From a virus, in IMG/VR virus record IMGVR_UViG_3300037228_000026, positions 1 to 47,426 of that record: DNA of 47,426 nucleotides; one strand, given 5' to 3'. Shown piece after piece: positions 1-47,426 of the stretch. The position numbers and the translations under genes were made by a program. Below the pieces are notes generated by a model that made no database searches, was not told the DNA's origin, and was given only the letters and a program-made list of their open reading frames with translations. Positions within the stretch are counted from its first letter, which is position 1. Every line of letters begins with the position of its first letter.

Positions 1-180
1 GCACGGACGGAGCTGACGGATTGCCCGGTATGCCCGGTCTCGACGGCGACGACGGAGAAGACGGTCTGCCGGGCTTGCCCGGAGCACCCGGCACGGACGG
101 AGCTGACGGATTGCCCGGTATGCCCGGGCTCGACGGCGACGACGGAGAAGACGGTCTGCCGGGCGTTGCGGGGCCTCAAG
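1..180 (+). repeat. 90-nt tandem repeat coding for collagen-like triplets
   Basis: Two copies of a 90-nt unit (1..90 and 91..180) encode ten Gly-X-Y triplets each. The second copy begins to diverge after about 80 bases (GVAG instead of GLPG). The same unit occurs at 47331..47426, where it matches 1..96 base for base. Because the contig ends lie in it, the true number of units cannot be read from this assembly. Confidence 0.9.
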
Positions 181-1544
181 GTCTGCCCGGCGTTGATGGC
201 ATAGATGGGCTCATTGGCCTGCCCGGCGACGATGGCGAGGATGGTCTCGACGGTATTCCCGGTACTCAAGGGCCGCCCGGCGAGACCGGAGCCCCGGGCT
301 ACACGTTGATTTTTGACGACTACGATCCTGATCCTGTGATGCCGGCAGTAAACGGCGCGGACGGCAACAGCTACGAAATAATCACGCAGCCGTGGGTGTT
401 TGCCAATATCGCGACGTTCCAGCAAAACGTATACCTCGGCTCGGCATCGTCAATCATCGTGTCTACAACCAATCGCGAGTTTATGGCGCTGCGCGGCACC
501 GCAGGCGCAGCACTGGAGTTTCAAACCGCTGCGGCCGATGCGGCCAGCCTGTTCATGGGCTGCATTCAATGGGCCGATGCAAGCTCCAGCTCACTCGCGG
601 GCAAGATCCGCTGCATCTTGCAGGGCACTACATCTAGTGATCGCGGCGGTGAACTGATTTTCAGCACGAAGTTGAACGGCAGCTCGGGCTCATCGTCCTT
701 GATCGACTATATTCTCTTGGACAACGCGGGTAACTTCGTGCTCAATGGCACGGGCGTGGCGCTTGCAACCACGGCAACGGGAGGTTTCACGCACTTACCT
801 AGCTGCGCTGGAGTGCCAACAGGCGCACCAACGACATATGCTGGCGCTGCTCCGTTTGTATTTGACAGTACCGATAATAGGCTCTACGCCTACAATGGTG
901 CGTGGAAAAATCTGACCGCTATCAGCGCTAATCCTTCGGCCACTATCGGTCTCTCTGCGGTAAACGGCACTGCTGCGACGTTCATGACTTCCGATTCAGC
1001 GCCCGCGCTATCGCAGGCGATTGCGCCAACGTGGACAGGCGTACATACGTTCAAACCTACATCTGGCGTGATAAGCATCACCGCTGTGGCTGGTTCCGAT
1101 GCGCTGGATCTCTATGGACAGATCGGCCGCGCCTGTAATATGGAGCTTTTCTCGAACGGTACGACCACGAACGGACTTTTGGTAGGTGTTAACTCAGGGG
1201 GCTCTGCATACTTCAATCAGCAGGCTGCTGGCATCTTTCAGATTCTCACAAACAACATCGTTCGTATCACGGCCGCTGCGACTGGCGGTATCACCATAGC
1301 TGCACCTACCAGCGGCGATGCGTTCACGGTTACGAACGTCTCGGGTGCGAATGCTTTAGTGGTGAATGGCATTGCGGCTGGTACGCCTGTTATAAGGGTC
1401 AATACGCAGGCGACGACAGGCGCAAAGACGGCTTCGATGACTGCTTCGAACAAACCCGGTACGAATAACCAGACGACGCCTGCAACATGGTTGCCCGTAA
1501 TCCTCGACGGCACGACGTACTACGTGCCTTGTTATGCGGCATAG
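1..1544 (+). CDS. Collagen-like tail fibre protein, 3' part (continues from 46952..47426)
   Basis: This is the distal part of a probable receptor-binding fibre; the window cuts the gene inside its collagen-like repeat. Base 1 is the second base of a codon, the same phase in which the 5' part reaches 47331. Merging the 96-bp overlap gives one 640-residue protein. This part carries Gly-X-Y triplets (GLPG, GAPG, GDDG) up to about base 300, then about 410 residues rich in Ala, Thr, Gly and Ser, as in beta-structured fibre tips. The collagen-like stretch probably forms a trimeric rod. It lies last in the virion operon, directly after the ejection-protein genes, where podoviruses often place fibres. 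Receptor binding is inferred; no catalytic depolymerase motif is visible. Confidence 0.85.
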
Positions 1545-1610
1545 CTTTAATATCGACTCTTAGTGTAATATCTACAGCAACCTGTAATCACTCAGGATTA
1601 GGAGATTTCC

Positions 1611-1991
1611 ATGCAGAACATGCGACTTTCGATTCCCCCTATCGCGTTGAGCGCAACCCTATCGACAACTCTTTTGGAGCCGGGCACGTCGCCCGAATCC
1701 GGGGAGACCGGCTACACTCCATCGAAGTCGTACATACTTTTCCGGCATATGCGTGTCGTGAACACCACGAATGCGGCGCTGCTCGTGTCACTCTTTAAAG
1801 GCGCAGCTGGTGCCGACGCGGCGGGCACAGAGTTTGCGTGGAACGCTGCTAGCGTCCCGGCGAATGGCTACCTCGATTGGGTTGGCGAGTGTCGTCTCGA
1901 CGGAACGGCCACGGCTTCAGCTCTCACGGGCGGTGCTTCAAACACGGGTTTGACGCTCAACATAGATTGCGCCGAGATCGGCTTCGCATAA
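1611..1991 (+). CDS. Hypothetical protein downstream of the fibre gene
   Basis: A 126-residue protein of unknown function. ATG 1611 has an AGGAG ribosome binding site seven bases upstream. The sequence is Ala/Gly/Thr-rich with alternating polar and hydrophobic residues, suggesting a compact beta-sandwich, and there is no signal peptide or membrane segment. It follows the fibre gene by 66 bases on the same strand and so is probably co-expressed with the tail genes. A small fibre-associated or decoration protein is possible, but nothing in the sequence proves it. Confidence 0.75.
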   Translation: MQNMRLSIPPIALSATLSTTLLEPGTSPESGETGYTPSKSYILFRHMRVVNTTNAALLVSLFKGAAGADAAGTEFAWNAASVPANGYLDWVGECRLDGTATASALTGGASNTGLTLNIDCAEIGFA

Positions 1992-2002
1992 GGACAACAA
2001 AA

Positions 2003-2179
2003 ATGGACCTGATAATCATGCTATCGATCCAGAAGTTCATGGGGCGTGTAACGCTTCAGGCTTCTGAAGTCAACGAGTTTGCCGGCGCAATGAACGCACT
2101 AGGTGACAAGATCACTTCTGCGCAGCATGAAGTAGTGAAGGAAGCGGCGAAGGCCGCGCCAGCGAAAAAACAGCCTTAG
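2003..2179 (+). CDS. Small hypothetical protein
   Basis: A 58-residue protein starting at ATG 2003, with AAGGA about ten bases upstream. The frame is open further upstream but would overlap the previous gene heavily. The N-terminus (MDLIIMLSIQ) is hydrophobic and the rest is an amphipathic helix ending in a Lys/Ala-rich tail (AAPAKKQP). I recognise no family. It is the second of four small genes between the fibre and the convergent end of the minus-strand operon. Confidence 0.6.
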   Translation: MDLIIMLSIQKFMGRVTLQASEVNEFAGAMNALGDKITSAQHEVVKEAAKAAPAKKQP

Positions 2180-2193
2180 ATAGGGTTAGTATA

Positions 2194-2451
2194 ATGACCT
2201 TCGATACAGTTTTAGCCACGTTCATTGTCGCTTGCATTGGGGCAATCGGCGTGATCGTGGCTGCGCTGATTGGACTGCACAACAAAGGGGCACTCTCTCA
2301 GATCACGGTAAACACCGATGGTCGATTGAGCGATCTCCTCACGAAAATTAACGCTCTAGAAGCAAAACTCATTACGGCGGAAGCCGTAGCTACAGCAATT
2401 GCGATTGAAACCGAAAAAGCAGCCTCGATAGCGTCAGGTGGTAAGCCATAA
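2194..2451 (+). CDS. Small single-pass membrane protein
   Basis: An 85-residue protein with one membrane segment near residues 7-27 (IVACIGAIGVIVAALIGL), followed by an Ala/Glu/Lys-rich helix likely to form a coiled coil. Its TAA stop overlaps the next ATG by one base (TAATG), so the two membrane proteins are probably translationally coupled. A second holin or a virion membrane protein are possible roles. The main holin candidate is on the other strand at 7744..8118, so I leave the function open. Confidence 0.7.
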   Translation: MTFDTVLATFIVACIGAIGVIVAALIGLHNKGALSQITVNTDGRLSDLLTKINALEAKLITAEAVATAIAIETEKAASIASGGKP

Positions 2452-2780
2452 TGATGAACTTTGCACACAACATCAAAGAGTGGGGTACTGTAGGTGTTGC
2501 TGCTATCAGCATTACCTTTGGTATCTCAACGGCGTGGAACCATACGCAGTCGCAAATTCAGGACAATGCTGCGCAACTGAACGCGCAGCAAGCTGCTATA
2601 TCGGAGCAGCGGGCCATAATCGCGGAGCACACGGTGCGCCTAGCTGTTGGCGAGACTCAGCTGAACAATATCGAGCGCGGTGTCAACGATATAAACGCCA
2701 AGCTCAACCGGAACCGTGAAGAGCTTGCTCTGTATAACGCGCGAGAAGCCTTACGGGGCAAAAACACTCCGTCGTACTAG
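2451..2780 (+). CDS. Membrane-anchored coiled-coil protein
   Basis: A 109-residue protein: a short N-terminal amphipathic stretch, one membrane segment around residues 12-30 (GTVGVAAISITFGISTAW), then about 70 residues of Gln/Ala/Glu/Arg-rich helix with coiled-coil character. It starts by TAATG overlap with the preceding membrane gene. Its TAG stop overlaps the TAG stop of the convergent glycosyltransferase through a shared CTAG at 2777..2780. The topology resembles phage membrane accessory proteins and spanin-like proteins, but a real Rz/Rz1 pair exists elsewhere, so no function is assigned. Confidence 0.7.
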   Translation: MMNFAHNIKEWGTVGVAAISITFGISTAWNHTQSQIQDNAAQLNAQQAAISEQRAIIAEHTVRLAVGETQLNNIERGVNDINAKLNRNREELALYNAREALRGKNTPSY

Positions 2781-3502
2781 CGCCACTCGGCGCGTACCCA
2801 CGGCAACGCTGACTGCCAAGGTTTATTTGGCCCGTTCATCTGTACCAAGCGCGCGTCGCGCGGCGGTATAAGGTTGTGGCTTGGCAGATCCCTAATCGAA
2901 TAGATCCCCGCTGACGGCGGATAGATCATACAGTTTGCTGCGAGCTTATAACTCAACCAAGCCTGATCAGAGCCTCTATAACCGGCGAGCCGCGCCCGGC
3001 GTATGGCGTCCGTCGGGTCCTTAATGAAGTCGTCCCATACACCCGTGCGCGTCCCTAGACGCAGCAGATAGATACCGCCGCCTACTCGAATCTTGGAGCC
3101 CCAGTCGCGGATGGGCAGCCAGCCTACGAAGTCGTCCTCGGGATCGAACAGCGGCGCGAGCGACTTGCGCACCACGAGATCAACGTCTAGCAGCAGCACT
3201 TTGCGAACACCAAGCGCGCGGTGCGCTTCCTGCGAGAACAACCAGAGCCGGACGTAGCAGCTCGGGAAGCGATCACCCTCTGGCGATTTCAGATGCATCA
3301 AATGGCGCGCGATTGCCGGGATTGGACGCCAGTGAACAGTATCTCCCGGATCGAGGATTTTTTCGTCGGTGAAGCATACTACTGCTGTGCCCGGCGTGTG
3401 CTTGCGGATCATCCGCGCGAAGGTCTTAATATGTTCCGGCTCGAATGCTCGCCTTGATAGATTCGATCCTCGCCAGAGCCACGTTACAACGGTATGGCTC
3501 AT
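2777..3502 (-). CDS. Glycosyltransferase, GT-A fold
   Basis: A 241-residue protein with a DxD-type metal and nucleotide-sugar site, DVD at residues 106-108 inside LLLDVDLVV, and a later GSDQAWLS segment of the kind that lines the acceptor site in GT8-like enzymes. ATG 3502 overlaps the stop of the upstream gene as ATGA. It is the last gene of the long minus-strand operon and follows two other glycosyltransferases (3499..4140 and 4137..4892), so the three probably act on one glycan. Sugar donor and acceptor cannot be read from the sequence. Confidence 0.75.
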   Translation of the reverse strand: MSHTVVTWLWRGSNLSRRAFEPEHIKTFARMIRKHTPGTAVVCFTDEKILDPGDTVHWRPIPAIARHLMHLKSPEGDRFPSCYVRLWLFSQEAHRALGVRKVLLLDVDLVVRKSLAPLFDPEDDFVGWLPIRDWGSKIRVGGGIYLLRLGTRTGVWDDFIKDPTDAIRRARLAGYRGSDQAWLSYKLAANCMIYPPSAGIYSIRDLPSHNLIPPRDARLVQMNGPNKPWQSALPWVRAEWR

Positions 3503-4140
3503 ACCAGTTTGCTAAGCCAGCCACCAGCGGAGCCGAGGTCCAGCGCTTGAATACCTTCCTCAGCGAGCCGAGCAGCAAGGCACGTCGCGGTCGGCCCCGC
3601 TGAGAGCACGGCAACGTCCGGCTGGACTTCCGCAATTGCTTTTTGGTACTTCTTGATGTGTTGATAGGCTTCATGGCTTGGGCAAGAGAATTGGTAGAAT
3701 GTACCAGCGGTGCGCTGCACGAGCTGGAACAGTGAGTTGGTAGGCTCGCAGAGCACCGCGACGCGCTTACCGCGCCAGATGTCGACAAGAGTGTGCGCAA
3801 ATTTCGTAGTATTGATCCACGGCGCGGAGTCCGGGCGGCTGATGAAAGCGGAAAAGTACACTATTTTCGGATTCAACAACTCCAGATAGCGCTTCTGGTG
3901 GCGCGTCCAGCTCGCGTACTTGGGGCCGCTCTTGTCCATAGTTGGGATGCCAACTAGGCACTTAGCGCCCTGTAAAATATTTTTTAGCTCCGTAGCGAGT
4001 CTGCGATTAGGGGGCTCGCGTCTGTAGCCAGCACTGAAAGCACATTTTAGTTCGCCGTCGCCGAAACGCGCTATAGATTGACCGTTATACAGAACATCAA
4101 GAGTGCTGTACTCATCCAACACGCGCGGCCAACTATTCAC
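3499..4140 (-). CDS. GT-D fold glycosyltransferase-like protein
   Basis: A 213-residue protein with the signature of the GT-D glycosyltransferase family: SIARFGDGEL near the N-terminus (the R-[FY]-G-D-G-E metal/nucleotide-sugar motif) and a C-terminal VAVLSAGPTATCLAARLAEE segment ending in LDLGSAGGWL. I place the start at GTG 4140 because it overlaps the upstream stop as GTGA; a longer frame from 4170 would overlap the preceding gene by 34 bases. It sits between two GT-A enzymes in a coupled block. The reaction is sugar transfer; the target is unknown. Confidence 0.75.
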   Translation of the reverse strand: MNSWPRVLDEYSTLDVLYNGQSIARFGDGELKCAFSAGYRREPPNRRLATELKNILQGAKCLVGIPTMDKSGPKYASWTRHQKRYLELLNPKIVYFSAFISRPDSAPWINTTKFAHTLVDIWRGKRVAVLCEPTNSLFQLVQRTAGTFYQFSCPSHEAYQHIKKYQKAIAEVQPDVAVLSAGPTATCLAARLAEEGIQALDLGSAGGWLSKLV

Positions 4141-4892
4141 AGCACTCGCTCCCACTTCTGATTTTCGCACGCAAAAGCCTCGCCCTTACCTTTAAGCGTG
4201 CCCGCTCGTGCGAACCTCTTGCGGCGACGTGAGTACTCGGAGGTATCACGGCTGAGCCCGGTGACAGAGCTATCTGGCACAACCCCGCGCGTAAAGCACT
4301 CCAGAAAGACGGAGTTTCGAAGTACTTCTGCAGGACCGATGCGTTCGAGAAACCCAAGGAACGGTGAGCCACCGCCAAGGCACCCCGCAAACGCCTCGTT
4401 GTATCCTCCGGCTTGCCAATAGCGATCACGCGAGACGAGATACGAGTCGCCGTGTGGTTTGATCTCCCCGTATGTCTTTTCGCGAGGGATAGCGTCTTTG
4501 TTGCGGGTTTCATCGGCTGGCCCTCTGCGGAAGCGCCGGAAGCGGTACATGGTTGAGAAGTCGAGATTAGCGTCCAACAATTCACGCGCGCACGGGGCGG
4601 GCAGAACGTGATCAATGTCAACGTGCATGACCCAATCAGTCGTCGCCATCGCCGTTCCAAGGTTGCGCGCCGCGCCCCGGTTCCACGGAATATCTTTCTT
4701 GATGCGGTAGATCTGCACTTGCGGGAAGCAAGCTGTAATGTTTAATGGGTATTCGGTAATTGGATGCTTCTGCGAACCATCATCCACGAGGATTATTTTT
4801 AGCTCCTCTGGATACTGATGCCATTCATCAAGCTGCCGCGCCAGCATTGCCGGTTGGTTATAGTAGGGGACAATGAGTGTGATGCTATTCAC
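4137..4892 (-). CDS. Family 2 glycosyltransferase
   Basis: A 251-residue GT2-type enzyme. The N-terminus SITLIVPYYN is the usual first beta strand. IILVDDGSQ is the nucleotide-binding motif, GAARNLG the conserved helix, and HVDIDH carries the metal-binding D-x-D. The start is GTG 4892, which overlaps the stop of the diphosphohydrolase-like gene as GTGA; the longer frame begins with TTG at 4925 and is less likely. The C-terminal 40 residues are Arg/Lys-rich. With its two neighbours it forms a three-enzyme glycan cassette, perhaps modifying virion protein, DNA or host surface sugar. Confidence 0.8.
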   Translation of the reverse strand: MNSITLIVPYYNQPAMLARQLDEWHQYPEELKIILVDDGSQKHPITEYPLNITACFPQVQIYRIKKDIPWNRGAARNLGTAMATTDWVMHVDIDHVLPAPCARELLDANLDFSTMYRFRRFRRGPADETRNKDAIPREKTYGEIKPHGDSYLVSRDRYWQAGGYNEAFAGCLGGGSPFLGFLERIGPAEVLRNSVFLECFTRGVVPDSSVTGLSRDTSEYSRRRKRFARAGTLKGKGEAFACENQKWERVL

Positions 4893-5356
4893 AGGTCTGG
4901 CAGGGACTCGCCAGCGAGAGACCAACGAGCTGCCAGAGAAAGCGGTTTAGGGTTGTAGTCCTGCCCCATATAATTCAGTACTGGACGACTTGCGCGAACC
5001 CCTGCATCGTCCTCCACGCGCTTGTCGATCTCGTACTCACGGATCTCATTTTCAAGCTGCGCACTCAAGCGCCAGATAGCTTTCGCCAAATGCCGCGTGC
5101 CGTCCGTGTCGAACGGCGTGCCCATACCGTGATCGAACAAATGGCGCATCGCTTTGTTGAGATGGTCCGTGGACACATCGCGCTGCCAGAACAGTTTGCC
5201 GCTGCCATCTTTGTCGAGGTTGTGCTGCTTGTGGCCCTGTATGGATACGTCCACCACGGCGAGCCAAGCGCGAGGGAAGTAGTTGAAAAGGGCATCCCAG
5301 AGCTTCACGCCTTGGCGCTTGATGTTGTCAGTTGAGAGAGTCACGGTGTGCTCCAT
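4889..5356 (-). CDS. dATP/dGTP diphosphohydrolase-like protein (DUF5664 type)
   Basis: A 155-residue protein. The core (GHKQHNLDKDGSGKLFWQRD, then MRHLFDHGMG and GTRHLAKAIWRLSAQLENE) matches the pattern of the phage DUF5664 family, annotated as the N-terminal domain of dATP/dGTP diphosphohydrolases. Such MazG-like all-alpha enzymes use Glu/Asp clusters to remove pyrophosphate from dNTPs. The start is ATG 5356 (MEHTVTLS); the frame upstream of it runs antisense-like through the HD gene region. It lies just downstream of an HD phosphohydrolase gene, so both probably shape the nucleotide pool. I assign it from memory of the family, without a database search. Confidence 0.65.
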   Translation of the reverse strand: MEHTVTLSTDNIKRQGVKLWDALFNYFPRAWLAVVDVSIQGHKQHNLDKDGSGKLFWQRDVSTDHLNKAMRHLFDHGMGTPFDTDGTRHLAKAIWRLSAQLENEIREYEIDKRVEDDAGVRASRPVLNYMGQDYNPKPLSLAARWSLAGESLPDL

Positions 5357-5433
5357 AGCGTAATGAGTGTACCGATTGCCAGTAGGCACGAACCGACGAG
5401 GTAAAAATAGCAAGCGATGTGGACGTAGCTCAT
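5341..5433 (-). CDS. 30-residue single-pass membrane peptide
   Basis: A 30-codon gene, MSYVHIACYF to LWSTP, almost entirely one membrane helix. ATG 5433 overlaps the TGA of the HD gene as ATGA, the same coupling used by most genes of this operon. Its own stop lies 13 bases inside the start of the diphosphohydrolase-like gene. The overlap at both ends and the clean hydrophobic helix argue for real translation. No function can be named; such peptides often modulate host membrane proteins or lysis. Confidence 0.6.
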   Translation of the reverse strand: MSYVHIACYFYLVGSCLLAIGTLITLWSTP

Positions 5434-6026
5434 ATGATGCTCCGGCCGCCGAGATCCTTGAAGCGTGCGAGGAACTTGCGCTCGGTGTAATCGGGAGCCC
5501 ACTGATTGACGAACGGGCCATTGTAGTCGCGCTGCCACCATGTACGGGTCTCGGCGAAGAACATGGCATCGTCAACCCCTTTGGTGAGCACCATGAGGTC
5601 AGGGTCGAGTCCAAACACGCAGAAGATCATCTTGCCGAGCGCGTCGTCCAGCTCGCGATACCACTTCATCAGCGGACTGTGCTTGACCGGGCTCGCAATG
5701 TCGTTGAGATAAGTCTCGCTGGCATCGTGCAGTAGTCCGGCGAGCCCCATGACGCGCGCACCTTCCGGTGTCGCGGTGGCAGCTACCGCTCGGTGCTCCA
5801 GCTCGTGCGACACGTAGAGGCTATGCTGCGCCACGCTGTAGTGGTACGGGCACGCGCCCGTGTAGCGGCACACCAGAGACAAGTGATGCGCGATATCTTG
5901 GATATAGATATCGTTCGCGCGCATCTGCAAAGGGTTGACGTAATGCCCTGAGTGCGTGCGGATCTTGCCTTTTGACTCTTGTGCGGGACGGTCTAGTGCC
6001 GTTATATAGTCTGCTTTGGCGGACAT
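5430..6026 (-). CDS. HD-domain phosphohydrolase (YfbR/DatZ-like)
   Basis: A 198-residue HD-superfamily metal-dependent phosphohydrolase. The metal ligands are visible: His68 in SVAQHS, His100-Asp101 in GLLHDASE and Asp152/153 in KGVDDAMFF. The HHLSLVCRYTG and DASETYLNDI segments are typical of 5'-deoxynucleotidases and phage dATP phosphohydrolases. ATG 6026 has GGAGA about eight bases upstream. Its neighbours are a membrane peptide and a dATP/dGTP diphosphohydrolase-like protein, which points to dNTP or dNMP turnover. Substrate is inferred; the YfbR-like nucleotidase role is the main alternative. Confidence 0.75.
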   Translation of the reverse strand: MSAKADYITALDRPAQESKGKIRTHSGHYVNPLQMRANDIYIQDIAHHLSLVCRYTGACPYHYSVAQHSLYVSHELEHRAVAATATPEGARVMGLAGLLHDASETYLNDIASPVKHSPLMKWYRELDDALGKMIFCVFGLDPDLMVLTKGVDDAMFFAETRTWWQRDYNGPFVNQWAPDYTERKFLARFKDLGGRSII

Positions 6027-6045
6027 GAGTGAAACTTCTCCGGGG

Positions 6046-7260
6046 TTATTTGATGCTTACCCACTCCGAGGTTGTAGCCTTGCGCGGCTTTTCACACAGC
6101 ACAGGCATACGATAGGTTATTCCGTAACGCGGGTGTGTGACCCAAAGGCCCTGACGCGGGGGCTCGAATCCGAAGTTGCCCTGATAGGCGTATTCGTCGT
6201 AACCCTTCATGGAGCCGTTCACGATGAGACGCTCCAGATGGATATACGAGTGCCAGTGACCGCAAATCATCAGGTCGTATTCCATGTCCACGGCCTGATT
6301 GCGTGCCTGCTTCTTTTGGTTGCCGCGCGTCAAGGGGCCGAGGGGTCCGATGATTGAGTCGCCGCCTCGGAACTGATCTCCGTGCGTCAGTAGGTAGCGC
6401 GTGTCAAAGATCCGGTACAGCGCGTCCGAGCTGTCAGGGACGTAGAACGTGATGCGTTTGTCGTCGGCAAAGTGCTTCGCTAGGAACTGATACAAAAGCC
6501 AATCGAACGAGGTATGGTGACGATCCTTACTCCAAATCTTGCGTGTGTCGCGCCCGTGATTGCCTGTGACGCAAGGGAGGAACACACGTCCGAATACGTC
6601 AGCGACCCGCGTGATCACGCCAATGAGCGCCCCGTAGAGATCCAGCACACAGGGCATAGAATTAAGTTCGTTCGTCGCTGTGAGTTCGTCATGAATGTTC
6701 CCTGAGATCATATCGCCGCCCAGCGGCATCACAATACCGGGGTATCGCATCGCCGGGTCAAGGATCTTCAGCAAGTGAACGGCGGTCTCAATGGTATAGT
6801 TCATGCGCTCGTTGGCGATGCGCAGATTGTACTCGTTGACGCCACCAATCTGCTTCGGGTGCACGACTTCACCCCAATGAAGATCAGAAATGAATAGCGT
6901 CGGCACGCCGGGGGAGTTGCCCGTCACTGGGGCGCGCTCCGTCCACTCCGGCGCGTTGTACTCGGAGACGCGCTCGCCGAGACTACCTATAACTTGCTTG
7001 ATAGCTGCGGCATCGGCACTCTCGCGCGACGCGAGCTTGAGATCCTTTTCCAGCTTCACGATGCGCGACTTCAAAATGCCCGGATCATCCGGCGACTTGC
7101 CGCGCGCCACAAGTCCGGCTTTGCGAGCATGCGCGAGGCGCGCCTTGAACGTACTAACTGGAAGGTTAAGCGCGTCGGCAGCGGCTTGTTCTGTGCCGTG
7201 CTGAAAATAAGCGTCGATAGCTTGCTGCTTCAGCGCTTCTGACAGAGTTTTCTGTGCCAT
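6046..7260 (-). CDS. Calcineurin-like metallophosphoesterase with N-terminal HTH
   Basis: A 404-residue protein. Residues 5-50 look like a homeodomain-type helix-turn-helix (AADALNLPVSTFKARLAHAR). The phosphoesterase core follows with all metal motifs: D126-x-H128 (SDLHWGE), GGD 181-183, GNH 233-235, His293 in LTHGDQF and GHWH 334-337. It hydrolyses phosphomonoesters or phosphodiesters; the DNA-binding-like N-terminus suggests a nucleic acid substrate, as proposed for similar phage enzymes. ATG 7260 lies one base after the Rz stop, and the HD gene follows 19 bases after its own stop. Confidence 0.85.
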   Translation of the reverse strand: MAQKTLSEALKQQAIDAYFQHGTEQAAADALNLPVSTFKARLAHARKAGLVARGKSPDDPGILKSRIVKLEKDLKLASRESADAAAIKQVIGSLGERVSEYNAPEWTERAPVTGNSPGVPTLFISDLHWGEVVHPKQIGGVNEYNLRIANERMNYTIETAVHLLKILDPAMRYPGIVMPLGGDMISGNIHDELTATNELNSMPCVLDLYGALIGVITRVADVFGRVFLPCVTGNHGRDTRKIWSKDRHHTSFDWLLYQFLAKHFADDKRITFYVPDSSDALYRIFDTRYLLTHGDQFRGGDSIIGPLGPLTRGNQKKQARNQAVDMEYDLMICGHWHSYIHLERLIVNGSMKGYDEYAYQGNFGFEPPRQGLWVTHPRYGITYRMPVLCEKPRKATTSEWVSIK

Positions 7261-7261
7261 G

Positions 7262-7747
7262 TTACTTGTTCAGTGCGGCGAGACTGGCGCGCTCGGCTTG
7301 GAGAGCGGCGAGTCGGGTTGCGTCGTCTGAACAGGCTTCAAGGACGCGCTGAGTTGACTCCTCAATTCCTGCAACGCTTCCGGCGTTTCCGGGGGCACCA
7401 TCAGCTCCGCTGGTGCTTCCGGCACCTTGGGGCACACCGTTGGCACTGCGATGGTTCTGGTAGTTTCGCAGGCTTGCAGCGATAGTATCGGCAGCAGCGC
7501 GAGAAGCTTTGAGCTGAATTTCATACTTGGATTCCGTGTCGGCCAATTGAGCGTTGTAGGCGGCGGTGTCGGCTTGCGCTTTGGCCTCGGCAGCGGCCTG
7601 CGCCTTCTGCGATGCTTCAGCGTCCTGCTTTTGGAGATCTGCGTATTTGGCGCTCCAGCGGTCGCCGTTCATGCTCCAGCCGAAAGCGAAGGCCCCTGCG
7701 ACCAGTGCAACCGCAACGATAATTTTAACGTATGCTAGTGGGTTCAT
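7262..7747 (-). CDS. Rz: Rz-like inner-membrane spanin
   Basis: A 161-residue i-spanin: an N-terminal membrane anchor at residues 6-24 (YVKIIVAVALVAGAFAFGW), then a long Ala/Gln/Lys-rich periplasmic coiled coil. It acts in the last step of lysis by linking inner and outer membranes with Rz1. ATG 7747 overlaps the holin stop as ATGA, and the Rz1 frame lies wholly inside it. The order endolysin, holin, Rz/Rz1 is classic. The C-terminal 60 residues are Gly/Ala-rich and probably flexible. Confidence 0.88.
   Translation of the reverse strand: MNPLAYVKIIVAVALVAGAFAFGWSMNGDRWSAKYADLQKQDAEASQKAQAAAEAKAQADTAAYNAQLADTESKYEIQLKASRAAADTIAASLRNYQNHRSANGVPQGAGSTSGADGAPGNAGSVAGIEESTQRVLEACSDDATRLAALQAERASLAALNK
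7270..7524 (-). CDS. Rz1: Rz1-like outer-membrane lipoprotein spanin (embedded)
   Basis: An 84-residue lipoprotein encoded entirely within Rz in another frame. The signal peptide MKFSSKLLALLPILSLQAC ends in the lipobox LQAC, so Cys19 would be lipidated. The mature part is Pro-rich (PTVCPKVPEAPAELMVPPET), as in o-spanins. ATG 7524 and TGA 7270..7272 are clear. The nested architecture is the well-known Rz/Rz1 arrangement of lambda-like lysis cassettes and indicates a host with an outer membrane. Confidence 0.88.
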   Translation of the reverse strand: MKFSSKLLALLPILSLQACETTRTIAVPTVCPKVPEAPAELMVPPETPEALQELRSQLSASLKPVQTTQPDSPLSKPSAPVSPH

Positions 7748-8118
7748 GGGCGAGGGGCTCCGCTGTTCGGTTGATTCGGTGTATCCCAGTCACGTCCACC
7801 ATCAGCATATATCTTATAAACCAAACCCGCTAAGCCTGCAAGCGTGGCAAAGGTTCCGCCGACATAGGCTGTAACATTCATAGTTCGGTCGGCTGTGGGC
7901 ATGTGGAAATACTTGATCGTAGTATATAACACATACCACATGAAAAGAGAACCGTAACCGAACAAAACGAGACGCGGCGCAATGCGCAAGCTGTCAATTC
8001 GTTCGGCCAACTCCATCCACCAGCGGTGTTTCGGAGTAGGGGGAACCGCAGCTACTATCACAGGGGGCGCTGCGGGCTCCGGCGTAGGGACAGATACAGC
8101 GACGGTTGTTTCACTCAC
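7744..8118 (-). CDS. Holin
   Basis: A 124-residue protein with two membrane segments, about residues 51-72 (LVLFGYGSLFMWYVLYTT) and 83-105 (VTAYVGGTFATLAGLAGLVY), preceded by a Pro/Val-rich cytoplasmic stretch. The start is GTG 8118, overlapping the endolysin stop as GTGA; its stop overlaps the Rz start as ATGA. Size, two-helix topology and position between endolysin and spanins support a class II-type holin that releases the cytoplasmic endolysin. The N-terminal extension of about 48 residues is long for this class. Confidence 0.8.
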   Translation of the reverse strand: MSETTVAVSVPTPEPAAPPVIVAAVPPTPKHRWWMELAERIDSLRIAPRLVLFGYGSLFMWYVLYTTIKYFHMPTADRTMNVTAYVGGTFATLAGLAGLVYKIYADGGRDWDTPNQPNSGAPRP

Positions 8119-8555
8119 GTTGGGTATACCCCGGTTGAGATCATCGCCGCGAGCCGGGCGATGCGCTTCGGCTCCTCATGGTCGGCGGCGCTGTTGAGGA
8201 TCTGTCTGCCTGCTTCGGGCCAATCTTGTTTCATCATGGCGTCTCGCGCTTGAATGAAGTTGAGCCACTTGTAGCCCATGTTGAAGCACAACTCAATTAG
8301 CGCGTCCTCGCGGCACTGTACCTGCGCAACGACGTAGTACTCGGGTAGGCTGTAGGCTAGCTGCAAAGCGTCCTGCTTGTCCTGCTGATACCACGCTTCG
8401 AGCTGGCCGGGAGGCCACGCGACGTTCGTCCAGTCCTGTGTAGCGGGTAATTCGTGGCCGTAGCCTACGGTCCAATTGCCGAGGGTATCCCTGTACGCGC
8501 TCGTGCGGTAGCCTTCCGCCGCGCGAATCAGCTTATCTCCCTGCGCGCTCAGCAC
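8115..8555 (-). CDS. Endolysin, GH24 (T4-type) lysozyme
   Basis: A 146-residue muramidase. The catalytic triad of T4/P22-type lysozymes is present with exact spacing: Glu14, Asp23 and Thr29 in AEGYRTSAYRDTLGNWTVGY. It cleaves the glycosidic bonds of peptidoglycan. There is no signal peptide or SAR helix, so export depends on the holin. The start is GTG 8555, three bases after the stop of the preceding gene. The length is slightly short of T4 lysozyme (164 residues) and normal for P22-like enzymes. Confidence 0.92.
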   Translation of the reverse strand: MLSAQGDKLIRAAEGYRTSAYRDTLGNWTVGYGHELPATQDWTNVAWPPGQLEAWYQQDKQDALQLAYSLPEYYVVAQVQCREDALIELCFNMGYKWLNFIQARDAMMKQDWPEAGRQILNSAADHEEPKRIARLAAMISTGVYPT

Positions 8556-8558
8556 TGG

Positions 8559-8783
8559 CTAGCTGCCGTAACTCGTGTCGCCCTTCGCGCCGCGCACGGC
8601 TTCGTCAACCGTGTCCTCAACCGTCTTGCCGCCGTGCGTTACCTGCGACTTGCCGCCGAGGCCAAGCACATCACCCAAGGCGCTGTGCAGATCATGGAGA
8701 ACCGTGGTATTGCGAATTCGGTTCGGCACATCGCCGGAACGGTCAACGCTCCCCTCGGTGGTTTCGGAGCTTGGGTCGGCCAT
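8559..8783 (-). CDS. Hypothetical protein upstream of the endolysin
   Basis: A 74-residue polar protein rich in Asp, Gly, Ser and Thr, without membrane segment or cysteine. ATG 8783 has AAGGA about eight bases upstream. It lies between the primase and the endolysin gene in the minus-strand operon. A near copy of its first 17 bases lies 58 bases upstream (8825..8841) and leads only to a nine-codon frame. I recognise no family. Confidence 0.6.
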   Translation of the reverse strand: MADPSSETTEGSVDRSGDVPNRIRNTTVLHDLHSALGDVLGLGGKSQVTHGGKTVEDTVDEAVRGAKGDTSYGS

Positions 8784-8874
8784 GTCAGAGTCCTTCGTAT
8801 TCGTCTCGCATTTAGGGGCCTATAGAGCTTGGGTCAGCCATTAGAGTGTCTGGGTGGAGTTACGCATAGCGGCG

Positions 8875-11205
8875 CTATACTAAGTCCGCATTGGGGTCAA
8901 TGTCAATGTCGCCTGCGTGCTCGGTACTTTTCTGCCGGATGCGCTCTGGAATCTCGGTGCTGAGAGTCGCCGGGCGCACGCCGGTCGTCATGTGGTCGTA
9001 GATATACCCTTGAGTTACTGTGTGCTGCCAAAACTTGTGATTGCGCCAGCTCCACACGCTGCAACCCTTTATGCGACGGCGCTGACAGCCGAGCCCTGAT
9101 TCCAGAAACGTAGCTATGAAGGCGTCACACGGCGGTCGCCCGGCAAACGCATCGCGAAGATCTTTGATAGTGAACACGTCCTTGTCGAATGGCGATGTAC
9201 CCTCGCACGCCATGCGGACTATCTGAGTTTCCCAATCACCGAGCGAGCCGCGCGCCATACGTTGTTGAGCCATCGTGAGCGGCGGGGCAGCGTCAGGGTT
9301 GAAGCCGGTCATATCTGCGCGCAAGATCCACCACGTAAGCCACTGGCGCGCCTTCAAGGTGTTGCCGAAAGGCGCATCCGGGCCGCTGAATAGCTCGGTA
9401 ACTTCCTTGGGAGTAAGTATTTCCTCATTGACTGAGCCGATTGCCCAACGCCGCTCTTTGCCGTTGTCGAGTTGGAGCGCGTCGTTGACGTGGTTACTGC
9501 TAGCGGTGAACTGCACGTGATTATCAATGGTGTACGATGGCCGGTACATCGGGCGCACGTTCATTGTGTCGTTGGTTATCCAGCCTTTGATGGAGTCCGC
9601 GTGCTTCCTGCGGGCGGCGCGGCCTTCACCCACGCAGATTTCCTCGAACGTCACCCACCAGTGTTCGGCCAGCTTTCCGTTAAAGATACCCTCAAGGTCT
9701 GACTGCGAAAACTCCTCCACGTGTCCAAAGAGCATCTTTGGCACGGTACTCATGATGGTAGACTTGCCGGTGCCTTTGGCCGTGCTTACCAGCAGCGGTG
9801 CGCTTCGGATCTTGTGCCCCGGATATTTGTGCGCGAAGCAGTAGAACGCTCGCACCCAATCACGCATAACTTGTTCGTCAATGCGACTCCAGAGAAACTC
9901 GTATGCCTCGCGGGCTTGTGTGGGTGCCTCGACGGGTTCAACTCGCTTATCGGTGTAGATGTTCAACAGCTTCATGCCGTGGGCACTGTAGAGCCGCTCT
10001 CTGCCCGGATTGAATCCGTAGTCGTCCGCGTCCTGCATCGCATCGCGGCGCAAGACAACATAGCTCTCAATATTGGGTTTCTTGTCTGTGTTTGGGTCCG
10101 GGTCCAGCTCTGGCGTGAAAGCGCGCGCCAAGTGGCCGGGACTGCGGTACTTCATTTTGATGTTGCGCAGATCAACATACGTGTCAGCACTGCGCACGTA
10201 GCAGATGGCGCGCCCGAGATCATACAGCGTGCGGATAGTGCCTTCGGGAACTACTTTCTTGGGTGGCTCGGGGTCGGGCGGTGCTTCGGGGAAAGCCTCG
10301 GGCTCGGAGATCAGTTCGCGCCGAAGGCCGCCGATCGTCACTGCATCCTCGGCGTTGGCGTCGTAAGAGCGCCAATGGGTCTCAAGATCGGCCAGTCCCT
10401 TGTACTTGGGCAGACCGTCTGAGCCCACGCCCGTCGCTTGGCGGCTCCATTCGTTCCATATGTAAAGTCCGTCCTGTGAGCCCTTGGTCTCGTGGTGCAG
10501 GGCCATACCGACGCGATTCCACGCCTCGTAGCCGCTCTCCGGGCTGAATTGCCTCAGAAGGGCCAGCAGTTCATCGCTCGCAGCGCCCTTTGGCACGGGC
10601 GCTTCTTGGGGTACGGTAGTGGCGGGGCCTAGCTCAGCCTGCCAGAGAGCCCGTAATGCGGCGGGAAGCTCGGGCAGCTCGCGCCAGTCGGTGAGCACGT
10701 CCGAGCCATATTTCCACGTGTAAGGTTTACCCATCTCCGGGTGCATGGTCGGCGGGAGCACGTCCTGCACCGACTTGCCGTTGCGCGTGGCGCAGCGCAG
10801 CTCCAGTGCGTAGTACTTCTGTTGCCGCACGACACCTGTCTCGGGGTGCGTGACCGGCAGCTCGTACTCGCCGAGCTTCACGCTTGGCAGCGGAGTCGGG
10901 AGCCTGTAGAGCAGCTTCGCGCGGTTTGGCTTACCGGACACAATCTGGATAGCGTCCGGCGCTTTTAGCAGTGCTTGTGCGTCAATGTTGTAGCGGGCCA
11001 GATAGTCGATCGCGCGCTCAAGGTCGTCGAAGTCCACGGCGCAAGTGCCGCTGAATGCGTGCACGAGCCCCGCGCCGCGCGCGTCGAGCGGGAATGGCAA
11101 TGTGCCCGTATCCCAGCCCGTGCTATCAGCACCCTTGGGTCCTTTGCTGCCGGGGCGAATTTTGCACAATTTCCAGCCCGCGTCGAGATAGTCCTGCCAG
11201 CTCAT
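8875..11205 (-). CDS. Primase-polymerase / SF3 helicase fusion
   Basis: A 776-residue replication protein. Residues 1 to about 190 resemble archaeo-eukaryotic primase (PrimPol), with a catalytic D-x-D-D in CAVDFDD (57-61) and a later ELR. Residues about 210-300 match the PriCT-2 primase C-terminal domain (GYEAWNRVGMALHHET). Residues about 440-620 are a DUF5906/D5-type SF3 helicase with Walker A STAKGTGKS at 474-482, Walker B WWVTFEE ending near 522, and a sensor TASSNH. It should prime and unwind DNA at the fork. ATG 11205 overlaps the SNF2 stop as ATGA. The C-terminus ends in NADLV, one of several similar tails in this operon. Confidence 0.88.
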   Translation of the reverse strand: MSWQDYLDAGWKLCKIRPGSKGPKGADSTGWDTGTLPFPLDARGAGLVHAFSGTCAVDFDDLERAIDYLARYNIDAQALLKAPDAIQIVSGKPNRAKLLYRLPTPLPSVKLGEYELPVTHPETGVVRQQKYYALELRCATRNGKSVQDVLPPTMHPEMGKPYTWKYGSDVLTDWRELPELPAALRALWQAELGPATTVPQEAPVPKGAASDELLALLRQFSPESGYEAWNRVGMALHHETKGSQDGLYIWNEWSRQATGVGSDGLPKYKGLADLETHWRSYDANAEDAVTIGGLRRELISEPEAFPEAPPDPEPPKKVVPEGTIRTLYDLGRAICYVRSADTYVDLRNIKMKYRSPGHLARAFTPELDPDPNTDKKPNIESYVVLRRDAMQDADDYGFNPGRERLYSAHGMKLLNIYTDKRVEPVEAPTQAREAYEFLWSRIDEQVMRDWVRAFYCFAHKYPGHKIRSAPLLVSTAKGTGKSTIMSTVPKMLFGHVEEFSQSDLEGIFNGKLAEHWWVTFEEICVGEGRAARRKHADSIKGWITNDTMNVRPMYRPSYTIDNHVQFTASSNHVNDALQLDNGKERRWAIGSVNEEILTPKEVTELFSGPDAPFGNTLKARQWLTWWILRADMTGFNPDAAPPLTMAQQRMARGSLGDWETQIVRMACEGTSPFDKDVFTIKDLRDAFAGRPPCDAFIATFLESGLGCQRRRIKGCSVWSWRNHKFWQHTVTQGYIYDHMTTGVRPATLSTEIPERIRQKSTEHAGDIDIDPNADLV

Positions 11206-12584
11206 GTCGGTCTCACCGCGCGGTGAGCCATGAGCGCGTCGAGCACACTTTTCTTGCCGATTAGTCGGTCTATCACTGCTTCGTCCAGTGTTTTTTCTGC
11301 GATGATATCGTAAATGAGAACGGCGCGGTTGAATCCGGCCTGTGCTTGTCGTGTGGGGCCTATGCGCTCAATGGCCTGTAGGCGAAGCTCCAAATTCCAC
11401 TGGTGAGCATAGAATACCATGATACGCCCCCCAAATTGCAAGTTGACACCGTGCGCGGCGCTTTGGGGGTGCAGGGCCAGCAGCGGAATCTTACCATCAT
11501 TCCAATCACGTTCGTCGTCCGTGTTCTGGAAAAAGCGGATCTTTGGGAAGCGCTTCTTGAGCATGGTAATGTCGTGCTGGTAGAAGTAACAGACGATCAC
11601 AGGCTCGCCGCCAGTTTCCTCAATGATACCCTCCAGCGCGTCGAGCTTGGCCTCGTGCACCGCATGAGGCACACGGTCAGCGTCGTACACAAAGCCGTTC
11701 GCGAGTTGCAGGCACTTCTGTGACTTCGCCATGGCGTTCACTGCCTCAACGCCGCGCGTATCGATCTCCAGATAGTAGTCGCGCTCCATGTCTTTGTAGA
11801 GTTTCATCGCGTCGGGCGGAAGTCTGACCGGCACGGGAGTATTGACGGGCTCCCAAATGTCGAACCAGTCCTCGGCGCGCAGCGTCATGGTCACATCTTC
11901 AATCTGCCGGTGGATCACAACATCACTACCCGGCATCAGTTCGACCGCGCCCGTGTAGGGGTCCGTGCGGAACCAGCGTCGCATGAATGCGCCGTAGGTC
12001 GCGCCGAGGCGTTGTCCGCGATCGATGAACCACATCTGACCCCAGAGATCTTTGAGTCCGTTGGGGCTCGGAGTGCCGGAGAGGTTTATCCAGCGTCCCG
12101 CGAGAAATGCAATCTCCGAGAGCGCATTGGCGCGCTTGCTGCCTTTCTTCATGAGCCGGAACGACTTCAACCGCGTGCTCTCGTCAGCCACGATGATACG
12201 GAACGGCCACGGCTTGCCTTTGTAGAAGTCCATGAGCCACTGCACGTTGTCGTAGTTGATCACATACACATCGGCTCGGGTGATTAGTGCGTCCTCGCGC
12301 TCGCGCCTGTCGCCAAGCACTACGGACACTTTGATGCCTTTGAACTCCAACCATTTCACAGCTTCAGCGGGCCACACCATCTCGCACACGCGCTTGGGTG
12401 CGAATATGAGACACGGGAAGAACGCGGAGCTTGCGAGCTGTAAGATGTCGAGCAACATATAGACGGTGGCACTTTTCCCAAGGCCCATATGACTGAACAA
12501 ATTGACGCGCTTGTGATCCAGCAGAAAGGAACACGACAGTGTTTGATAGACCTTCGGCTCAAAGTGCCTCGGAGAGTTGTTCAC
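11202..12584 (-). CDS. SNF2/DEAD-type SF2 helicase
   Basis: A 460-residue SF2 ATPase. Visible motifs are I (HMGLGKSAT, 32-40), II (VADES, 132-136, a DEAH variant), III (LSGTPSPNG, 168-176) and VI (RLQAIERIGPTRQ), which corresponds to the Q-x-x-G-R-x-x-R of SNF2 proteins. It translocates on DNA using ATP and probably remodels forks or removes bound proteins. The start is GTG 12584, overlapping the VRR-NUC stop as GTGA. An SNF2 helicase beside VRR-NUC, PolA and primase is a recurrent phage module. Confidence 0.88.
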   Translation of the reverse strand: MNNSPRHFEPKVYQTLSCSFLLDHKRVNLFSHMGLGKSATVYMLLDILQLASSAFFPCLIFAPKRVCEMVWPAEAVKWLEFKGIKVSVVLGDRREREDALITRADVYVINYDNVQWLMDFYKGKPWPFRIIVADESTRLKSFRLMKKGSKRANALSEIAFLAGRWINLSGTPSPNGLKDLWGQMWFIDRGQRLGATYGAFMRRWFRTDPYTGAVELMPGSDVVIHRQIEDVTMTLRAEDWFDIWEPVNTPVPVRLPPDAMKLYKDMERDYYLEIDTRGVEAVNAMAKSQKCLQLANGFVYDADRVPHAVHEAKLDALEGIIEETGGEPVIVCYFYQHDITMLKKRFPKIRFFQNTDDERDWNDGKIPLLALHPQSAAHGVNLQFGGRIMVFYAHQWNLELRLQAIERIGPTRQAQAGFNRAVLIYDIIAEKTLDEAVIDRLIGKKSVLDALMAHRAVRPT

Positions 12585-12862
12585 GACATGAGCCAGCGAA
12601 CCATGAAGTTGTCCACCGCCTCAAAACTATCGATCACGTGTACCTCAACGCCGCAGAGTTTGCGGCGCGCGTGGTCGCGAATCTGGTGAGGGTCCGGCTT
12701 CTCGCCGGGGCGCTTCAGCTCCACGAAGTAGACCTTGCCGGGCGGCAACGTGACGATGCGATCGGGTACGCCGCGCCGCCCGGACTTCTGAAACTTGTCG
12801 CAGAGGCCGCCGTAACTGACGACACGCTGGCAGAGGTAGTTTTCGACTTGAACTTCGAGCAT
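12581..12862 (-). CDS. VRR-NUC domain nuclease
   Basis: A 93-residue PD-(D/E)xK nuclease. Residues Pro33-Asp34 (RRGVPDRIV) and Glu48-x-Lys50 (FVELKRPG) form the active site, and Glu7 in QVENYL is the usual upstream acidic residue. The family cuts DNA structures such as flaps or Holliday junctions. I chose ATG 12862, one base after the polymerase stop (TGAcATG), because it gives the normal VRR-NUC N-terminus; a longer TTG frame would overlap the polymerase by 47 bases. It is coupled to the SNF2 helicase by GTGA. Confidence 0.88.
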   Translation of the reverse strand: MLEVQVENYLCQRVVSYGGLCDKFQKSGRRGVPDRIVTLPPGKVYFVELKRPGEKPDPHQIRDHARRKLCGVEVHVIDSFEAVDNFMVRWLMS

Positions 12863-12863
12863 G

Positions 12864-15059
12864 TCAGCCGCGTTTTCCGTATCTGTTGTGATGCCACCCT
12901 TCGGCGGCAATCGGTAGGCCCTTGGCCCAGCGACCGCTCGCCGTCGTCATGACTTCAATCAGCCGCTCGACCGAGTACGACCCGACAGGAACCTCCAGCA
13001 CGATCTCATCGTGAGTGTGAAGCACAATCGCAGTGCGCGAGTCAGCGTCAAGGGTTCCAGTGAGATAATCTCGAATGGCGGGAACGGTGAGACTGTCAGC
13101 ATGCACGGCCCGTAGACCGTCCCTGAGTATATCGTTTGCTGATGCTTGGACGATGTTCTCAAGAAACAGTCCGGCCCATGCGCGCTGACGATACCAGCCC
13201 TTGCCGCGAGCTGTAAGGTAGCTAATATAAGCGCTCGTGCTCTCTTTTCCGGTGAGAGGATCAACTCGACGCTCTTGGTGCAGCTTGGGGCTTGCATAGT
13301 AGAGTCTCCGTCCGCTCGGAAGCTGGATAATCAAATATTTGTCGTTGGACCATATCAAACAGCGCGCGGCTTGATAGGCGACGCCGGGGTTGCGCAGCGA
13401 GTTCTTCGTGGCGCGGTCAATCTCGTAAAACATGCCGTCGATCTCACTGTTGGCGAGCCGATAGCGTTGTTTGATGATATCACACGCCATATAAACATCG
13501 CGCTCTAGGCCGTAGTCCTCACCCGTAAGGAACGCGCGACGCCATGCCTTGTCCGCCTTTTCCAGCAAGGCTTCCGGGGCGGCTGGCAAAACCATCGGCG
13601 GCAGTATGCCAAGGTCAATATTGTAACCAGCGGCCATGGGAACAAACGCACCAACGCCGCCGTGGAACCCCATTGATAGTTCGGTAACTTTCTGCACTTG
13701 GCGCTCATTGTCGTTCACGCTCTCCACGGTGCCGCCGTAGTTTTCGGCGAAGCCAGTCTTGTATAGGTCCGCGCTTTCACCCGCGTCGATCGCGCGGAAC
13801 AGTGCGAGCTTCCATTCCTCATTGGCGACCCATGAGATATCGCGTGGCTCAATGCTCGACAAGTCGGCACAGATGAACTCGCAGCCTTCGGCGGCAATGA
13901 ACGTGTGCCGGATCGACATGCCGCACGCTTCAAACGTGTTGCCGTAGGCGAGTCGGTTGTCCACGATTGAGCCGTCGAGGATCGCAGGCATCAGAAACTC
14001 GTCGATCACCTTAGCTTTAACCGGCGCATTCTCCGTCGTGCCGTCCTGCTTGCGCACGAGCCACATGGGGCGCGGGCAGTTGTGCGGCTGCATACCCTTG
14101 GCGCTCCATCGGCCAGTGCGCCCAGCGCCGCAGAACTGCGCCCACTGGCGCACGCGGTCGCCTTCGCCCATGACTTGCAGGCCGCGCTTGTACTTGGCGC
14201 TCGCGGACTTCGCACCTTCAAGTCGCGACTCCAGCAGGAAGCGCAGGCCGGGGTCCAGATCGTCGCACTCCAGCATGTCGCGGATCGTAGCCGCCTTCAT
14301 GTCACCTAGCTGCGCCGCGAATTTTTCATTGAGGAAGTTTAAAAGACGAGCACGCTGTGTAACAGCCGTGACAACTCCCGCTGTTGCTTCGCTAACGTCT
14401 CTATCGTTGCGATCCTTCGCTCGTGCGAGAGCTGCGATAGCAGCTCGTGCGAAAGGTGCGTCAATCTTGAATCCGCGTTGGTTGATACGTTGGTCAAGGT
14501 GGAAAGTTTCGAGGTTTTCACCTTGGTAGTTGTGCTGCGGGAGTCTTTTGTGGATTTCATATAGAGCCTCGGTGTCTCGAATGGCATAACGGCAGAACAG
14601 CGCCCAGTCCTCCGGGCGTTCATGCGGTTCGGTGAACTTGCCATCGTGCGGGATGCAGAATGTTTGAATCAATCGCGCGCCGTCGTGTAGCTTCTGCTGA
14701 TCGTAAGGAAGCCCGAGCACTTGGCCGAGCGTTTCCAGCGCGCCCGGCATCCCGTGGGCATACGCTTGCGCGCGTGTACACCTATGGCGTTCAATTGAAG
14801 TTTCCCAGCCAAGCGCGTATTTGAGCACATTACGATCGAAATTAGAATTGTGTGCCACGAGTAGTGTGGACTCGTTTTCTAGCACAGTACGGAAGCTATC
14901 TGGCATCGGATCGCGCCACGCTTCCCAGATCAAAACAGGACCGTCGTCAACTTTATAGGTTACGATCAAGCATTCGCAGTTCCTAGTGTATTTATCTGAG
15001 CCTTCCGTCTTTAAGTTGACGTGACTACGGGTCTCTGTGTCGTACCAACAGGTGCTCAC
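12864..15059 (-). CDS. Family A DNA polymerase with 3'-5' exonuclease
   Basis: A 731-residue replicative polymerase. The exonuclease starts at once: Asp7-x-Glu9 (WYDTE), then AHNSNFDRN and YAIRDTEALYEI. In the polymerase domain, CADLSSIEPRD is motif A (a DLSSIE variant of DYSQIE), VQKVTELSMGFHGGVGAF is motif B, and VLHTHDEI with HDE at 683-685 is motif C. There is no 5'-3' exonuclease domain. The start GTG 15059 overlaps the XF1762 stop as GTGA; the longer TTG frame adds 17 unlikely residues. It is the core enzyme of the replication module. Confidence 0.92.
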   Translation of the reverse strand: MSTCWYDTETRSHVNLKTEGSDKYTRNCECLIVTYKVDDGPVLIWEAWRDPMPDSFRTVLENESTLLVAHNSNFDRNVLKYALGWETSIERHRCTRAQAYAHGMPGALETLGQVLGLPYDQQKLHDGARLIQTFCIPHDGKFTEPHERPEDWALFCRYAIRDTEALYEIHKRLPQHNYQGENLETFHLDQRINQRGFKIDAPFARAAIAALARAKDRNDRDVSEATAGVVTAVTQRARLLNFLNEKFAAQLGDMKAATIRDMLECDDLDPGLRFLLESRLEGAKSASAKYKRGLQVMGEGDRVRQWAQFCGAGRTGRWSAKGMQPHNCPRPMWLVRKQDGTTENAPVKAKVIDEFLMPAILDGSIVDNRLAYGNTFEACGMSIRHTFIAAEGCEFICADLSSIEPRDISWVANEEWKLALFRAIDAGESADLYKTGFAENYGGTVESVNDNERQVQKVTELSMGFHGGVGAFVPMAAGYNIDLGILPPMVLPAAPEALLEKADKAWRRAFLTGEDYGLERDVYMACDIIKQRYRLANSEIDGMFYEIDRATKNSLRNPGVAYQAARCLIWSNDKYLIIQLPSGRRLYYASPKLHQERRVDPLTGKESTSAYISYLTARGKGWYRQRAWAGLFLENIVQASANDILRDGLRAVHADSLTVPAIRDYLTGTLDADSRTAIVLHTHDEIVLEVPVGSYSVERLIEVMTTASGRWAKGLPIAAEGWHHNRYGKRG

Positions 15060-15535
15060 AGCAGATCCCGGTTCAAATAGGTTATGGCATGGCGCAAATC
15101 CTTGCGCCAAAGCTGTTTAGGGCATTGCGGTTGGTCGTCTCGGCGCGGCCGGTTTTTTCGCGTGTGAGATCCGCCCGCGCTCATGTGGTCAAAAACCCAC
15201 CCCGCCGCCTTCAAACTAACGCCGGTTTCGCTGTCTAGTATGAATGTTTGAATTCGCAAGTAGCCTAGAGCGGCGGCGGCTCGGGCGCATGCGGCGTACA
15301 AAAAGGAACAGGCGTTTTTCGTTCCGTCCGTGCAGAGTCTTGAGACTTCGCAACAAGCGCGGTAATCAGTATTGCGAGCCACAGGGCGACCGACAATAGC
15401 GACGCCGACCAAAAATTGTTCTTCACGTACACCAATAGAAAAACGGTGCCCAACAACAGGCTTATGGTGACGATGATGCAAAGCGACAAAATCATTTGCT
15501 TCTCCTAATTCTATGTGCATGAGAATAAGGCTCAT
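15056..15535 (-). CDS. XF1762 family protein (GNAT-like)
   Basis: A 159-residue protein of the XF1762 family, known from phages and prophages of Gram-negative bacteria. Recognisable segments are ALHHRHHKPVVGHRFSIG, LVGVAIVGRPVARNTDY, TDGTKNACSFLYAA and LKAAGW. The fold is predicted GNAT-like and its substrate is unknown. ATG 15535 has GGAGA upstream; its TGA overlaps the polymerase GTG. The protein ends in NRDLL. A separate two-helix membrane frame is embedded in its 5' half (15265..15495). The family often accompanies phage cytosine methyltransferase genes, of which only a remnant-like segment is seen next door. Confidence 0.85.
   Translation of the reverse strand: MSLILMHIELGEANDFVALHHRHHKPVVGHRFSIGVREEQFLVGVAIVGRPVARNTDYRACCEVSRLCTDGTKNACSFLYAACARAAAALGYLRIQTFILDSETGVSLKAAGWVFDHMSAGGSHTRKNRPRRDDQPQCPKQLWRKDLRHAITYLNRDLL
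15265..15495 (-). CDS. Candidate overprinted two-helix membrane protein
   Basis: A 76-codon frame lying wholly inside the XF1762 gene on the same strand. It has two strong membrane segments (residues 2-23, MILSLCIIVTISLLLGTVFL, and 29-48, WSASLLSVALWLAILITALV) and a charged Pro-rich tail. ATG 15495 is preceded by AGGAG at ideal spacing. In the XF1762 frame these same bases code for Glu-Leu-Gly-Glu, so the site could be a coincidence. Nested small membrane proteins are common in phages, but coding is unproven. Confidence 0.4.
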   Translation of the reverse strand: MILSLCIIVTISLLLGTVFLLVYVKNNFWSASLLSVALWLAILITALVAKSQDSARTERKTPVPFCTPHAPEPPPL

Positions 15536-15560
15536 GCTCGTCTCCGTGCGCGGGCGGCCA

Positions 15561-15782
15561 TCAGTGCGTCCTGTACAGACTTCTTTGATGTTTGTCTATC
15601 AATGGGTACGTGCGCACCGCGCTGCTTTGCCCATTTCCGCCACGACCCTCGGACTGCGACTGTGCAGCCCATACGTGCGCGCACTGCGCATTGTCGAGTT
15701 TAGTTCTCATAGTTCGGACTCCCCGTAGCTCGCGCAGCCAAGCGGCCGCTTTCGGGTTATTCTCGTTATAGTATGCAGTCAC
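15561..15782 (-). CDS. Chimeric small protein: methyltransferase-like start plus CAH-W-A module
   Basis: A 73-residue frame from GTG 15782 (GTGA overlap with the upstream stop). Residues 1-21 (MTAYYNENNPKAAAWLREL) look like the very N-terminus of phage DNA cytosine methyltransferases, but none of the catalytic motifs follow. From Met25 (ATG 15710, with its own GGAG eight bases upstream) the sequence NAQCAHVWAAQSQSEGRGGN resembles the N-terminus of the 306-residue protein at 22901..23821. It may be a truncated remnant with a re-used start, or a real 49-residue protein starting at 15710. Confidence 0.5.
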   Translation of the reverse strand: MTAYYNENNPKAAAWLRELRGVRTMRTKLDNAQCAHVWAAQSQSEGRGGNGQSSAVRTYPLIDKHQRSLYRTH

Positions 15783-16006
15783 GCCAGCAAGAGCCCATTA
15801 GCCTTCACTTGCAGCATCACGCGCTTGAATGCTCGGTCCTTCTGCCAGCCCGCTAAGTGCGGCACGTGGCGCAGGCGGTTCAGTAGTCTGCCGAGCGTTT
15901 GCAGTCGCCCGGTATTGTCCGGCGCGCGCATCAGCTCGGCAACGAGCGCACAGCGGCGGCGACGGGCTTCGCGAATGTTGGGGTTTAACTTGCATATGGT
16001 GGACAT
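15779..16006 (-). CDS. Small basic hypothetical protein
   Basis: A 75-residue Arg/Leu-rich helical protein of unknown function. ATG 16006 has a strong GGGGAG six bases upstream. A longer GTG frame from 16123 exists but would have to read through a perfect 12-bp inverted repeat. High positive charge (REARRRRCALV) fits nucleic-acid binding, which is inference only. It is coupled to the next gene by GTGA. Confidence 0.55.
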   Translation of the reverse strand: MSTICKLNPNIREARRRRCALVAELMRAPDNTGRLQTLGRLLNRLRHVPHLAGWQKDRAFKRVMLQVKANGLLLA

Positions 16007-16150
16007 TGAAACTCCCCAAAATTGGTATCTCTTAAATCGAGCGGTAAACAGATACCGCTCGATTAATCGAGTCTCATTATCGCGGGGCGGATAGTCGGCG
16101 GCGCATGGCTCAATGCTGCTCACCAGACCGACGTATCCGCCCGTTGATTG
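16007..16150 (-). promoter_or_regulatory. Intercistronic gap with a perfect 12-bp inverted repeat
   Basis: This 144-base gap is the largest inside the replication module. It holds AATCGAGCGGTA at 16035..16046 and its exact complement at 16053..16064, separated by six bases. No T-run follows on either strand, so it is not a simple terminator. An operator or an RNA hairpin for mRNA processing downstream of the ssDNA-binding protein gene are the main options. Confidence 0.55.
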
Positions 16151-16771
16151 TTAGCCTAACAGATCGTTATTGGCACCCGCTACCGCTGGCGCGGCCTGAT
16201 CCGCGTCGTCAGCCTGCGGGAATTCCTCGGGCTCGCTTATGCGCCCGCCGCCGCCAAAGCGCTCATCATCTTCCCAGTGCTGCACGCCCATGAACTGAGC
16301 GTTGATGCGCTGGCCCCCGCCTTTGCGGCCATCCTGATACCACACATCAATGTGCAGGTTCACCCATGCGCCAGAGTACGGCTTGCCGTCACTCGCTTGC
16401 AGGGCTTCACGATGGCGACCCAAGATGCGCGGACGCTTCTTGCCGTTCGCGGACACGTATAACATGTCCTTGTACTCGGGGCGGTCGGGTTTGTTGACAT
16501 TGCCGAAGTGGATGCAGAGTCGGTCCTGCGCCTTGAGCTGTTCGTACAGCTTCAAACCATCTGCCTCGTTACCCTTCGCGTCGATCGCAACGCGCTTCAT
16601 GAGCGCTACGAGCTTCGGGATATCGGGGTGAGTCAGCGGCATGATGCCGTGCGCGCAGTAGGTAGCAGTGTCCTGCCCGGCGTCGTTTTTCCCTTTAAAC
16701 GGCTCATACGCGAACAGGTAGTTCGCTCTGACGCGGTTCAGCAGGATTGTATGATCGGGTCTATCGCTCAT
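16151..16771 (-). CDS. DUF2815 single-stranded DNA-binding protein
   Basis: A 206-residue protein matching the phage DUF2815 family, regarded as ssDNA-binding proteins of PolA/primase replication modules. Recognisable parts are RANYLFAYEPFKGKND at the start, KPDRPEYKDMLYVSANGKKR in the middle and KPYSGAWVNLHIDVWYQ late in the fold. The last 35 residues are acidic and disordered (EPEEFPQADDADQAAP) and end in NNDLLG, reminiscent of the protein-recruiting tail of bacterial SSB. ATG 16771 has AAGGAAA about ten bases upstream and overlaps the preceding 52-codon gene as ATGA. Confidence 0.85.
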   Translation of the reverse strand: MSDRPDHTILLNRVRANYLFAYEPFKGKNDAGQDTATYCAHGIMPLTHPDIPKLVALMKRVAIDAKGNEADGLKLYEQLKAQDRLCIHFGNVNKPDRPEYKDMLYVSANGKKRPRILGRHREALQASDGKPYSGAWVNLHIDVWYQDGRKGGGQRINAQFMGVQHWEDDERFGGGGRISEPEEFPQADDADQAAPAVAGANNDLLG

Positions 16772-16926
16772 TGGTCAAGCTTTCCTTTGGTTGATGGTTT
16801 CACGATTCTTGCTCCATTACGAAATGAAGCGGGAGCAGAATATACCTCGGGCGGCTTCTGCGCAAGCGTTTTCGCACCCCAATAAACAGGGCGGTGTTCA
16901 TCCACGCGGGTTAGTGTTCGCTTCAT
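16768..16926 (-). CDS. 52-residue hypothetical protein, coupled at both ends
   Basis: A 52-codon frame (MKRTLTRVDEHRPVYWGAKT to KGKLDQ) filling the gap between two annotated genes. Its ATG at 16926 overlaps the upstream TGA as ATGA, and its TGA overlaps the DUF2815 ATG as ATGA. Double coupling makes chance unlikely. The protein is basic, without membrane segment or cysteine. No family is recognised. It may be expressed with, and perhaps assist, the ssDNA-binding protein. Confidence 0.7.
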   Translation of the reverse strand: MKRTLTRVDEHRPVYWGAKTLAQKPPEVYSAPASFRNGARIVKPSTKGKLDQ

Positions 16927-17120
16927 AGAAGGTCCGCATTCTCTCTGGTATCCACGTATATCTCGCCAGTCTCAATTTCGCGATGCTGGATCTCCGCGCG
17001 GCAAGCATTCGCGAAGTTTTCCAGATCCGTGCGAACGCCTGCGCTGCAAGTATTGTATATACTCATGTCACGCGCAGCGACTTCGAGAATGCGCAGTGTG
17101 TCCGCGTACTCAATCAGCAT
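16923..17120 (-). CDS. Small hypothetical protein ending in NADLL
   Basis: A 65-residue protein starting at ATG 17120 (MLIEYADTLRILEVAARD), overlapping the DUF2800 gene by 11 bases. It is acidic and helical with two cysteines, and ends in ENADLL, nearly the same tip as several other replication-module proteins. A longer frame from TTG 17141 is less likely. No family is recognised; its place between the nuclease and the ssDNA-binding protein suggests a replication or recombination accessory. Confidence 0.6.
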   Translation of the reverse strand: MLIEYADTLRILEVAARDMSIYNTCSAGVRTDLENFANACRAEIQHREIETGEIYVDTRENADLL

Positions 17121-18291
17121 TAGCACAGGGGAATTCTTCAATTGATGATACAGGCTGACCCTTGGCGCAACGCACTAGCGTCTCTTTGCCGGGCGGCCTG
17201 TGAATATAGCCTTCGATCAGCTCTTTATACTCGGGAAACTTCTTGAAGCGCTTGCGCGCTTCGGTAGGTGAAATGATTGGGGCTTGACCGTAAGACATGT
17301 CACCGAGTAGTAGTTCAATCTGCGCTTCTGAAACAGTCCACGCGCTGTTACCCTCACGCCCGATCATGATACCCCAGCCCGGCACGTCTGCGCCGGACTT
17401 GCAGCGCATTTCAACCTCGGCGCGCAGATCCTTGCGGATCGCGTCAATCAACTCGCACTTGTCGAGTAGCGCGGCCAGCGCTTCGTTGCTGAGCTTTCCG
17501 GGCGTCACGTCCTCGACTGTCGGGAATACTTCGTCAATCTGCTTTAACCGGGCCTCGCAGTTGTCGCGTATGGGGCACCAGCGGCATTGCTTCGTGCCGG
17601 GTATGCGCGGCAAGCCCGTGGCCTGCGCGGCGCGCGCCGCGAGCTGCGCGGCGCGGAACTTCTCACCCCATTGCAGCAGTTCGTCTAGCGTCAGTTGCAC
17701 GGGTCGCGCCGGGTCCGGCATCGCGCCTATACGCGGCTGGCAGATGCCAAGATCAAACACTACATCGTGGCGTACTGTGCCCAGCCCAGAGATCAGATTG
17801 TACACGCCGAGCGCGTACAGAATCATCTGCTCGTTATTCTCGGCGTCAACGCGCTCACCCTTGCCGAACTTCAGATCGCGCACGTATACAACTTCGTCCG
17901 TGATCGATGCAAAGTCGCACGTTCCGCCGATAGGCGTAGTACCGTCCAGCTCATACCCGAGCCACGGCTCCAGCGTCACGCGTTGCTCTACCAGTGTGAT
18001 GCCGGGCAGCGAGCGGCAGTGATCTATGTACTCCTGCATTGCCTCGTAATCATCGTCCTGAAACTCGCCGGTGAATCCGTCAATGCTCCATTGGCGCGGA
18101 CCTATGTCGATGGCGTTGCCGCCGAGTACGTCCGAGCAGCGCTCGTGTGCCGCGCTACCTTCAGCGCTGTACCAGCTCGGCGCGGACGATACACCTAGCG
18201 GTGAGCCGGGGCAGCGCGACCAGCGCGCGGCGGCAGATGGCGGGAGGTATGCGTGGGCCGGCACGATTGGAATTGGTCCCATGTGGCTCAC
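17110..18291 (-). CDS. DUF2800 Cas4/RecB-like exonuclease
   Basis: A 393-residue PD-(D/E)xK nuclease of the DUF2800 family. The core is VVYVRDLKFGKGERVDAENNEQMILYALG in part (D-x-K active site, then the Q-x-x-x-Y motif). One cysteine near the N-terminus (RWSRCPGS) and C-x2-C-x5-C (CRWCPIRDNC) later give the four-cysteine pattern of iron-sulfur Cas4/AddB nucleases. It probably resects dsDNA ends for phage recombination together with DUF2815. I choose GTG 18291, which overlaps the stop of a 35-codon gene as GTGA; ATG 18282 is the alternative. Confidence 0.85.
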   Translation of the reverse strand: MSHMGPIPIVPAHAYLPPSAAARWSRCPGSPLGVSSAPSWYSAEGSAAHERCSDVLGGNAIDIGPRQWSIDGFTGEFQDDDYEAMQEYIDHCRSLPGITLVEQRVTLEPWLGYELDGTTPIGGTCDFASITDEVVYVRDLKFGKGERVDAENNEQMILYALGVYNLISGLGTVRHDVVFDLGICQPRIGAMPDPARPVQLTLDELLQWGEKFRAAQLAARAAQATGLPRIPGTKQCRWCPIRDNCEARLKQIDEVFPTVEDVTPGKLSNEALAALLDKCELIDAIRKDLRAEVEMRCKSGADVPGWGIMIGREGNSAWTVSEAQIELLLGDMSYGQAPIISPTEARKRFKKFPEYKELIEGYIHRPPGKETLVRCAKGQPVSSIEEFPCANAD

Positions 18292-18395
18292 ACGTACTCG
18301 CGGGTGCGACAGCGGCCGCACACGTAGAAGGCTTTGCGCGGGCGCATGATTAGAACCCAATCGTGGCCCATCAGCCAGCAAAGGAATTTATTCAT
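18288..18395 (-). CDS. 35-residue zinc-ribbon-like microprotein
   Basis: A 35-codon gene, starting MNKFLCWLMGHDWV and ending CGRCRTREYV. The pattern (short hydrophobic start, C-W-L-x-G-H, then C-x2-C) is that of tiny metal-binding proteins frequent in phages: Cys6, His11 and the CGRC pair could bind one zinc ion. Its TGA overlaps the GTG chosen for DUF2800. The upstream 85 bases lack another credible gene. Function is unknown. Confidence 0.6.
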   Translation of the reverse strand: MNKFLCWLMGHDWVLIMRPRKAFYVCGRCRTREYV

Positions 18396-18479
18396 GGTGT
18401 GTTAGGCGTTGAAGTGGTGGAGGCAGCATGATCCGTGGGAGTTACGGCGTCGTCTGCGTGCCACTTCGCGGCACTAAAA

Positions 18480-18896
18480 TCAGCTCAACAAGTCCGCGTT
18501 CGCGGGCGCGTCGGTGAGACCGGCCTTGGCTTCGTTGTAGAAGGCTTCGTACTGGGCGGGCTTCAGCTCGCCAGCTTTGCCGACACCAAACTTCGCCATG
18601 AGATCGATCGCAGCTTGGCGGCCTTTCTTTGAAGCGAGTTCAAGCATCGCGTCTGAGGCCATCTTGATGTTGATGATCTGAGCCTGTACACCCTTCTCAG
18701 GGGTCGGGGCCGGGGCCGGGGCCGGGGTTGCAGCCGTGGAAGCGGGAGCAGCGGCACCAGCAGTAGGGGCGGTCGTTTCTGCCTTCTTGGTGGCAGCTTT
18801 GGCGGGCTTGGCGTCAGCAGGTTTTGCCTGTGTTGCGCCGTGGAAGGCGGTCAGTTCCTCGCGGATTAGCTGACGCAAATGTAACTCTAAGCTCAT
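18480..18896 (-). CDS. Ala/Pro-rich linker protein with C-terminal domain
   Basis: A 138-residue protein: a short helical N-terminus (ELHLRQLIREELTAF), an Ala/Pro/Lys-rich disordered linker including PAPAPAPTP (coded by six-base repeats), and a conserved-looking C-terminal domain (LASKKGRQAAIDLMAKFGV then GELKPAQYEAFYNEAKAGL). It ends NADLLS. ATG 18896 has AAGGA about 11 bases upstream. Its tail resembles that of the ssDNA-binding protein and primase, so it may be another replication-fork accessory. No family is named with confidence. Confidence 0.7.
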   Translation of the reverse strand: MSLELHLRQLIREELTAFHGATQAKPADAKPAKAATKKAETTAPTAGAAAPASTAATPAPAPAPTPEKGVQAQIINIKMASDAMLELASKKGRQAAIDLMAKFGVGKAGELKPAQYEAFYNEAKAGLTDAPANADLLS

Positions 18897-18950
18897 AATT
18901 TTCTGATCCTTGCGGGTGTTGATTGTTTGATGGGGCGCGATACTACGCGT

Positions 18951-19247
18951 CTACTTTTTCTTTGTCAATGCCGAGTAGCAGCTAAGCAGCCACGATTCGC
19001 CAGAGTTGTACACTACAGACTCCACGTGCCCGCCGCACCAGTTGTGCCGCTTCACGTCCGCGACGACCTCGCGATGTATCTCATCGAAATGGCCTTGCAC
19101 GTCCTTACCGAGCTTGATGCACATGCCGTCGCTGTAGCAGTGCTCGCGCGGCGCTTCGTCTGCCTTGACCTTCACGCACAGAATAAGCGCGATGGCGATT
19201 AGTACTGCAATGAACTGACCTATGCGGAGGAGGGTGCCACGTTTCAT
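18951..19247 (-). CDS. Secreted or membrane-anchored Cys-rich small protein
   Basis: A 98-residue protein starting at ATG 19247 with GGGAG six bases upstream. Residues 8-27 (LRIGQFIAVLIAIALILCVK) form a signal peptide or anchor, with a possible cleavage after VKA. The mature part has four further cysteines (HCYSDGMC, NWCGG, LSCYS), suggesting disulfides in the periplasm. It is the first of four consecutive genes whose products look exported or beta-sandwich-like. Superinfection exclusion is a possible role, without direct evidence. Confidence 0.65.
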   Translation of the reverse strand: MKRGTLLRIGQFIAVLIAIALILCVKVKADEAPREHCYSDGMCIKLGKDVQGHFDEIHREVVADVKRHNWCGGHVESVVYNSGESWLLSCYSALTKKK

Positions 19248-19257
19248 TTGAATCTCC

Positions 19258-19602
19258 CTACATGTTTGTCGGTTCATGTGCGCGCTCGTGGCCGACGCAG
19301 GGTACCTCATCTATGGTGCGGTGCGCCGCGTCAACTTCATTCGCAATCTCTTTGAGCTGTTGTTCGCTCAGCGTCGTCGCATCTAGCGTGTAGAAGTACA
19401 TCGCTGAGTCAACGCCATAGATGCGTAGCGGGCGTCCGCACTGCTGAATGAAGATCATGAAGCCGGGCTTCGGGCGTTGGATCACTACGACTTTAGGCTT
19501 GTCGCCCTTGTGGGCGGGCGCTGTCGCGCGAGTGAGCGGAGCATACTGCGCACTGGCAGTGAGCACGAAACAGGTAATCACTGCCGCGAAAAAACTTTTC
19601 AT
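19258..19602 (-). CDS. Secreted hypothetical protein
   Basis: A 114-residue protein with a clean type I signal peptide (MKSFFAAVITCFVLTASA, cleavage before QYA). Two cysteines of the mature part could form a disulfide (QQCGRPLRIYG and EVPCVGHE). ATG 19602 has GGGGAG six bases upstream. The stop lies in the ribosome binding region of the next gene. The mature sequence has no motif I recognise. Export to the periplasm of the infected cell is the only firm inference. Confidence 0.65.
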   Translation of the reverse strand: MKSFFAAVITCFVLTASAQYAPLTRATAPAHKGDKPKVVVIQRPKPGFMIFIQQCGRPLRIYGVDSAMYFYTLDATTLSEQQLKEIANEVDAAHRTIDEVPCVGHERAHEPTNM

Positions 19603-19622
19603 TGTACTCCCCAACGTCACGT

Positions 19623-19898
19623 TTAGATTGCAACCTCATAGAGAGCTGAGCCCGCCGAGTCTTTGCCCGCCGCTGTGTATGCACGAATCTGAAAGTACCA
19701 CGCCCCTTTGGCGAGATTCTTGAAGACTGTTGAGCGCGCGGCGCTGTCTTTGATCGTGAGGTATTGCCCTAGCGCTGTCGTCGGCCCGTAAGATATAACG
19801 AACCCAGCAACGACCACACCCGCAGGCTGCGCGGGCGCAGTCCAGTTCAGCACGAAGCTGCTTGCGGGCGTGATAACCGGCGCGGCAATCGCAGCCAT
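19623..19898 (-). CDS. Fibronectin type III-like domain protein
   Basis: A 91-residue single beta-sandwich domain. SFVLNWTAPAQPAG and AGFVISYG are the B and C strands of an Fn3 fold, and AKGAWYFQIRAYTAAGKDSAGS matches its F and G strands. It starts by TAATG overlap with the preceding gene, which ends in an Fn3 A-strand-like stretch. No signal peptide. Fn3 and Ig-like modules in phages often decorate virions and bind carbohydrate; this one is far from the virion genes. Confidence 0.65.
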   Translation of the reverse strand: MAAIAAPVITPASSFVLNWTAPAQPAGVVVAGFVISYGPTTALGQYLTIKDSAARSTVFKNLAKGAWYFQIRAYTAAGKDSAGSALYEVAI

Positions 19899-20248
19899 TA
19901 CGAGACGCCGGTAATCGTCGGTGCGTTCGGAACGCCCAGCACGACCGGGGGCGGATTCTGCGTCCATGACGCGGTGCCGCTCGGCTTGCTGACGCCCTGC
20001 GCGTCTACTGCCTCAATATCGGCAGTATAGGTCGCGTTTGCAGTTGGCACGAAGGCAGGCGACAGCCCTGCGAACGGGATTGCTTGCGTTGAGCCCGGAA
20101 CCCATGAGGCAGGCGCGGGAAACGAATAGTTGACGCCCCCAATCTGCACAGTGTAGGACGTGATCTGACCAGCGGTCAGCGCATTACCGTTCACGTCCTG
20201 TGTGGGCGTAACGATATTGAATTCAGTTTGAGGTGCAGGGGTAGTCAT
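19898..20248 (-). CDS. Ig/Fn3-like beta-sandwich protein
   Basis: A 116-residue protein with alternating beta pattern (ITSYTVQIGGVNYSF, ATYTADIEAVDAQG) typical of Ig-like or Fn3 modules. It ends VLGVPNAPTITGVS, a usual interdomain linker and A strand of Fn3, and nearly the same ending (VLGVPNAPILNG) closes the next upstream protein. ATG 20248 has no clear ribosome binding site. It probably works with its two neighbours outside the cytoplasm or on the virion. Confidence 0.6.
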   Translation of the reverse strand: MTTPAPQTEFNIVTPTQDVNGNALTAGQITSYTVQIGGVNYSFPAPASWVPGSTQAIPFAGLSPAFVPTANATYTADIEAVDAQGVSKPSGTASWTQNPPPVVLGVPNAPTITGVS

Positions 20249-20290
20249 GGTTACTACGTTACACGTACGCGCGTCACGTTGTCAAGATAA

Positions 20291-21439
20291 TTACTGTGCA
20301 CCATTGAGGATCGGCGCGTTGGGTACCCCGAGCACAGCAGCGCCGTAGCTTGTGGGCGTCACGTTTCGCAGTGACGGCGCTGTGGCCATCCATGCCGAAA
20401 CGCTCGACAGGGTAAAGCCCGCGTTCAGGTTTGCATCCTGAATAAGCCAGTAGTGCGGCTGCGTCGAGCCTCCGGACGCGAGAGGGCCCGTAAACTCCCA
20501 GTTGTACAGTGTTGTGAGGTACGTCACGTTATCACTCGACGGAATGTCGGTCGCTTGATTCTCGGCCGCGCACAGCAGGATCGGCCGCCAGTCGGTACCA
20601 CCTTCATAACCGTTGTATGTAATCGTCGCCGAGCCCGCGAATATTGGTGGGTTTGATATTACCACGTCCGGACCGCACACCCCTACCGCGCTCTTGGCCG
20701 CGCCTTGGTATAACGTTGTGAACTCCGTCACAGTGTTGAGGAAGTTGGTGCTGATCGTTATGGCGACGTGCGGCCCTGCGGCGCGCAGCGCCGGCATCCA
20801 CAGCAAATACTGCTGCACATAGGCATCGTAGGCCGCCGTGCCGCCGACAGCGGCAAAGTAGGCGCTCGTAGTCTCGGGTGTGCGCCACATCTCAAAACTG
20901 GCGTTGCCGTCGTAACGCTTCAGGTAGGCGACGCCTAACGCAATCTCGCGAGCCCATACTGTGACGTTGTTCACATCAGGCCACATCTGCAAGCCTTCGC
21001 CGCTCCACGTCGTACCGCCCGGTGCGGTGAAGTACCCCTTGCCGCCGTTCTCGATGGTGTCCATGTACGCGGGCAGCACACCTTCGCTTCCCGTGTACCC
21101 TTGTGGCACGTTGGCACCAAAAGCCCGGTCCTCGTATTCAACGATAAGCTGTAAGTGTGACGCAGCGCAATCGGCGAGTAGCTGGTCAACGAGCGCAAAG
21201 CCCTGCGAGTAGTCGCCTTGCGTCGAGCCCTCGAGCTGCGCCCAGTTCTGTACAAGCACCACGCCTGCGACGCCCGGAGCGCCCTTGAGTGCGGCGATGG
21301 TGCTTTCCCAATAGCTAGTACCCCCGTTCGGGTCCATCTCGACGTAATAGCCCGGATGGAAGCGAATAGGGGCATTGGCAGACGCGAGCGGCACAAGCGC
21401 GAACAGTGCCGCGCACATCAGGGCTTTCAATTTGTTCAT
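20291..21439 (-). CDS. Secreted glycosidase-like (TIM-barrel) protein
   Basis: A 382-residue protein with a signal peptide (MNKLKALMCAALFALVPLASANA). The mature sequence has the rhythm of a TIM-barrel glycoside hydrolase: GVVLVQNWAQLEG, LQLIVEYEDRAFG, VAITISTNFLN and NGYEGGTDWRPILLCA, with an acidic residue after strand 4 in SFEMWRTPE. It may cleave a capsule or matrix sugar after export or at lysis. The catalytic pair is not certain. ATG 21439 overlaps the upstream stop as ATGA. The C-terminus carries an Fn3-like linker without the domain. Confidence 0.6.
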   Translation of the reverse strand: MNKLKALMCAALFALVPLASANAPIRFHPGYYVEMDPNGGTSYWESTIAALKGAPGVAGVVLVQNWAQLEGSTQGDYSQGFALVDQLLADCAASHLQLIVEYEDRAFGANVPQGYTGSEGVLPAYMDTIENGGKGYFTAPGGTTWSGEGLQMWPDVNNVTVWAREIALGVAYLKRYDGNASFEMWRTPETTSAYFAAVGGTAAYDAYVQQYLLWMPALRAAGPHVAITISTNFLNTVTEFTTLYQGAAKSAVGVCGPDVVISNPPIFAGSATITYNGYEGGTDWRPILLCAAENQATDIPSSDNVTYLTTLYNWEFTGPLASGGSTQPHYWLIQDANLNAGFTLSSVSAWMATAPSLRNVTPTSYGAAVLGVPNAPILNGAQ

Positions 21440-21672
21440 TTGTGAACTATATCACACTTCTCAAAAGTGGCCTCTAGTGCTGTGAAGCGCGTCACACTTT
21501 GGCTCGGGGCGCTTGGATACACCCGGAAGTGTAGCGCATGGTAGTGCGCCCGGACAATGGCCGCCATGTATTTGTCAGCCAGTTCCATGTCGGCGGCCGT
21601 GCGCCGGATTCGTGATGTGACCGGGCCGCGCGAGTCTTTGAACGCGCCGCCGATTGCGTTTGAGTTCTTCAT
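21436..21672 (-). CDS. Hypothetical protein
   Basis: A 78-residue protein starting at ATG 21672 by ATGA overlap with a 34-codon membrane gene. The N-terminus is Arg/Ser-rich (KDSRGPVTSRIRRTAADM), the middle is helical (DKYMAAIVRAHYHAL) and the end is polar. No family recognised. Coupling on both sides is the main support for coding. Confidence 0.55.
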   Translation of the reverse strand: MKNSNAIGGAFKDSRGPVTSRIRRTAADMELADKYMAAIVRAHYHALHFRVYPSAPSQSVTRFTALEATFEKCDIVHK

Positions 21673-21773
21673 ACTAAGCCCCCCGCTGCTGACACGACCA
21701 AAGCTGCCAGCAGCGCGCACCATGCGGCCACTAGCAGCACCAATAGAAGCCAAGCGAGCTTGCGTGTAGTCAT
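21669..21773 (-). CDS. 34-residue single-pass membrane protein
   Basis: A 34-codon gene (MTTRKLAWLLLVLLVAAW to GGLV): three positive charges then one membrane helix. ATG 21773 has GGAG eight bases upstream and overlaps the previous TGA as ATGA; its own TGA overlaps the next ATG as ATGA. The ribosome binding region is repeated exactly at 22670..22689. Function unknown. Confidence 0.65.
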   Translation of the reverse strand: MTTRKLAWLLLVLLVAAWCALLAALVVSAAGGLV

Positions 21774-22003
21774 AGTAAGTCTCCGTTCTCTTGGCGCGCT
21801 ATCTCAAGCGCAAGGCGCTGCGACTCTTGAGCCTTGTGCTCAGTCAGCCAGCGCACGTGTATGGCGGCGCTTGCCGCCCCGTGCTTGTCACACAGCGTCA
21901 GCCACGCCCGATCATCGCTCGTGCATTGACTGACCACTGTACCCTCGCACGGGTCGCTGTCGTCTTTATGTTTGACGACAGTGCCTACAATCTTCTGTTT
22001 CAT
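21770..22003 (-). CDS. Small hypothetical protein ending in NGDLL
   Basis: A 77-residue protein with three cysteines (DPCEGTVV, SQCTSD, TLCDKHG). Opening strands GTVVKHKDDS and AAIHVRWLTEHK suggest a small beta-barrel. It ends in ENGDLL, and those bases also serve as ribosome binding site of the next gene. The 20-21 bases at both ends of this gene recur at 22670..22716 only six bases apart, as if the gene had been inserted or lost between them. No family recognised. Confidence 0.6.
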   Translation of the reverse strand: MKQKIVGTVVKHKDDSDPCEGTVVSQCTSDDRAWLTLCDKHGAASAAIHVRWLTEHKAQESQRLALEIARQENGDLL

Positions 22004-22018
22004 GGTTGCACCGTAGGC

Positions 22019-22603
22019 TTAGTAGTCGATAGCTTCCTGCCTTGTGATAAAGAAGTGTATACCGTTTGAGCACTCAACGCGCGGGTCGGGATTAAACGAA
22101 TTCGGCTCAATGAGCCCTATCTTATACTCTGTGCTGTCATGGCACGCTTTGCCTGTACCGCTTAGAACGTAAGCAAACTCCGCGCGGCATTTGCGCGAAC
22201 CATAGGCGTTAACTCTCTTAGCATCGTGCGGAATTTGCAGAGTTGCGATTGTACCACCACGAAGTTTCTTATAACCAATAATTGAACCTTCCGGCAGAAT
22301 ACAGAATGACTCTAAACCTTTCGCGCCGCTCAGGTTCGCGCCGCGCAAGTCCGCGCCGAGCAGGTTCGCGCCGCGCAAGTCCGCGCCGAGCAGGTCCGCG
22401 CCGAGCAGGTGCGCGCCGCGCAAGTCCGCGCCGCGCAAGTCCGCGCCGCTCAGGTTCGCGCCGTTCAGGTCCGAGCTGCTCAGGTTCGCGCCGTTCAGGT
22501 CCGCGCAGCTCAGGTTCGCGCCGCGCAAGTCCGCGCCGAGCAGGTCCGCGCCGCTCAGGTTCGCGCCGCGCAAGTCTTGTCCCGGTGTATATTTGTCGTT
22601 CAT
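22019..22603 (-). CDS. Pentapeptide-repeat protein with DUF5758-like C-terminus
   Basis: A 194-residue protein. Residues 10 to about 95 are uninterrupted pentapeptide repeats (A-[DN]-L-x-G; GADLRGANLSGADL), which fold as a right-handed beta-helix; some members mimic DNA and inhibit gyrase. Residues about 97-194 (FCILPEGSIIGYKKLRGG to GIHFFITRQEA) match the DUF5758 domain often attached to such repeats in phages. ATG 22603 has GGAG nine bases upstream. The repeat is coded by near-identical 15-base units, so copy number may vary. Confidence 0.85.
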   Translation of the reverse strand: MNDKYTPGQDLRGANLSGADLLGADLRGANLSCADLNGANLSSSDLNGANLSGADLRGADLRGAHLLGADLLGADLRGANLLGADLRGANLSGAKGLESFCILPEGSIIGYKKLRGGTIATLQIPHDAKRVNAYGSRKCRAEFAYVLSGTGKACHDSTEYKIGLIEPNSFNPDPRVECSNGIHFFITRQEAIDY

Positions 22604-22605
22604 GG

Positions 22606-22701
22606 TTATTTACTCCAAGTGCCGAAGCCTGACTCATCGTCAGTCAGCATGAATTCCGTGTCGCTGTTGGTCATAGTAAGTCTCCGTTCCTTTCTTTTCA
22701 T
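22606..22701 (-). CDS. 31-residue microprotein
   Basis: A 31-codon frame (MKRKERRLTMTNSDTEFM to TWSK). ATG 22701 overlaps the upstream TGA as ATGA. A second ATG at codon 10 has its own GGAG eight bases upstream, giving a 22-residue acidic product, and may be the real start. Both border sequences recur around the gene at 21770..22003. No function is recognised. Confidence 0.45.
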   Translation of the reverse strand: MKRKERRLTMTNSDTEFMLTDDESGFGTWSK

Positions 22702-22904
22702 GGTTGCACCGTAGGCAGCGCGCCAATTACTTTGGCACTAGGCGCATCTAGTTTGATAGTAGCAATCGTCAATTTAAGCCCGGCTTCTGTGACGTTGCCG
22801 CCGCAACCGTCGCCACGGTACGTATACAGCACACCGTACTTCTCACTATGAGATGCGCCGGTCACTTCCAAAAGCACGCGCCCGCGTGAGTTGATTACTT
22901 TCAT
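22698..22904 (-). CDS. Small hypothetical protein
   Basis: A 68-residue protein with alternating beta pattern (MKVINSRGRVLLEVTGA, LKLTIATIKLDA), probably a compact barrel. ATG 22904 overlaps the upstream TGA as ATGA. Its last codons (LPTVQP) lie in the 21-base sequence repeated at 21998..22018. No family recognised. Confidence 0.6.
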   Translation of the reverse strand: MKVINSRGRVLLEVTGASHSEKYGVLYTYRGDGCGGNVTEAGLKLTIATIKLDAPSAKVIGALPTVQP

Positions 22905-23821
22905 ATGGCACCTTCCGGGAACACGCGATCAAGCTCGGCCCAGCTGACGAAGTGACAGCCCGCGCGGATGCCGGCCGCGTCTATCCTATCAATTGTGAAC
23001 TGACCTACGCGAGTGCAAGGCAAGTCTGCAGCTTCATCCCGCGTCCACGGACCTTGCGCTGCTATCGTGACTCGCACTCTGCGTATGAACTCAACAGCGC
23101 GCAGTGCTTGGGGCAGCGGCACCTTAGCGCCGAGCGATGTCTGCACAACGTCTTCGCCCGTTGCATTTTTGCTGTACCGGATGCGCACTGCGGATAGTTT
23201 CTGCAATCTTAATACGCGGGCTTCAAGTTCCCTAGCTTCCTTGGCATCTCTTGCCTTTTGGCGCTTGGCTTCATATCCGGGACGCGCAGCTTCGCGTCGT
23301 GCTTGCGCTTCTGGACTCGTAAGCCGCTCGCGGCGCGCGTCAATCTTCCGAGCATCGCCGTCCGGCTCGAAACCTAACCATGGATCCGTAAGCCCGAACG
23401 CACTAGCATAGTCGCTGACGCGAGCGGTATAAGCTAACAGCGTGCCAAGGATCGAGCTATCGTCATACCATTTCACGCGGCACATTTCCTGTTGTACCCG
23501 CTTGGCATACGCCCCGACCAGATGTCTAAGGTTTTTGTCGTGGTCAAGCGGATTAAGGCAGGGCACGTGAAATACTTTGATTGAGTTGCTCAGTGCGCGA
23601 CTCACGGCGGGCTCGTGCTTGCTACTTGTAGTCACACTGAACTTCTCGGACGTGCGCAACACTACCTTTTTGCCGGTATAGGTCGTAACAAATCGCGCGA
23701 TTGGCATCTTATAGCTGTACAGCGTCGAGTCCGTAAAGTGCATGTTGTCGCTGTGCCCGTGGGACTGATTCTGCTGCGCCCAGATGTGCGCGCACATGGC
23801 GTTTGTAAAACGTGTTTTCAT
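22901..23821 (-). CDS. Phage protein of the CAH-W-A / YSY-x-PIA family
   Basis: A 306-residue protein of a kind I have seen in many phages without a known function. It has an N-terminal NAMCAHIWAQQNQSHGHSDN, then STLYSYKMPIARFV, a charged helical middle (EAQARREAARPGYEAKRQKA) and a C-terminal VGQFTIDRIDAAGIRAGCH that should bind a small partner. Its first 25 residues resemble those of the short chimeric gene at 15561..15782. ATG 23821 lies one base after the upstream stop. Cytoplasmic, early expression is likely; activity is unknown. Confidence 0.65.
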   Translation of the reverse strand: MKTRFTNAMCAHIWAQQNQSHGHSDNMHFTDSTLYSYKMPIARFVTTYTGKKVVLRTSEKFSVTTSSKHEPAVSRALSNSIKVFHVPCLNPLDHDKNLRHLVGAYAKRVQQEMCRVKWYDDSSILGTLLAYTARVSDYASAFGLTDPWLGFEPDGDARKIDARRERLTSPEAQARREAARPGYEAKRQKARDAKEARELEARVLRLQKLSAVRIRYSKNATGEDVVQTSLGAKVPLPQALRAVEFIRRVRVTIAAQGPWTRDEAADLPCTRVGQFTIDRIDAAGIRAGCHFVSWAELDRVFPEGAI

Positions 23822-23822
23822 G

Positions 23823-24089
23823 TCAATTACTCCCGTGAATGATTATGACGATTGCACAAAAAACCGGCGCAAGCGCGAACGCCCACAACAGGCAGTATCC
23901 GAGCCGTGGTTTTTGCTCGGTGTGCTTGCGGCGTTCGACGTGCTTGCGTGGCTCAGCCGGTTTCACAGCGTACTTGCACAGCGCCAATGAACCTTGAACC
24001 GCGCCAGCGAAAGCAGCGTAGCACGCGACTACCAGCAACAACGCCAGCCAGATCTTAACTATCAGAAAAGCGATTGCAATGATGCTCAT
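23823..24089 (-). CDS. Two-helix membrane protein
   Basis: An 88-residue protein with membrane segments at about residues 2-30 (SIIAIAFLIVKIWLALLLVV) and 63-85 (LGYCLLWAFALAPVFCAIVI) and a basic cytoplasmic loop (EPRKHVERRKHTEQKPR) between them. ATG 24089 overlaps the upstream TAA (TAATG) and has a strong GGGGAGGA upstream. Function unknown; host-membrane takeover or exclusion are possible. Confidence 0.65.
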   Translation of the reverse strand: MSIIAIAFLIVKIWLALLLVVACYAAFAGAVQGSLALCKYAVKPAEPRKHVERRKHTEQKPRLGYCLLWAFALAPVFCAIVIIIHGSN

Positions 24090-24382
24090 TAGAAGTCCTC
24101 CCCATCTATCAAGAGGTCGCGTACTTGCACACTCCCGCCCAAGAATGTCTGAATGGCTTTGTACGTTTGCTTTATGCCTAGCGCGCGGCACGCGGCCTTA
24201 ATAGCGTCGCCATCCTTGTTGGCCGCGCCCGTGTATAGACCCTCTACCATTTTTTCCGCCATCGCTTCGATTGACGGATAGCGTAACAACACTCTGCGCC
24301 GCCATTCCGGGTCGCTACCGTAGGCAGCTTCAAGCGCGGGAACGTAGGCAGACAGAAAAAGAGCTTTTTGGGAAACATTCAT
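24089..24382 (-). CDS. Hypothetical helical protein
   Basis: A 97-residue helical protein (ALFLSAYVPALEAAYGSD, AMAEKMVEGLYTG, IKAACRALGIKQTYKAI) ending in an acidic tail DLLIDGEDF. GGGAG lies about ten bases before ATG 24382, which overlaps the upstream stop as ATGA. The Ala-Cys-Arg-x-Leu-Gly-Ile helix resembles a helix-turn-helix-type bundle but no family is certain. Confidence 0.6.
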   Translation of the reverse strand: MNVSQKALFLSAYVPALEAAYGSDPEWRRRVLLRYPSIEAMAEKMVEGLYTGAANKDGDAIKAACRALGIKQTYKAIQTFLGGSVQVRDLLIDGEDF

Positions 24383-24639
24383 GACTTTTTACTCCCAAGA
24401 TTGTAGTGCGTGACCGGATCAAGCGCGCGCTCCGTAGCGCTCTGCGCGGCGCGCTTGGTGGCTTCAGTGATGATCGCACGGCGATCTTTGACACGGCGCT
24501 CAGGCTTACGCCGGTCATAACCTTTCTGGCGCTCACGTGGGTTGTGTGTAGGTGTGCGGACTTCACGACGCAGAATGTTGAGCACATCATGCGTACAGAT
24601 GGCACACGTGCACTCGCGCGAATGTGAAATCGGGCTCAT
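24379..24639 (-). CDS. Basic hypothetical protein with CxC-x2-C
   Basis: An 86-residue protein starting at ATG 24639 (ATGA overlap). The N-terminus has ECTCAICTHDVLN, a possible half zinc site, and the middle is very basic (RERQKGYDRRKPERRVKDRR), consistent with nucleic-acid binding. A longer frame from 24681 lies inside the preceding gene. Function unknown. Confidence 0.55.
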   Translation of the reverse strand: MSPISHSRECTCAICTHDVLNILRREVRTPTHNPRERQKGYDRRKPERRVKDRRAIITEATKRAAQSATERALDPVTHYNLGSKKS

Positions 24640-24992
24640 GACCGCGCCCCCCTGTTCAATCCCTGCGCGCTGTCGTGGCAACGGATGCAGATGCAGTCGT
24701 CGCCGTGCGGCAGCTCGCTGTGCGTGGCTACGCGTGGCGTGCGCTGCACAAGCGGTTCCTGTTTGATGCGCTCGCGTATGCCTGAGATAGTGCCATTAGC
24801 GCGCACACCGATCATATAGAAGCGACCTCCGATGCACTTGGCGAGCCACGTGGACGCGACTTGCGCGCTCTCAAAGCGATACGCGCGTGTTACATCGGTG
24901 CTCCAATCGAAACCGTGATTAGCCTCAGCGCCAAAGCGCGTGAGGTACAAAGTGGACCCACGAAAATCGCGGGCGATGATTGAGTGTGACAT
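24636..24992 (-). CDS. First gene of the minus-strand operon; hypothetical
   Basis: A 118-residue protein and the promoter-proximal gene of the early operon. The N-terminal part (IIARDFRGSTLYLTRFG, then YRFESAQVASTWLAK) looks like a small alpha/beta domain found in phage proteins that display host-like tables of column values; this is only an impression. The end has DDCICIRCHDSAQG, a potential metal-binding cluster. CGGAG lies about 12 bases before ATG 24992. As the first gene expressed it is a candidate host-takeover protein. Confidence 0.6.
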   Translation of the reverse strand: MSHSIIARDFRGSTLYLTRFGAEANHGFDWSTDVTRAYRFESAQVASTWLAKCIGGRFYMIGVRANGTISGIRERIKQEPLVQRTPRVATHSELPHGDDCICIRCHDSAQGLNRGARS

Positions 24993-25031
24993 GTTGGTTC
25001 TAACTCCGTTGTGTGACTGTGTGACTGGACT

Positions 25032-25080
25032 CGCGCGTACTATAACATACTGATAATGAGAAAGTGTGATCTAGTTCACA
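25032..25080 (-). promoter_or_regulatory. CRP-type binding site and extended -10 promoter of the minus-strand operon
   Basis: On the minus strand TGTTATAGT (25047..25039) is an extended -10 element (TG-n-TATAGT). Upstream lies TGTGA-N6-TCACA at 25080..25065, a perfect CRP/Vfr/Clp-type half-site pair. Counting +1 at about 25032, the site is centred near -40.5, almost the class II activator position (-41.5). There is no good -35 hexamer, as expected for an activator-dependent promoter. The first gene starts 40 bases further on. Confidence 0.6.
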
Positions 25081-25213
25081 TTGTAGACTATCGCAGGCAG
25101 TTGCAGAGCTAGAGGGGTCTGCGATGGGTCTGCGAAGGCCGGTAAGTGTATGATATTCAACGTAAAAAATAAACTTTCGTCGTAGATTCGTAGACACTCG
25201 GCGTAAAACTCCT

Positions 25214-25288
25214 CTTACCCCCTATACCTCACCTATACCTTACCCCCTATACCTCACCTATACCTTACCCCTTATACCTCACCTATAC
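25214..25288. repeat. Three 25-bp direct repeats (iterons)
   Basis: Units at 25214..25238, 25239..25263 and 25264..25288, in direct tandem. The first two are identical (CTTACCCCCTATACCTCACC then TATAC) and the third differs by one base. Each unit contains two TATACCT-like half repeats. They lie next to an AT-rich tract. This is the arrangement of iteron origins, or of a multi-site operator. Confidence 0.85.
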
Positions 25289-25546
25289 CTTATGTAATAC
25301 TCATATCCTTCCTTACAGTATTTGTTAGAAGTGTCTGCGAAGTCTGCTATCAGAAAGTTAGTTTTATACGTGGTGAATTAATGAGTTAGATGAAAGTAGT
25401 TGCAGACTGAAAGTGGTCTGCGAGGGGGTGCGAGGCTGCGAACAGGTGTTTTTATATACAGTACTGTTCATGCATACAGCACCTCATGGCGCGCCGACAC
25501 GCTTTGCTCGACAAAAAATCACGACTCGTTCACAGTTTTGCGCACT

Positions 25547-25915
25547 ATGCAAACACATCTCACGATCGCAGATGACGAAACAGGCGAGTACGTTCCCGCC
25601 GAGACGCGCATCAAAGAATCTTTGAACCGCGAACTCGTGCCGCTCAACTTAGTTGGCAAGGTCACGCGCGAGCGCATCCGCTACGCCGTGGCAGAACTCG
25701 CAGGCATGAACATTGGCAACGTGCATCGCTGGCTAGGCGAAGTCGCTCAATCAAATCCTGCGCGCGCCATTGAGCTGTACATCGAGCTTGTCAGCTTCTC
25801 ACTACCCAAGCTCAAAGCACAGGCAGTCATTGTCAATGATCCGGGCAACGCGGGCGCAGCGGCGTTGAGCCTGCGCGACCTCGCTGCTCAAATATCGGCC
25901 GAGGGCTCAGAGTAG
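25547..25915 (+). CDS. Terminase small subunit (probable)
   Basis: A 122-residue protein directly before the large terminase gene. RIRYAVAELAGMNIGNVHRWLG looks like a DNA-binding helix-turn-helix, followed by PARAIELYIELVSFSLPKLKAQAV, a helix pattern seen in phage small terminases. It should recognise the packaging site and load the large subunit. The start is ATG 25547; the frame is open upstream to 25400 but that part looks non-coding. No good ribosome binding site is visible, which is unusual. Confidence 0.7.
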   Translation: MQTHLTIADDETGEYVPAETRIKESLNRELVPLNLVGKVTRERIRYAVAELAGMNIGNVHRWLGEVAQSNPARAIELYIELVSFSLPKLKAQAVIVNDPGNAGAAALSLRDLAAQISAEGSE

Positions 25916-25938
25916 TTCCCGCCAGCACTTAAAAATTT

Positions 25939-25984
25939 GCCGAAGGGGGCCTTCGCACCGGGTGCCGACCCCTCGGCCTTCGGC
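25939..25984 (+). promoter_or_regulatory. Stem-loop between the terminase genes
   Basis: GCCGAAGG at 25939..25946 and its exact complement CCTTCGGC at 25977..25984 enclose a GC-rich loop with a further small hairpin. No T-run follows. It lies in the 150-base gap between the small and large terminase genes and could be an mRNA processing or attenuation element. Confidence 0.4.
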
Positions 25985-26067
25985 TCACCCTTACCACGAG
26001 AGTGCGCCGATGCCACTCGCACAATACGTCGGCCCTATGTAGATCTGTATATTTGGAATCAAAAACG

Positions 26068-27636
26068 ATGAGTATTTCGGACGCAGAAGTAGAACTACGA
26101 CGCAGGCTTCGCTCACAGATGAGCCTGCATTCCTTCACGTTAAATGTTGACGTGCCTACTATTCCCTATCCCGCGATGCGCCCGGACGAAGATCTCACGG
26201 GGCACGCACGTCTGCTCATGCCAATACACCACTCCATGATGCTCTCAACATTGCAGCGCACTATGGAGCGGCCATTCGGACGATGTTTGATACTCGCGCC
26301 CCCCGGCTCGGCGAAGTCAACTTACACCTCCGTCGTCGCGCCAGCGTGGGCGATGGGCAAGTGGCCCGGCCACCGGATCATCCTCACGTCCTATGCGGCG
26401 AAGCTCGCCGAGAAGCAGAGTCGCCGCTGTCAGGCGATTTGCCGCTCGGATCTCTACAGGAACATCTGGGGCGAGGCCCCGGTGCTAGTGCGCGACGCGG
26501 TAGGCGACTGGGGCATGTCGAACGGCTCTGAAATGCTGGCGTCCGGTATCAAAGCAGGCATCACCGGCAACCGCGCGAACGGCGCAATAGTTGACGACCC
26601 GGTTGCGGGCCGCGAGGAAGCGGACTCGCCGATTGAGCAGCAGAACACTGTTGACGCCTATCAGGACGACTTGCTCTCGCGACTCCTGCCCGCCGCGTGG
26701 CTTGCGGTGATCCTCACGCACTGGAACGAGAACGATCTTGCGGGCAAGATCCTGCCCGAAAGTTGGAAGGGCGAGAGCGGCATGATTACCTGCCGAGATG
26801 GGCTCGTGTGGGAAGTGCTCAACATACAGGCCAAGTGTGAGCGCGCCGATGATCCGCTCGGGCGCGCGCAGGGAGAGTACTTGTGGCCCGAGTATTATCC
26901 GGTGCGGCACTGGGAGATGTTTGAGAAGGCGCAGGGGCCGGAAGCGGCGCGCGCGTGGTCGTCCCTCTACCAGCAGCGTCCGTCGCCGCAGGGCGCGGGC
27001 GCATTCAAGCGCGAGTGGTTCAATTGGTACGGACCCGGCGAGCTGCCGGTGAAGTTGCGGCTCGCGGGCGCAAGCGACTTCGCCGTATCTGCCGGCAAGA
27101 ATGACTTCACAGAGCACTCACTCTGGGGCGTCGATCTCAACTCGGGACTGTGGCTCATGGAGGGTTGGAGCGGACAGGTTAGCACCGACGTTTCGATCGA
27201 GGAGCTGCTCAACATCGCCAAGCGCAAGAAGGTCACACTCTGGTTCGACGAATCCGGCGTCATACACAAGGCAATCGGCCCGGCGCTCAACAAGCGCATG
27301 CGCGAGCGTAAGATTTTCCTAAACGTCGTGGCCGTCCCCTCGACCGTGGACAAGGTCACCCGGCTGCAATCCTTTCAGGCGCGCGCGGCCTCGGGGTGCG
27401 TGTACCTGCCGAAGAACTCAGTATGGGCCGAGCAGCTAGTGGAGCAGCTCATAGCTATTCCGGCTGGGCGCTACGACGACAAGGCAGACTGTGCCGGGCT
27501 CATAGGCCGGGTGATTGACCAGATCTCCCCGCCGTTCGCGGACGCTCCGCGCGAGCCTCGCGGAATAAAACCTTTCACCGGTCGATGGGTCGAACACGAC
27601 GAAAATGCGGAGTCGAAGAAACTTCGATACCGCTAA
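26068..27636 (+). CDS. terL: Terminase large subunit
   Basis: A 522-residue packaging motor. The ATPase has Walker A APPGSAKST (residues 77-85, a variant of G-x4-GKS/T with Ala before Lys) and Walker B AIVDDPVAGRE. The C-terminal RNase H-like nuclease is shown by GASDFAVSAGKND, TLWFDESG and RYDDKADCAGLIG with its acidic residues. It cuts concatemers and pumps DNA through the portal. ATG 26068 (MSISDAEVEL) is preferred over a 22-codon upstream extension. TerS lies upstream; the portal is about 2.9 kb downstream, with accessory genes and tRNAs between them. Confidence 0.93.
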   Translation: MSISDAEVELRRRLRSQMSLHSFTLNVDVPTIPYPAMRPDEDLTGHARLLMPIHHSMMLSTLQRTMERPFGRCLILAPPGSAKSTYTSVVAPAWAMGKWPGHRIILTSYAAKLAEKQSRRCQAICRSDLYRNIWGEAPVLVRDAVGDWGMSNGSEMLASGIKAGITGNRANGAIVDDPVAGREEADSPIEQQNTVDAYQDDLLSRLLPAAWLAVILTHWNENDLAGKILPESWKGESGMITCRDGLVWEVLNIQAKCERADDPLGRAQGEYLWPEYYPVRHWEMFEKAQGPEAARAWSSLYQQRPSPQGAGAFKREWFNWYGPGELPVKLRLAGASDFAVSAGKNDFTEHSLWGVDLNSGLWLMEGWSGQVSTDVSIEELLNIAKRKKVTLWFDESGVIHKAIGPALNKRMRERKIFLNVVAVPSTVDKVTRLQSFQARAASGCVYLPKNSVWAEQLVEQLIAIPAGRYDDKADCAGLIGRVIDQISPPFADAPREPRGIKPFTGRWVEHDENAESKKLRYR

Positions 27637-27750
27637 ATTTACCGCATAATCAAAGCACTTCCTCTTAAGTGCGGTAACGCACTGTACTAAAAAGAAACGA
27701 GCGTTATATTTCACGATGCTTGTTTAACTTTTGTAGTGAGGAGATTTTTT
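27637..27750 (+). other. Gap after terL: small hairpin and leader
   Basis: This 114-base gap holds GCACTT/AAGTGC around a six-base loop shortly after the terL stop, without a clear T-run, then an AT-rich leader ending in GAGGAG before ATG 27751. A promoter is possible in the AT-rich part but no convincing -35/-10 pair is visible. Confidence 0.35.
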
Positions 27751-27948
27751 ATGGGTAACTATTCCAACGACGAGATGCGTGACGCTAATGCGCGAGTGGC
27801 GCAGGAAAAGCAGTCACACGGCCCGAAGTATCCGAAGCAGAATCGCGGACCAAAATATCCGCCGAACCCTGCCAAGGAAGCTGCGCGCAAAGCCGCTGCG
27901 GGACAGCCCGTGTCGGTGCAGCCTGCGGCATCGAAGGGGGGTGTGTAA
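27751..27948 (+). CDS. Small basic hypothetical protein
   Basis: A 65-residue protein starting at ATG 27751 with a strong GAGGAG seven bases upstream. The middle is Lys/Pro/Gly-rich (SHGPKYPKQNRGPKYPPNP, with the GPKYP motif twice) and the end is Ala/Val-rich. It is probably disordered. No family recognised. Its strong translation signal suggests abundant production late in infection. Confidence 0.6.
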   Translation: MGNYSNDEMRDANARVAQEKQSHGPKYPKQNRGPKYPPNPAKEAARKAAAGQPVSVQPAASKGGV

Positions 27949-27949
27949 C

Positions 27950-28264
27950 ATGAATAGATTGCTTTTTGGCTTGAGCGCGCTTGCTCTGGTTGCTGGTTGC
28001 GTTGTGACCCCGGCACAGGACAGCGTTGTTGTTGGGGTCGCCCCTCCAGCGGCGTGCGTTGCGTATGTAGGCCCGGTAGGGTTCTACGATTCTGCTTGCG
28101 GTTACTGGGGCGGCCCCGTAGTCGGCTGGGACCACAACTGGTTTGCGAGTGGTCACGGGGGGTACGGGCACGGCTCGTGGAATCGCGACGACCGAGCACA
28201 CGCAAAGGGCGCAAACGCCAGACGCGAGCACGCTCCAAAAACTGACGGAGGCGAGAAACGGTAA
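27950..28264 (+). CDS. Small lipoprotein
   Basis: A 104-residue protein with a lipoprotein signal peptide: MNRLLFGLSALALVAGC, lipobox LVAGC, lipidation at Cys17. The mature part is Gly/Tyr/Trp-rich with a His/Gly tract (HGGYGHGSWNRDDRAH) and a charged end. ATG 27950 is one base after the previous stop. Phage lipoproteins of this sort sometimes block superinfection at the outer membrane; that is inference. A second spanin lipoprotein is unlikely because Rz1 exists. Confidence 0.7.
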   Translation: MNRLLFGLSALALVAGCVVTPAQDSVVVGVAPPAACVAYVGPVGFYDSACGYWGGPVVGWDHNWFASGHGGYGHGSWNRDDRAHAKGANARREHAPKTDGGEKR

Positions 28265-28338
28265 TGTACTACGGCGGCGGCCTGATAGGGCTTCTAATCG
28301 TGGTGATACTAGTTATCATCATCATCCGAAAGCTCTAG
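28264..28338 (+). CDS. 24-residue membrane peptide
   Basis: A 24-codon gene (MYYGGGLIGLLIVVILVIII then RKL), a single very hydrophobic helix with a basic C-terminal clamp. ATG 28264 overlaps the lipoprotein TAA (TAATG), so translation is coupled. It ends just before a terminator. Similar Gly-Gly-Leu-Ile microproteins (DUF3309-like) occur widely. Function unknown. Confidence 0.6.
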   Translation: MYYGGGLIGLLIVVILVIIIIRKL

Positions 28339-28362
28339 GCTGCGAACTCAACTTGATTTGTA

Positions 28363-28394
28363 TGTGGCTACGATATATCGTAGCCACACTTTTT
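28363..28394 (+). terminator. Perfect 26-nt palindrome with T-run
   Basis: TGTGGCTACGATA and its exact complement abut at 28363..28388 without a loop base and are followed by CTTTTTGG. As RNA this gives a long stem and a U-run, so it is a probable intrinsic terminator for the small-gene cluster 27751..28338. Confidence 0.7.
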
Positions 28395-28404
28395 GGAGGA
28401 CTGT

Positions 28405-28626
28405 ATGACTGACTTAATCGCTGGCGGGCTTGGGCTGGTAATCGGCGCGATCATAGGTGCCACGATCGGGTACAAGTGGATCTCGGCTGAGCTGGCAACC
28501 GCAAAAGCGGATCTCTCCAGCTTGCTTGATAAGGCGGCCCCGATAGTCACTGCGGCTGGTCCGCTGACTCCCACGGCGGCGCTTGCTGCTGCTGTATCCG
28601 CTGTCAAAACCAAGGTCGCGAAATAA
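28405..28626 (+). CDS. Small membrane protein with Gly-zipper helix
   Basis: A 73-residue protein from ATG 28405 with GGAGG seven bases upstream. Residues 4-26 (LIAGGLGLVIGAIIGATIGY) are one membrane helix with G-x3-G spacing, followed by an Ala-rich amphipathic helix. The ribosome binding site overlaps the T-run of the preceding terminator. Function unknown. Confidence 0.65.
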   Translation: MTDLIAGGLGLVIGAIIGATIGYKWISAELATAKADLSSLLDKAAPIVTAAGPLTPTAALAAAVSAVKTKVAK

Positions 28627-28630
28627 CGAA

Positions 28631-28701
28631 TCTGGAGGGTGCGGGTTCGAGTCCCGCTGGTAAAGTTTACCGTAACCATAGCTTAGTGGTAGAGCACCAG
28701 A
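28631..28701 (+). other. tRNA halves in permuted order (3' half before 5' half)
   Basis: 28631..28664 reads as a tRNA 3' half: anticodon-stem strand TCTGG, variable loop AGGGT, T-arm GCGGG-TTCGAGT-CCCGC, acceptor strand TGGTAAA. Then 28672..28701 reads as a 5' half: acceptor strand GTAACCA, TA, D-arm GCTT-AGTGGTA-GAGC, A, anticodon-stem strand CCAGA. CCAGA and TCTGG pair fully, and the acceptor strands pair at five of seven positions. No anticodon loop joins them in this order. It may be a circularly permuted tRNA gene or the remnant of a tandem duplication. Confidence 0.55.
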
Positions 28702-28704
28702 ACC

Positions 28705-28749
28705 CCGCAGCTAGCCCGGTAAACCCGGCAAACTGGCTGCGGATTTTTT
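28705..28749 (+). terminator. Hairpin with T6 before tRNA-Trp
   Basis: CCGCAGCTAG at 28705..28714 pairs with CTGGCTGCGG at 28733..28742 (ten pairs, one G-T), followed by A and six T. The loop contains a short direct repeat, CCCGGTAAA/CCCGGCAAA. A Rho-independent terminator is likely, which would separate the permuted halves from tRNA-Trp. Confidence 0.65.
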
Positions 28750-28753
28750 GAAT

Positions 28754-28830
28754 AGGCTGGTAGTTCCAATTGGTAGAACGCCGGTCTCCAAAACCGGATG
28801 TTGAGGGTTCGAATCCTTCCCGGCCTGCCA
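28754..28830 (+). tRNA. tRNA-Trp (anticodon CCA)
   Basis: A complete 77-base tRNA. The acceptor AGGCTGG pairs with CCGGCCT (one G-T), followed by discriminator G and an encoded CCA end. The anticodon stem CCGGT/ACCGG encloses the loop CTCCAAA with anticodon CCA for tryptophan. The T-arm GAGGG-TTCGAAT-CCTTC is canonical. The encoded CCA fits a bacterial or phage tRNA. It lies 25 bases before the sugar dehydratase gene. Confidence 0.95.
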
Positions 28831-28855
28831 AGTTCGGAAAAACGGAGAGGCACAA

Positions 28856-29839
28856 ATGCCCGTAGAAAAGCAGAAAGTTGCCTGTGTAACGGGCGCAGGC
28901 GGCTCACTTGGTTCGATACTTACGCGCGCACTCGTTGCCGAAGGGTACACGGTGCGCGCGGTTTCTCGCAGCGAGCTGTCCATGCACAAGCTGCTAGCGG
29001 GCGGCGCAGAGGGCATAGAACCCATCATCGGCAACATTCTTGACGCGGATACGCGACGGCGCGCGCTCTCCGGTGCATCTCTGGTGTACCATACGGCGGC
29101 GCATAAGCACGTCAAATTCTGCGAGGATAATCTCCTCGAAGCCGTGCGCAATAACGTGCTTGGCACAATGCTGCTGGCAGAGAGCGCACTCCAGACTGAT
29201 TCTATTGAACAGTTCATCCTGCTGTCCACCGACAAGGCTGTGTATCCGTCAAACGTGATGGGCATGACGAAGCGCGTCTGTGAGCTGTTGATGCATTACT
29301 ACATGACCGGCGTTCCAGCGGCCTTCAAGGTCGCGCGCTTATGCAACGTGCGCGGCACCAGCGGCTCCGTCTATGATATTTGGCGTCGTCAGCTGAATAG
29401 CGATCAGCCACTCACTGTTGTCAAAGACATGTGGCGCTACTTCATGAGTCCCGCCGAAGCCGAGCGCTTTCTGCTTGCAGTGCGCGAAGTGTCGGTGGAC
29501 ATGAGCGGTCTGCCAGAAGTGTTTTTCCCCGCAGGGTTGAAGGAAGCCTCGATTGAGGAGTTGGCGCGGGAATTTATAAAAGGCTACCCGAACGAGATCA
29601 ATTTTGTTGAACCGACACCCGGCGAGAAGCAGCACGAGTCAATGACGCACAGCTACTCGCCGGTTGACTTTGTCGAGAACGGCATCGCGGTTGAAGAGGA
29701 CTCCGTGCCGGACACGTTTAAGCAGGGAGTTGAGCAGCTTTTGACTCACCTGATACAAGGGGAAGCCTTCGCGATCAAGGTTGCTTTACAGAAAGCCATC
29801 AGCTCCGTTACCATTGTGACCTCATCGGAGACCCATTAA
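28856..29839 (+). CDS. CapD/FlaA1-like nucleotide-sugar dehydratase/epimerase
   Basis: A 327-residue extended SDR enzyme. TGAGGSLG at residues 12-19 is the NAD(P) binding loop. AAHKHV (81-86), STDKAV (124-129) and PSNVMGMTKR, where Met135 and Lys139 replace the usual Tyr-x3-Lys pair, are hallmarks of UDP-GlcNAc 4,6-dehydratase/5-epimerases of the CapD/PseB group. It makes an activated deoxy-keto sugar. GGAGAGG lies upstream of ATG 28856. With the three glycosyltransferases it may build or alter a glycan on phage or host. Confidence 0.85.
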   Translation: MPVEKQKVACVTGAGGSLGSILTRALVAEGYTVRAVSRSELSMHKLLAGGAEGIEPIIGNILDADTRRRALSGASLVYHTAAHKHVKFCEDNLLEAVRNNVLGTMLLAESALQTDSIEQFILLSTDKAVYPSNVMGMTKRVCELLMHYYMTGVPAAFKVARLCNVRGTSGSVYDIWRRQLNSDQPLTVVKDMWRYFMSPAEAERFLLAVREVSVDMSGLPEVFFPAGLKEASIEELAREFIKGYPNEINFVEPTPGEKQHESMTHSYSPVDFVENGIAVEEDSVPDTFKQGVEQLLTHLIQGEAFAIKVALQKAISSVTIVTSSETH

Positions 29840-30198
29840 TGGCCTTAACCCTCACAGACATGGCGATGCCGCCGCCCCCGAAGGAACAACTCGCGGGCAA
29901 GCGCGTCGGCCAGCCGGTTCATGATCCCTACAGCTATCAGCACCGCATTTCGTTGGACGACGAAGCGCTGACGAAGCTTGGGATTAAAGACACACCGGAG
30001 CTGGGAGACAAGTTTCTGATCCACGCGCACGGCGAAGTGACTGACACGCAGGAAGCAGCGCACGCGGACCATAAGGACGGAAAAAAGACACGTAACGTAT
30101 CCATTCAGTTGAAGCGCATGGCCGCTTCGCCGATGGGTGCTGGTTCATTAGAGGGCGCTGTCAACAAAGGCGTCAGTGAGGCTTCAGATGGCGAATGA
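29839..30198 (+). CDS. Putative capsid staple protein
   Basis: A 119-residue protein. YSYQHRISLDDEALTKLGI, ELGDKFLIHAHGEVTDTQE and the final RNVSIQLKRM match the beta pattern of phage capsid staple proteins, small cement proteins that clamp neighbouring capsomers. It starts by TAATG overlap with the dehydratase gene and lies before the portal and capsid genes, as expected for a virion component. The N-terminal Pro-rich arm (MPPPPKEQLAGKR) could reach across capsomers. Confidence 0.65.
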   Translation: MALTLTDMAMPPPPKEQLAGKRVGQPVHDPYSYQHRISLDDEALTKLGIKDTPELGDKFLIHAHGEVTDTQEAAHADHKDGKKTRNVSIQLKRMAASPMGAGSLEGAVNKGVSEASDGE

Positions 30199-30517
30199 AA
30201 CATCCCCTAGCATTGTGCTCACCGAGGCACAGGCAATCGAGAAGGCGGCGACTGATATTGCAGCCGCGGCTGTAAAACTCGAAAAGGCGCTAGTTCCTCC
30301 CGGCACTATCGAACAGAAAGCGGCGGATGCATCGCCCGCCAATGTCGTGCTGCCCGAAAACGCGCAGTCACCGCCGCAGGCGCAGCCCAGCGTGCCAAAG
30401 TTGCAGGCGATTCCGATGCCCGCGAAGCCTGCTGCGCGAGGCCAGCGCAACGACTGGCGCACACGCGCTGCTGTACGCGCTGTCGCGCGCAACTTTCTTC
30501 AAATGCCCAAGAAGTAG
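30188..30517 (+). CDS. Hypothetical protein before the portal gene
   Basis: A 109-residue protein from ATG 30188, overlapping the staple gene by 11 bases. An N-terminal helix (AQAIEKAATDIAAAAVKLEK), a Pro/Gln-rich middle and a basic end (RAAVRAVARNFLQMPKK) are visible. Its last codons lie in one arm of a 24-bp inverted repeat whose other arm is inside the portal gene. No family recognised; a minor virion or assembly factor is possible. Confidence 0.6.
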   Translation: MANETSPSIVLTEAQAIEKAATDIAAAAVKLEKALVPPGTIEQKAADASPANVVLPENAQSPPQAQPSVPKLQAIPMPAKPAARGQRNDWRTRAAVRAVARNFLQMPKK

Positions 30518-30955
30518 TTCATGAGCGAAGCTGAAGGCGGCGACACGCAAGACTCTAGCGCGGGCGGTTCAAACACCGAATCCCTGCAAGACGCCGTGTC
30601 CCGGGCTTCACCGGACAACGAAACAGACCCGACGACCGAGCAAGAAGTCAAGATGCTGCAAGAGGAGTATGCAGCAGCGCGCGAGTTTGACAAGGAAGCG
30701 CGCCAAGCATACGCGGCGGACCGCCGCTACGCAGCCGGCAAGTCAGACCCGAACTGGGCCTCTGACGCCAACATGATAGGCAGCTTCATTGACATCCTCG
30801 TGGCCTTCCTCTACGCGCAGAATCCGGCAGTTGGCTGCCGCGCCGCGCCGGTAGTGGGCGACCAGCCGAACGCGGAGAATACTTCGTTTGCGCAGTCAAT
30901 GGAGTTGGTGATTCGCTCGCTCTGGCGTCTCGGGCATTTGAAGAAAGTTGCGCGC
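30485..30955. repeat. 24-bp perfect inverted repeat flanking the portal start
   Basis: 30485..30508 and 30932..30955 are exact reverse complements over 24 bases (core AACTTTCTTCAAATGCCC), 423 bases apart. The left arm codes for the end of the preceding protein, the right arm for GHLKKVA of the portal, so the match does not follow from protein similarity. Confidence 0.9.
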
Positions 30956-32725
30956 AAGCAGGTTCGTTCCTCGCTGTCTGTCGGCATTGGCTGGTTCAAG
31001 GCGCTTATGGCGACCTCGAAGCGGCCAGATCCGCAGACCGAGGAACAAATGACGACTATGGAGTCGCAGCTCGCGCAGATCGACGCTGAAGAGGAGATGC
31101 TTGAGGACGGCACCGAGAACGACAAAGATGCCCGCAAGCAGATGATTGAGCGCGAGAAGGAAGCACTTCAGCAAAAGCTCGAACTTAAGACAAAATACGG
31201 CATGGCGATCGATTTCTGTCGCGCCGAGGATATGCAGGTTTCGCTCGATATCTCCAATTTGGACGATTATCTCGATGCTGACTGGATTTCCAATGATATG
31301 TACGTACCGCAGTCGCAGATAATTGCGCGCTGCAAGAACATTACACCAGAAGATCTCAAAATCGCGACGGTTTTCTATCAGCGCCAGCAGCCGAGCAAAG
31401 GCAAAGGCGACGCGCTGGCATCGGCGACCGGAGAACCTGCCTATGAAGGCCAATTTCAGAAAACCGCGCCGGGCAACCAAGCCGGTACAGTTGGCGGCTC
31501 TCGCCCGATTCAGTTTTGCAAGATCGTCGAGCTGTGGGACCATCGCGACGGGCTTATCAAGACGTTTGTTGACGGAGTTACGAAATGGGCCATTGACCCT
31601 TTTCCCCCGCCGCAGGCAACCAGCCGCTTTTACCCCTACTTCGCTTTGGCCTTCTACGAAGTTGACGGTGAACGACACCCTCAGTCGTTGCCTGAACGCC
31701 TGAAAAAGCTGCAAGATGAGTATAGTGCGTGCCGCTCGAATCAGCGCCTCTGCCGCGAGCGCTCAATTCCCGGCGTGATGTTCCACGCGGGCGAAGTTGA
31801 CCCCACTGAGGCCAACAAACTGAAGGATTCAGCGTCACAAGAGCTTATACCGATCAAGTCAACGTCGGGCTCCTCTGTGCCGCTCGCGAACTTGTTCGCC
31901 GCGAAGCCTGTTGGCACCTACAATCCGCAGCTATATGACACATCGCCGATCGTCAACGATATGGAGCGAATGTCCGGCGCACAGGAAGCGTTGCAGCAGA
32001 CCTCTTCGCAGCCAAAGACGGCGACCGAGGCCAACATTCAGAACACCGGCTTCCAGACGCGCACGGGCACGGACCGCGACACACTGGAGGAAATGCTGAC
32101 GGACTTCGCACACTACACCTCAGAGTGCGCGATCCAAGAAATCAAGCCAGTCGGCGCGCAGCGCATCGGCGGCCCCAAGACGTTCTGGCCCTACGGCATG
32201 GATGTTGAAGATCTTCTCACGATGGTTGAGATCGATATTGCCGCAGGTACGACCGGCAAACCGAACGCACAGGCCGACAAGCAGAATTGGTCAACTTTCA
32301 TGCCGATGCTGCAGCAGGCGCTCGGCCACATTCGCATGGCGCAGGCCGGAGATCCAGGTCTCGCGACGGCGATGATAAACATTCTCAAAGAGACGCTTCG
32401 TCGCCTTGACGATTCGCTCGATATCAACGATTTTCTGCCGCAGGGTCCGCCCCCGCCGCCGCCGCCGCCGCCCGGACCGCCGCCGCCGACAGTCAGCGTC
32501 GCGCTCAAGGGAGTGCTGCCCCCCGAGGACGCGCTCGCGATCGGCGACCGCGCTGCGGGCATCGCACCGCCTGTGCCGCCCGGATTGCCGAGCGCGCCGG
32601 GCTCAGGAGCACCGCCGCCCCCGAACGTCGCCGCGCTTCTCGCAGGCGGACACGGTACACCGGCGAAAGCACCGACAACGCAGCCTCATGGCGCACCGGG
32701 CGGAATTGTTATCCCTCATCAATAA
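30521..32725 (+). CDS. Portal protein
   Basis: A 734-residue protein in the standard portal position between terminase/staple and scaffold. It begins with an acidic helical arm, then the wing/stem core (SFIDILVAFLYAQNPAVG, IRSLWRLGHLKKVARKQVRS, KPNAQADKQNWSTFMPMLQQ), with a charged helix around residues 180-230. It forms the dodecameric vertex ring through which DNA enters. The C-terminal 90 residues are odd: Pro/Gly/Ala-rich with a nine-proline run, probably disordered inside the capsid. ATG 30521 lies three bases after the previous stop. Confidence 0.85.
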   Translation: MSEAEGGDTQDSSAGGSNTESLQDAVSRASPDNETDPTTEQEVKMLQEEYAAAREFDKEARQAYAADRRYAAGKSDPNWASDANMIGSFIDILVAFLYAQNPAVGCRAAPVVGDQPNAENTSFAQSMELVIRSLWRLGHLKKVARKQVRSSLSVGIGWFKALMATSKRPDPQTEEQMTTMESQLAQIDAEEEMLEDGTENDKDARKQMIEREKEALQQKLELKTKYGMAIDFCRAEDMQVSLDISNLDDYLDADWISNDMYVPQSQIIARCKNITPEDLKIATVFYQRQQPSKGKGDALASATGEPAYEGQFQKTAPGNQAGTVGGSRPIQFCKIVELWDHRDGLIKTFVDGVTKWAIDPFPPPQATSRFYPYFALAFYEVDGERHPQSLPERLKKLQDEYSACRSNQRLCRERSIPGVMFHAGEVDPTEANKLKDSASQELIPIKSTSGSSVPLANLFAAKPVGTYNPQLYDTSPIVNDMERMSGAQEALQQTSSQPKTATEANIQNTGFQTRTGTDRDTLEEMLTDFAHYTSECAIQEIKPVGAQRIGGPKTFWPYGMDVEDLLTMVEIDIAAGTTGKPNAQADKQNWSTFMPMLQQALGHIRMAQAGDPGLATAMINILKETLRRLDDSLDINDFLPQGPPPPPPPPPGPPPPTVSVALKGVLPPEDALAIGDRAAGIAPPVPPGLPSAPGSGAPPPPNVAALLAGGHGTPAKAPTTQPHGAPGGIVIPHQ

Positions 32726-32743
32726 TAGTTTGGAGCATCACCC

Positions 32744-33904
32744 GTGGCCGAAGAAACAAAAGTAGAAACCCCAGAGACGCAGGTCGAAACGCCGGTAGTT
32801 GAGACGCCGGTCGAGCCCGTAGTTGAAACCAAAGTCGAGGTCCCCTCGATTGAGGACGCTATTGGTGCTGCTCTTGACGAAGCGTCAGGTGTTGCTCCGA
32901 AGAAAGTTGAGACGAAGGTCGAGGAGCAGCCCGAGGAAGAATTTGACGCTGACAAACATCAGCAGGGACCAAAGGGCGAGCTACTCCGTGATCCGACCAC
33001 TGGCCGATTCCTGCCCCGCGACGGCAAGAAGCCCGAGGAGAAGGAAGCGGAGGGCAAGCAGCCCGAGAACAAAGAGGGTGAGCAGACCAAAACCGGTAAG
33101 GATGATGATCTGGACGGCGCGCCTGAGAAGGAATGGAGCAAACGCACGCAGGAGCGGTTTGGCCGTTTGTCCTCGCGAGTTCGCGACGCCGAGGAGCGCG
33201 CGGGTCACAGTGATCAGTTGTTTCAACGGATTGCGTCCACTGGTGTCTCACCCGAACAGTTCGGGCAGACTATGACCTTTCTGCGATTATTTCACAGCAA
33301 GAATCCGACAGACAACCAGCAAGCCTACGAATTTCTGAAGCGGGAAGTCGAGGGCATGGCGCTGAAACTCGGCATCGATGATCCGATGGTTGACGTGCTG
33401 CGTGGCCACGAGGATCTGAAGGCGAAAGTCGCCGCAGGTCAGATGCAGGCCAAAGACGCGCGCGAGCTTGCCATGCAGCGCAACCGCGCCGCGAACGAAG
33501 CGCACAACACACAGCAGCGCCAGCAGCAGGAACAGCAGCAACAGGCGCACACGGCCGCTCGTACCGCCGCCGTAAGCGCGCTCGACGCGCTCGGCGCGCA
33601 GTTGAAGGCGTCGGACCCGAACTATCAGGCCAAATACGACGCGCTGGTCGGCCCGCTGAAGGAAGTTTTTAAGACTATACCGCCGTCGCAATGGGTTGAC
33701 ACATTCAAGCGCGCCTACGCGGCTGCGAAGGTAGCTGCACCCGCGCCAGTTGTGCCGAAAACCGTGGTGCCTACAGTGAAAACGCCGGTAGTAGTGAAGC
33801 AGCAGCCGATGCGCGCCAAGACGCCGAGCGGTGAAGGCAAACAGCAACCAAAGAGCGTTGATGAAGCGATCTCTGCGGCCCTGACTGAGTATGCCGGGCG
33901 GTAA
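32744..33904 (+). CDS. Scaffolding protein
   Basis: A 386-residue acidic, helical protein directly between portal and capsid genes. The N-terminal 120 residues are Glu/Lys/Val/Pro-rich repeats (ETPVVETPVEPVVETKVEV), the middle is charged helix (KRTQERFGRLSSRVRDAEER) with a poly-Gln tract, and the C-terminus is basic (KQQPMRAKTPSGEGKQQPK), as expected for a capsid-binding hook. It should guide procapsid assembly and leave later. The start is GTG 32744 with GGAG nine bases upstream. Confidence 0.8.
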   Translation: MAEETKVETPETQVETPVVETPVEPVVETKVEVPSIEDAIGAALDEASGVAPKKVETKVEEQPEEEFDADKHQQGPKGELLRDPTTGRFLPRDGKKPEEKEAEGKQPENKEGEQTKTGKDDDLDGAPEKEWSKRTQERFGRLSSRVRDAEERAGHSDQLFQRIASTGVSPEQFGQTMTFLRLFHSKNPTDNQQAYEFLKREVEGMALKLGIDDPMVDVLRGHEDLKAKVAAGQMQAKDARELAMQRNRAANEAHNTQQRQQQEQQQQAHTAARTAAVSALDALGAQLKASDPNYQAKYDALVGPLKEVFKTIPPSQWVDTFKRAYAAAKVAAPAPVVPKTVVPTVKTPVVVKQQPMRAKTPSGEGKQQPKSVDEAISAALTEYAGR

Positions 33905-33907
33905 GCC

Positions 33908-34375
33908 ATGCACGGGGTGTGCAAAAAGGCGCGCCGCATTAAAAAAGTGGATCGCGACGCAAGCTGCCGCAATAAAATCTACTCGTTCGAAGATGGCTGG
34001 CTTGAGTGGTCACAGAACTCGCTTACGCTTCAAGAGTGCAGGATTATAATTCGAAAAGCGTGCCGCCTTTTCGGTGTGCCCCCGCCTACGGTTGTACAAC
34101 ATAAAAAGCGCGGATATAGCTTCTATCATCCAGACCACCATCAGATCTCGCTGGAAGCGCAGGAGCCTAATAATCGAGGAGGAAAGAACCGGGCAACGTG
34201 TCTCCACGAAGCCGCGCATGCGATAGTATGGCGCAAAAAACCTAAAGCACTGGATCACGGAGCATACTTCGCATCTGTATACATAAATCTACTGGCTAGA
34301 GCGCGCGTCGCACCCTTATCTGCGCTAGAAGCAGCAGCGCACGAGCAAGGGATACGTTTCAAGTGCAAAAACTGA
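33908..34375 (+). CDS. Zincin-type metallopeptidase
   Basis: A 155-residue protein with the zinc motif H100-E-A-A-H104 in ATCLHEAAHAIVW and a possible third ligand at His117 in DHGAYFASVYINLL, the layout of SprT/ImmA-like small zincins. The N-terminus is basic with two cysteines. It could cleave a scaffold or capsid protein, given its place between scaffold and capsid genes, but known prohead proteases are of other families, so this is only a suggestion. ATG 33908 is three bases after the scaffold stop. Confidence 0.7.
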   Translation: MHGVCKKARRIKKVDRDASCRNKIYSFEDGWLEWSQNSLTLQECRIIIRKACRLFGVPPPTVVQHKKRGYSFYHPDHHQISLEAQEPNNRGGKNRATCLHEAAHAIVWRKKPKALDHGAYFASVYINLLARARVAPLSALEAAAHEQGIRFKCKN

Positions 34376-35142
34376 TCTCAGAGCTGTTTGATGTGTGGGC
34401 TGGTAGACCTATACTCGTGCTTGGCGGCGGCCCCAGCGTCGTGCCGGATCTACTCAGCTTGCCCGCCGACTGGAAACCGGCGTGCGTGATCTCAGCGAAC
34501 GCGCACGGACTGCGCCAATCGAAGTTTCCGGTTGATCTCATCGTCAACGTAGACAAGAAGCACTGCGAAACCGGCGAGTCAATGCAAGCGACGCTTTCGA
34601 AGTACGGCAAACCGATCGTCAACAAATGGAGCTGGGCGGACTATCGCCTGCCGGGTTGGGATTTCGTCGGCAACTCGGGGCTTATGGCTGTAGCGCTCGC
34701 GGCGGTGCTCGGTGCAGCGCCGGCAGTTGTTACCGGGCTCGACATGTGGATCACCGGGCGGCATTACTTCCACGATGCAAGCAACGCCGAGGCGAAAAAA
34801 CGCCGCGTGCCGGGCCGAGCACTGCAACAGCACCTTATGGCGCGTCGTCGTCTCGGACTTCTCGCGCAGTTCGTCGGCTCGGTGCCGATTCGCCCCATGA
34901 GCGGACCACTTCTCGACAAATGGCCCGCTTTCTACCCGGAGGAAACATTCAAGCCGACGAAGCCGTGCCCGTACCGTAAAAAATGGCTCGGCGTGCGCGG
35001 TGTCAGCGTCACCGCGCAGCGGGATTTCATCTTCGAGCACGGCGACAGTGTGCGCGGCGGAAAGCAGATGCGGATGATCGAAAACGAAGCTAGCCGCTGG
35101 CTGAAAAACGGCAGTGTTGCAATAAATTCCTCCGATCGGTAG
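34363..35142 (+). CDS. MptE/DUF115-like Rossmann protein
   Basis: A 259-residue protein. RPILVLGGGPSVVPDL is a Rossmann-type nucleotide loop, VDLIVNVDKK and VVTGLDMWITGRHYFHDA follow the pattern of DUF115/MptE-like proteins, which include pterin pyrophosphokinases and sugar transferases of the Maf type. It may transfer a sugar or phosphate group. The start is GTG 34363, 13 bases inside the peptidase gene. Its place just before the major capsid gene is unusual for an enzyme and hints at capsid modification. Confidence 0.65.
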   Translation: MQKLISELFDVWAGRPILVLGGGPSVVPDLLSLPADWKPACVISANAHGLRQSKFPVDLIVNVDKKHCETGESMQATLSKYGKPIVNKWSWADYRLPGWDFVGNSGLMAVALAAVLGAAPAVVTGLDMWITGRHYFHDASNAEAKKRRVPGRALQQHLMARRRLGLLAQFVGSVPIRPMSGPLLDKWPAFYPEETFKPTKPCPYRKKWLGVRGVSVTAQRDFIFEHGDSVRGGKQMRMIENEASRWLKNGSVAINSSDR

Positions 35143-35291
35143 ATTGTGCACCATCGGCTGCCTAGCCGACTGTTTTGGAGTAGAAGCCGGGCGTTCCTAA
35201 CAGGCCCGCAACCCCTCGCCAGAGGGCCGCCGAATTCGATGGTCGCTCCATCAGGGCAAAACGAATACCCAACTTTTTTGGAGCGACCAAA
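35143..35291 (+). promoter_or_regulatory. Capsid gene 5' leader with a hairpin hiding the ribosome binding site
   Basis: This 149-base leader holds GGTCGCTCC at 35241..35249 and its exact complement GGAGCGACC at 35280..35288. The right arm contains the GGAG ribosome binding site of the capsid gene (ATG 35292). A shorter stem CGGCT/AGCCG lies further upstream. The 30-base loop would expose the site only when opened or processed. A promoter is not obvious. Confidence 0.55.
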
Positions 35292-36374
35292 ATGCCTTTT
35301 AATGCCGAACAGCTCGCATACGCGGGCCGCGCAGCGATCGATTGGTATCTGAAAAACGATCCGATCGACAATTACAACACCGCACGTCCGCTGATCAAGA
35401 AATTGGTCGAGGGCAAGTCTGAATACGGCGGTGGCTTGCAGTACGTAGTGGAGCAGTTACGCTTCACGAACGACAGCAATTTCCAGTCCTACTTCGGTGA
35501 CTCGCAGGTTACGTACAACCGCAAGCGCACCCTCCAGCAGTCCAAGTTCACTTGGGGTGCGTTCCACGACGGCTTCGGTCTCAACGAGGACGAGCTTGCG
35601 CAGAACGGCATCATCATGACGGACGACCGGAATGCGACGCCGAGTGACGCCGAGAAAGTTCAGCTGACCAATCTCCTCAAAGAGAACATGGAAACGCTGA
35701 AACTCGGTTTCAACGAGAATTTCGATATCATGCTGCACCTTGACGGGTCGCAGAGCACGACTGATATCCCCGGCCTTGACTCGATCGTGTCAATCACCCC
35801 GACGCACGGCGTTGTGGGCGGCATTGACCCGGCGACGAACAGCTGGTGGCGCAACTACGTCAACATCAACGTGGGCAGCTCTGCCTCGACGATGTTGGAC
35901 GACATGGAAGTTGCATGGCGTGCCTGTATCCGCGTCGGCGGCGCAGCCCCGGACTTCATCCTCTGCGGTGCCGATTGGGTTGATGCCTATCGCGCAGCGG
36001 CGGGTTCACCGGGCGGTGCGATTCAGCGCCAAGTGTTCCTTGGCGGCAAGACGGGTAACAAAGAAGCGACCACTTTGGACGCGGGCGTTGGCTCTGGCAT
36101 TCAGACCGGCCTGTACTTCAAGGGTGTCGAGCTGATTTGGGACCCCGTGATGGACATTCTGGATGCGCAGGTATCCACGTCCGTCTCATGGCCTTCACGT
36201 TGCTACTTCCTGAACAGCAAGCACCTGAAGCTTCGCCCGATCAAAGGGCATTGGATGATTTCACGGCGTCCGCCTCGCGTGTACGACCGTTACGTGCACT
36301 ACTGGGCTGTCACGAGCAAGGCTGCTCTGACGACCGGCAAACGTAACGCGCACGCAGTGCTGGCACTGGCGTAA
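35292..36374 (+). CDS. Major capsid protein
   Basis: A 360-residue protein, the main shell subunit by size, position after the scaffold gene and overall sequence (HK97-like fold expected). The N-terminal arm (MPFNAEQLAYAGRAAIDWYL), a long E-loop-like beta region (TYNRKRTLQQSKFTWGAFHD) and the P-domain/A-domain part ending SRCYFLNSKHLKLRPIKGHW are typical of podovirus capsid proteins. The leader has a stem that masks its ribosome binding site, and hairpins follow the gene. Confidence 0.85.
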   Translation: MPFNAEQLAYAGRAAIDWYLKNDPIDNYNTARPLIKKLVEGKSEYGGGLQYVVEQLRFTNDSNFQSYFGDSQVTYNRKRTLQQSKFTWGAFHDGFGLNEDELAQNGIIMTDDRNATPSDAEKVQLTNLLKENMETLKLGFNENFDIMLHLDGSQSTTDIPGLDSIVSITPTHGVVGGIDPATNSWWRNYVNINVGSSASTMLDDMEVAWRACIRVGGAAPDFILCGADWVDAYRAAAGSPGGAIQRQVFLGGKTGNKEATTLDAGVGSGIQTGLYFKGVELIWDPVMDILDAQVSTSVSWPSRCYFLNSKHLKLRPIKGHWMISRRPPRVYDRYVHYWAVTSKAALTTGKRNAHAVLALA

Positions 36375-36394
36375 TCCCAATCCACCTAAAAGCA

Positions 36395-36415
36395 GGGGCC
36401 GGGTAGTCCGGCCCC
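36395..36415 (+). terminator. GC hairpin after the capsid gene
   Basis: GGGGCCGG at 36395..36402 pairs perfectly with CCGGCCCC at 36408..36415 around a five-base loop. There is no T-run, so it is more likely a stability or attenuation hairpin at the 3' end of the capsid message than a full terminator. Confidence 0.5.
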
Positions 36416-36429
36416 AGCAGGAGACGAAA

Positions 36430-36717
36430 ATGCGTTCTTTTCAGATGACAGCGGGCACGGTTTACAATACCGCACCCGGCGAAGTTCCTCCGGCCACCAC
36501 GGACACGGTACGCTTGCCGTTTGTCGCGAACTATGACTGCGTTGCGCTGAATTTCAGCGCGACCCCGGCATCGTTCGAGACTTCGGACGACGGCGTTACG
36601 TGGACAGGCACGGTGAGCACCACAACGGCAGTTGCGGGCAGCGGAGCCACGCAGGTTCAGATTGACCGACAGTACATTCGTACGGTCACGGAAAATTTGA
36701 CCCTTCTCAGCAACTAA
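36430..36717 (+). CDS. Hypothetical virion-region protein
   Basis: A 95-residue beta-rich protein (DTVRLPFVANYDCVALNFSA, ATQVQIDRQYIRTVTENLTL) from ATG 36430 with AGGAG seven bases upstream. Directly after the capsid gene and flanked by hairpins on both sides, it is a good candidate for a capsid decoration protein, though no family is recognised. Confidence 0.65.
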   Translation: MRSFQMTAGTVYNTAPGEVPPATTDTVRLPFVANYDCVALNFSATPASFETSDDGVTWTGTVSTTTAVAGSGATQVQIDRQYIRTVTENLTLLSN

Positions 36718-36733
36718 GACGATGCAGCAAACG

Positions 36734-36762
36734 ACCGGCCCCGCAGGGGGCCGGTTTCTTTT
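36734..36762 (+). terminator. Rho-independent terminator
   Basis: ACCGGCCCC at 36734..36742 pairs with GGGGCCGGT at 36747..36755 around the loop GCAG, followed by TTCTTTT. Strong nine-pair stem. It should end most capsid-region transcripts. Confidence 0.8.
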
Positions 36763-36786
36763 CACACTCAACCCGGAGATAAGAAA

Positions 36787-37122
36787 ATGGTTAAGATCCA
36801 GTTTAAGACGATTGATATCCGCCGCTCAGAGAATACGACGATTCGCAAAGACGTTCCCGCTTGGGAAGTCCCAGTGCTCGAAGCAGTTCATGGCGACGTG
36901 ACGGTGATTGACGACTTGTCGGTGAGTTCACCCATTGGGCCGAACGCAAACGATGAGTACATGAGGCTCTCGAATCTGTACAAAAACACGAAAAACGAGG
37001 ACGGCTCTCAGGGCGTCCCGTTTGTCGCGGCGGTGTACGGGCAATTCCAGCAAGGCATCGAGGCGCTGGGCGAGGCCATCGCAAAGAGTGTGTCGGCTGA
37101 GGAGAATGCCGATCTCGCATAA
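36787..37122 (+). CDS. Hypothetical protein ending in NADLA
   Basis: A 111-residue acidic protein from ATG 36787 with CGGAG eight bases upstream. MVKIQFKTIDIRRSENTTIR and PAWEVPVLEAVHGDVTVIDD suggest a beta-rich fold. It ends AEENADLA, close to the NADLL tip seen in the replication module. It lies between two terminators in the capsid region. Function unknown. Confidence 0.65.
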   Translation: MVKIQFKTIDIRRSENTTIRKDVPAWEVPVLEAVHGDVTVIDDLSVSSPIGPNANDEYMRLSNLYKNTKNEDGSQGVPFVAAVYGQFQQGIEALGEAIAKSVSAEENADLA

Positions 37123-37146
37123 GTTTTCTGCGGGTGAGTGAAACTT

Positions 37147-37174
37147 CTCCGGGGAGCAATCCCCGGAGTTTTTT
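37147..37174 (+). terminator. Rho-independent terminator
   Basis: CTCCGGGG at 37147..37154 pairs with CCCCGGAG at 37161..37168 around the loop AGCAAT, followed by six T. The left part lies inside a 20-base sequence (37135..37154) that recurs exactly at 6026..6045. Confidence 0.85.
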
Positions 37175-37184
37175 GGAGAGTAAC

Positions 37185-37385
37185 ATGGCGGATCGCAAGG
37201 GTGATTTCTTCGGCGGCGGACCCAAGGGGGCCAAGGGCTTCCCTATGAATAATAAGAAGCACCAGCGACTAGCGATCGGCGGGGCCACACGCTCGTTCAA
37301 CGCAGGTAACATTTCCAAGGGTAAAGAGACGGCGATCAAGAGCGCCGCGCGCAAGAAGCTCGGACAAGCGCTGGCAGGGGAATAG
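37185..37385 (+). CDS. Small basic protein
   Basis: A 66-residue protein from ATG 37185, with GGAGAG six bases upstream. It is Gly/Lys/Ala-rich (DFFGGGPKGAKGFPMNNKK), probably disordered and nucleic-acid or capsid binding. The frame is open upstream but would read through the terminator. It abuts the adaptor gene. Function unknown. Confidence 0.6.
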   Translation: MADRKGDFFGGGPKGAKGFPMNNKKHQRLAIGGATRSFNAGNISKGKETAIKSAARKKLGQALAGE

Positions 37386-37386
37386 C

Positions 37387-38586
37387 GTGGCTGATCAAAC
37401 AGCAGAATTCACAATAAACTCCGCTTTCAATGCGAGCGGGCCGTTTACTGGCGGCCCCGATAACCTCGGCGGCTACGGCTGGTACGATGGCACATTCAAC
37501 AGCGGGGCGACGTGCGGTTCTGCGGTGACGAACCCTCCGCAAGTGAACGGCATTACGATCATCAACGTCTGCCAAGAGTTCAACTCATTTACACCTATCA
37601 ACACGTTTGCAGTGAGTGTGGTAGGCACTCAGCAAGCGACCATCTTTGACACGGTAGCGTGGACCGACTCGAACGGCGAGCCGCAGCAGTTCCAGTTCGC
37701 GGCTGCAACGATTGACACGTCGCACTCCGGGTATACAATTTTTACTTGGCTCCTCGACAGCGACTCGATCACACTACCCATCAATCAGGAGGTAACGTTC
37801 GACTTCTCGTTCGTTGTACCGCCCCCTAGCCCGGCTGAAGAACAGTTTAACTGCGACTGCACGCTGTTCAGCACGTCGGGCATCGAGCTGCAAACTCTCA
37901 ACGAGCTGCGCTACCGCATGATGGTGCGACTTGGCTACGCGGCTTCAGCGAATAATCCGCCGCCCGGCATGAACGATTTGCTCTACGAATTCCTGTACAA
38001 CTCTCAGGTAATGCTCTATAAGAATCACCGCGAGCTGCACACAGAGCGGTTCTTCAAGTGGACGATGGTGCCCGGCGTGCGCTTCTATGGCATCGCGGCC
38101 AATGACAATGACGACACGGCGGATTGTTTCTACACGATTGATCCCTACAAGGTTTCGTGGGTCGGCTTCGAGGATTTGAATCAAGCGTGGTACGAGTTGC
38201 AGGCAGGCATCGATCCGATCCTGTACACGCGAGTTCAGATCTCAACCGGATGGCCGACGAACTATGAGATCCGCCAGTGCGTCGAGATTTTCCCCGCGCC
38301 AAAATCGGCGTACACACTTTGGTTGAAGGGTCATATCGGACTTCTGCCGTTTCCGAACGATAGCTCGGACCCGCAGACGACAATTGACTCCGAAGCCGTA
38401 TTTCTGCTGGCGCTCGCGAACGCGAAGTCTCATTACGGCCAGAGGGACGCACAGAGCGTGGCGTCACAGGCCGGTGCCTATGTGCGAGACCTTGTGGCGG
38501 GCACACATTTGACTCGCAAGTACGTGCCGCGCACGCGCGTAGCGAACCCGGCGACGCCGCCGAAGTTCTTGCCGCTGGACACCTAA
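37387..38586 (+). CDS. Head-tail adaptor / tail tubular protein A-like
   Basis: A 399-residue protein with two parts. Residues 1 to about 150 are beta-rich with Gly/Asn/Thr (NSAFNASGPFTGGPDNLGGY), perhaps a decoration or binding module. Residues about 165-395 (LQTLNELRYRMMVRLGYAAS, FLYNSQVMLYKNHRELHTER, NRxFKW-type core, LWLKGHIGLLPFPN) match podovirus adaptor (T7 gp11-like) proteins that ring the portal. The start is GTG 37387. The extra N-terminal domain is unusual for this family. Confidence 0.65.
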   Translation: MADQTAEFTINSAFNASGPFTGGPDNLGGYGWYDGTFNSGATCGSAVTNPPQVNGITIINVCQEFNSFTPINTFAVSVVGTQQATIFDTVAWTDSNGEPQQFQFAAATIDTSHSGYTIFTWLLDSDSITLPINQEVTFDFSFVVPPPSPAEEQFNCDCTLFSTSGIELQTLNELRYRMMVRLGYAASANNPPPGMNDLLYEFLYNSQVMLYKNHRELHTERFFKWTMVPGVRFYGIAANDNDDTADCFYTIDPYKVSWVGFEDLNQAWYELQAGIDPILYTRVQISTGWPTNYEIRQCVEIFPAPKSAYTLWLKGHIGLLPFPNDSSDPQTTIDSEAVFLLALANAKSHYGQRDAQSVASQAGAYVRDLVAGTHLTRKYVPRTRVANPATPPKFLPLDT

Positions 38587-38588
38587 GC

Positions 38589-39449
38589 ATGACTTGGGCG
38601 ACTCCACAACCGCTGACCGCTATTCAGGGCGGCATCAACCGTCTGCGTCTGAAGGGCGCGGCTGCGGCTAACGTTCTCTTTGACTTAGAGAACGGATTCG
38701 TTACCGCGCAAAAGACGGTGCAGGTTCGCCCCGGCACCATCCGACTGAACGTACTCGACGAAACCACACGCGGGCTCGTGGCCTTCGACGGCGCTCTGCA
38801 TACTTTCGCGAATAAAGTAGTTGACGTGCCTGATGGCTACGTGCTGCACGTGCTGACGCACCCGCTGCAAGTTTCGAACGATGCGGTTATTCCAATCAGC
38901 ATCATCCACTTCGCCGCCCCCTTCATGGGGTTTCTGTATGTTGTGGCCGAATTTTACGCGGTAGATAGCTACGTCGCGGATTACGGCACCGTGTTCCATT
39001 ACTGGATTCAGGGTCCGAACAACCCGTGGAAAGCAGACACCGTATACATGATTGGCGATGTGGTATCGCCGACAGACCCCAACGGTCTCAACTTCACTGC
39101 GACACGCTTTGGCACGCCATACCCTGTTTGGACTCCAAACACACCCGTTGCGAACAACAGCAAGGTTGAGCCCACGGTGCCTAACGGGTACTACTTCGTT
39201 GCGAGTGTCGAGGGCGACAACCCTATAACAGGTTCGAGCGAACCTGATTGGCCGACGACCTCTGGCGGAACGGTAACAGAGTCGTCAGACTCCATCGATC
39301 AGGCTGCGAATCCGAACGCGGAAGCCGCGCCGCAGACCAGCGCCAATCAGCCGGGCTCTAACACGCAGGGTCAGTACGGTAATCCCTACTACAATGCGCC
39401 GAGCGGTGGCGGAACGCTTAACCCCGGCAATCCGTTCTTACCGGGGTAG
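38589..39449 (+). CDS. Tail nozzle protein, N-terminal part (split gene)
   Basis: A 286-residue protein. GGINRLRLKGAAAANVLFDL and GLVAFDGALHTFANKVVDVP resemble the start of podovirus nozzle proteins (T7 gp12/P22 gp10-like), whose beta-propeller forms the tail tip. The rest of a nozzle, with the propeller blades, is in the next gene, so the nozzle seems to be encoded in two pieces. The C-terminal 60 residues are Gly/Asn/Pro/Ser-rich. ATG 38589 is two bases after the adaptor stop. Confidence 0.6.
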   Translation: MTWATPQPLTAIQGGINRLRLKGAAAANVLFDLENGFVTAQKTVQVRPGTIRLNVLDETTRGLVAFDGALHTFANKVVDVPDGYVLHVLTHPLQVSNDAVIPISIIHFAAPFMGFLYVVAEFYAVDSYVADYGTVFHYWIQGPNNPWKADTVYMIGDVVSPTDPNGLNFTATRFGTPYPVWTPNTPVANNSKVEPTVPNGYYFVASVEGDNPITGSSEPDWPTTSGGTVTESSDSIDQAANPNAEAAPQTSANQPGSNTQGQYGNPYYNAPSGGGTLNPGNPFLPG

Positions 39450-39453
39450 CGCC

Positions 39454-41598
39454 ATGTCAATTCCAGCATGGGCAGCAAATACACTTTATCAGCCTGGCAC
39501 GTTCATTGTACCGCGCTCCGCTGGCGAGGTTACACAGCACCAGCCGAACAACGCTGACTTTGAAGACGGCATGACGGATTGGACGCAGACCGCCGAGTTT
39601 GGCGCGGGTACGGTCGTCGCCAGCACCGCTGAACACTTCAGCGGCTCGCAGTCGGCGCTGTTCGCAGGTGCGGCAGGCACAGGGCCAAATAGCTCTGTGT
39701 ACGTGACGCTCGCCAATAACTACGTCGCACCCGTGCGCCCCGGCCAGAAGATCAACTTCTCATGCATGGTGTTTGTTGGTGTCGGCGTCAACTGGAACAA
39801 CGCCGGTTGCTTCATCCAATGGTACGACAGCTCAAACAACCCACTGTCACAGAGCGCGGCAGTCGGCACGGGCGGCTCAATTCCGGGTGGTATGATCGGC
39901 GGCGCACCGTTAAATGTATGGCGCAAGAGTGCAGGCTCCGGTACCGCCCCGGCGCATGCTGCTTTCGCACAGTTCTGTGTAACCATGACCGGCAACGGCA
40001 ACGGTGGTACGACCGTCTATGTTGATGATTGCATGTGGGACTACACTTTCACGGGCCTGCCGCCCGGCCTCGTGTTTGAAGCGATTCAGACGGCCGCAGG
40101 GCTCTCTGGTGCTCATGAGCCGGTATGGCCTATTGACTCGGGCGACACGGTAGTTGATAACGCGGTCACTTGGCAGGCACAGTTCGCCTCGCTCGTGCAA
40201 TGGACTGCATACCCTATCCTTGAGTCAGGCCCCACGGAGCCGACGTGGCCGTTGGCTGTCGGTGGACACGTAAAAGACGGCTTCGATAGCGCGAGCCTTA
40301 TCAGTTGGGTTGCGACAGATGGGCGTGTGACTGATGTCAATTGCCCCAACTCTCGTGAGGTGTGCATAGGCGCGAGCAAAATCTTTGCCTGCAACAACGA
40401 CACCATCGCGTACAGCGCGACGACGAATCCGCTCGATTGGACATCGCAGTTTGACGCCGGTTATCTGCCCTTCGGCTTGCAGACCTACGGCAACGAACCT
40501 GTGAAGGCGCTTGGCCTGTACCGCTCGAACCTGATGGCCTTCAATGCGCTCGGCTATCAAATGTGGCAGATCGATCCGGACCCGAACAACATGGCGCTCC
40601 TCGACGCGACGCCAGTTGGGTGCCAATACCATCGCAGCGTGCAGCCGTGTAACAACGACTTGCTGTTCCTGTCGCCGGTAGGCATCCGTTCGATCGGCGT
40701 GGCTGGCGCGGGCAGCAACTTGCAGGCTGGCAGCTTCGGTAAAGCCGTGGACCCAATCGTGCGCAAGCTGATCGCAGGCGGCGAAACACCCATCGGTTTA
40801 GTGTGGCCCGGTACAGGTCAGTACTGGCTCAACTTCGGCTCTGAGGCCGTGGTGTTCACCGCGAACGGCGGCTCTGCTGACATGAGTTGGAGCCGCTACG
40901 AATTCCCTGAGACACCCGGACCGATAGATGATTGGACCGTGCTCGACGGCGTGCTCTATCTGCGCTCCTACAACAAAGTTTGGCAGGTAGACCAAAGTTA
41001 CATTGACGACGACACTGGCGACACGGAAGGCACAACGACCGACGACACTGTGACCTACACTGGCACTATTGAGCTTACTGAGGGCTCAGGCACCGTCACT
41101 ATCACCGGAATCGACACCAACGAGGGCTGGATAATTGCGCCCAACGATACGATCACGAGCGCGCACATCACCGGCATTGTCCAGCCTTACGGTTCGGGCA
41201 GCACAACCGGCATCGGCAGCACTGGCACCTATCAACTGAACGCGCCTGCTACGGCGAGCGTTACAGAGTCATTCAGCGGCACCGCGCAGTTCACCGATTA
41301 TCAGATGCTCATCCGCTGGAACTATCTCGATTTCGGCCCCGTAGGCTTGGAGAAACAGCTCGAAGGTTTCGATCTCGTTTGCACCGGGTCGCTCGTGGTG
41401 TACGTCGGCTACGATCAGAACAATACCGCGCTAGTGACCGACGATTACGCGCTCGACGGCGACACGCTGCCGGGTATCGGCCTTATCCCATTGCCGCTGA
41501 CAGCACCAAGCTTTCAGTTCAATCTGTCATTCAACCCGAATCAATACGCGGAATGGCAGTCTTTGCTTGTTCACATCAACACCCTCAGCGAGACCTAA
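39454..41598 (+). CDS. Tail nozzle protein, C-terminal part, with carbohydrate-binding-like insert
   Basis: A 714-residue protein from ATG 39454, four bases after the previous stop. Residues about 25-195 (NADFEDGMTDWTQTAEFG, VRPGQKINFSCMVFVG, VYVDDCMWDYTF) have the pattern of a CBM4/9-type jelly-roll that binds sugars. The part from about 300 on (REVCIGASKIFACNNDTIAY, LGYQMWQIDPDPNNMALLDA, LLFLSPVGIRSIGV) fits the P22 gp10/T7 gp12-like nozzle propeller. A tail-tip protein with its own sugar-binding domain could aid host surface contact. Confidence 0.65.
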   Translation: MSIPAWAANTLYQPGTFIVPRSAGEVTQHQPNNADFEDGMTDWTQTAEFGAGTVVASTAEHFSGSQSALFAGAAGTGPNSSVYVTLANNYVAPVRPGQKINFSCMVFVGVGVNWNNAGCFIQWYDSSNNPLSQSAAVGTGGSIPGGMIGGAPLNVWRKSAGSGTAPAHAAFAQFCVTMTGNGNGGTTVYVDDCMWDYTFTGLPPGLVFEAIQTAAGLSGAHEPVWPIDSGDTVVDNAVTWQAQFASLVQWTAYPILESGPTEPTWPLAVGGHVKDGFDSASLISWVATDGRVTDVNCPNSREVCIGASKIFACNNDTIAYSATTNPLDWTSQFDAGYLPFGLQTYGNEPVKALGLYRSNLMAFNALGYQMWQIDPDPNNMALLDATPVGCQYHRSVQPCNNDLLFLSPVGIRSIGVAGAGSNLQAGSFGKAVDPIVRKLIAGGETPIGLVWPGTGQYWLNFGSEAVVFTANGGSADMSWSRYEFPETPGPIDDWTVLDGVLYLRSYNKVWQVDQSYIDDDTGDTEGTTTDDTVTYTGTIELTEGSGTVTITGIDTNEGWIIAPNDTITSAHITGIVQPYGSGSTTGIGSTGTYQLNAPATASVTESFSGTAQFTDYQMLIRWNYLDFGPVGLEKQLEGFDLVCTGSLVVYVGYDQNNTALVTDDYALDGDTLPGIGLIPLPLTAPSFQFNLSFNPNQYAEWQSLLVHINTLSET

Positions 41599-41601
41599 AA
41601 C

Positions 41602-42105
41602 ATGATAAGCCTACGACCGATGATGCTGCTCGACGCCCTTGTGGTGTGCAACGAGCTGCTCGACGATGAAAAAAAGCAGATTACAGCCTTCACGGGCGCG
41701 GACGCGGATAAGCAGCATCAGCAAATGGCGATGCAGTGCTTCAACATACCCGGCCCGAAGTGGGCTGTTGTGAAGGAAAACGGCAAAGCTGTCGCGGTCG
41801 GCGGCTATACGCCAACGTCGCCCGGCGCGATGCGCAGTTGGTTCCTCTCGACGGCAGAGGCATGGCTCCCGGAGAACTATCGCGGTGTGACGAAAGTCGT
41901 GCGCGGCGTCGTCACGGGCATGCTGCGCGTGCCGCCCGGCAAGCCGCGCCGCATTCACCGGCTCGAAACGCTGGTGCTGGCCGAGCGCGAGCTTACTCAG
42001 CGCTGGTATGGTAGTATTGGCCTTACAAAAGAAAGCACTCTCCGCAATTACGGTATGAATGGCGAAGATGCAGCCATGTGGGTTGCACTCGGTGGAGAGG
42101 ACTAA
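41602..42105 (+). CDS. GNAT-like phage protein (gp13 type)
   Basis: A 167-residue protein with acetyltransferase-like pattern: WAVVKENGKAVAVGGYTP, then KPRRIHRLETLVLAERELTQ and WYGSIGLTKESTLRNYGMNG. The last part is the usual Trp-Tyr-x-x-[IL]-G-[LF]-x-x-E of GNAT proteins. In T7-like phages a similar gene (gp13) precedes internal core genes and assists virion assembly. Whether it acetylates anything is unknown. Its stop overlaps the next ATG (TAATG). Confidence 0.7.
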   Translation: MISLRPMMLLDALVVCNELLDDEKKQITAFTGADADKQHQQMAMQCFNIPGPKWAVVKENGKAVAVGGYTPTSPGAMRSWFLSTAEAWLPENYRGVTKVVRGVVTGMLRVPPGKPRRIHRLETLVLAERELTQRWYGSIGLTKESTLRNYGMNGEDAAMWVALGGED

Positions 42106-42719
42106 TGTGCGGAAGCAACAACTCTGCGTCTAACGCGGAGCAGCAAGTTCAGCAACAGCAGACGGCTGAGACTGCCGGAAACGTGCAGGCTATCAATAAC
42201 GCTTTTGCGAACCGCAACAGCCAATACACGTCTTATGGTAATGCTCTAAATCAGCAGTACCAGACCGAACTTGCCCGGCAGAACACGATTGCGAATCGCA
42301 ATCTCAAGTTCGCTATGGCGGGCGCGGGTCTCTCTGGCGGTTCAAACGCTGCGGATCAGGGTCAGCTTCTCGGGCAGGACGAAGCGCGCGGCACTCTCGC
42401 CGCGCAGCAGCAGGTTCAGGGAGCCGTATCGAGCCTCGAAGCTAAAGATCAAGCGACGAAACAGCAGATGATTTCGCTCGCACAATCGGGCGGCAACATA
42501 GGCAACGCGGGTCAGGAGACGGCGGCCGCTTTATCCGCGAACTATGGTGCTGCGCAGAACCAAAACGCTGCGCAAGGCTTGGGTGATGTGTTCGGAGACA
42601 TTAACACCATGTACACCAATGAGCAGACTGCAAAAAATCTCCGCAGCGGCCTACAATACGGGCTGTATGCTACGCCAATGGGGCGAACGCCTACCAGCGC
42701 GTCCCCTTACGGATCTTAG
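42105..42719 (+). CDS. Internal virion protein (gp14-like)
   Basis: A 204-residue Gln/Asn/Ala-rich helical protein from ATG 42105 (TAATG overlap, GGAGAGGA upstream). Low-complexity sequence (EQQVQQQQTAETAGNVQAIN) and a Gly-rich patch (MAGAGLSGGSNAADQG) are typical of small ejection proteins that line the DNA-ejection channel. It is the first of four consecutive genes of this character. Assignment is by position and composition. Confidence 0.6.
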   Translation: MCGSNNSASNAEQQVQQQQTAETAGNVQAINNAFANRNSQYTSYGNALNQQYQTELARQNTIANRNLKFAMAGAGLSGGSNAADQGQLLGQDEARGTLAAQQQVQGAVSSLEAKDQATKQQMISLAQSGGNIGNAGQETAAALSANYGAAQNQNAAQGLGDVFGDINTMYTNEQTAKNLRSGLQYGLYATPMGRTPTSASPYGS

Positions 42720-42721
42720 CC

Positions 42722-43402
42722 ATGTGCGTCCAGATGCTTCCAATGATAATTGGAGCCGCTTTATCGGCGGCAGGGACGGGTGTGTCCGTCTACAACTCCG
42801 ATCAACAGGCTAAGCAGCAAGATCAGGCCGCCGCCCAGAGCATCATCAATCAGGGCAAGCTCAATTCGCAGGCGAACTCGCAAGTTCAGAACTTGACGAA
42901 AGAGATTGCCAACTCGACGCCGGACCAGGCTGCGGCGGCACAGAAAGCCGCGTACACTTCCGCGTTGCAGAACGCATTGCCCGCAAGCTCCACGGACCCG
43001 ACAATGAGCGGCGCGAGCAAGCGCTACAACACGGACGCAGCGAATGACGCAGCGAGTGTTCGCCAATACGGCAACACACAGGCGGGTATCGACGCCAACG
43101 TTAACGCGCCGCAGCTTCAGCGACTTGGCGAGTCGTTCGACATCGGCAACACTGCCTCGAACCTCGGCCTCTTGCAGAACCAGAGCGCCGGGCTCAGCAC
43201 GGAGTTGAGCGCGCAGGAGAAGTCCATTCAATCTAATCCGTGGCTTTCGACGCTCGGCAGCGCGATGGCGACGGGAGGGACGATATACGGCTCGAAGTAC
43301 AACAGCTCAACGAACATCAACCCGGACCCCTACTACGGTGCCGGAGCCAACTGGCTCCAGAATCAGGGTAACAACACGGGCGTAGCCCCGATCACAGGAT
43401 AA
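42722..43402 (+). CDS. Internal virion protein with N-terminal membrane-like helix
   Basis: A 226-residue protein. It begins with a hydrophobic Gly-rich helix (MIIGAALSAAGTGVSVYN), followed by Gln/Asn/Ala-rich coiled sequence. Such an N-terminal helix fits proteins that insert in the host membrane during ejection (T7 gp14 or P22 gp7/gp16 type). A second Gly-rich segment (TLGSAMATGGTIYGSKYN) lies near the end. ATG 42722 follows the previous stop by two bases. Confidence 0.6.
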   Translation: MCVQMLPMIIGAALSAAGTGVSVYNSDQQAKQQDQAAAQSIINQGKLNSQANSQVQNLTKEIANSTPDQAAAAQKAAYTSALQNALPASSTDPTMSGASKRYNTDAANDAASVRQYGNTQAGIDANVNAPQLQRLGESFDIGNTASNLGLLQNQSAGLSTELSAQEKSIQSNPWLSTLGSAMATGGTIYGSKYNSSTNINPDPYYGAGANWLQNQGNNTGVAPITG

Positions 43403-43409
43403 GGCAGTC

Positions 43410-44885
43410 ATGGCTAACGGAAGTGGAATAGGCGCACTCGGTGCAACCCTCGCGGGCGCGAACAAACCCAACGAGGATGTAGCATACGCGCAAGGCGTGC
43501 AGATGGGTTCAAACACCCAAAACGCACTCGCCGAGGCTCGACTGCGCGTGCAGAAAGGTGACGCACTCGACTACCTCACCAACATGACCCCGGAGCAAGA
43601 GGCCGCGCAGGGCATGCATCCCGGCCAAGCGAAGGTCTATGCGGCTCTCATGGCGAACAGCGAGCATCCGCTCGACTATGAGAATGCACTCAAAGAGCAT
43701 TTGACTACGCAGGCGCGCAGCGCGGAGCTTGGCGCGAACCTGAGCGGCGGTGATATCAACCGTCTGCGTTCGGCAGCGGGTGATACGCCTGTGCAGTTTG
43801 TCCATGCGGTAGGCGAGGGCGGCAGCACCGACATGTATGGCAGCGGCAACGTGGACACCACTGCGCTTGGTCAGTCATTGATTGACAAGAACGAAGCGCA
43901 GGGCAGTCTCTACAATCAGGAGCGTTTGACGCCGGAGAAATTCCACCCGTCCATGCTTCCCTCAGACCCGAAGGCGCTGAACGACGTGGCATGGGCTCTG
44001 CACAACGGCTACAATCCGGGCTCGCCGCGACAAGGCGGCGCTGGGGTAGCTACAGCGTTGCGCACGATCGATGATCCCAACGGACTCGGCACCGTGGCCG
44101 GCGCACCGCCTGTCGCGCCCGGTCCGAGCACCGCGCTTGCTCCTCCGGGACCGGGCGACAACCCGAAGGACAACCCGGCCGCTCTCGCTGCGGCAAACGC
44201 ACTCGCCCCGAAACCTAGCGCCGCTGACTATGCTCCGGCCGGTGTTCCGGGTGCTCCCCCCGTTGCACCTCCGGCTGTTGCACCGCCTGCTACGGCTCCT
44301 GCTCCTGTGACGGGTGGCGGCTTCAACTTGCAAAACCAGAAGCAAGCCGTGAAGGCATTCTCACCGGGCGGCGGTCCCAACTCCCCCGGTCAACAGGTGC
44401 AGTTCGTGAACCGCGCTGGTGGACACTTGGCTGTGTATGATCAGCTCGTGGACGCACTCAACAACGGCGATGTTCAGGTTAAGAACAAAGCCATGAATGC
44501 GCTTAAGACTGAATTTGGCAACGCTGCACCTACCAACATCGATACAGCTGCGCCGTTTGTGGTCGGTGAGGTAATGCGCGCTATGGCCGGTGCCAACGCG
44601 GGAACACTGAACGAACGCTCGCCACTTGAGGCAAAGCTCGGCAACACGGCATCGCCAGATCAGGCGCATCAGGCCGCAGGCGTGCTGCGTAGTATGGTTC
44701 GTGAGCAAGCGCTCGCGCTCCAGCAGCAGTACAAACAGACCGGCAAGCACGACTTCACGAGCGCACAGTTGCGCCCTGAGATCGCAAGCGCGCTCAACAT
44801 TCAAGAGGACAACGCGGCACCAGCGGGCAGCCTTTCCGCAGAGGATCAGGCATTAGTGAACTCATACCTCGCCAAAGGAAAATAG
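43410..44885 (+). CDS. Internal virion/ejection protein
   Basis: A 491-residue protein with Ala/Gln-rich helices, a Pro/Ala-rich linker around residues 225-305 (VPGAPPVAPPAVAPPATAPA) and a C-terminal helical part (LRSMVREQALALQQQYKQTG). No enzymatic motif is visible. Its size and place between the small internal protein and the large ejection protein match the core-protein set of podoviruses. ATG 43410 is eight bases after the previous stop. Confidence 0.6.
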   Translation: MANGSGIGALGATLAGANKPNEDVAYAQGVQMGSNTQNALAEARLRVQKGDALDYLTNMTPEQEAAQGMHPGQAKVYAALMANSEHPLDYENALKEHLTTQARSAELGANLSGGDINRLRSAAGDTPVQFVHAVGEGGSTDMYGSGNVDTTALGQSLIDKNEAQGSLYNQERLTPEKFHPSMLPSDPKALNDVAWALHNGYNPGSPRQGGAGVATALRTIDDPNGLGTVAGAPPVAPGPSTALAPPGPGDNPKDNPAALAAANALAPKPSAADYAPAGVPGAPPVAPPAVAPPATAPAPVTGGGFNLQNQKQAVKAFSPGGGPNSPGQQVQFVNRAGGHLAVYDQLVDALNNGDVQVKNKAMNALKTEFGNAAPTNIDTAAPFVVGEVMRAMAGANAGTLNERSPLEAKLGNTASPDQAHQAAGVLRSMVREQALALQQQYKQTGKHDFTSAQLRPEIASALNIQEDNAAPAGSLSAEDQALVNSYLAKGK

Positions 44886-44888
44886 AAA

Positions 44889-46952
44889 GTGGCCGCGATT
44901 GACGACGCAATGGCCGCACTTCGTGCGGCGCACGCTGCTGGTAATACAGCGGATGCGCAGCGCCTTGCCGCTATTGTTCAACGCTTGCAGACGGCTGCGC
45001 CCCCTGCGACTTCTAACACAGAAACGTCGCCAAGTGGTGCTGCGCAGTCGTCTGCGCCTTCGTTCCTGCACACTCTCGCAGGCGAAGGTGAAGTTGGCGC
45101 GTCTACACTCGGCAACATTCCGAGCAACGCGGTCAATGCGGCGGCGGATCTCTACAGCCGTATCACTGGCGGTGGCCCGCGCACAACGCCTCTGGCTCCG
45201 ACGTTCGAGCCCGGTCAAGCTGGTAAAGACTTTCTTTCGGACGTAGGCGGTATCGCGCACGACGTTGCGGGCTCGGGACTCGGACAGTCGCTCGCTAAAA
45301 TAGCCACTACTCCAAACCCGTTCATGGATCAGCACTCACCGACTGCTGATGTAATACGTGATGCTGGGCATCAGGCACTCGGCGTCGGCAGCGACGTAAT
45401 GAACCTCTTGCCAGCCGCAGGCGTAGCAAAAGGCGCTGTTGATGTTGGTAAAGCCGCCGCGAGCATACCCGGCGCGCTCACGGACGCCGCTGCTGAAGCG
45501 GGCGGTCGTACAGCGACCGACGCTGGTGCGCTCGGCTTCCGCGCTGCGGATTCCACTATCGGGAAAGCGCTGGCAGGAGATTCCACTGGCCCGGCGTTGA
45601 CGCACCACAACTCTGCTGTCGGTAATACAGTGATCGGCTCGGAAGCAGGCTTACCTGCGGGCACTGTGCCGAGTGCGAAAGCGCTAAAAGACGCACGTGC
45701 GGCTCCGAATGCTGTATATGATCGCGTCGCCGCAGGCGTGCAGCCGGGACCGCTTGACGACGCAGCGCAGATAGCAATGCGAGGCGCAGGCGCGCCCGCT
45801 GAAGGCGTAGTAAACACGGGTGGCAAAGACGTACAGAGTAATATTGAAGCTATCCGCGATCAGTTATTGTCGCCAACTAACCCCCAAGGTAAGCCGTGGA
45901 GCGGTCAGGATTGGGTCTCAAATATGCGGAACCTTCGTCAAGAGGGTTTCAAGCAGCTCGGCAATGACGATCTCGATACGCAGGCGATTGGACAGGCCAA
46001 GGTGGACATGGCTCGTGCGATCGAAGATCACGTGGGGCGTAGCATTGATCCGAACAGCGGCACCGACTTGCAGCAGTTTCAGGACGCGCGCAAAACTCTA
46101 GCGAAGAACTTTACCGCCGAGGCAGCACTGCGCGGCGATACGTTTGATCTTAAGGCGCTCGGACGTGTAACGCGCGCCGATCCCGAGCTACTTGACGGTC
46201 CGATGAAAACCGCCGCCGACTTCGCGGAAGCGAACCCCGAGGTGACCGGCAACCCGAGTCTGTTGAACAAGCCTTCCATCGGTAAAGATCTACACGATAT
46301 CTCACTCACGAAACCTGCCTCGTGGCTACAGGCTTTGAGTGGCGGCACCGGGCGTAACATTCTCACAGGCGGGGAGAGTGTTCTGGGCAACGGTGCTGAC
46401 CCCGGCATACTGCCGCCGCGTCCGAACATGGCACCGCTTGCCCCTGCCTCTCAGGACACGCTCGGGCCGGGCTCGGACATGTTCGGCTCGCACATGGACC
46501 TCGCTCAGCCCCCCGGTAGCGCGGGTGCTGCGCCGGGCGTAGCGCCCATGAACCCGGAACAGTACCAGTTTACGATGCACGCGCCCGCCCCGCTCGACTT
46601 GCAACCCCCTCCGGGGTCGCTTGGGACGCCCCCTGCGCCGACGCCCGGTCTGGGGGGTGCACTGGTGCCATCCGGCCCGGCAACCGGCCCTGGGGCTCCT
46701 GCGATCCCTCTGGGCGGTCAAGTGAACGGACCCGGAACCCTGTCACAACTCTTGGGGCTCAGCGACGACGTAGCGCTCGCGGGCGCGCAGCACCCTGCCG
46801 CGCCCCCGGCCAAGTCTAAGGTGCCGGTTAAACAGGAACCCCCACCACTGGCGGACGCGAACGCCGGGGCCAAGGCGAGCGACTGGCTGAAGTATCTCCA
46901 GCAGTACACCCGAGCGCGAGCGGAGGAAGGCGAAGCTCAGGGGTTAGCGTAA
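44889..46952 (+). CDS. Large internal virion/ejection protein
   Basis: A 687-residue protein beginning with a helical repeat (MAAIDDAMAALRAAHAAGNT, then ADAQRLAAIVQRLQ) common at the N-terminus of phage ejection proteins. The middle has Gly/Ala-rich amphipathic helices (VGSDVMNLLPAAGVAKGAVD) that could cross membranes, and the last 200 residues are Pro/Gly/Ala-rich. No lytic transglycosylase motif is seen. The start is GTG 44889; its stop overlaps the fibre ATG (TAATG). Confidence 0.6.
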   Translation: MAAIDDAMAALRAAHAAGNTADAQRLAAIVQRLQTAAPPATSNTETSPSGAAQSSAPSFLHTLAGEGEVGASTLGNIPSNAVNAAADLYSRITGGGPRTTPLAPTFEPGQAGKDFLSDVGGIAHDVAGSGLGQSLAKIATTPNPFMDQHSPTADVIRDAGHQALGVGSDVMNLLPAAGVAKGAVDVGKAAASIPGALTDAAAEAGGRTATDAGALGFRAADSTIGKALAGDSTGPALTHHNSAVGNTVIGSEAGLPAGTVPSAKALKDARAAPNAVYDRVAAGVQPGPLDDAAQIAMRGAGAPAEGVVNTGGKDVQSNIEAIRDQLLSPTNPQGKPWSGQDWVSNMRNLRQEGFKQLGNDDLDTQAIGQAKVDMARAIEDHVGRSIDPNSGTDLQQFQDARKTLAKNFTAEAALRGDTFDLKALGRVTRADPELLDGPMKTAADFAEANPEVTGNPSLLNKPSIGKDLHDISLTKPASWLQALSGGTGRNILTGGESVLGNGADPGILPPRPNMAPLAPASQDTLGPGSDMFGSHMDLAQPPGSAGAAPGVAPMNPEQYQFTMHAPAPLDLQPPPGSLGTPPAPTPGLGGALVPSGPATGPGAPAIPLGGQVNGPGTLSQLLGLSDDVALAGAQHPAAPPAKSKVPVKQEPPPLADANAGAKASDWLKYLQQYTRARAEEGEAQGLA

Positions 46953-47426
46953 TGGCGATTTACAAGGTCCAGCGGTTCGGAACCGTAGGACACGCCATCC
47001 AGATCGACACGGGCGACGCACTGACGCAGGCGGACGTTGTAGCGTTGATCAAGCAGGCGTTCCAAACACTCACCGTGCAAGAGTCGCAGGTAATCCCTAG
47101 CGCGAACCCCACGGACACGAGCACACCGTTCTGGGAGCGCATTCAGGAGATCCCGCAGAACATTGTAGAGTTGGCCGCTCTAGATACCTTCGGCTATCTC
47201 GAACGACTGCCTGATGGGACTTTCATCACATCGCAGGAGCCGCGCGTCTCGGCTGCGATCTCTTTATTCGGTGACGGCGAGGACGGCGAGAATGGTCTTG
47301 ACGGTCTGCCGGGCTTGCCCGGAGCACCCGGCACGGACGGAGCTGACGGATTGCCCGGTATGCCCGGTCTCGACGGCGACGACGGAGAAGACGGTCTGCC
47401 GGGCTTGCCCGGAGCACCCGGCACGG
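46952..47426 (+). CDS. Collagen-like tail fibre protein, 5' part (continues at 1..1544)
   Basis: The first 158 codons of the fibre gene. ATG 46952 overlaps the ejection-protein stop as TAATG. Residues 1 to about 106 (MAIYKVQRFGTVGHAIQIDT onward) form a globular N-terminus that should attach to the tail, and Gly-X-Y triplets start at about residue 107. The window ends inside the repeat; the last 96 bases equal bases 1..96 and keep the frame. The attachment role of the N-terminus is inferred from position. Confidence 0.85.
   Translation, partial: MAIYKVQRFGTVGHAIQIDTGDALTQADVVALIKQAFQTLTVQESQVIPSANPTDTSTPFWERIQEIPQNIVELAALDTFGYLERLPDGTFITSQEPRVSAAISLFGDGEDGENGLDGLPGLPGAPGTDGADGLPGMPGLDGDDGEDGLPGLPGAPGT
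47331..47426. repeat. 96-bp copy of the window start
   Basis: These 96 bases are identical to 1..96. They are either the overlap of a circular assembly or real adjacent repeat units of the fibre gene. The reading frame agrees in both cases. Confidence 0.95.

Follow-up and report, generated by a model that had tools for sequence, protein, structure and literature searches.

The window analysed here is an IMG/VR virus record of 47,426 bp that carries terminase, major head protein, DNA polymerase and primase genes, as well as a gene at the portal position that is common to relatives. Collagen-like glycine repeats and a pentapeptide-repeat protein occur at 21–1544 and 22019–22603. Between a small membrane-type gene and an ordinary tRNA-Trp gene lies a tRNA-like module in which the two tRNA halves are swapped: T-arm, acceptor and D-arm follow one another in that order and are closed by one stem, with both ends of the module falling in the anticodon loop. 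In ARAGORN and Rfam annotation, only the tRNA-Trp was called and the module was not. The features are as follows.

28405–28626, + strand: small membrane-type ORF of 73 aa, no family match, stop codon 4 nt before the module
28631–28635, + strand: 5′ strand of the closing stem, TCTGG (UCUGG in RNA; tRNA positions 39–43), 5/5 Watson-Crick with 28697–28701, followed in the module sequence by AGGGT, which separates it from the T-arm
28641–28657, + strand: canonical T-arm, GCGGG-TTCGAGT-CCCGC (RNA: GCGGG-UUCGAGU-CCCGC), from the sequence and the covariance model
28658–28664, + strand: 3′ acceptor strand, TGGTAAA
28665–28671, + strand: seven-base linker, GTTTACC
28672–28678, + strand: 5′ acceptor strand, GTAACCA
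28658–28678, + strand: acceptor-like hairpin, either tRNA-style UGGU/ACCA (5/7, two mismatches) or, better, UGGUAA-agu-UUACCG
28679–28695, + strand: canonical D-arm, UA-GCUU-AGUGGUA-GAGC (TA, then GCTT-AGTGGTA-GAGC at 28681–28695), from the sequence and the covariance model
28697–28701, + strand: after an A, 3′ strand of the closing stem, CCAGA (tRNA positions 27–31)
28705–28749, + strand: terminator-like hairpin, CCGCAGCUAG/CUGGCUGCGG, then A and U6 (T6 in DNA), three bases after the module
28754–28830, + strand: ordinary tRNA-Trp, CCA anticodon, CCA end encoded (ARAGORN; Rfam, 59.2 bits)
28627–28855, + strand: ~229-bp insert comprising the module, the hairpin, the tRNA-Trp and a new ribosome-binding site, absent from the same junction in two relatives

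A preliminary description of this locus had placed the 3′ half before the 5′ half, at coordinates that proved exact, and had paired all five bases of TCTGG with CCAGA, as we also find. Its count of five acceptor pairs in seven holds as well, but the linker is the preferred partner of the 3′ acceptor strand: in single-strand folding, UGGUAA/UUACCG has a probability of 0.84, compared with 0.001 for the tRNA-style acceptor stem. The closing stem folds with a pair probability of 0.92, and the D-arm reaches only 0.04, being outcompeted by an alternative pairing in a calculation that leaves tertiary contacts outside the model. The region as a whole folds better than its shuffles (z −2.41), which is partly owed to the 3′ hairpin. 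The tRNA-Trp lies downstream as described, with the correction that the hairpin and its T6 tract intervene. This hairpin is not listed by a consensus scan, whose loop limit of 8 it exceeds; it ends a few bases before the tRNA-Trp, and the scan showed nothing promoter-like in the interval. Within the upstream ORF, GGCTGGTCCG at 28550–28565 might form weak pairs with the hairpin's 3′ arm. This motif equals what we take to be the start of vertebrate Y RNAs, a likeness that is probably coincidental, as it sits in coding sequence.

Two syntenic relatives (L007 and L008), whose terminases and portal proteins are 58–61% and 58–60% identical to those of the window, lack any tRNA at the corresponding junction; there, the small gene runs straight into the gene that follows, in a TAATG overlap. 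That following gene in L007 is the epimerase-type gene also present in the window (38% identity), and a lipoprotein-like gene further upstream is 45% identical. The small gene itself corresponds by synteny and position only, with no BLASTP match, and searches for relatives of the window's small protein found none. The relatives have no meaningful YrlA-like match. An intact tandem ancestor in related phages, which the preliminary description had suggested looking for, is thus not what the site holds in these two genomes: it is empty.

The permuted tRNA body is real. In a shuffle test over the whole window, a perfect T-arm with a complete D-arm no more than 60 nt behind it occurs at one place, against 2 matches over 300 dinucleotide shuffles; with the closing 5/5 stem included, the pattern is found once in the window and never in the 300 shuffles. 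The covariance search that had been proposed as a check gave E values of 2.7e-7 (39.9 bits) with a model of 40 phage permuted tRNAs and 3.6e-6 with the YrlA model. The former match covers the tRNA body only (model positions 42–118 of 147). Tandem ordinary tRNAs reach up to 45 bits with the same model, so that body-only scores overlap and the 39.9 bits of the module support a tRNA origin, not class membership.

The two halves derive from one tRNA type, as had been claimed. As a yardstick, we parsed 821 ordinary tRNAs out of 239 phage loci and counted two halves as matching when they formed a 5/5 Watson-Crick anticodon stem with five or more of the seven acceptor pairs. Between neighbors, the 3′ half of the one matches the 5′ half of the other in this way in 1 of 526 adjacent pairs (0.19%), and random pairs of different tRNAs do so in 0.11% of cases, compared with 63% for a tRNA with itself; such rare matching between different tRNAs argues for a single source. 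The spacing by itself is compatible with a tandem origin, because gaps as short as seven bases are not unusual among adjacent phage tRNAs (178/526, in a sample selected by a short-gap pattern). Candidate parents were sought without success. Phage matches are 74–80% identical over most of the query and are mainly tRNA-Asn and tRNA-Lys; among bacterial tRNAs, 15 have the same anticodon stem, but their acceptor stems are unrelated and none is a clear parent. Exact searches of viral contigs for either half returned no match, and exact patterns gave no second copy.

The module is not a decoding tRNA. U33, present in 96% of the ordinary phage tRNAs of the yardstick set, is not provided by any flank join that keeps a seven-base loop; acceptor pairs 1–72 and 3–70 fail; and position 15–48 is G-T, a combination found in 1.2% of ordinary phage tRNAs and in none of the 111 listed permuted phage tRNAs described below.

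The closest match, which the preliminary description missed, is a Y-RNA-type tRNA-mimic module, which has exactly this order of T-arm, acceptor and D-arm. YrlA (RF02553), a bacterial Y RNA and partner of Ro60/Rsr, has in common with the module a T-arm, a looped acceptor stem, a D-arm and a closing stem, and its consensus, with a short looped acceptor stem and no anticodon, holds roughly what the module holds. YrlA is also the best Rfam match beyond tRNA, at 29.9 bits, far below the gathering cut-off of 69 bits; the match spans only positions 23–87 of 114, and the long Ro-binding stem built from both ends is absent. We rejected this score as proof of a Y RNA, as it is non-specific: scores run up to 27.5 bits for tandem tRNAs and lie mostly at 26–51 bits for phage permuted tRNAs. 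Other systems offer partial parallels. The circularly permuted tRNA genes of algae and one archaeon also place the 3′ half before the 5′ half around a short intervening sequence, but they have a bulge-helix-bulge junction, mature through a circular intermediate and yield complete tRNAs (PMC3978253), none of which applies to the module, whose junction showed neither a bulge-helix-bulge nor any other processing motif, and near whose halves no flank helix was found. Permuted two-piece tmRNA genes likewise put the 3′ part before the 5′ part with a short internal spacer; unlike them, the module has a full tRNA D-arm and an anticodon-type stem, and no tmRNA family matches 28350–28860 in Rfam at E ≤ 10.

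Permuted tRNA bodies are common in phages. Most matches in a scan of viral contigs for a T-arm followed by a D-arm were tandem tRNAs, but 26, including the window, lay outside any ARAGORN tRNA, and many of these had complementary acceptor strands joined by a short loop, which marks them as the permuted body of a single tRNA. Searching next with a pattern built on the common flank TACTTC recovered at least 126 distinct elements (for example L101, L118, L196, L245 and ~120 more), 111 of those listed having 6–7 acceptor pairs. Their flanks read GGYGYAG and NTACTTC and form a covarying stem, P2. Joining the flanks gives a five-pair anticodon stem with varied anticodons in most listed members; five pairs together with U33 and a purine at 37 are restored in 87 of the 111 listed, compared with 36 expected after shuffling, and pairs 27–43 and 28–42, which cross the break, both form in 83/93 listed (25.6 ± 3.6 after shuffling). 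Of the 111 listed members, 74 have G-C at position 15–48 and 33 have A-T. In an alignment of 40 members, compensatory changes are seen at 17 of 23 pairs, among them the whole seven-pair acceptor stem and the flank stem. The break falls in the anticodon loop in some members too, such as L090, L153 and L217. In L115 (1607–1672), the anticodon loop may by eye read ATTTAAA, with a UUA anticodon (ochre stop), which automatic joining did not confirm. Five further permuted bodies (L024, L054, L089, L096 and L124) are flanked by TTCATCCTTCT or ACAGCAA and not by TACTTC, and are possibly further Y RNA subclasses.

These class elements are Y-RNA-type tRNA mimics, as judged from their conserved stem beside a Ro60/TROVE gene: TROVE is encoded in 36 of 42 records with class elements and in 0 of 38 tandem-tRNA control records (Fisher p 8e-17), a contrast that is weakened but not removed by the shortness of many control contigs. 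By coordinate comparison, the elements often lie on the strand of the Ro gene and within about 2.5 kb of it. In Xanthomonas phage 10KY502B, five GGTG..TACTTC..TTCCC stem elements precede the TROVE gene (L249 2100–2820; 20.1–20.8 kb of the phage), three with a permuted tRNA and two as copies of the flank stem without one. From the TROVE association and these tRNA-less stems, we infer that the class flank acts as a Y RNA's Ro-binding stem, which enters the anticodon stem around 28/29, and that the permuted tRNA is the effector module of this Y RNA. The same two observations led us to drop the idea of the flank as a new splicing ribozyme, and the RtcB ligase was discarded as a partner, being present in only 3/42 records. 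In 2014, Chen et al. reportedly described probable Y RNAs close to Ro60 in numerous bacteria and phages, and we do not claim the class itself as new. Y RNAs and Rsr are known in bacteria (PMC4726728), and Y RNAs that associate with Ro60 have been reviewed as carrying a tRNA-like domain similar to the D, T and acceptor arms (PMC8394870); the complete anticodon arm of the phage elements exceeds the mimicry of those three arms. GenBank lists class elements as odd tRNAs: a 67-nt tRNA-Asn in Microbacterium phage SM23, a 68-nt tRNA-Thr in Xanthomonas phage 10KY502B and an overlapping tRNA-Leu call in Gordonia phage Boopy. Misannotated elements in named phage records lie at L243 1177–1316, L245 1175–1317 and L246 1153–1293.

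The module in the window has the same body as this Ro-associated class, and one covariance model matches both. The class, however, has GGYGYAG/NTACTTC flanks, stem P2, 6–7 acceptor pairs, a paired 15–48 and mostly U33, and the module has none of these. A flank helix search found neither TACTTC, Ro-stem flanks nor an outer helix at the class position; the best flank helix, of 11 pairs with several G-U, lies at −80/+36, which is not that position. TROVE had 0 matches in the 47-kb record, which may be incomplete.

Starting from the direct observations of architecture, single-tRNA origin, missing parts and an empty site in relatives, we favor, at about even confidence, the explanation that the module is a decayed, Ro-less permuted tRNA module of Y-RNA type, now a relic without a dedicated function. 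A circularly permuted, tRNA-mimicking body, with its T-arm, looped acceptor and D-arm held by one closing stem, would have entered the phage together with the tRNA-Trp, presumably as a unit in the ~229-bp insert. Its Ro-binding stem, Ro60 partner and usable anticodon loop could have been lost since, or could have been missing on arrival. The transcript of the small gene upstream would carry the module in its 3′ untranslated end, with transcription probably ending at the hairpin, and the present state of the module is most likely one of decay, in which function has presumably gone. The body-only model match, the association of the class with Ro60 and the lack of TROVE, Ro flanks and an outer helix in the window speak for such a relic, as do the absent U33, G15–T48, the two acceptor mismatches, the outcompeted D-arm and the empty site. 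Against it stand the intact T-arm, D-arm and closing stem, with approximately the content of the YrlA consensus; the strong terminator-like hairpin three bases after the module, where a small RNA would end; and the overlap of body-only scores with those of tandem ordinary tRNAs.

The main rival to the relic, which we regard as somewhat unlikely, reads much of this counter-evidence as function. The module would be a working, Ro-independent small RNA that ends at the hairpin and whose tRNA elbow is recognized by tRNA-binding proteins, serving as a decoy, a tether or a stabilizer of the 3′ end. The intact arms and closing stem, the YrlA-like looped acceptor, the hairpin directly after the module and the better-than-shuffled fold (partly the hairpin's) are what such an RNA would have, but the module has no Ro-binding stem and no TROVE gene, carries G15–T48, does not prefer the D-arm fold, was not found in relatives and had no second copy in exact-pattern scans of viral contigs. 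Improbable, in our view, is a leftover of two tandem tRNA copies whose outer halves were lost, leaving the inner halves by chance in permuted order. The adjoining tRNA-Trp and the frequent short gaps in phage arrays, as seen in the short-gap-selected sample, suit this origin, which the preliminary description had offered; it is weakened by the single pair of neighbors in 526 that match as one tRNA, by the absence of outer-half remains and by relatives without a tRNA here. Moreover, both breaks lie in the anticodon loop, which would require two independent coincidences, so one arrival of a ready-made permuted body is simpler than two tandem truncations.

Much the same permuted order and five-pair anticodon stem might instead mark a functional gene that yields a decoding tRNA by cleavage in the acceptor loop and ligation in the anticodon loop, and other phages' permuted tRNAs do regain anticodon stems on joining. 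The earlier suggestion of a permuted tRNA maturing by another route nevertheless founders on the lack of any possible U33, the failed pairs 1–72 and 3–70 and the missing junction motif; there is no bulge-helix-bulge-like flank helix, and none of the ten window proteins searched is an RNA ligase. We therefore consider such a gene very unlikely. Integrases often use tRNA 3′ halves, which is the one point in favor of a host tRNA having given rise to an attachment site (attP core). That origin would leave the 5′ half over, no identical host tRNA was found and the window has no tyrosine integrase (PF00589), making it scarcely credible.

More broadly, phage Ro60–Y RNA systems might display complete circularly permuted tRNAs of many anticodon specificities, with the Ro stem at ~28/29 allowing the full tRNA fold without splicing, and thereby act as decoys or sensors for tRNA-acting enzymes; the module in the window would then be a bare mimic that works independently of Ro. 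We regard this combined proposal as rather doubtful. The layout itself accounts for odd tRNA calls in phage genomes, as a T-arm before a D-arm is the arrangement of Ro60-associated Y RNAs. In the phage elements the anticodon arm is complete, covaries across the break and bears varied anticodons, which goes beyond the YrlA mimicry discussed in PMC8394870, and the copy in the window indicates that the module can occur without Ro60. These findings open a testable question: whether such elements are Ro-bound tRNA decoys or real permuted tRNAs.
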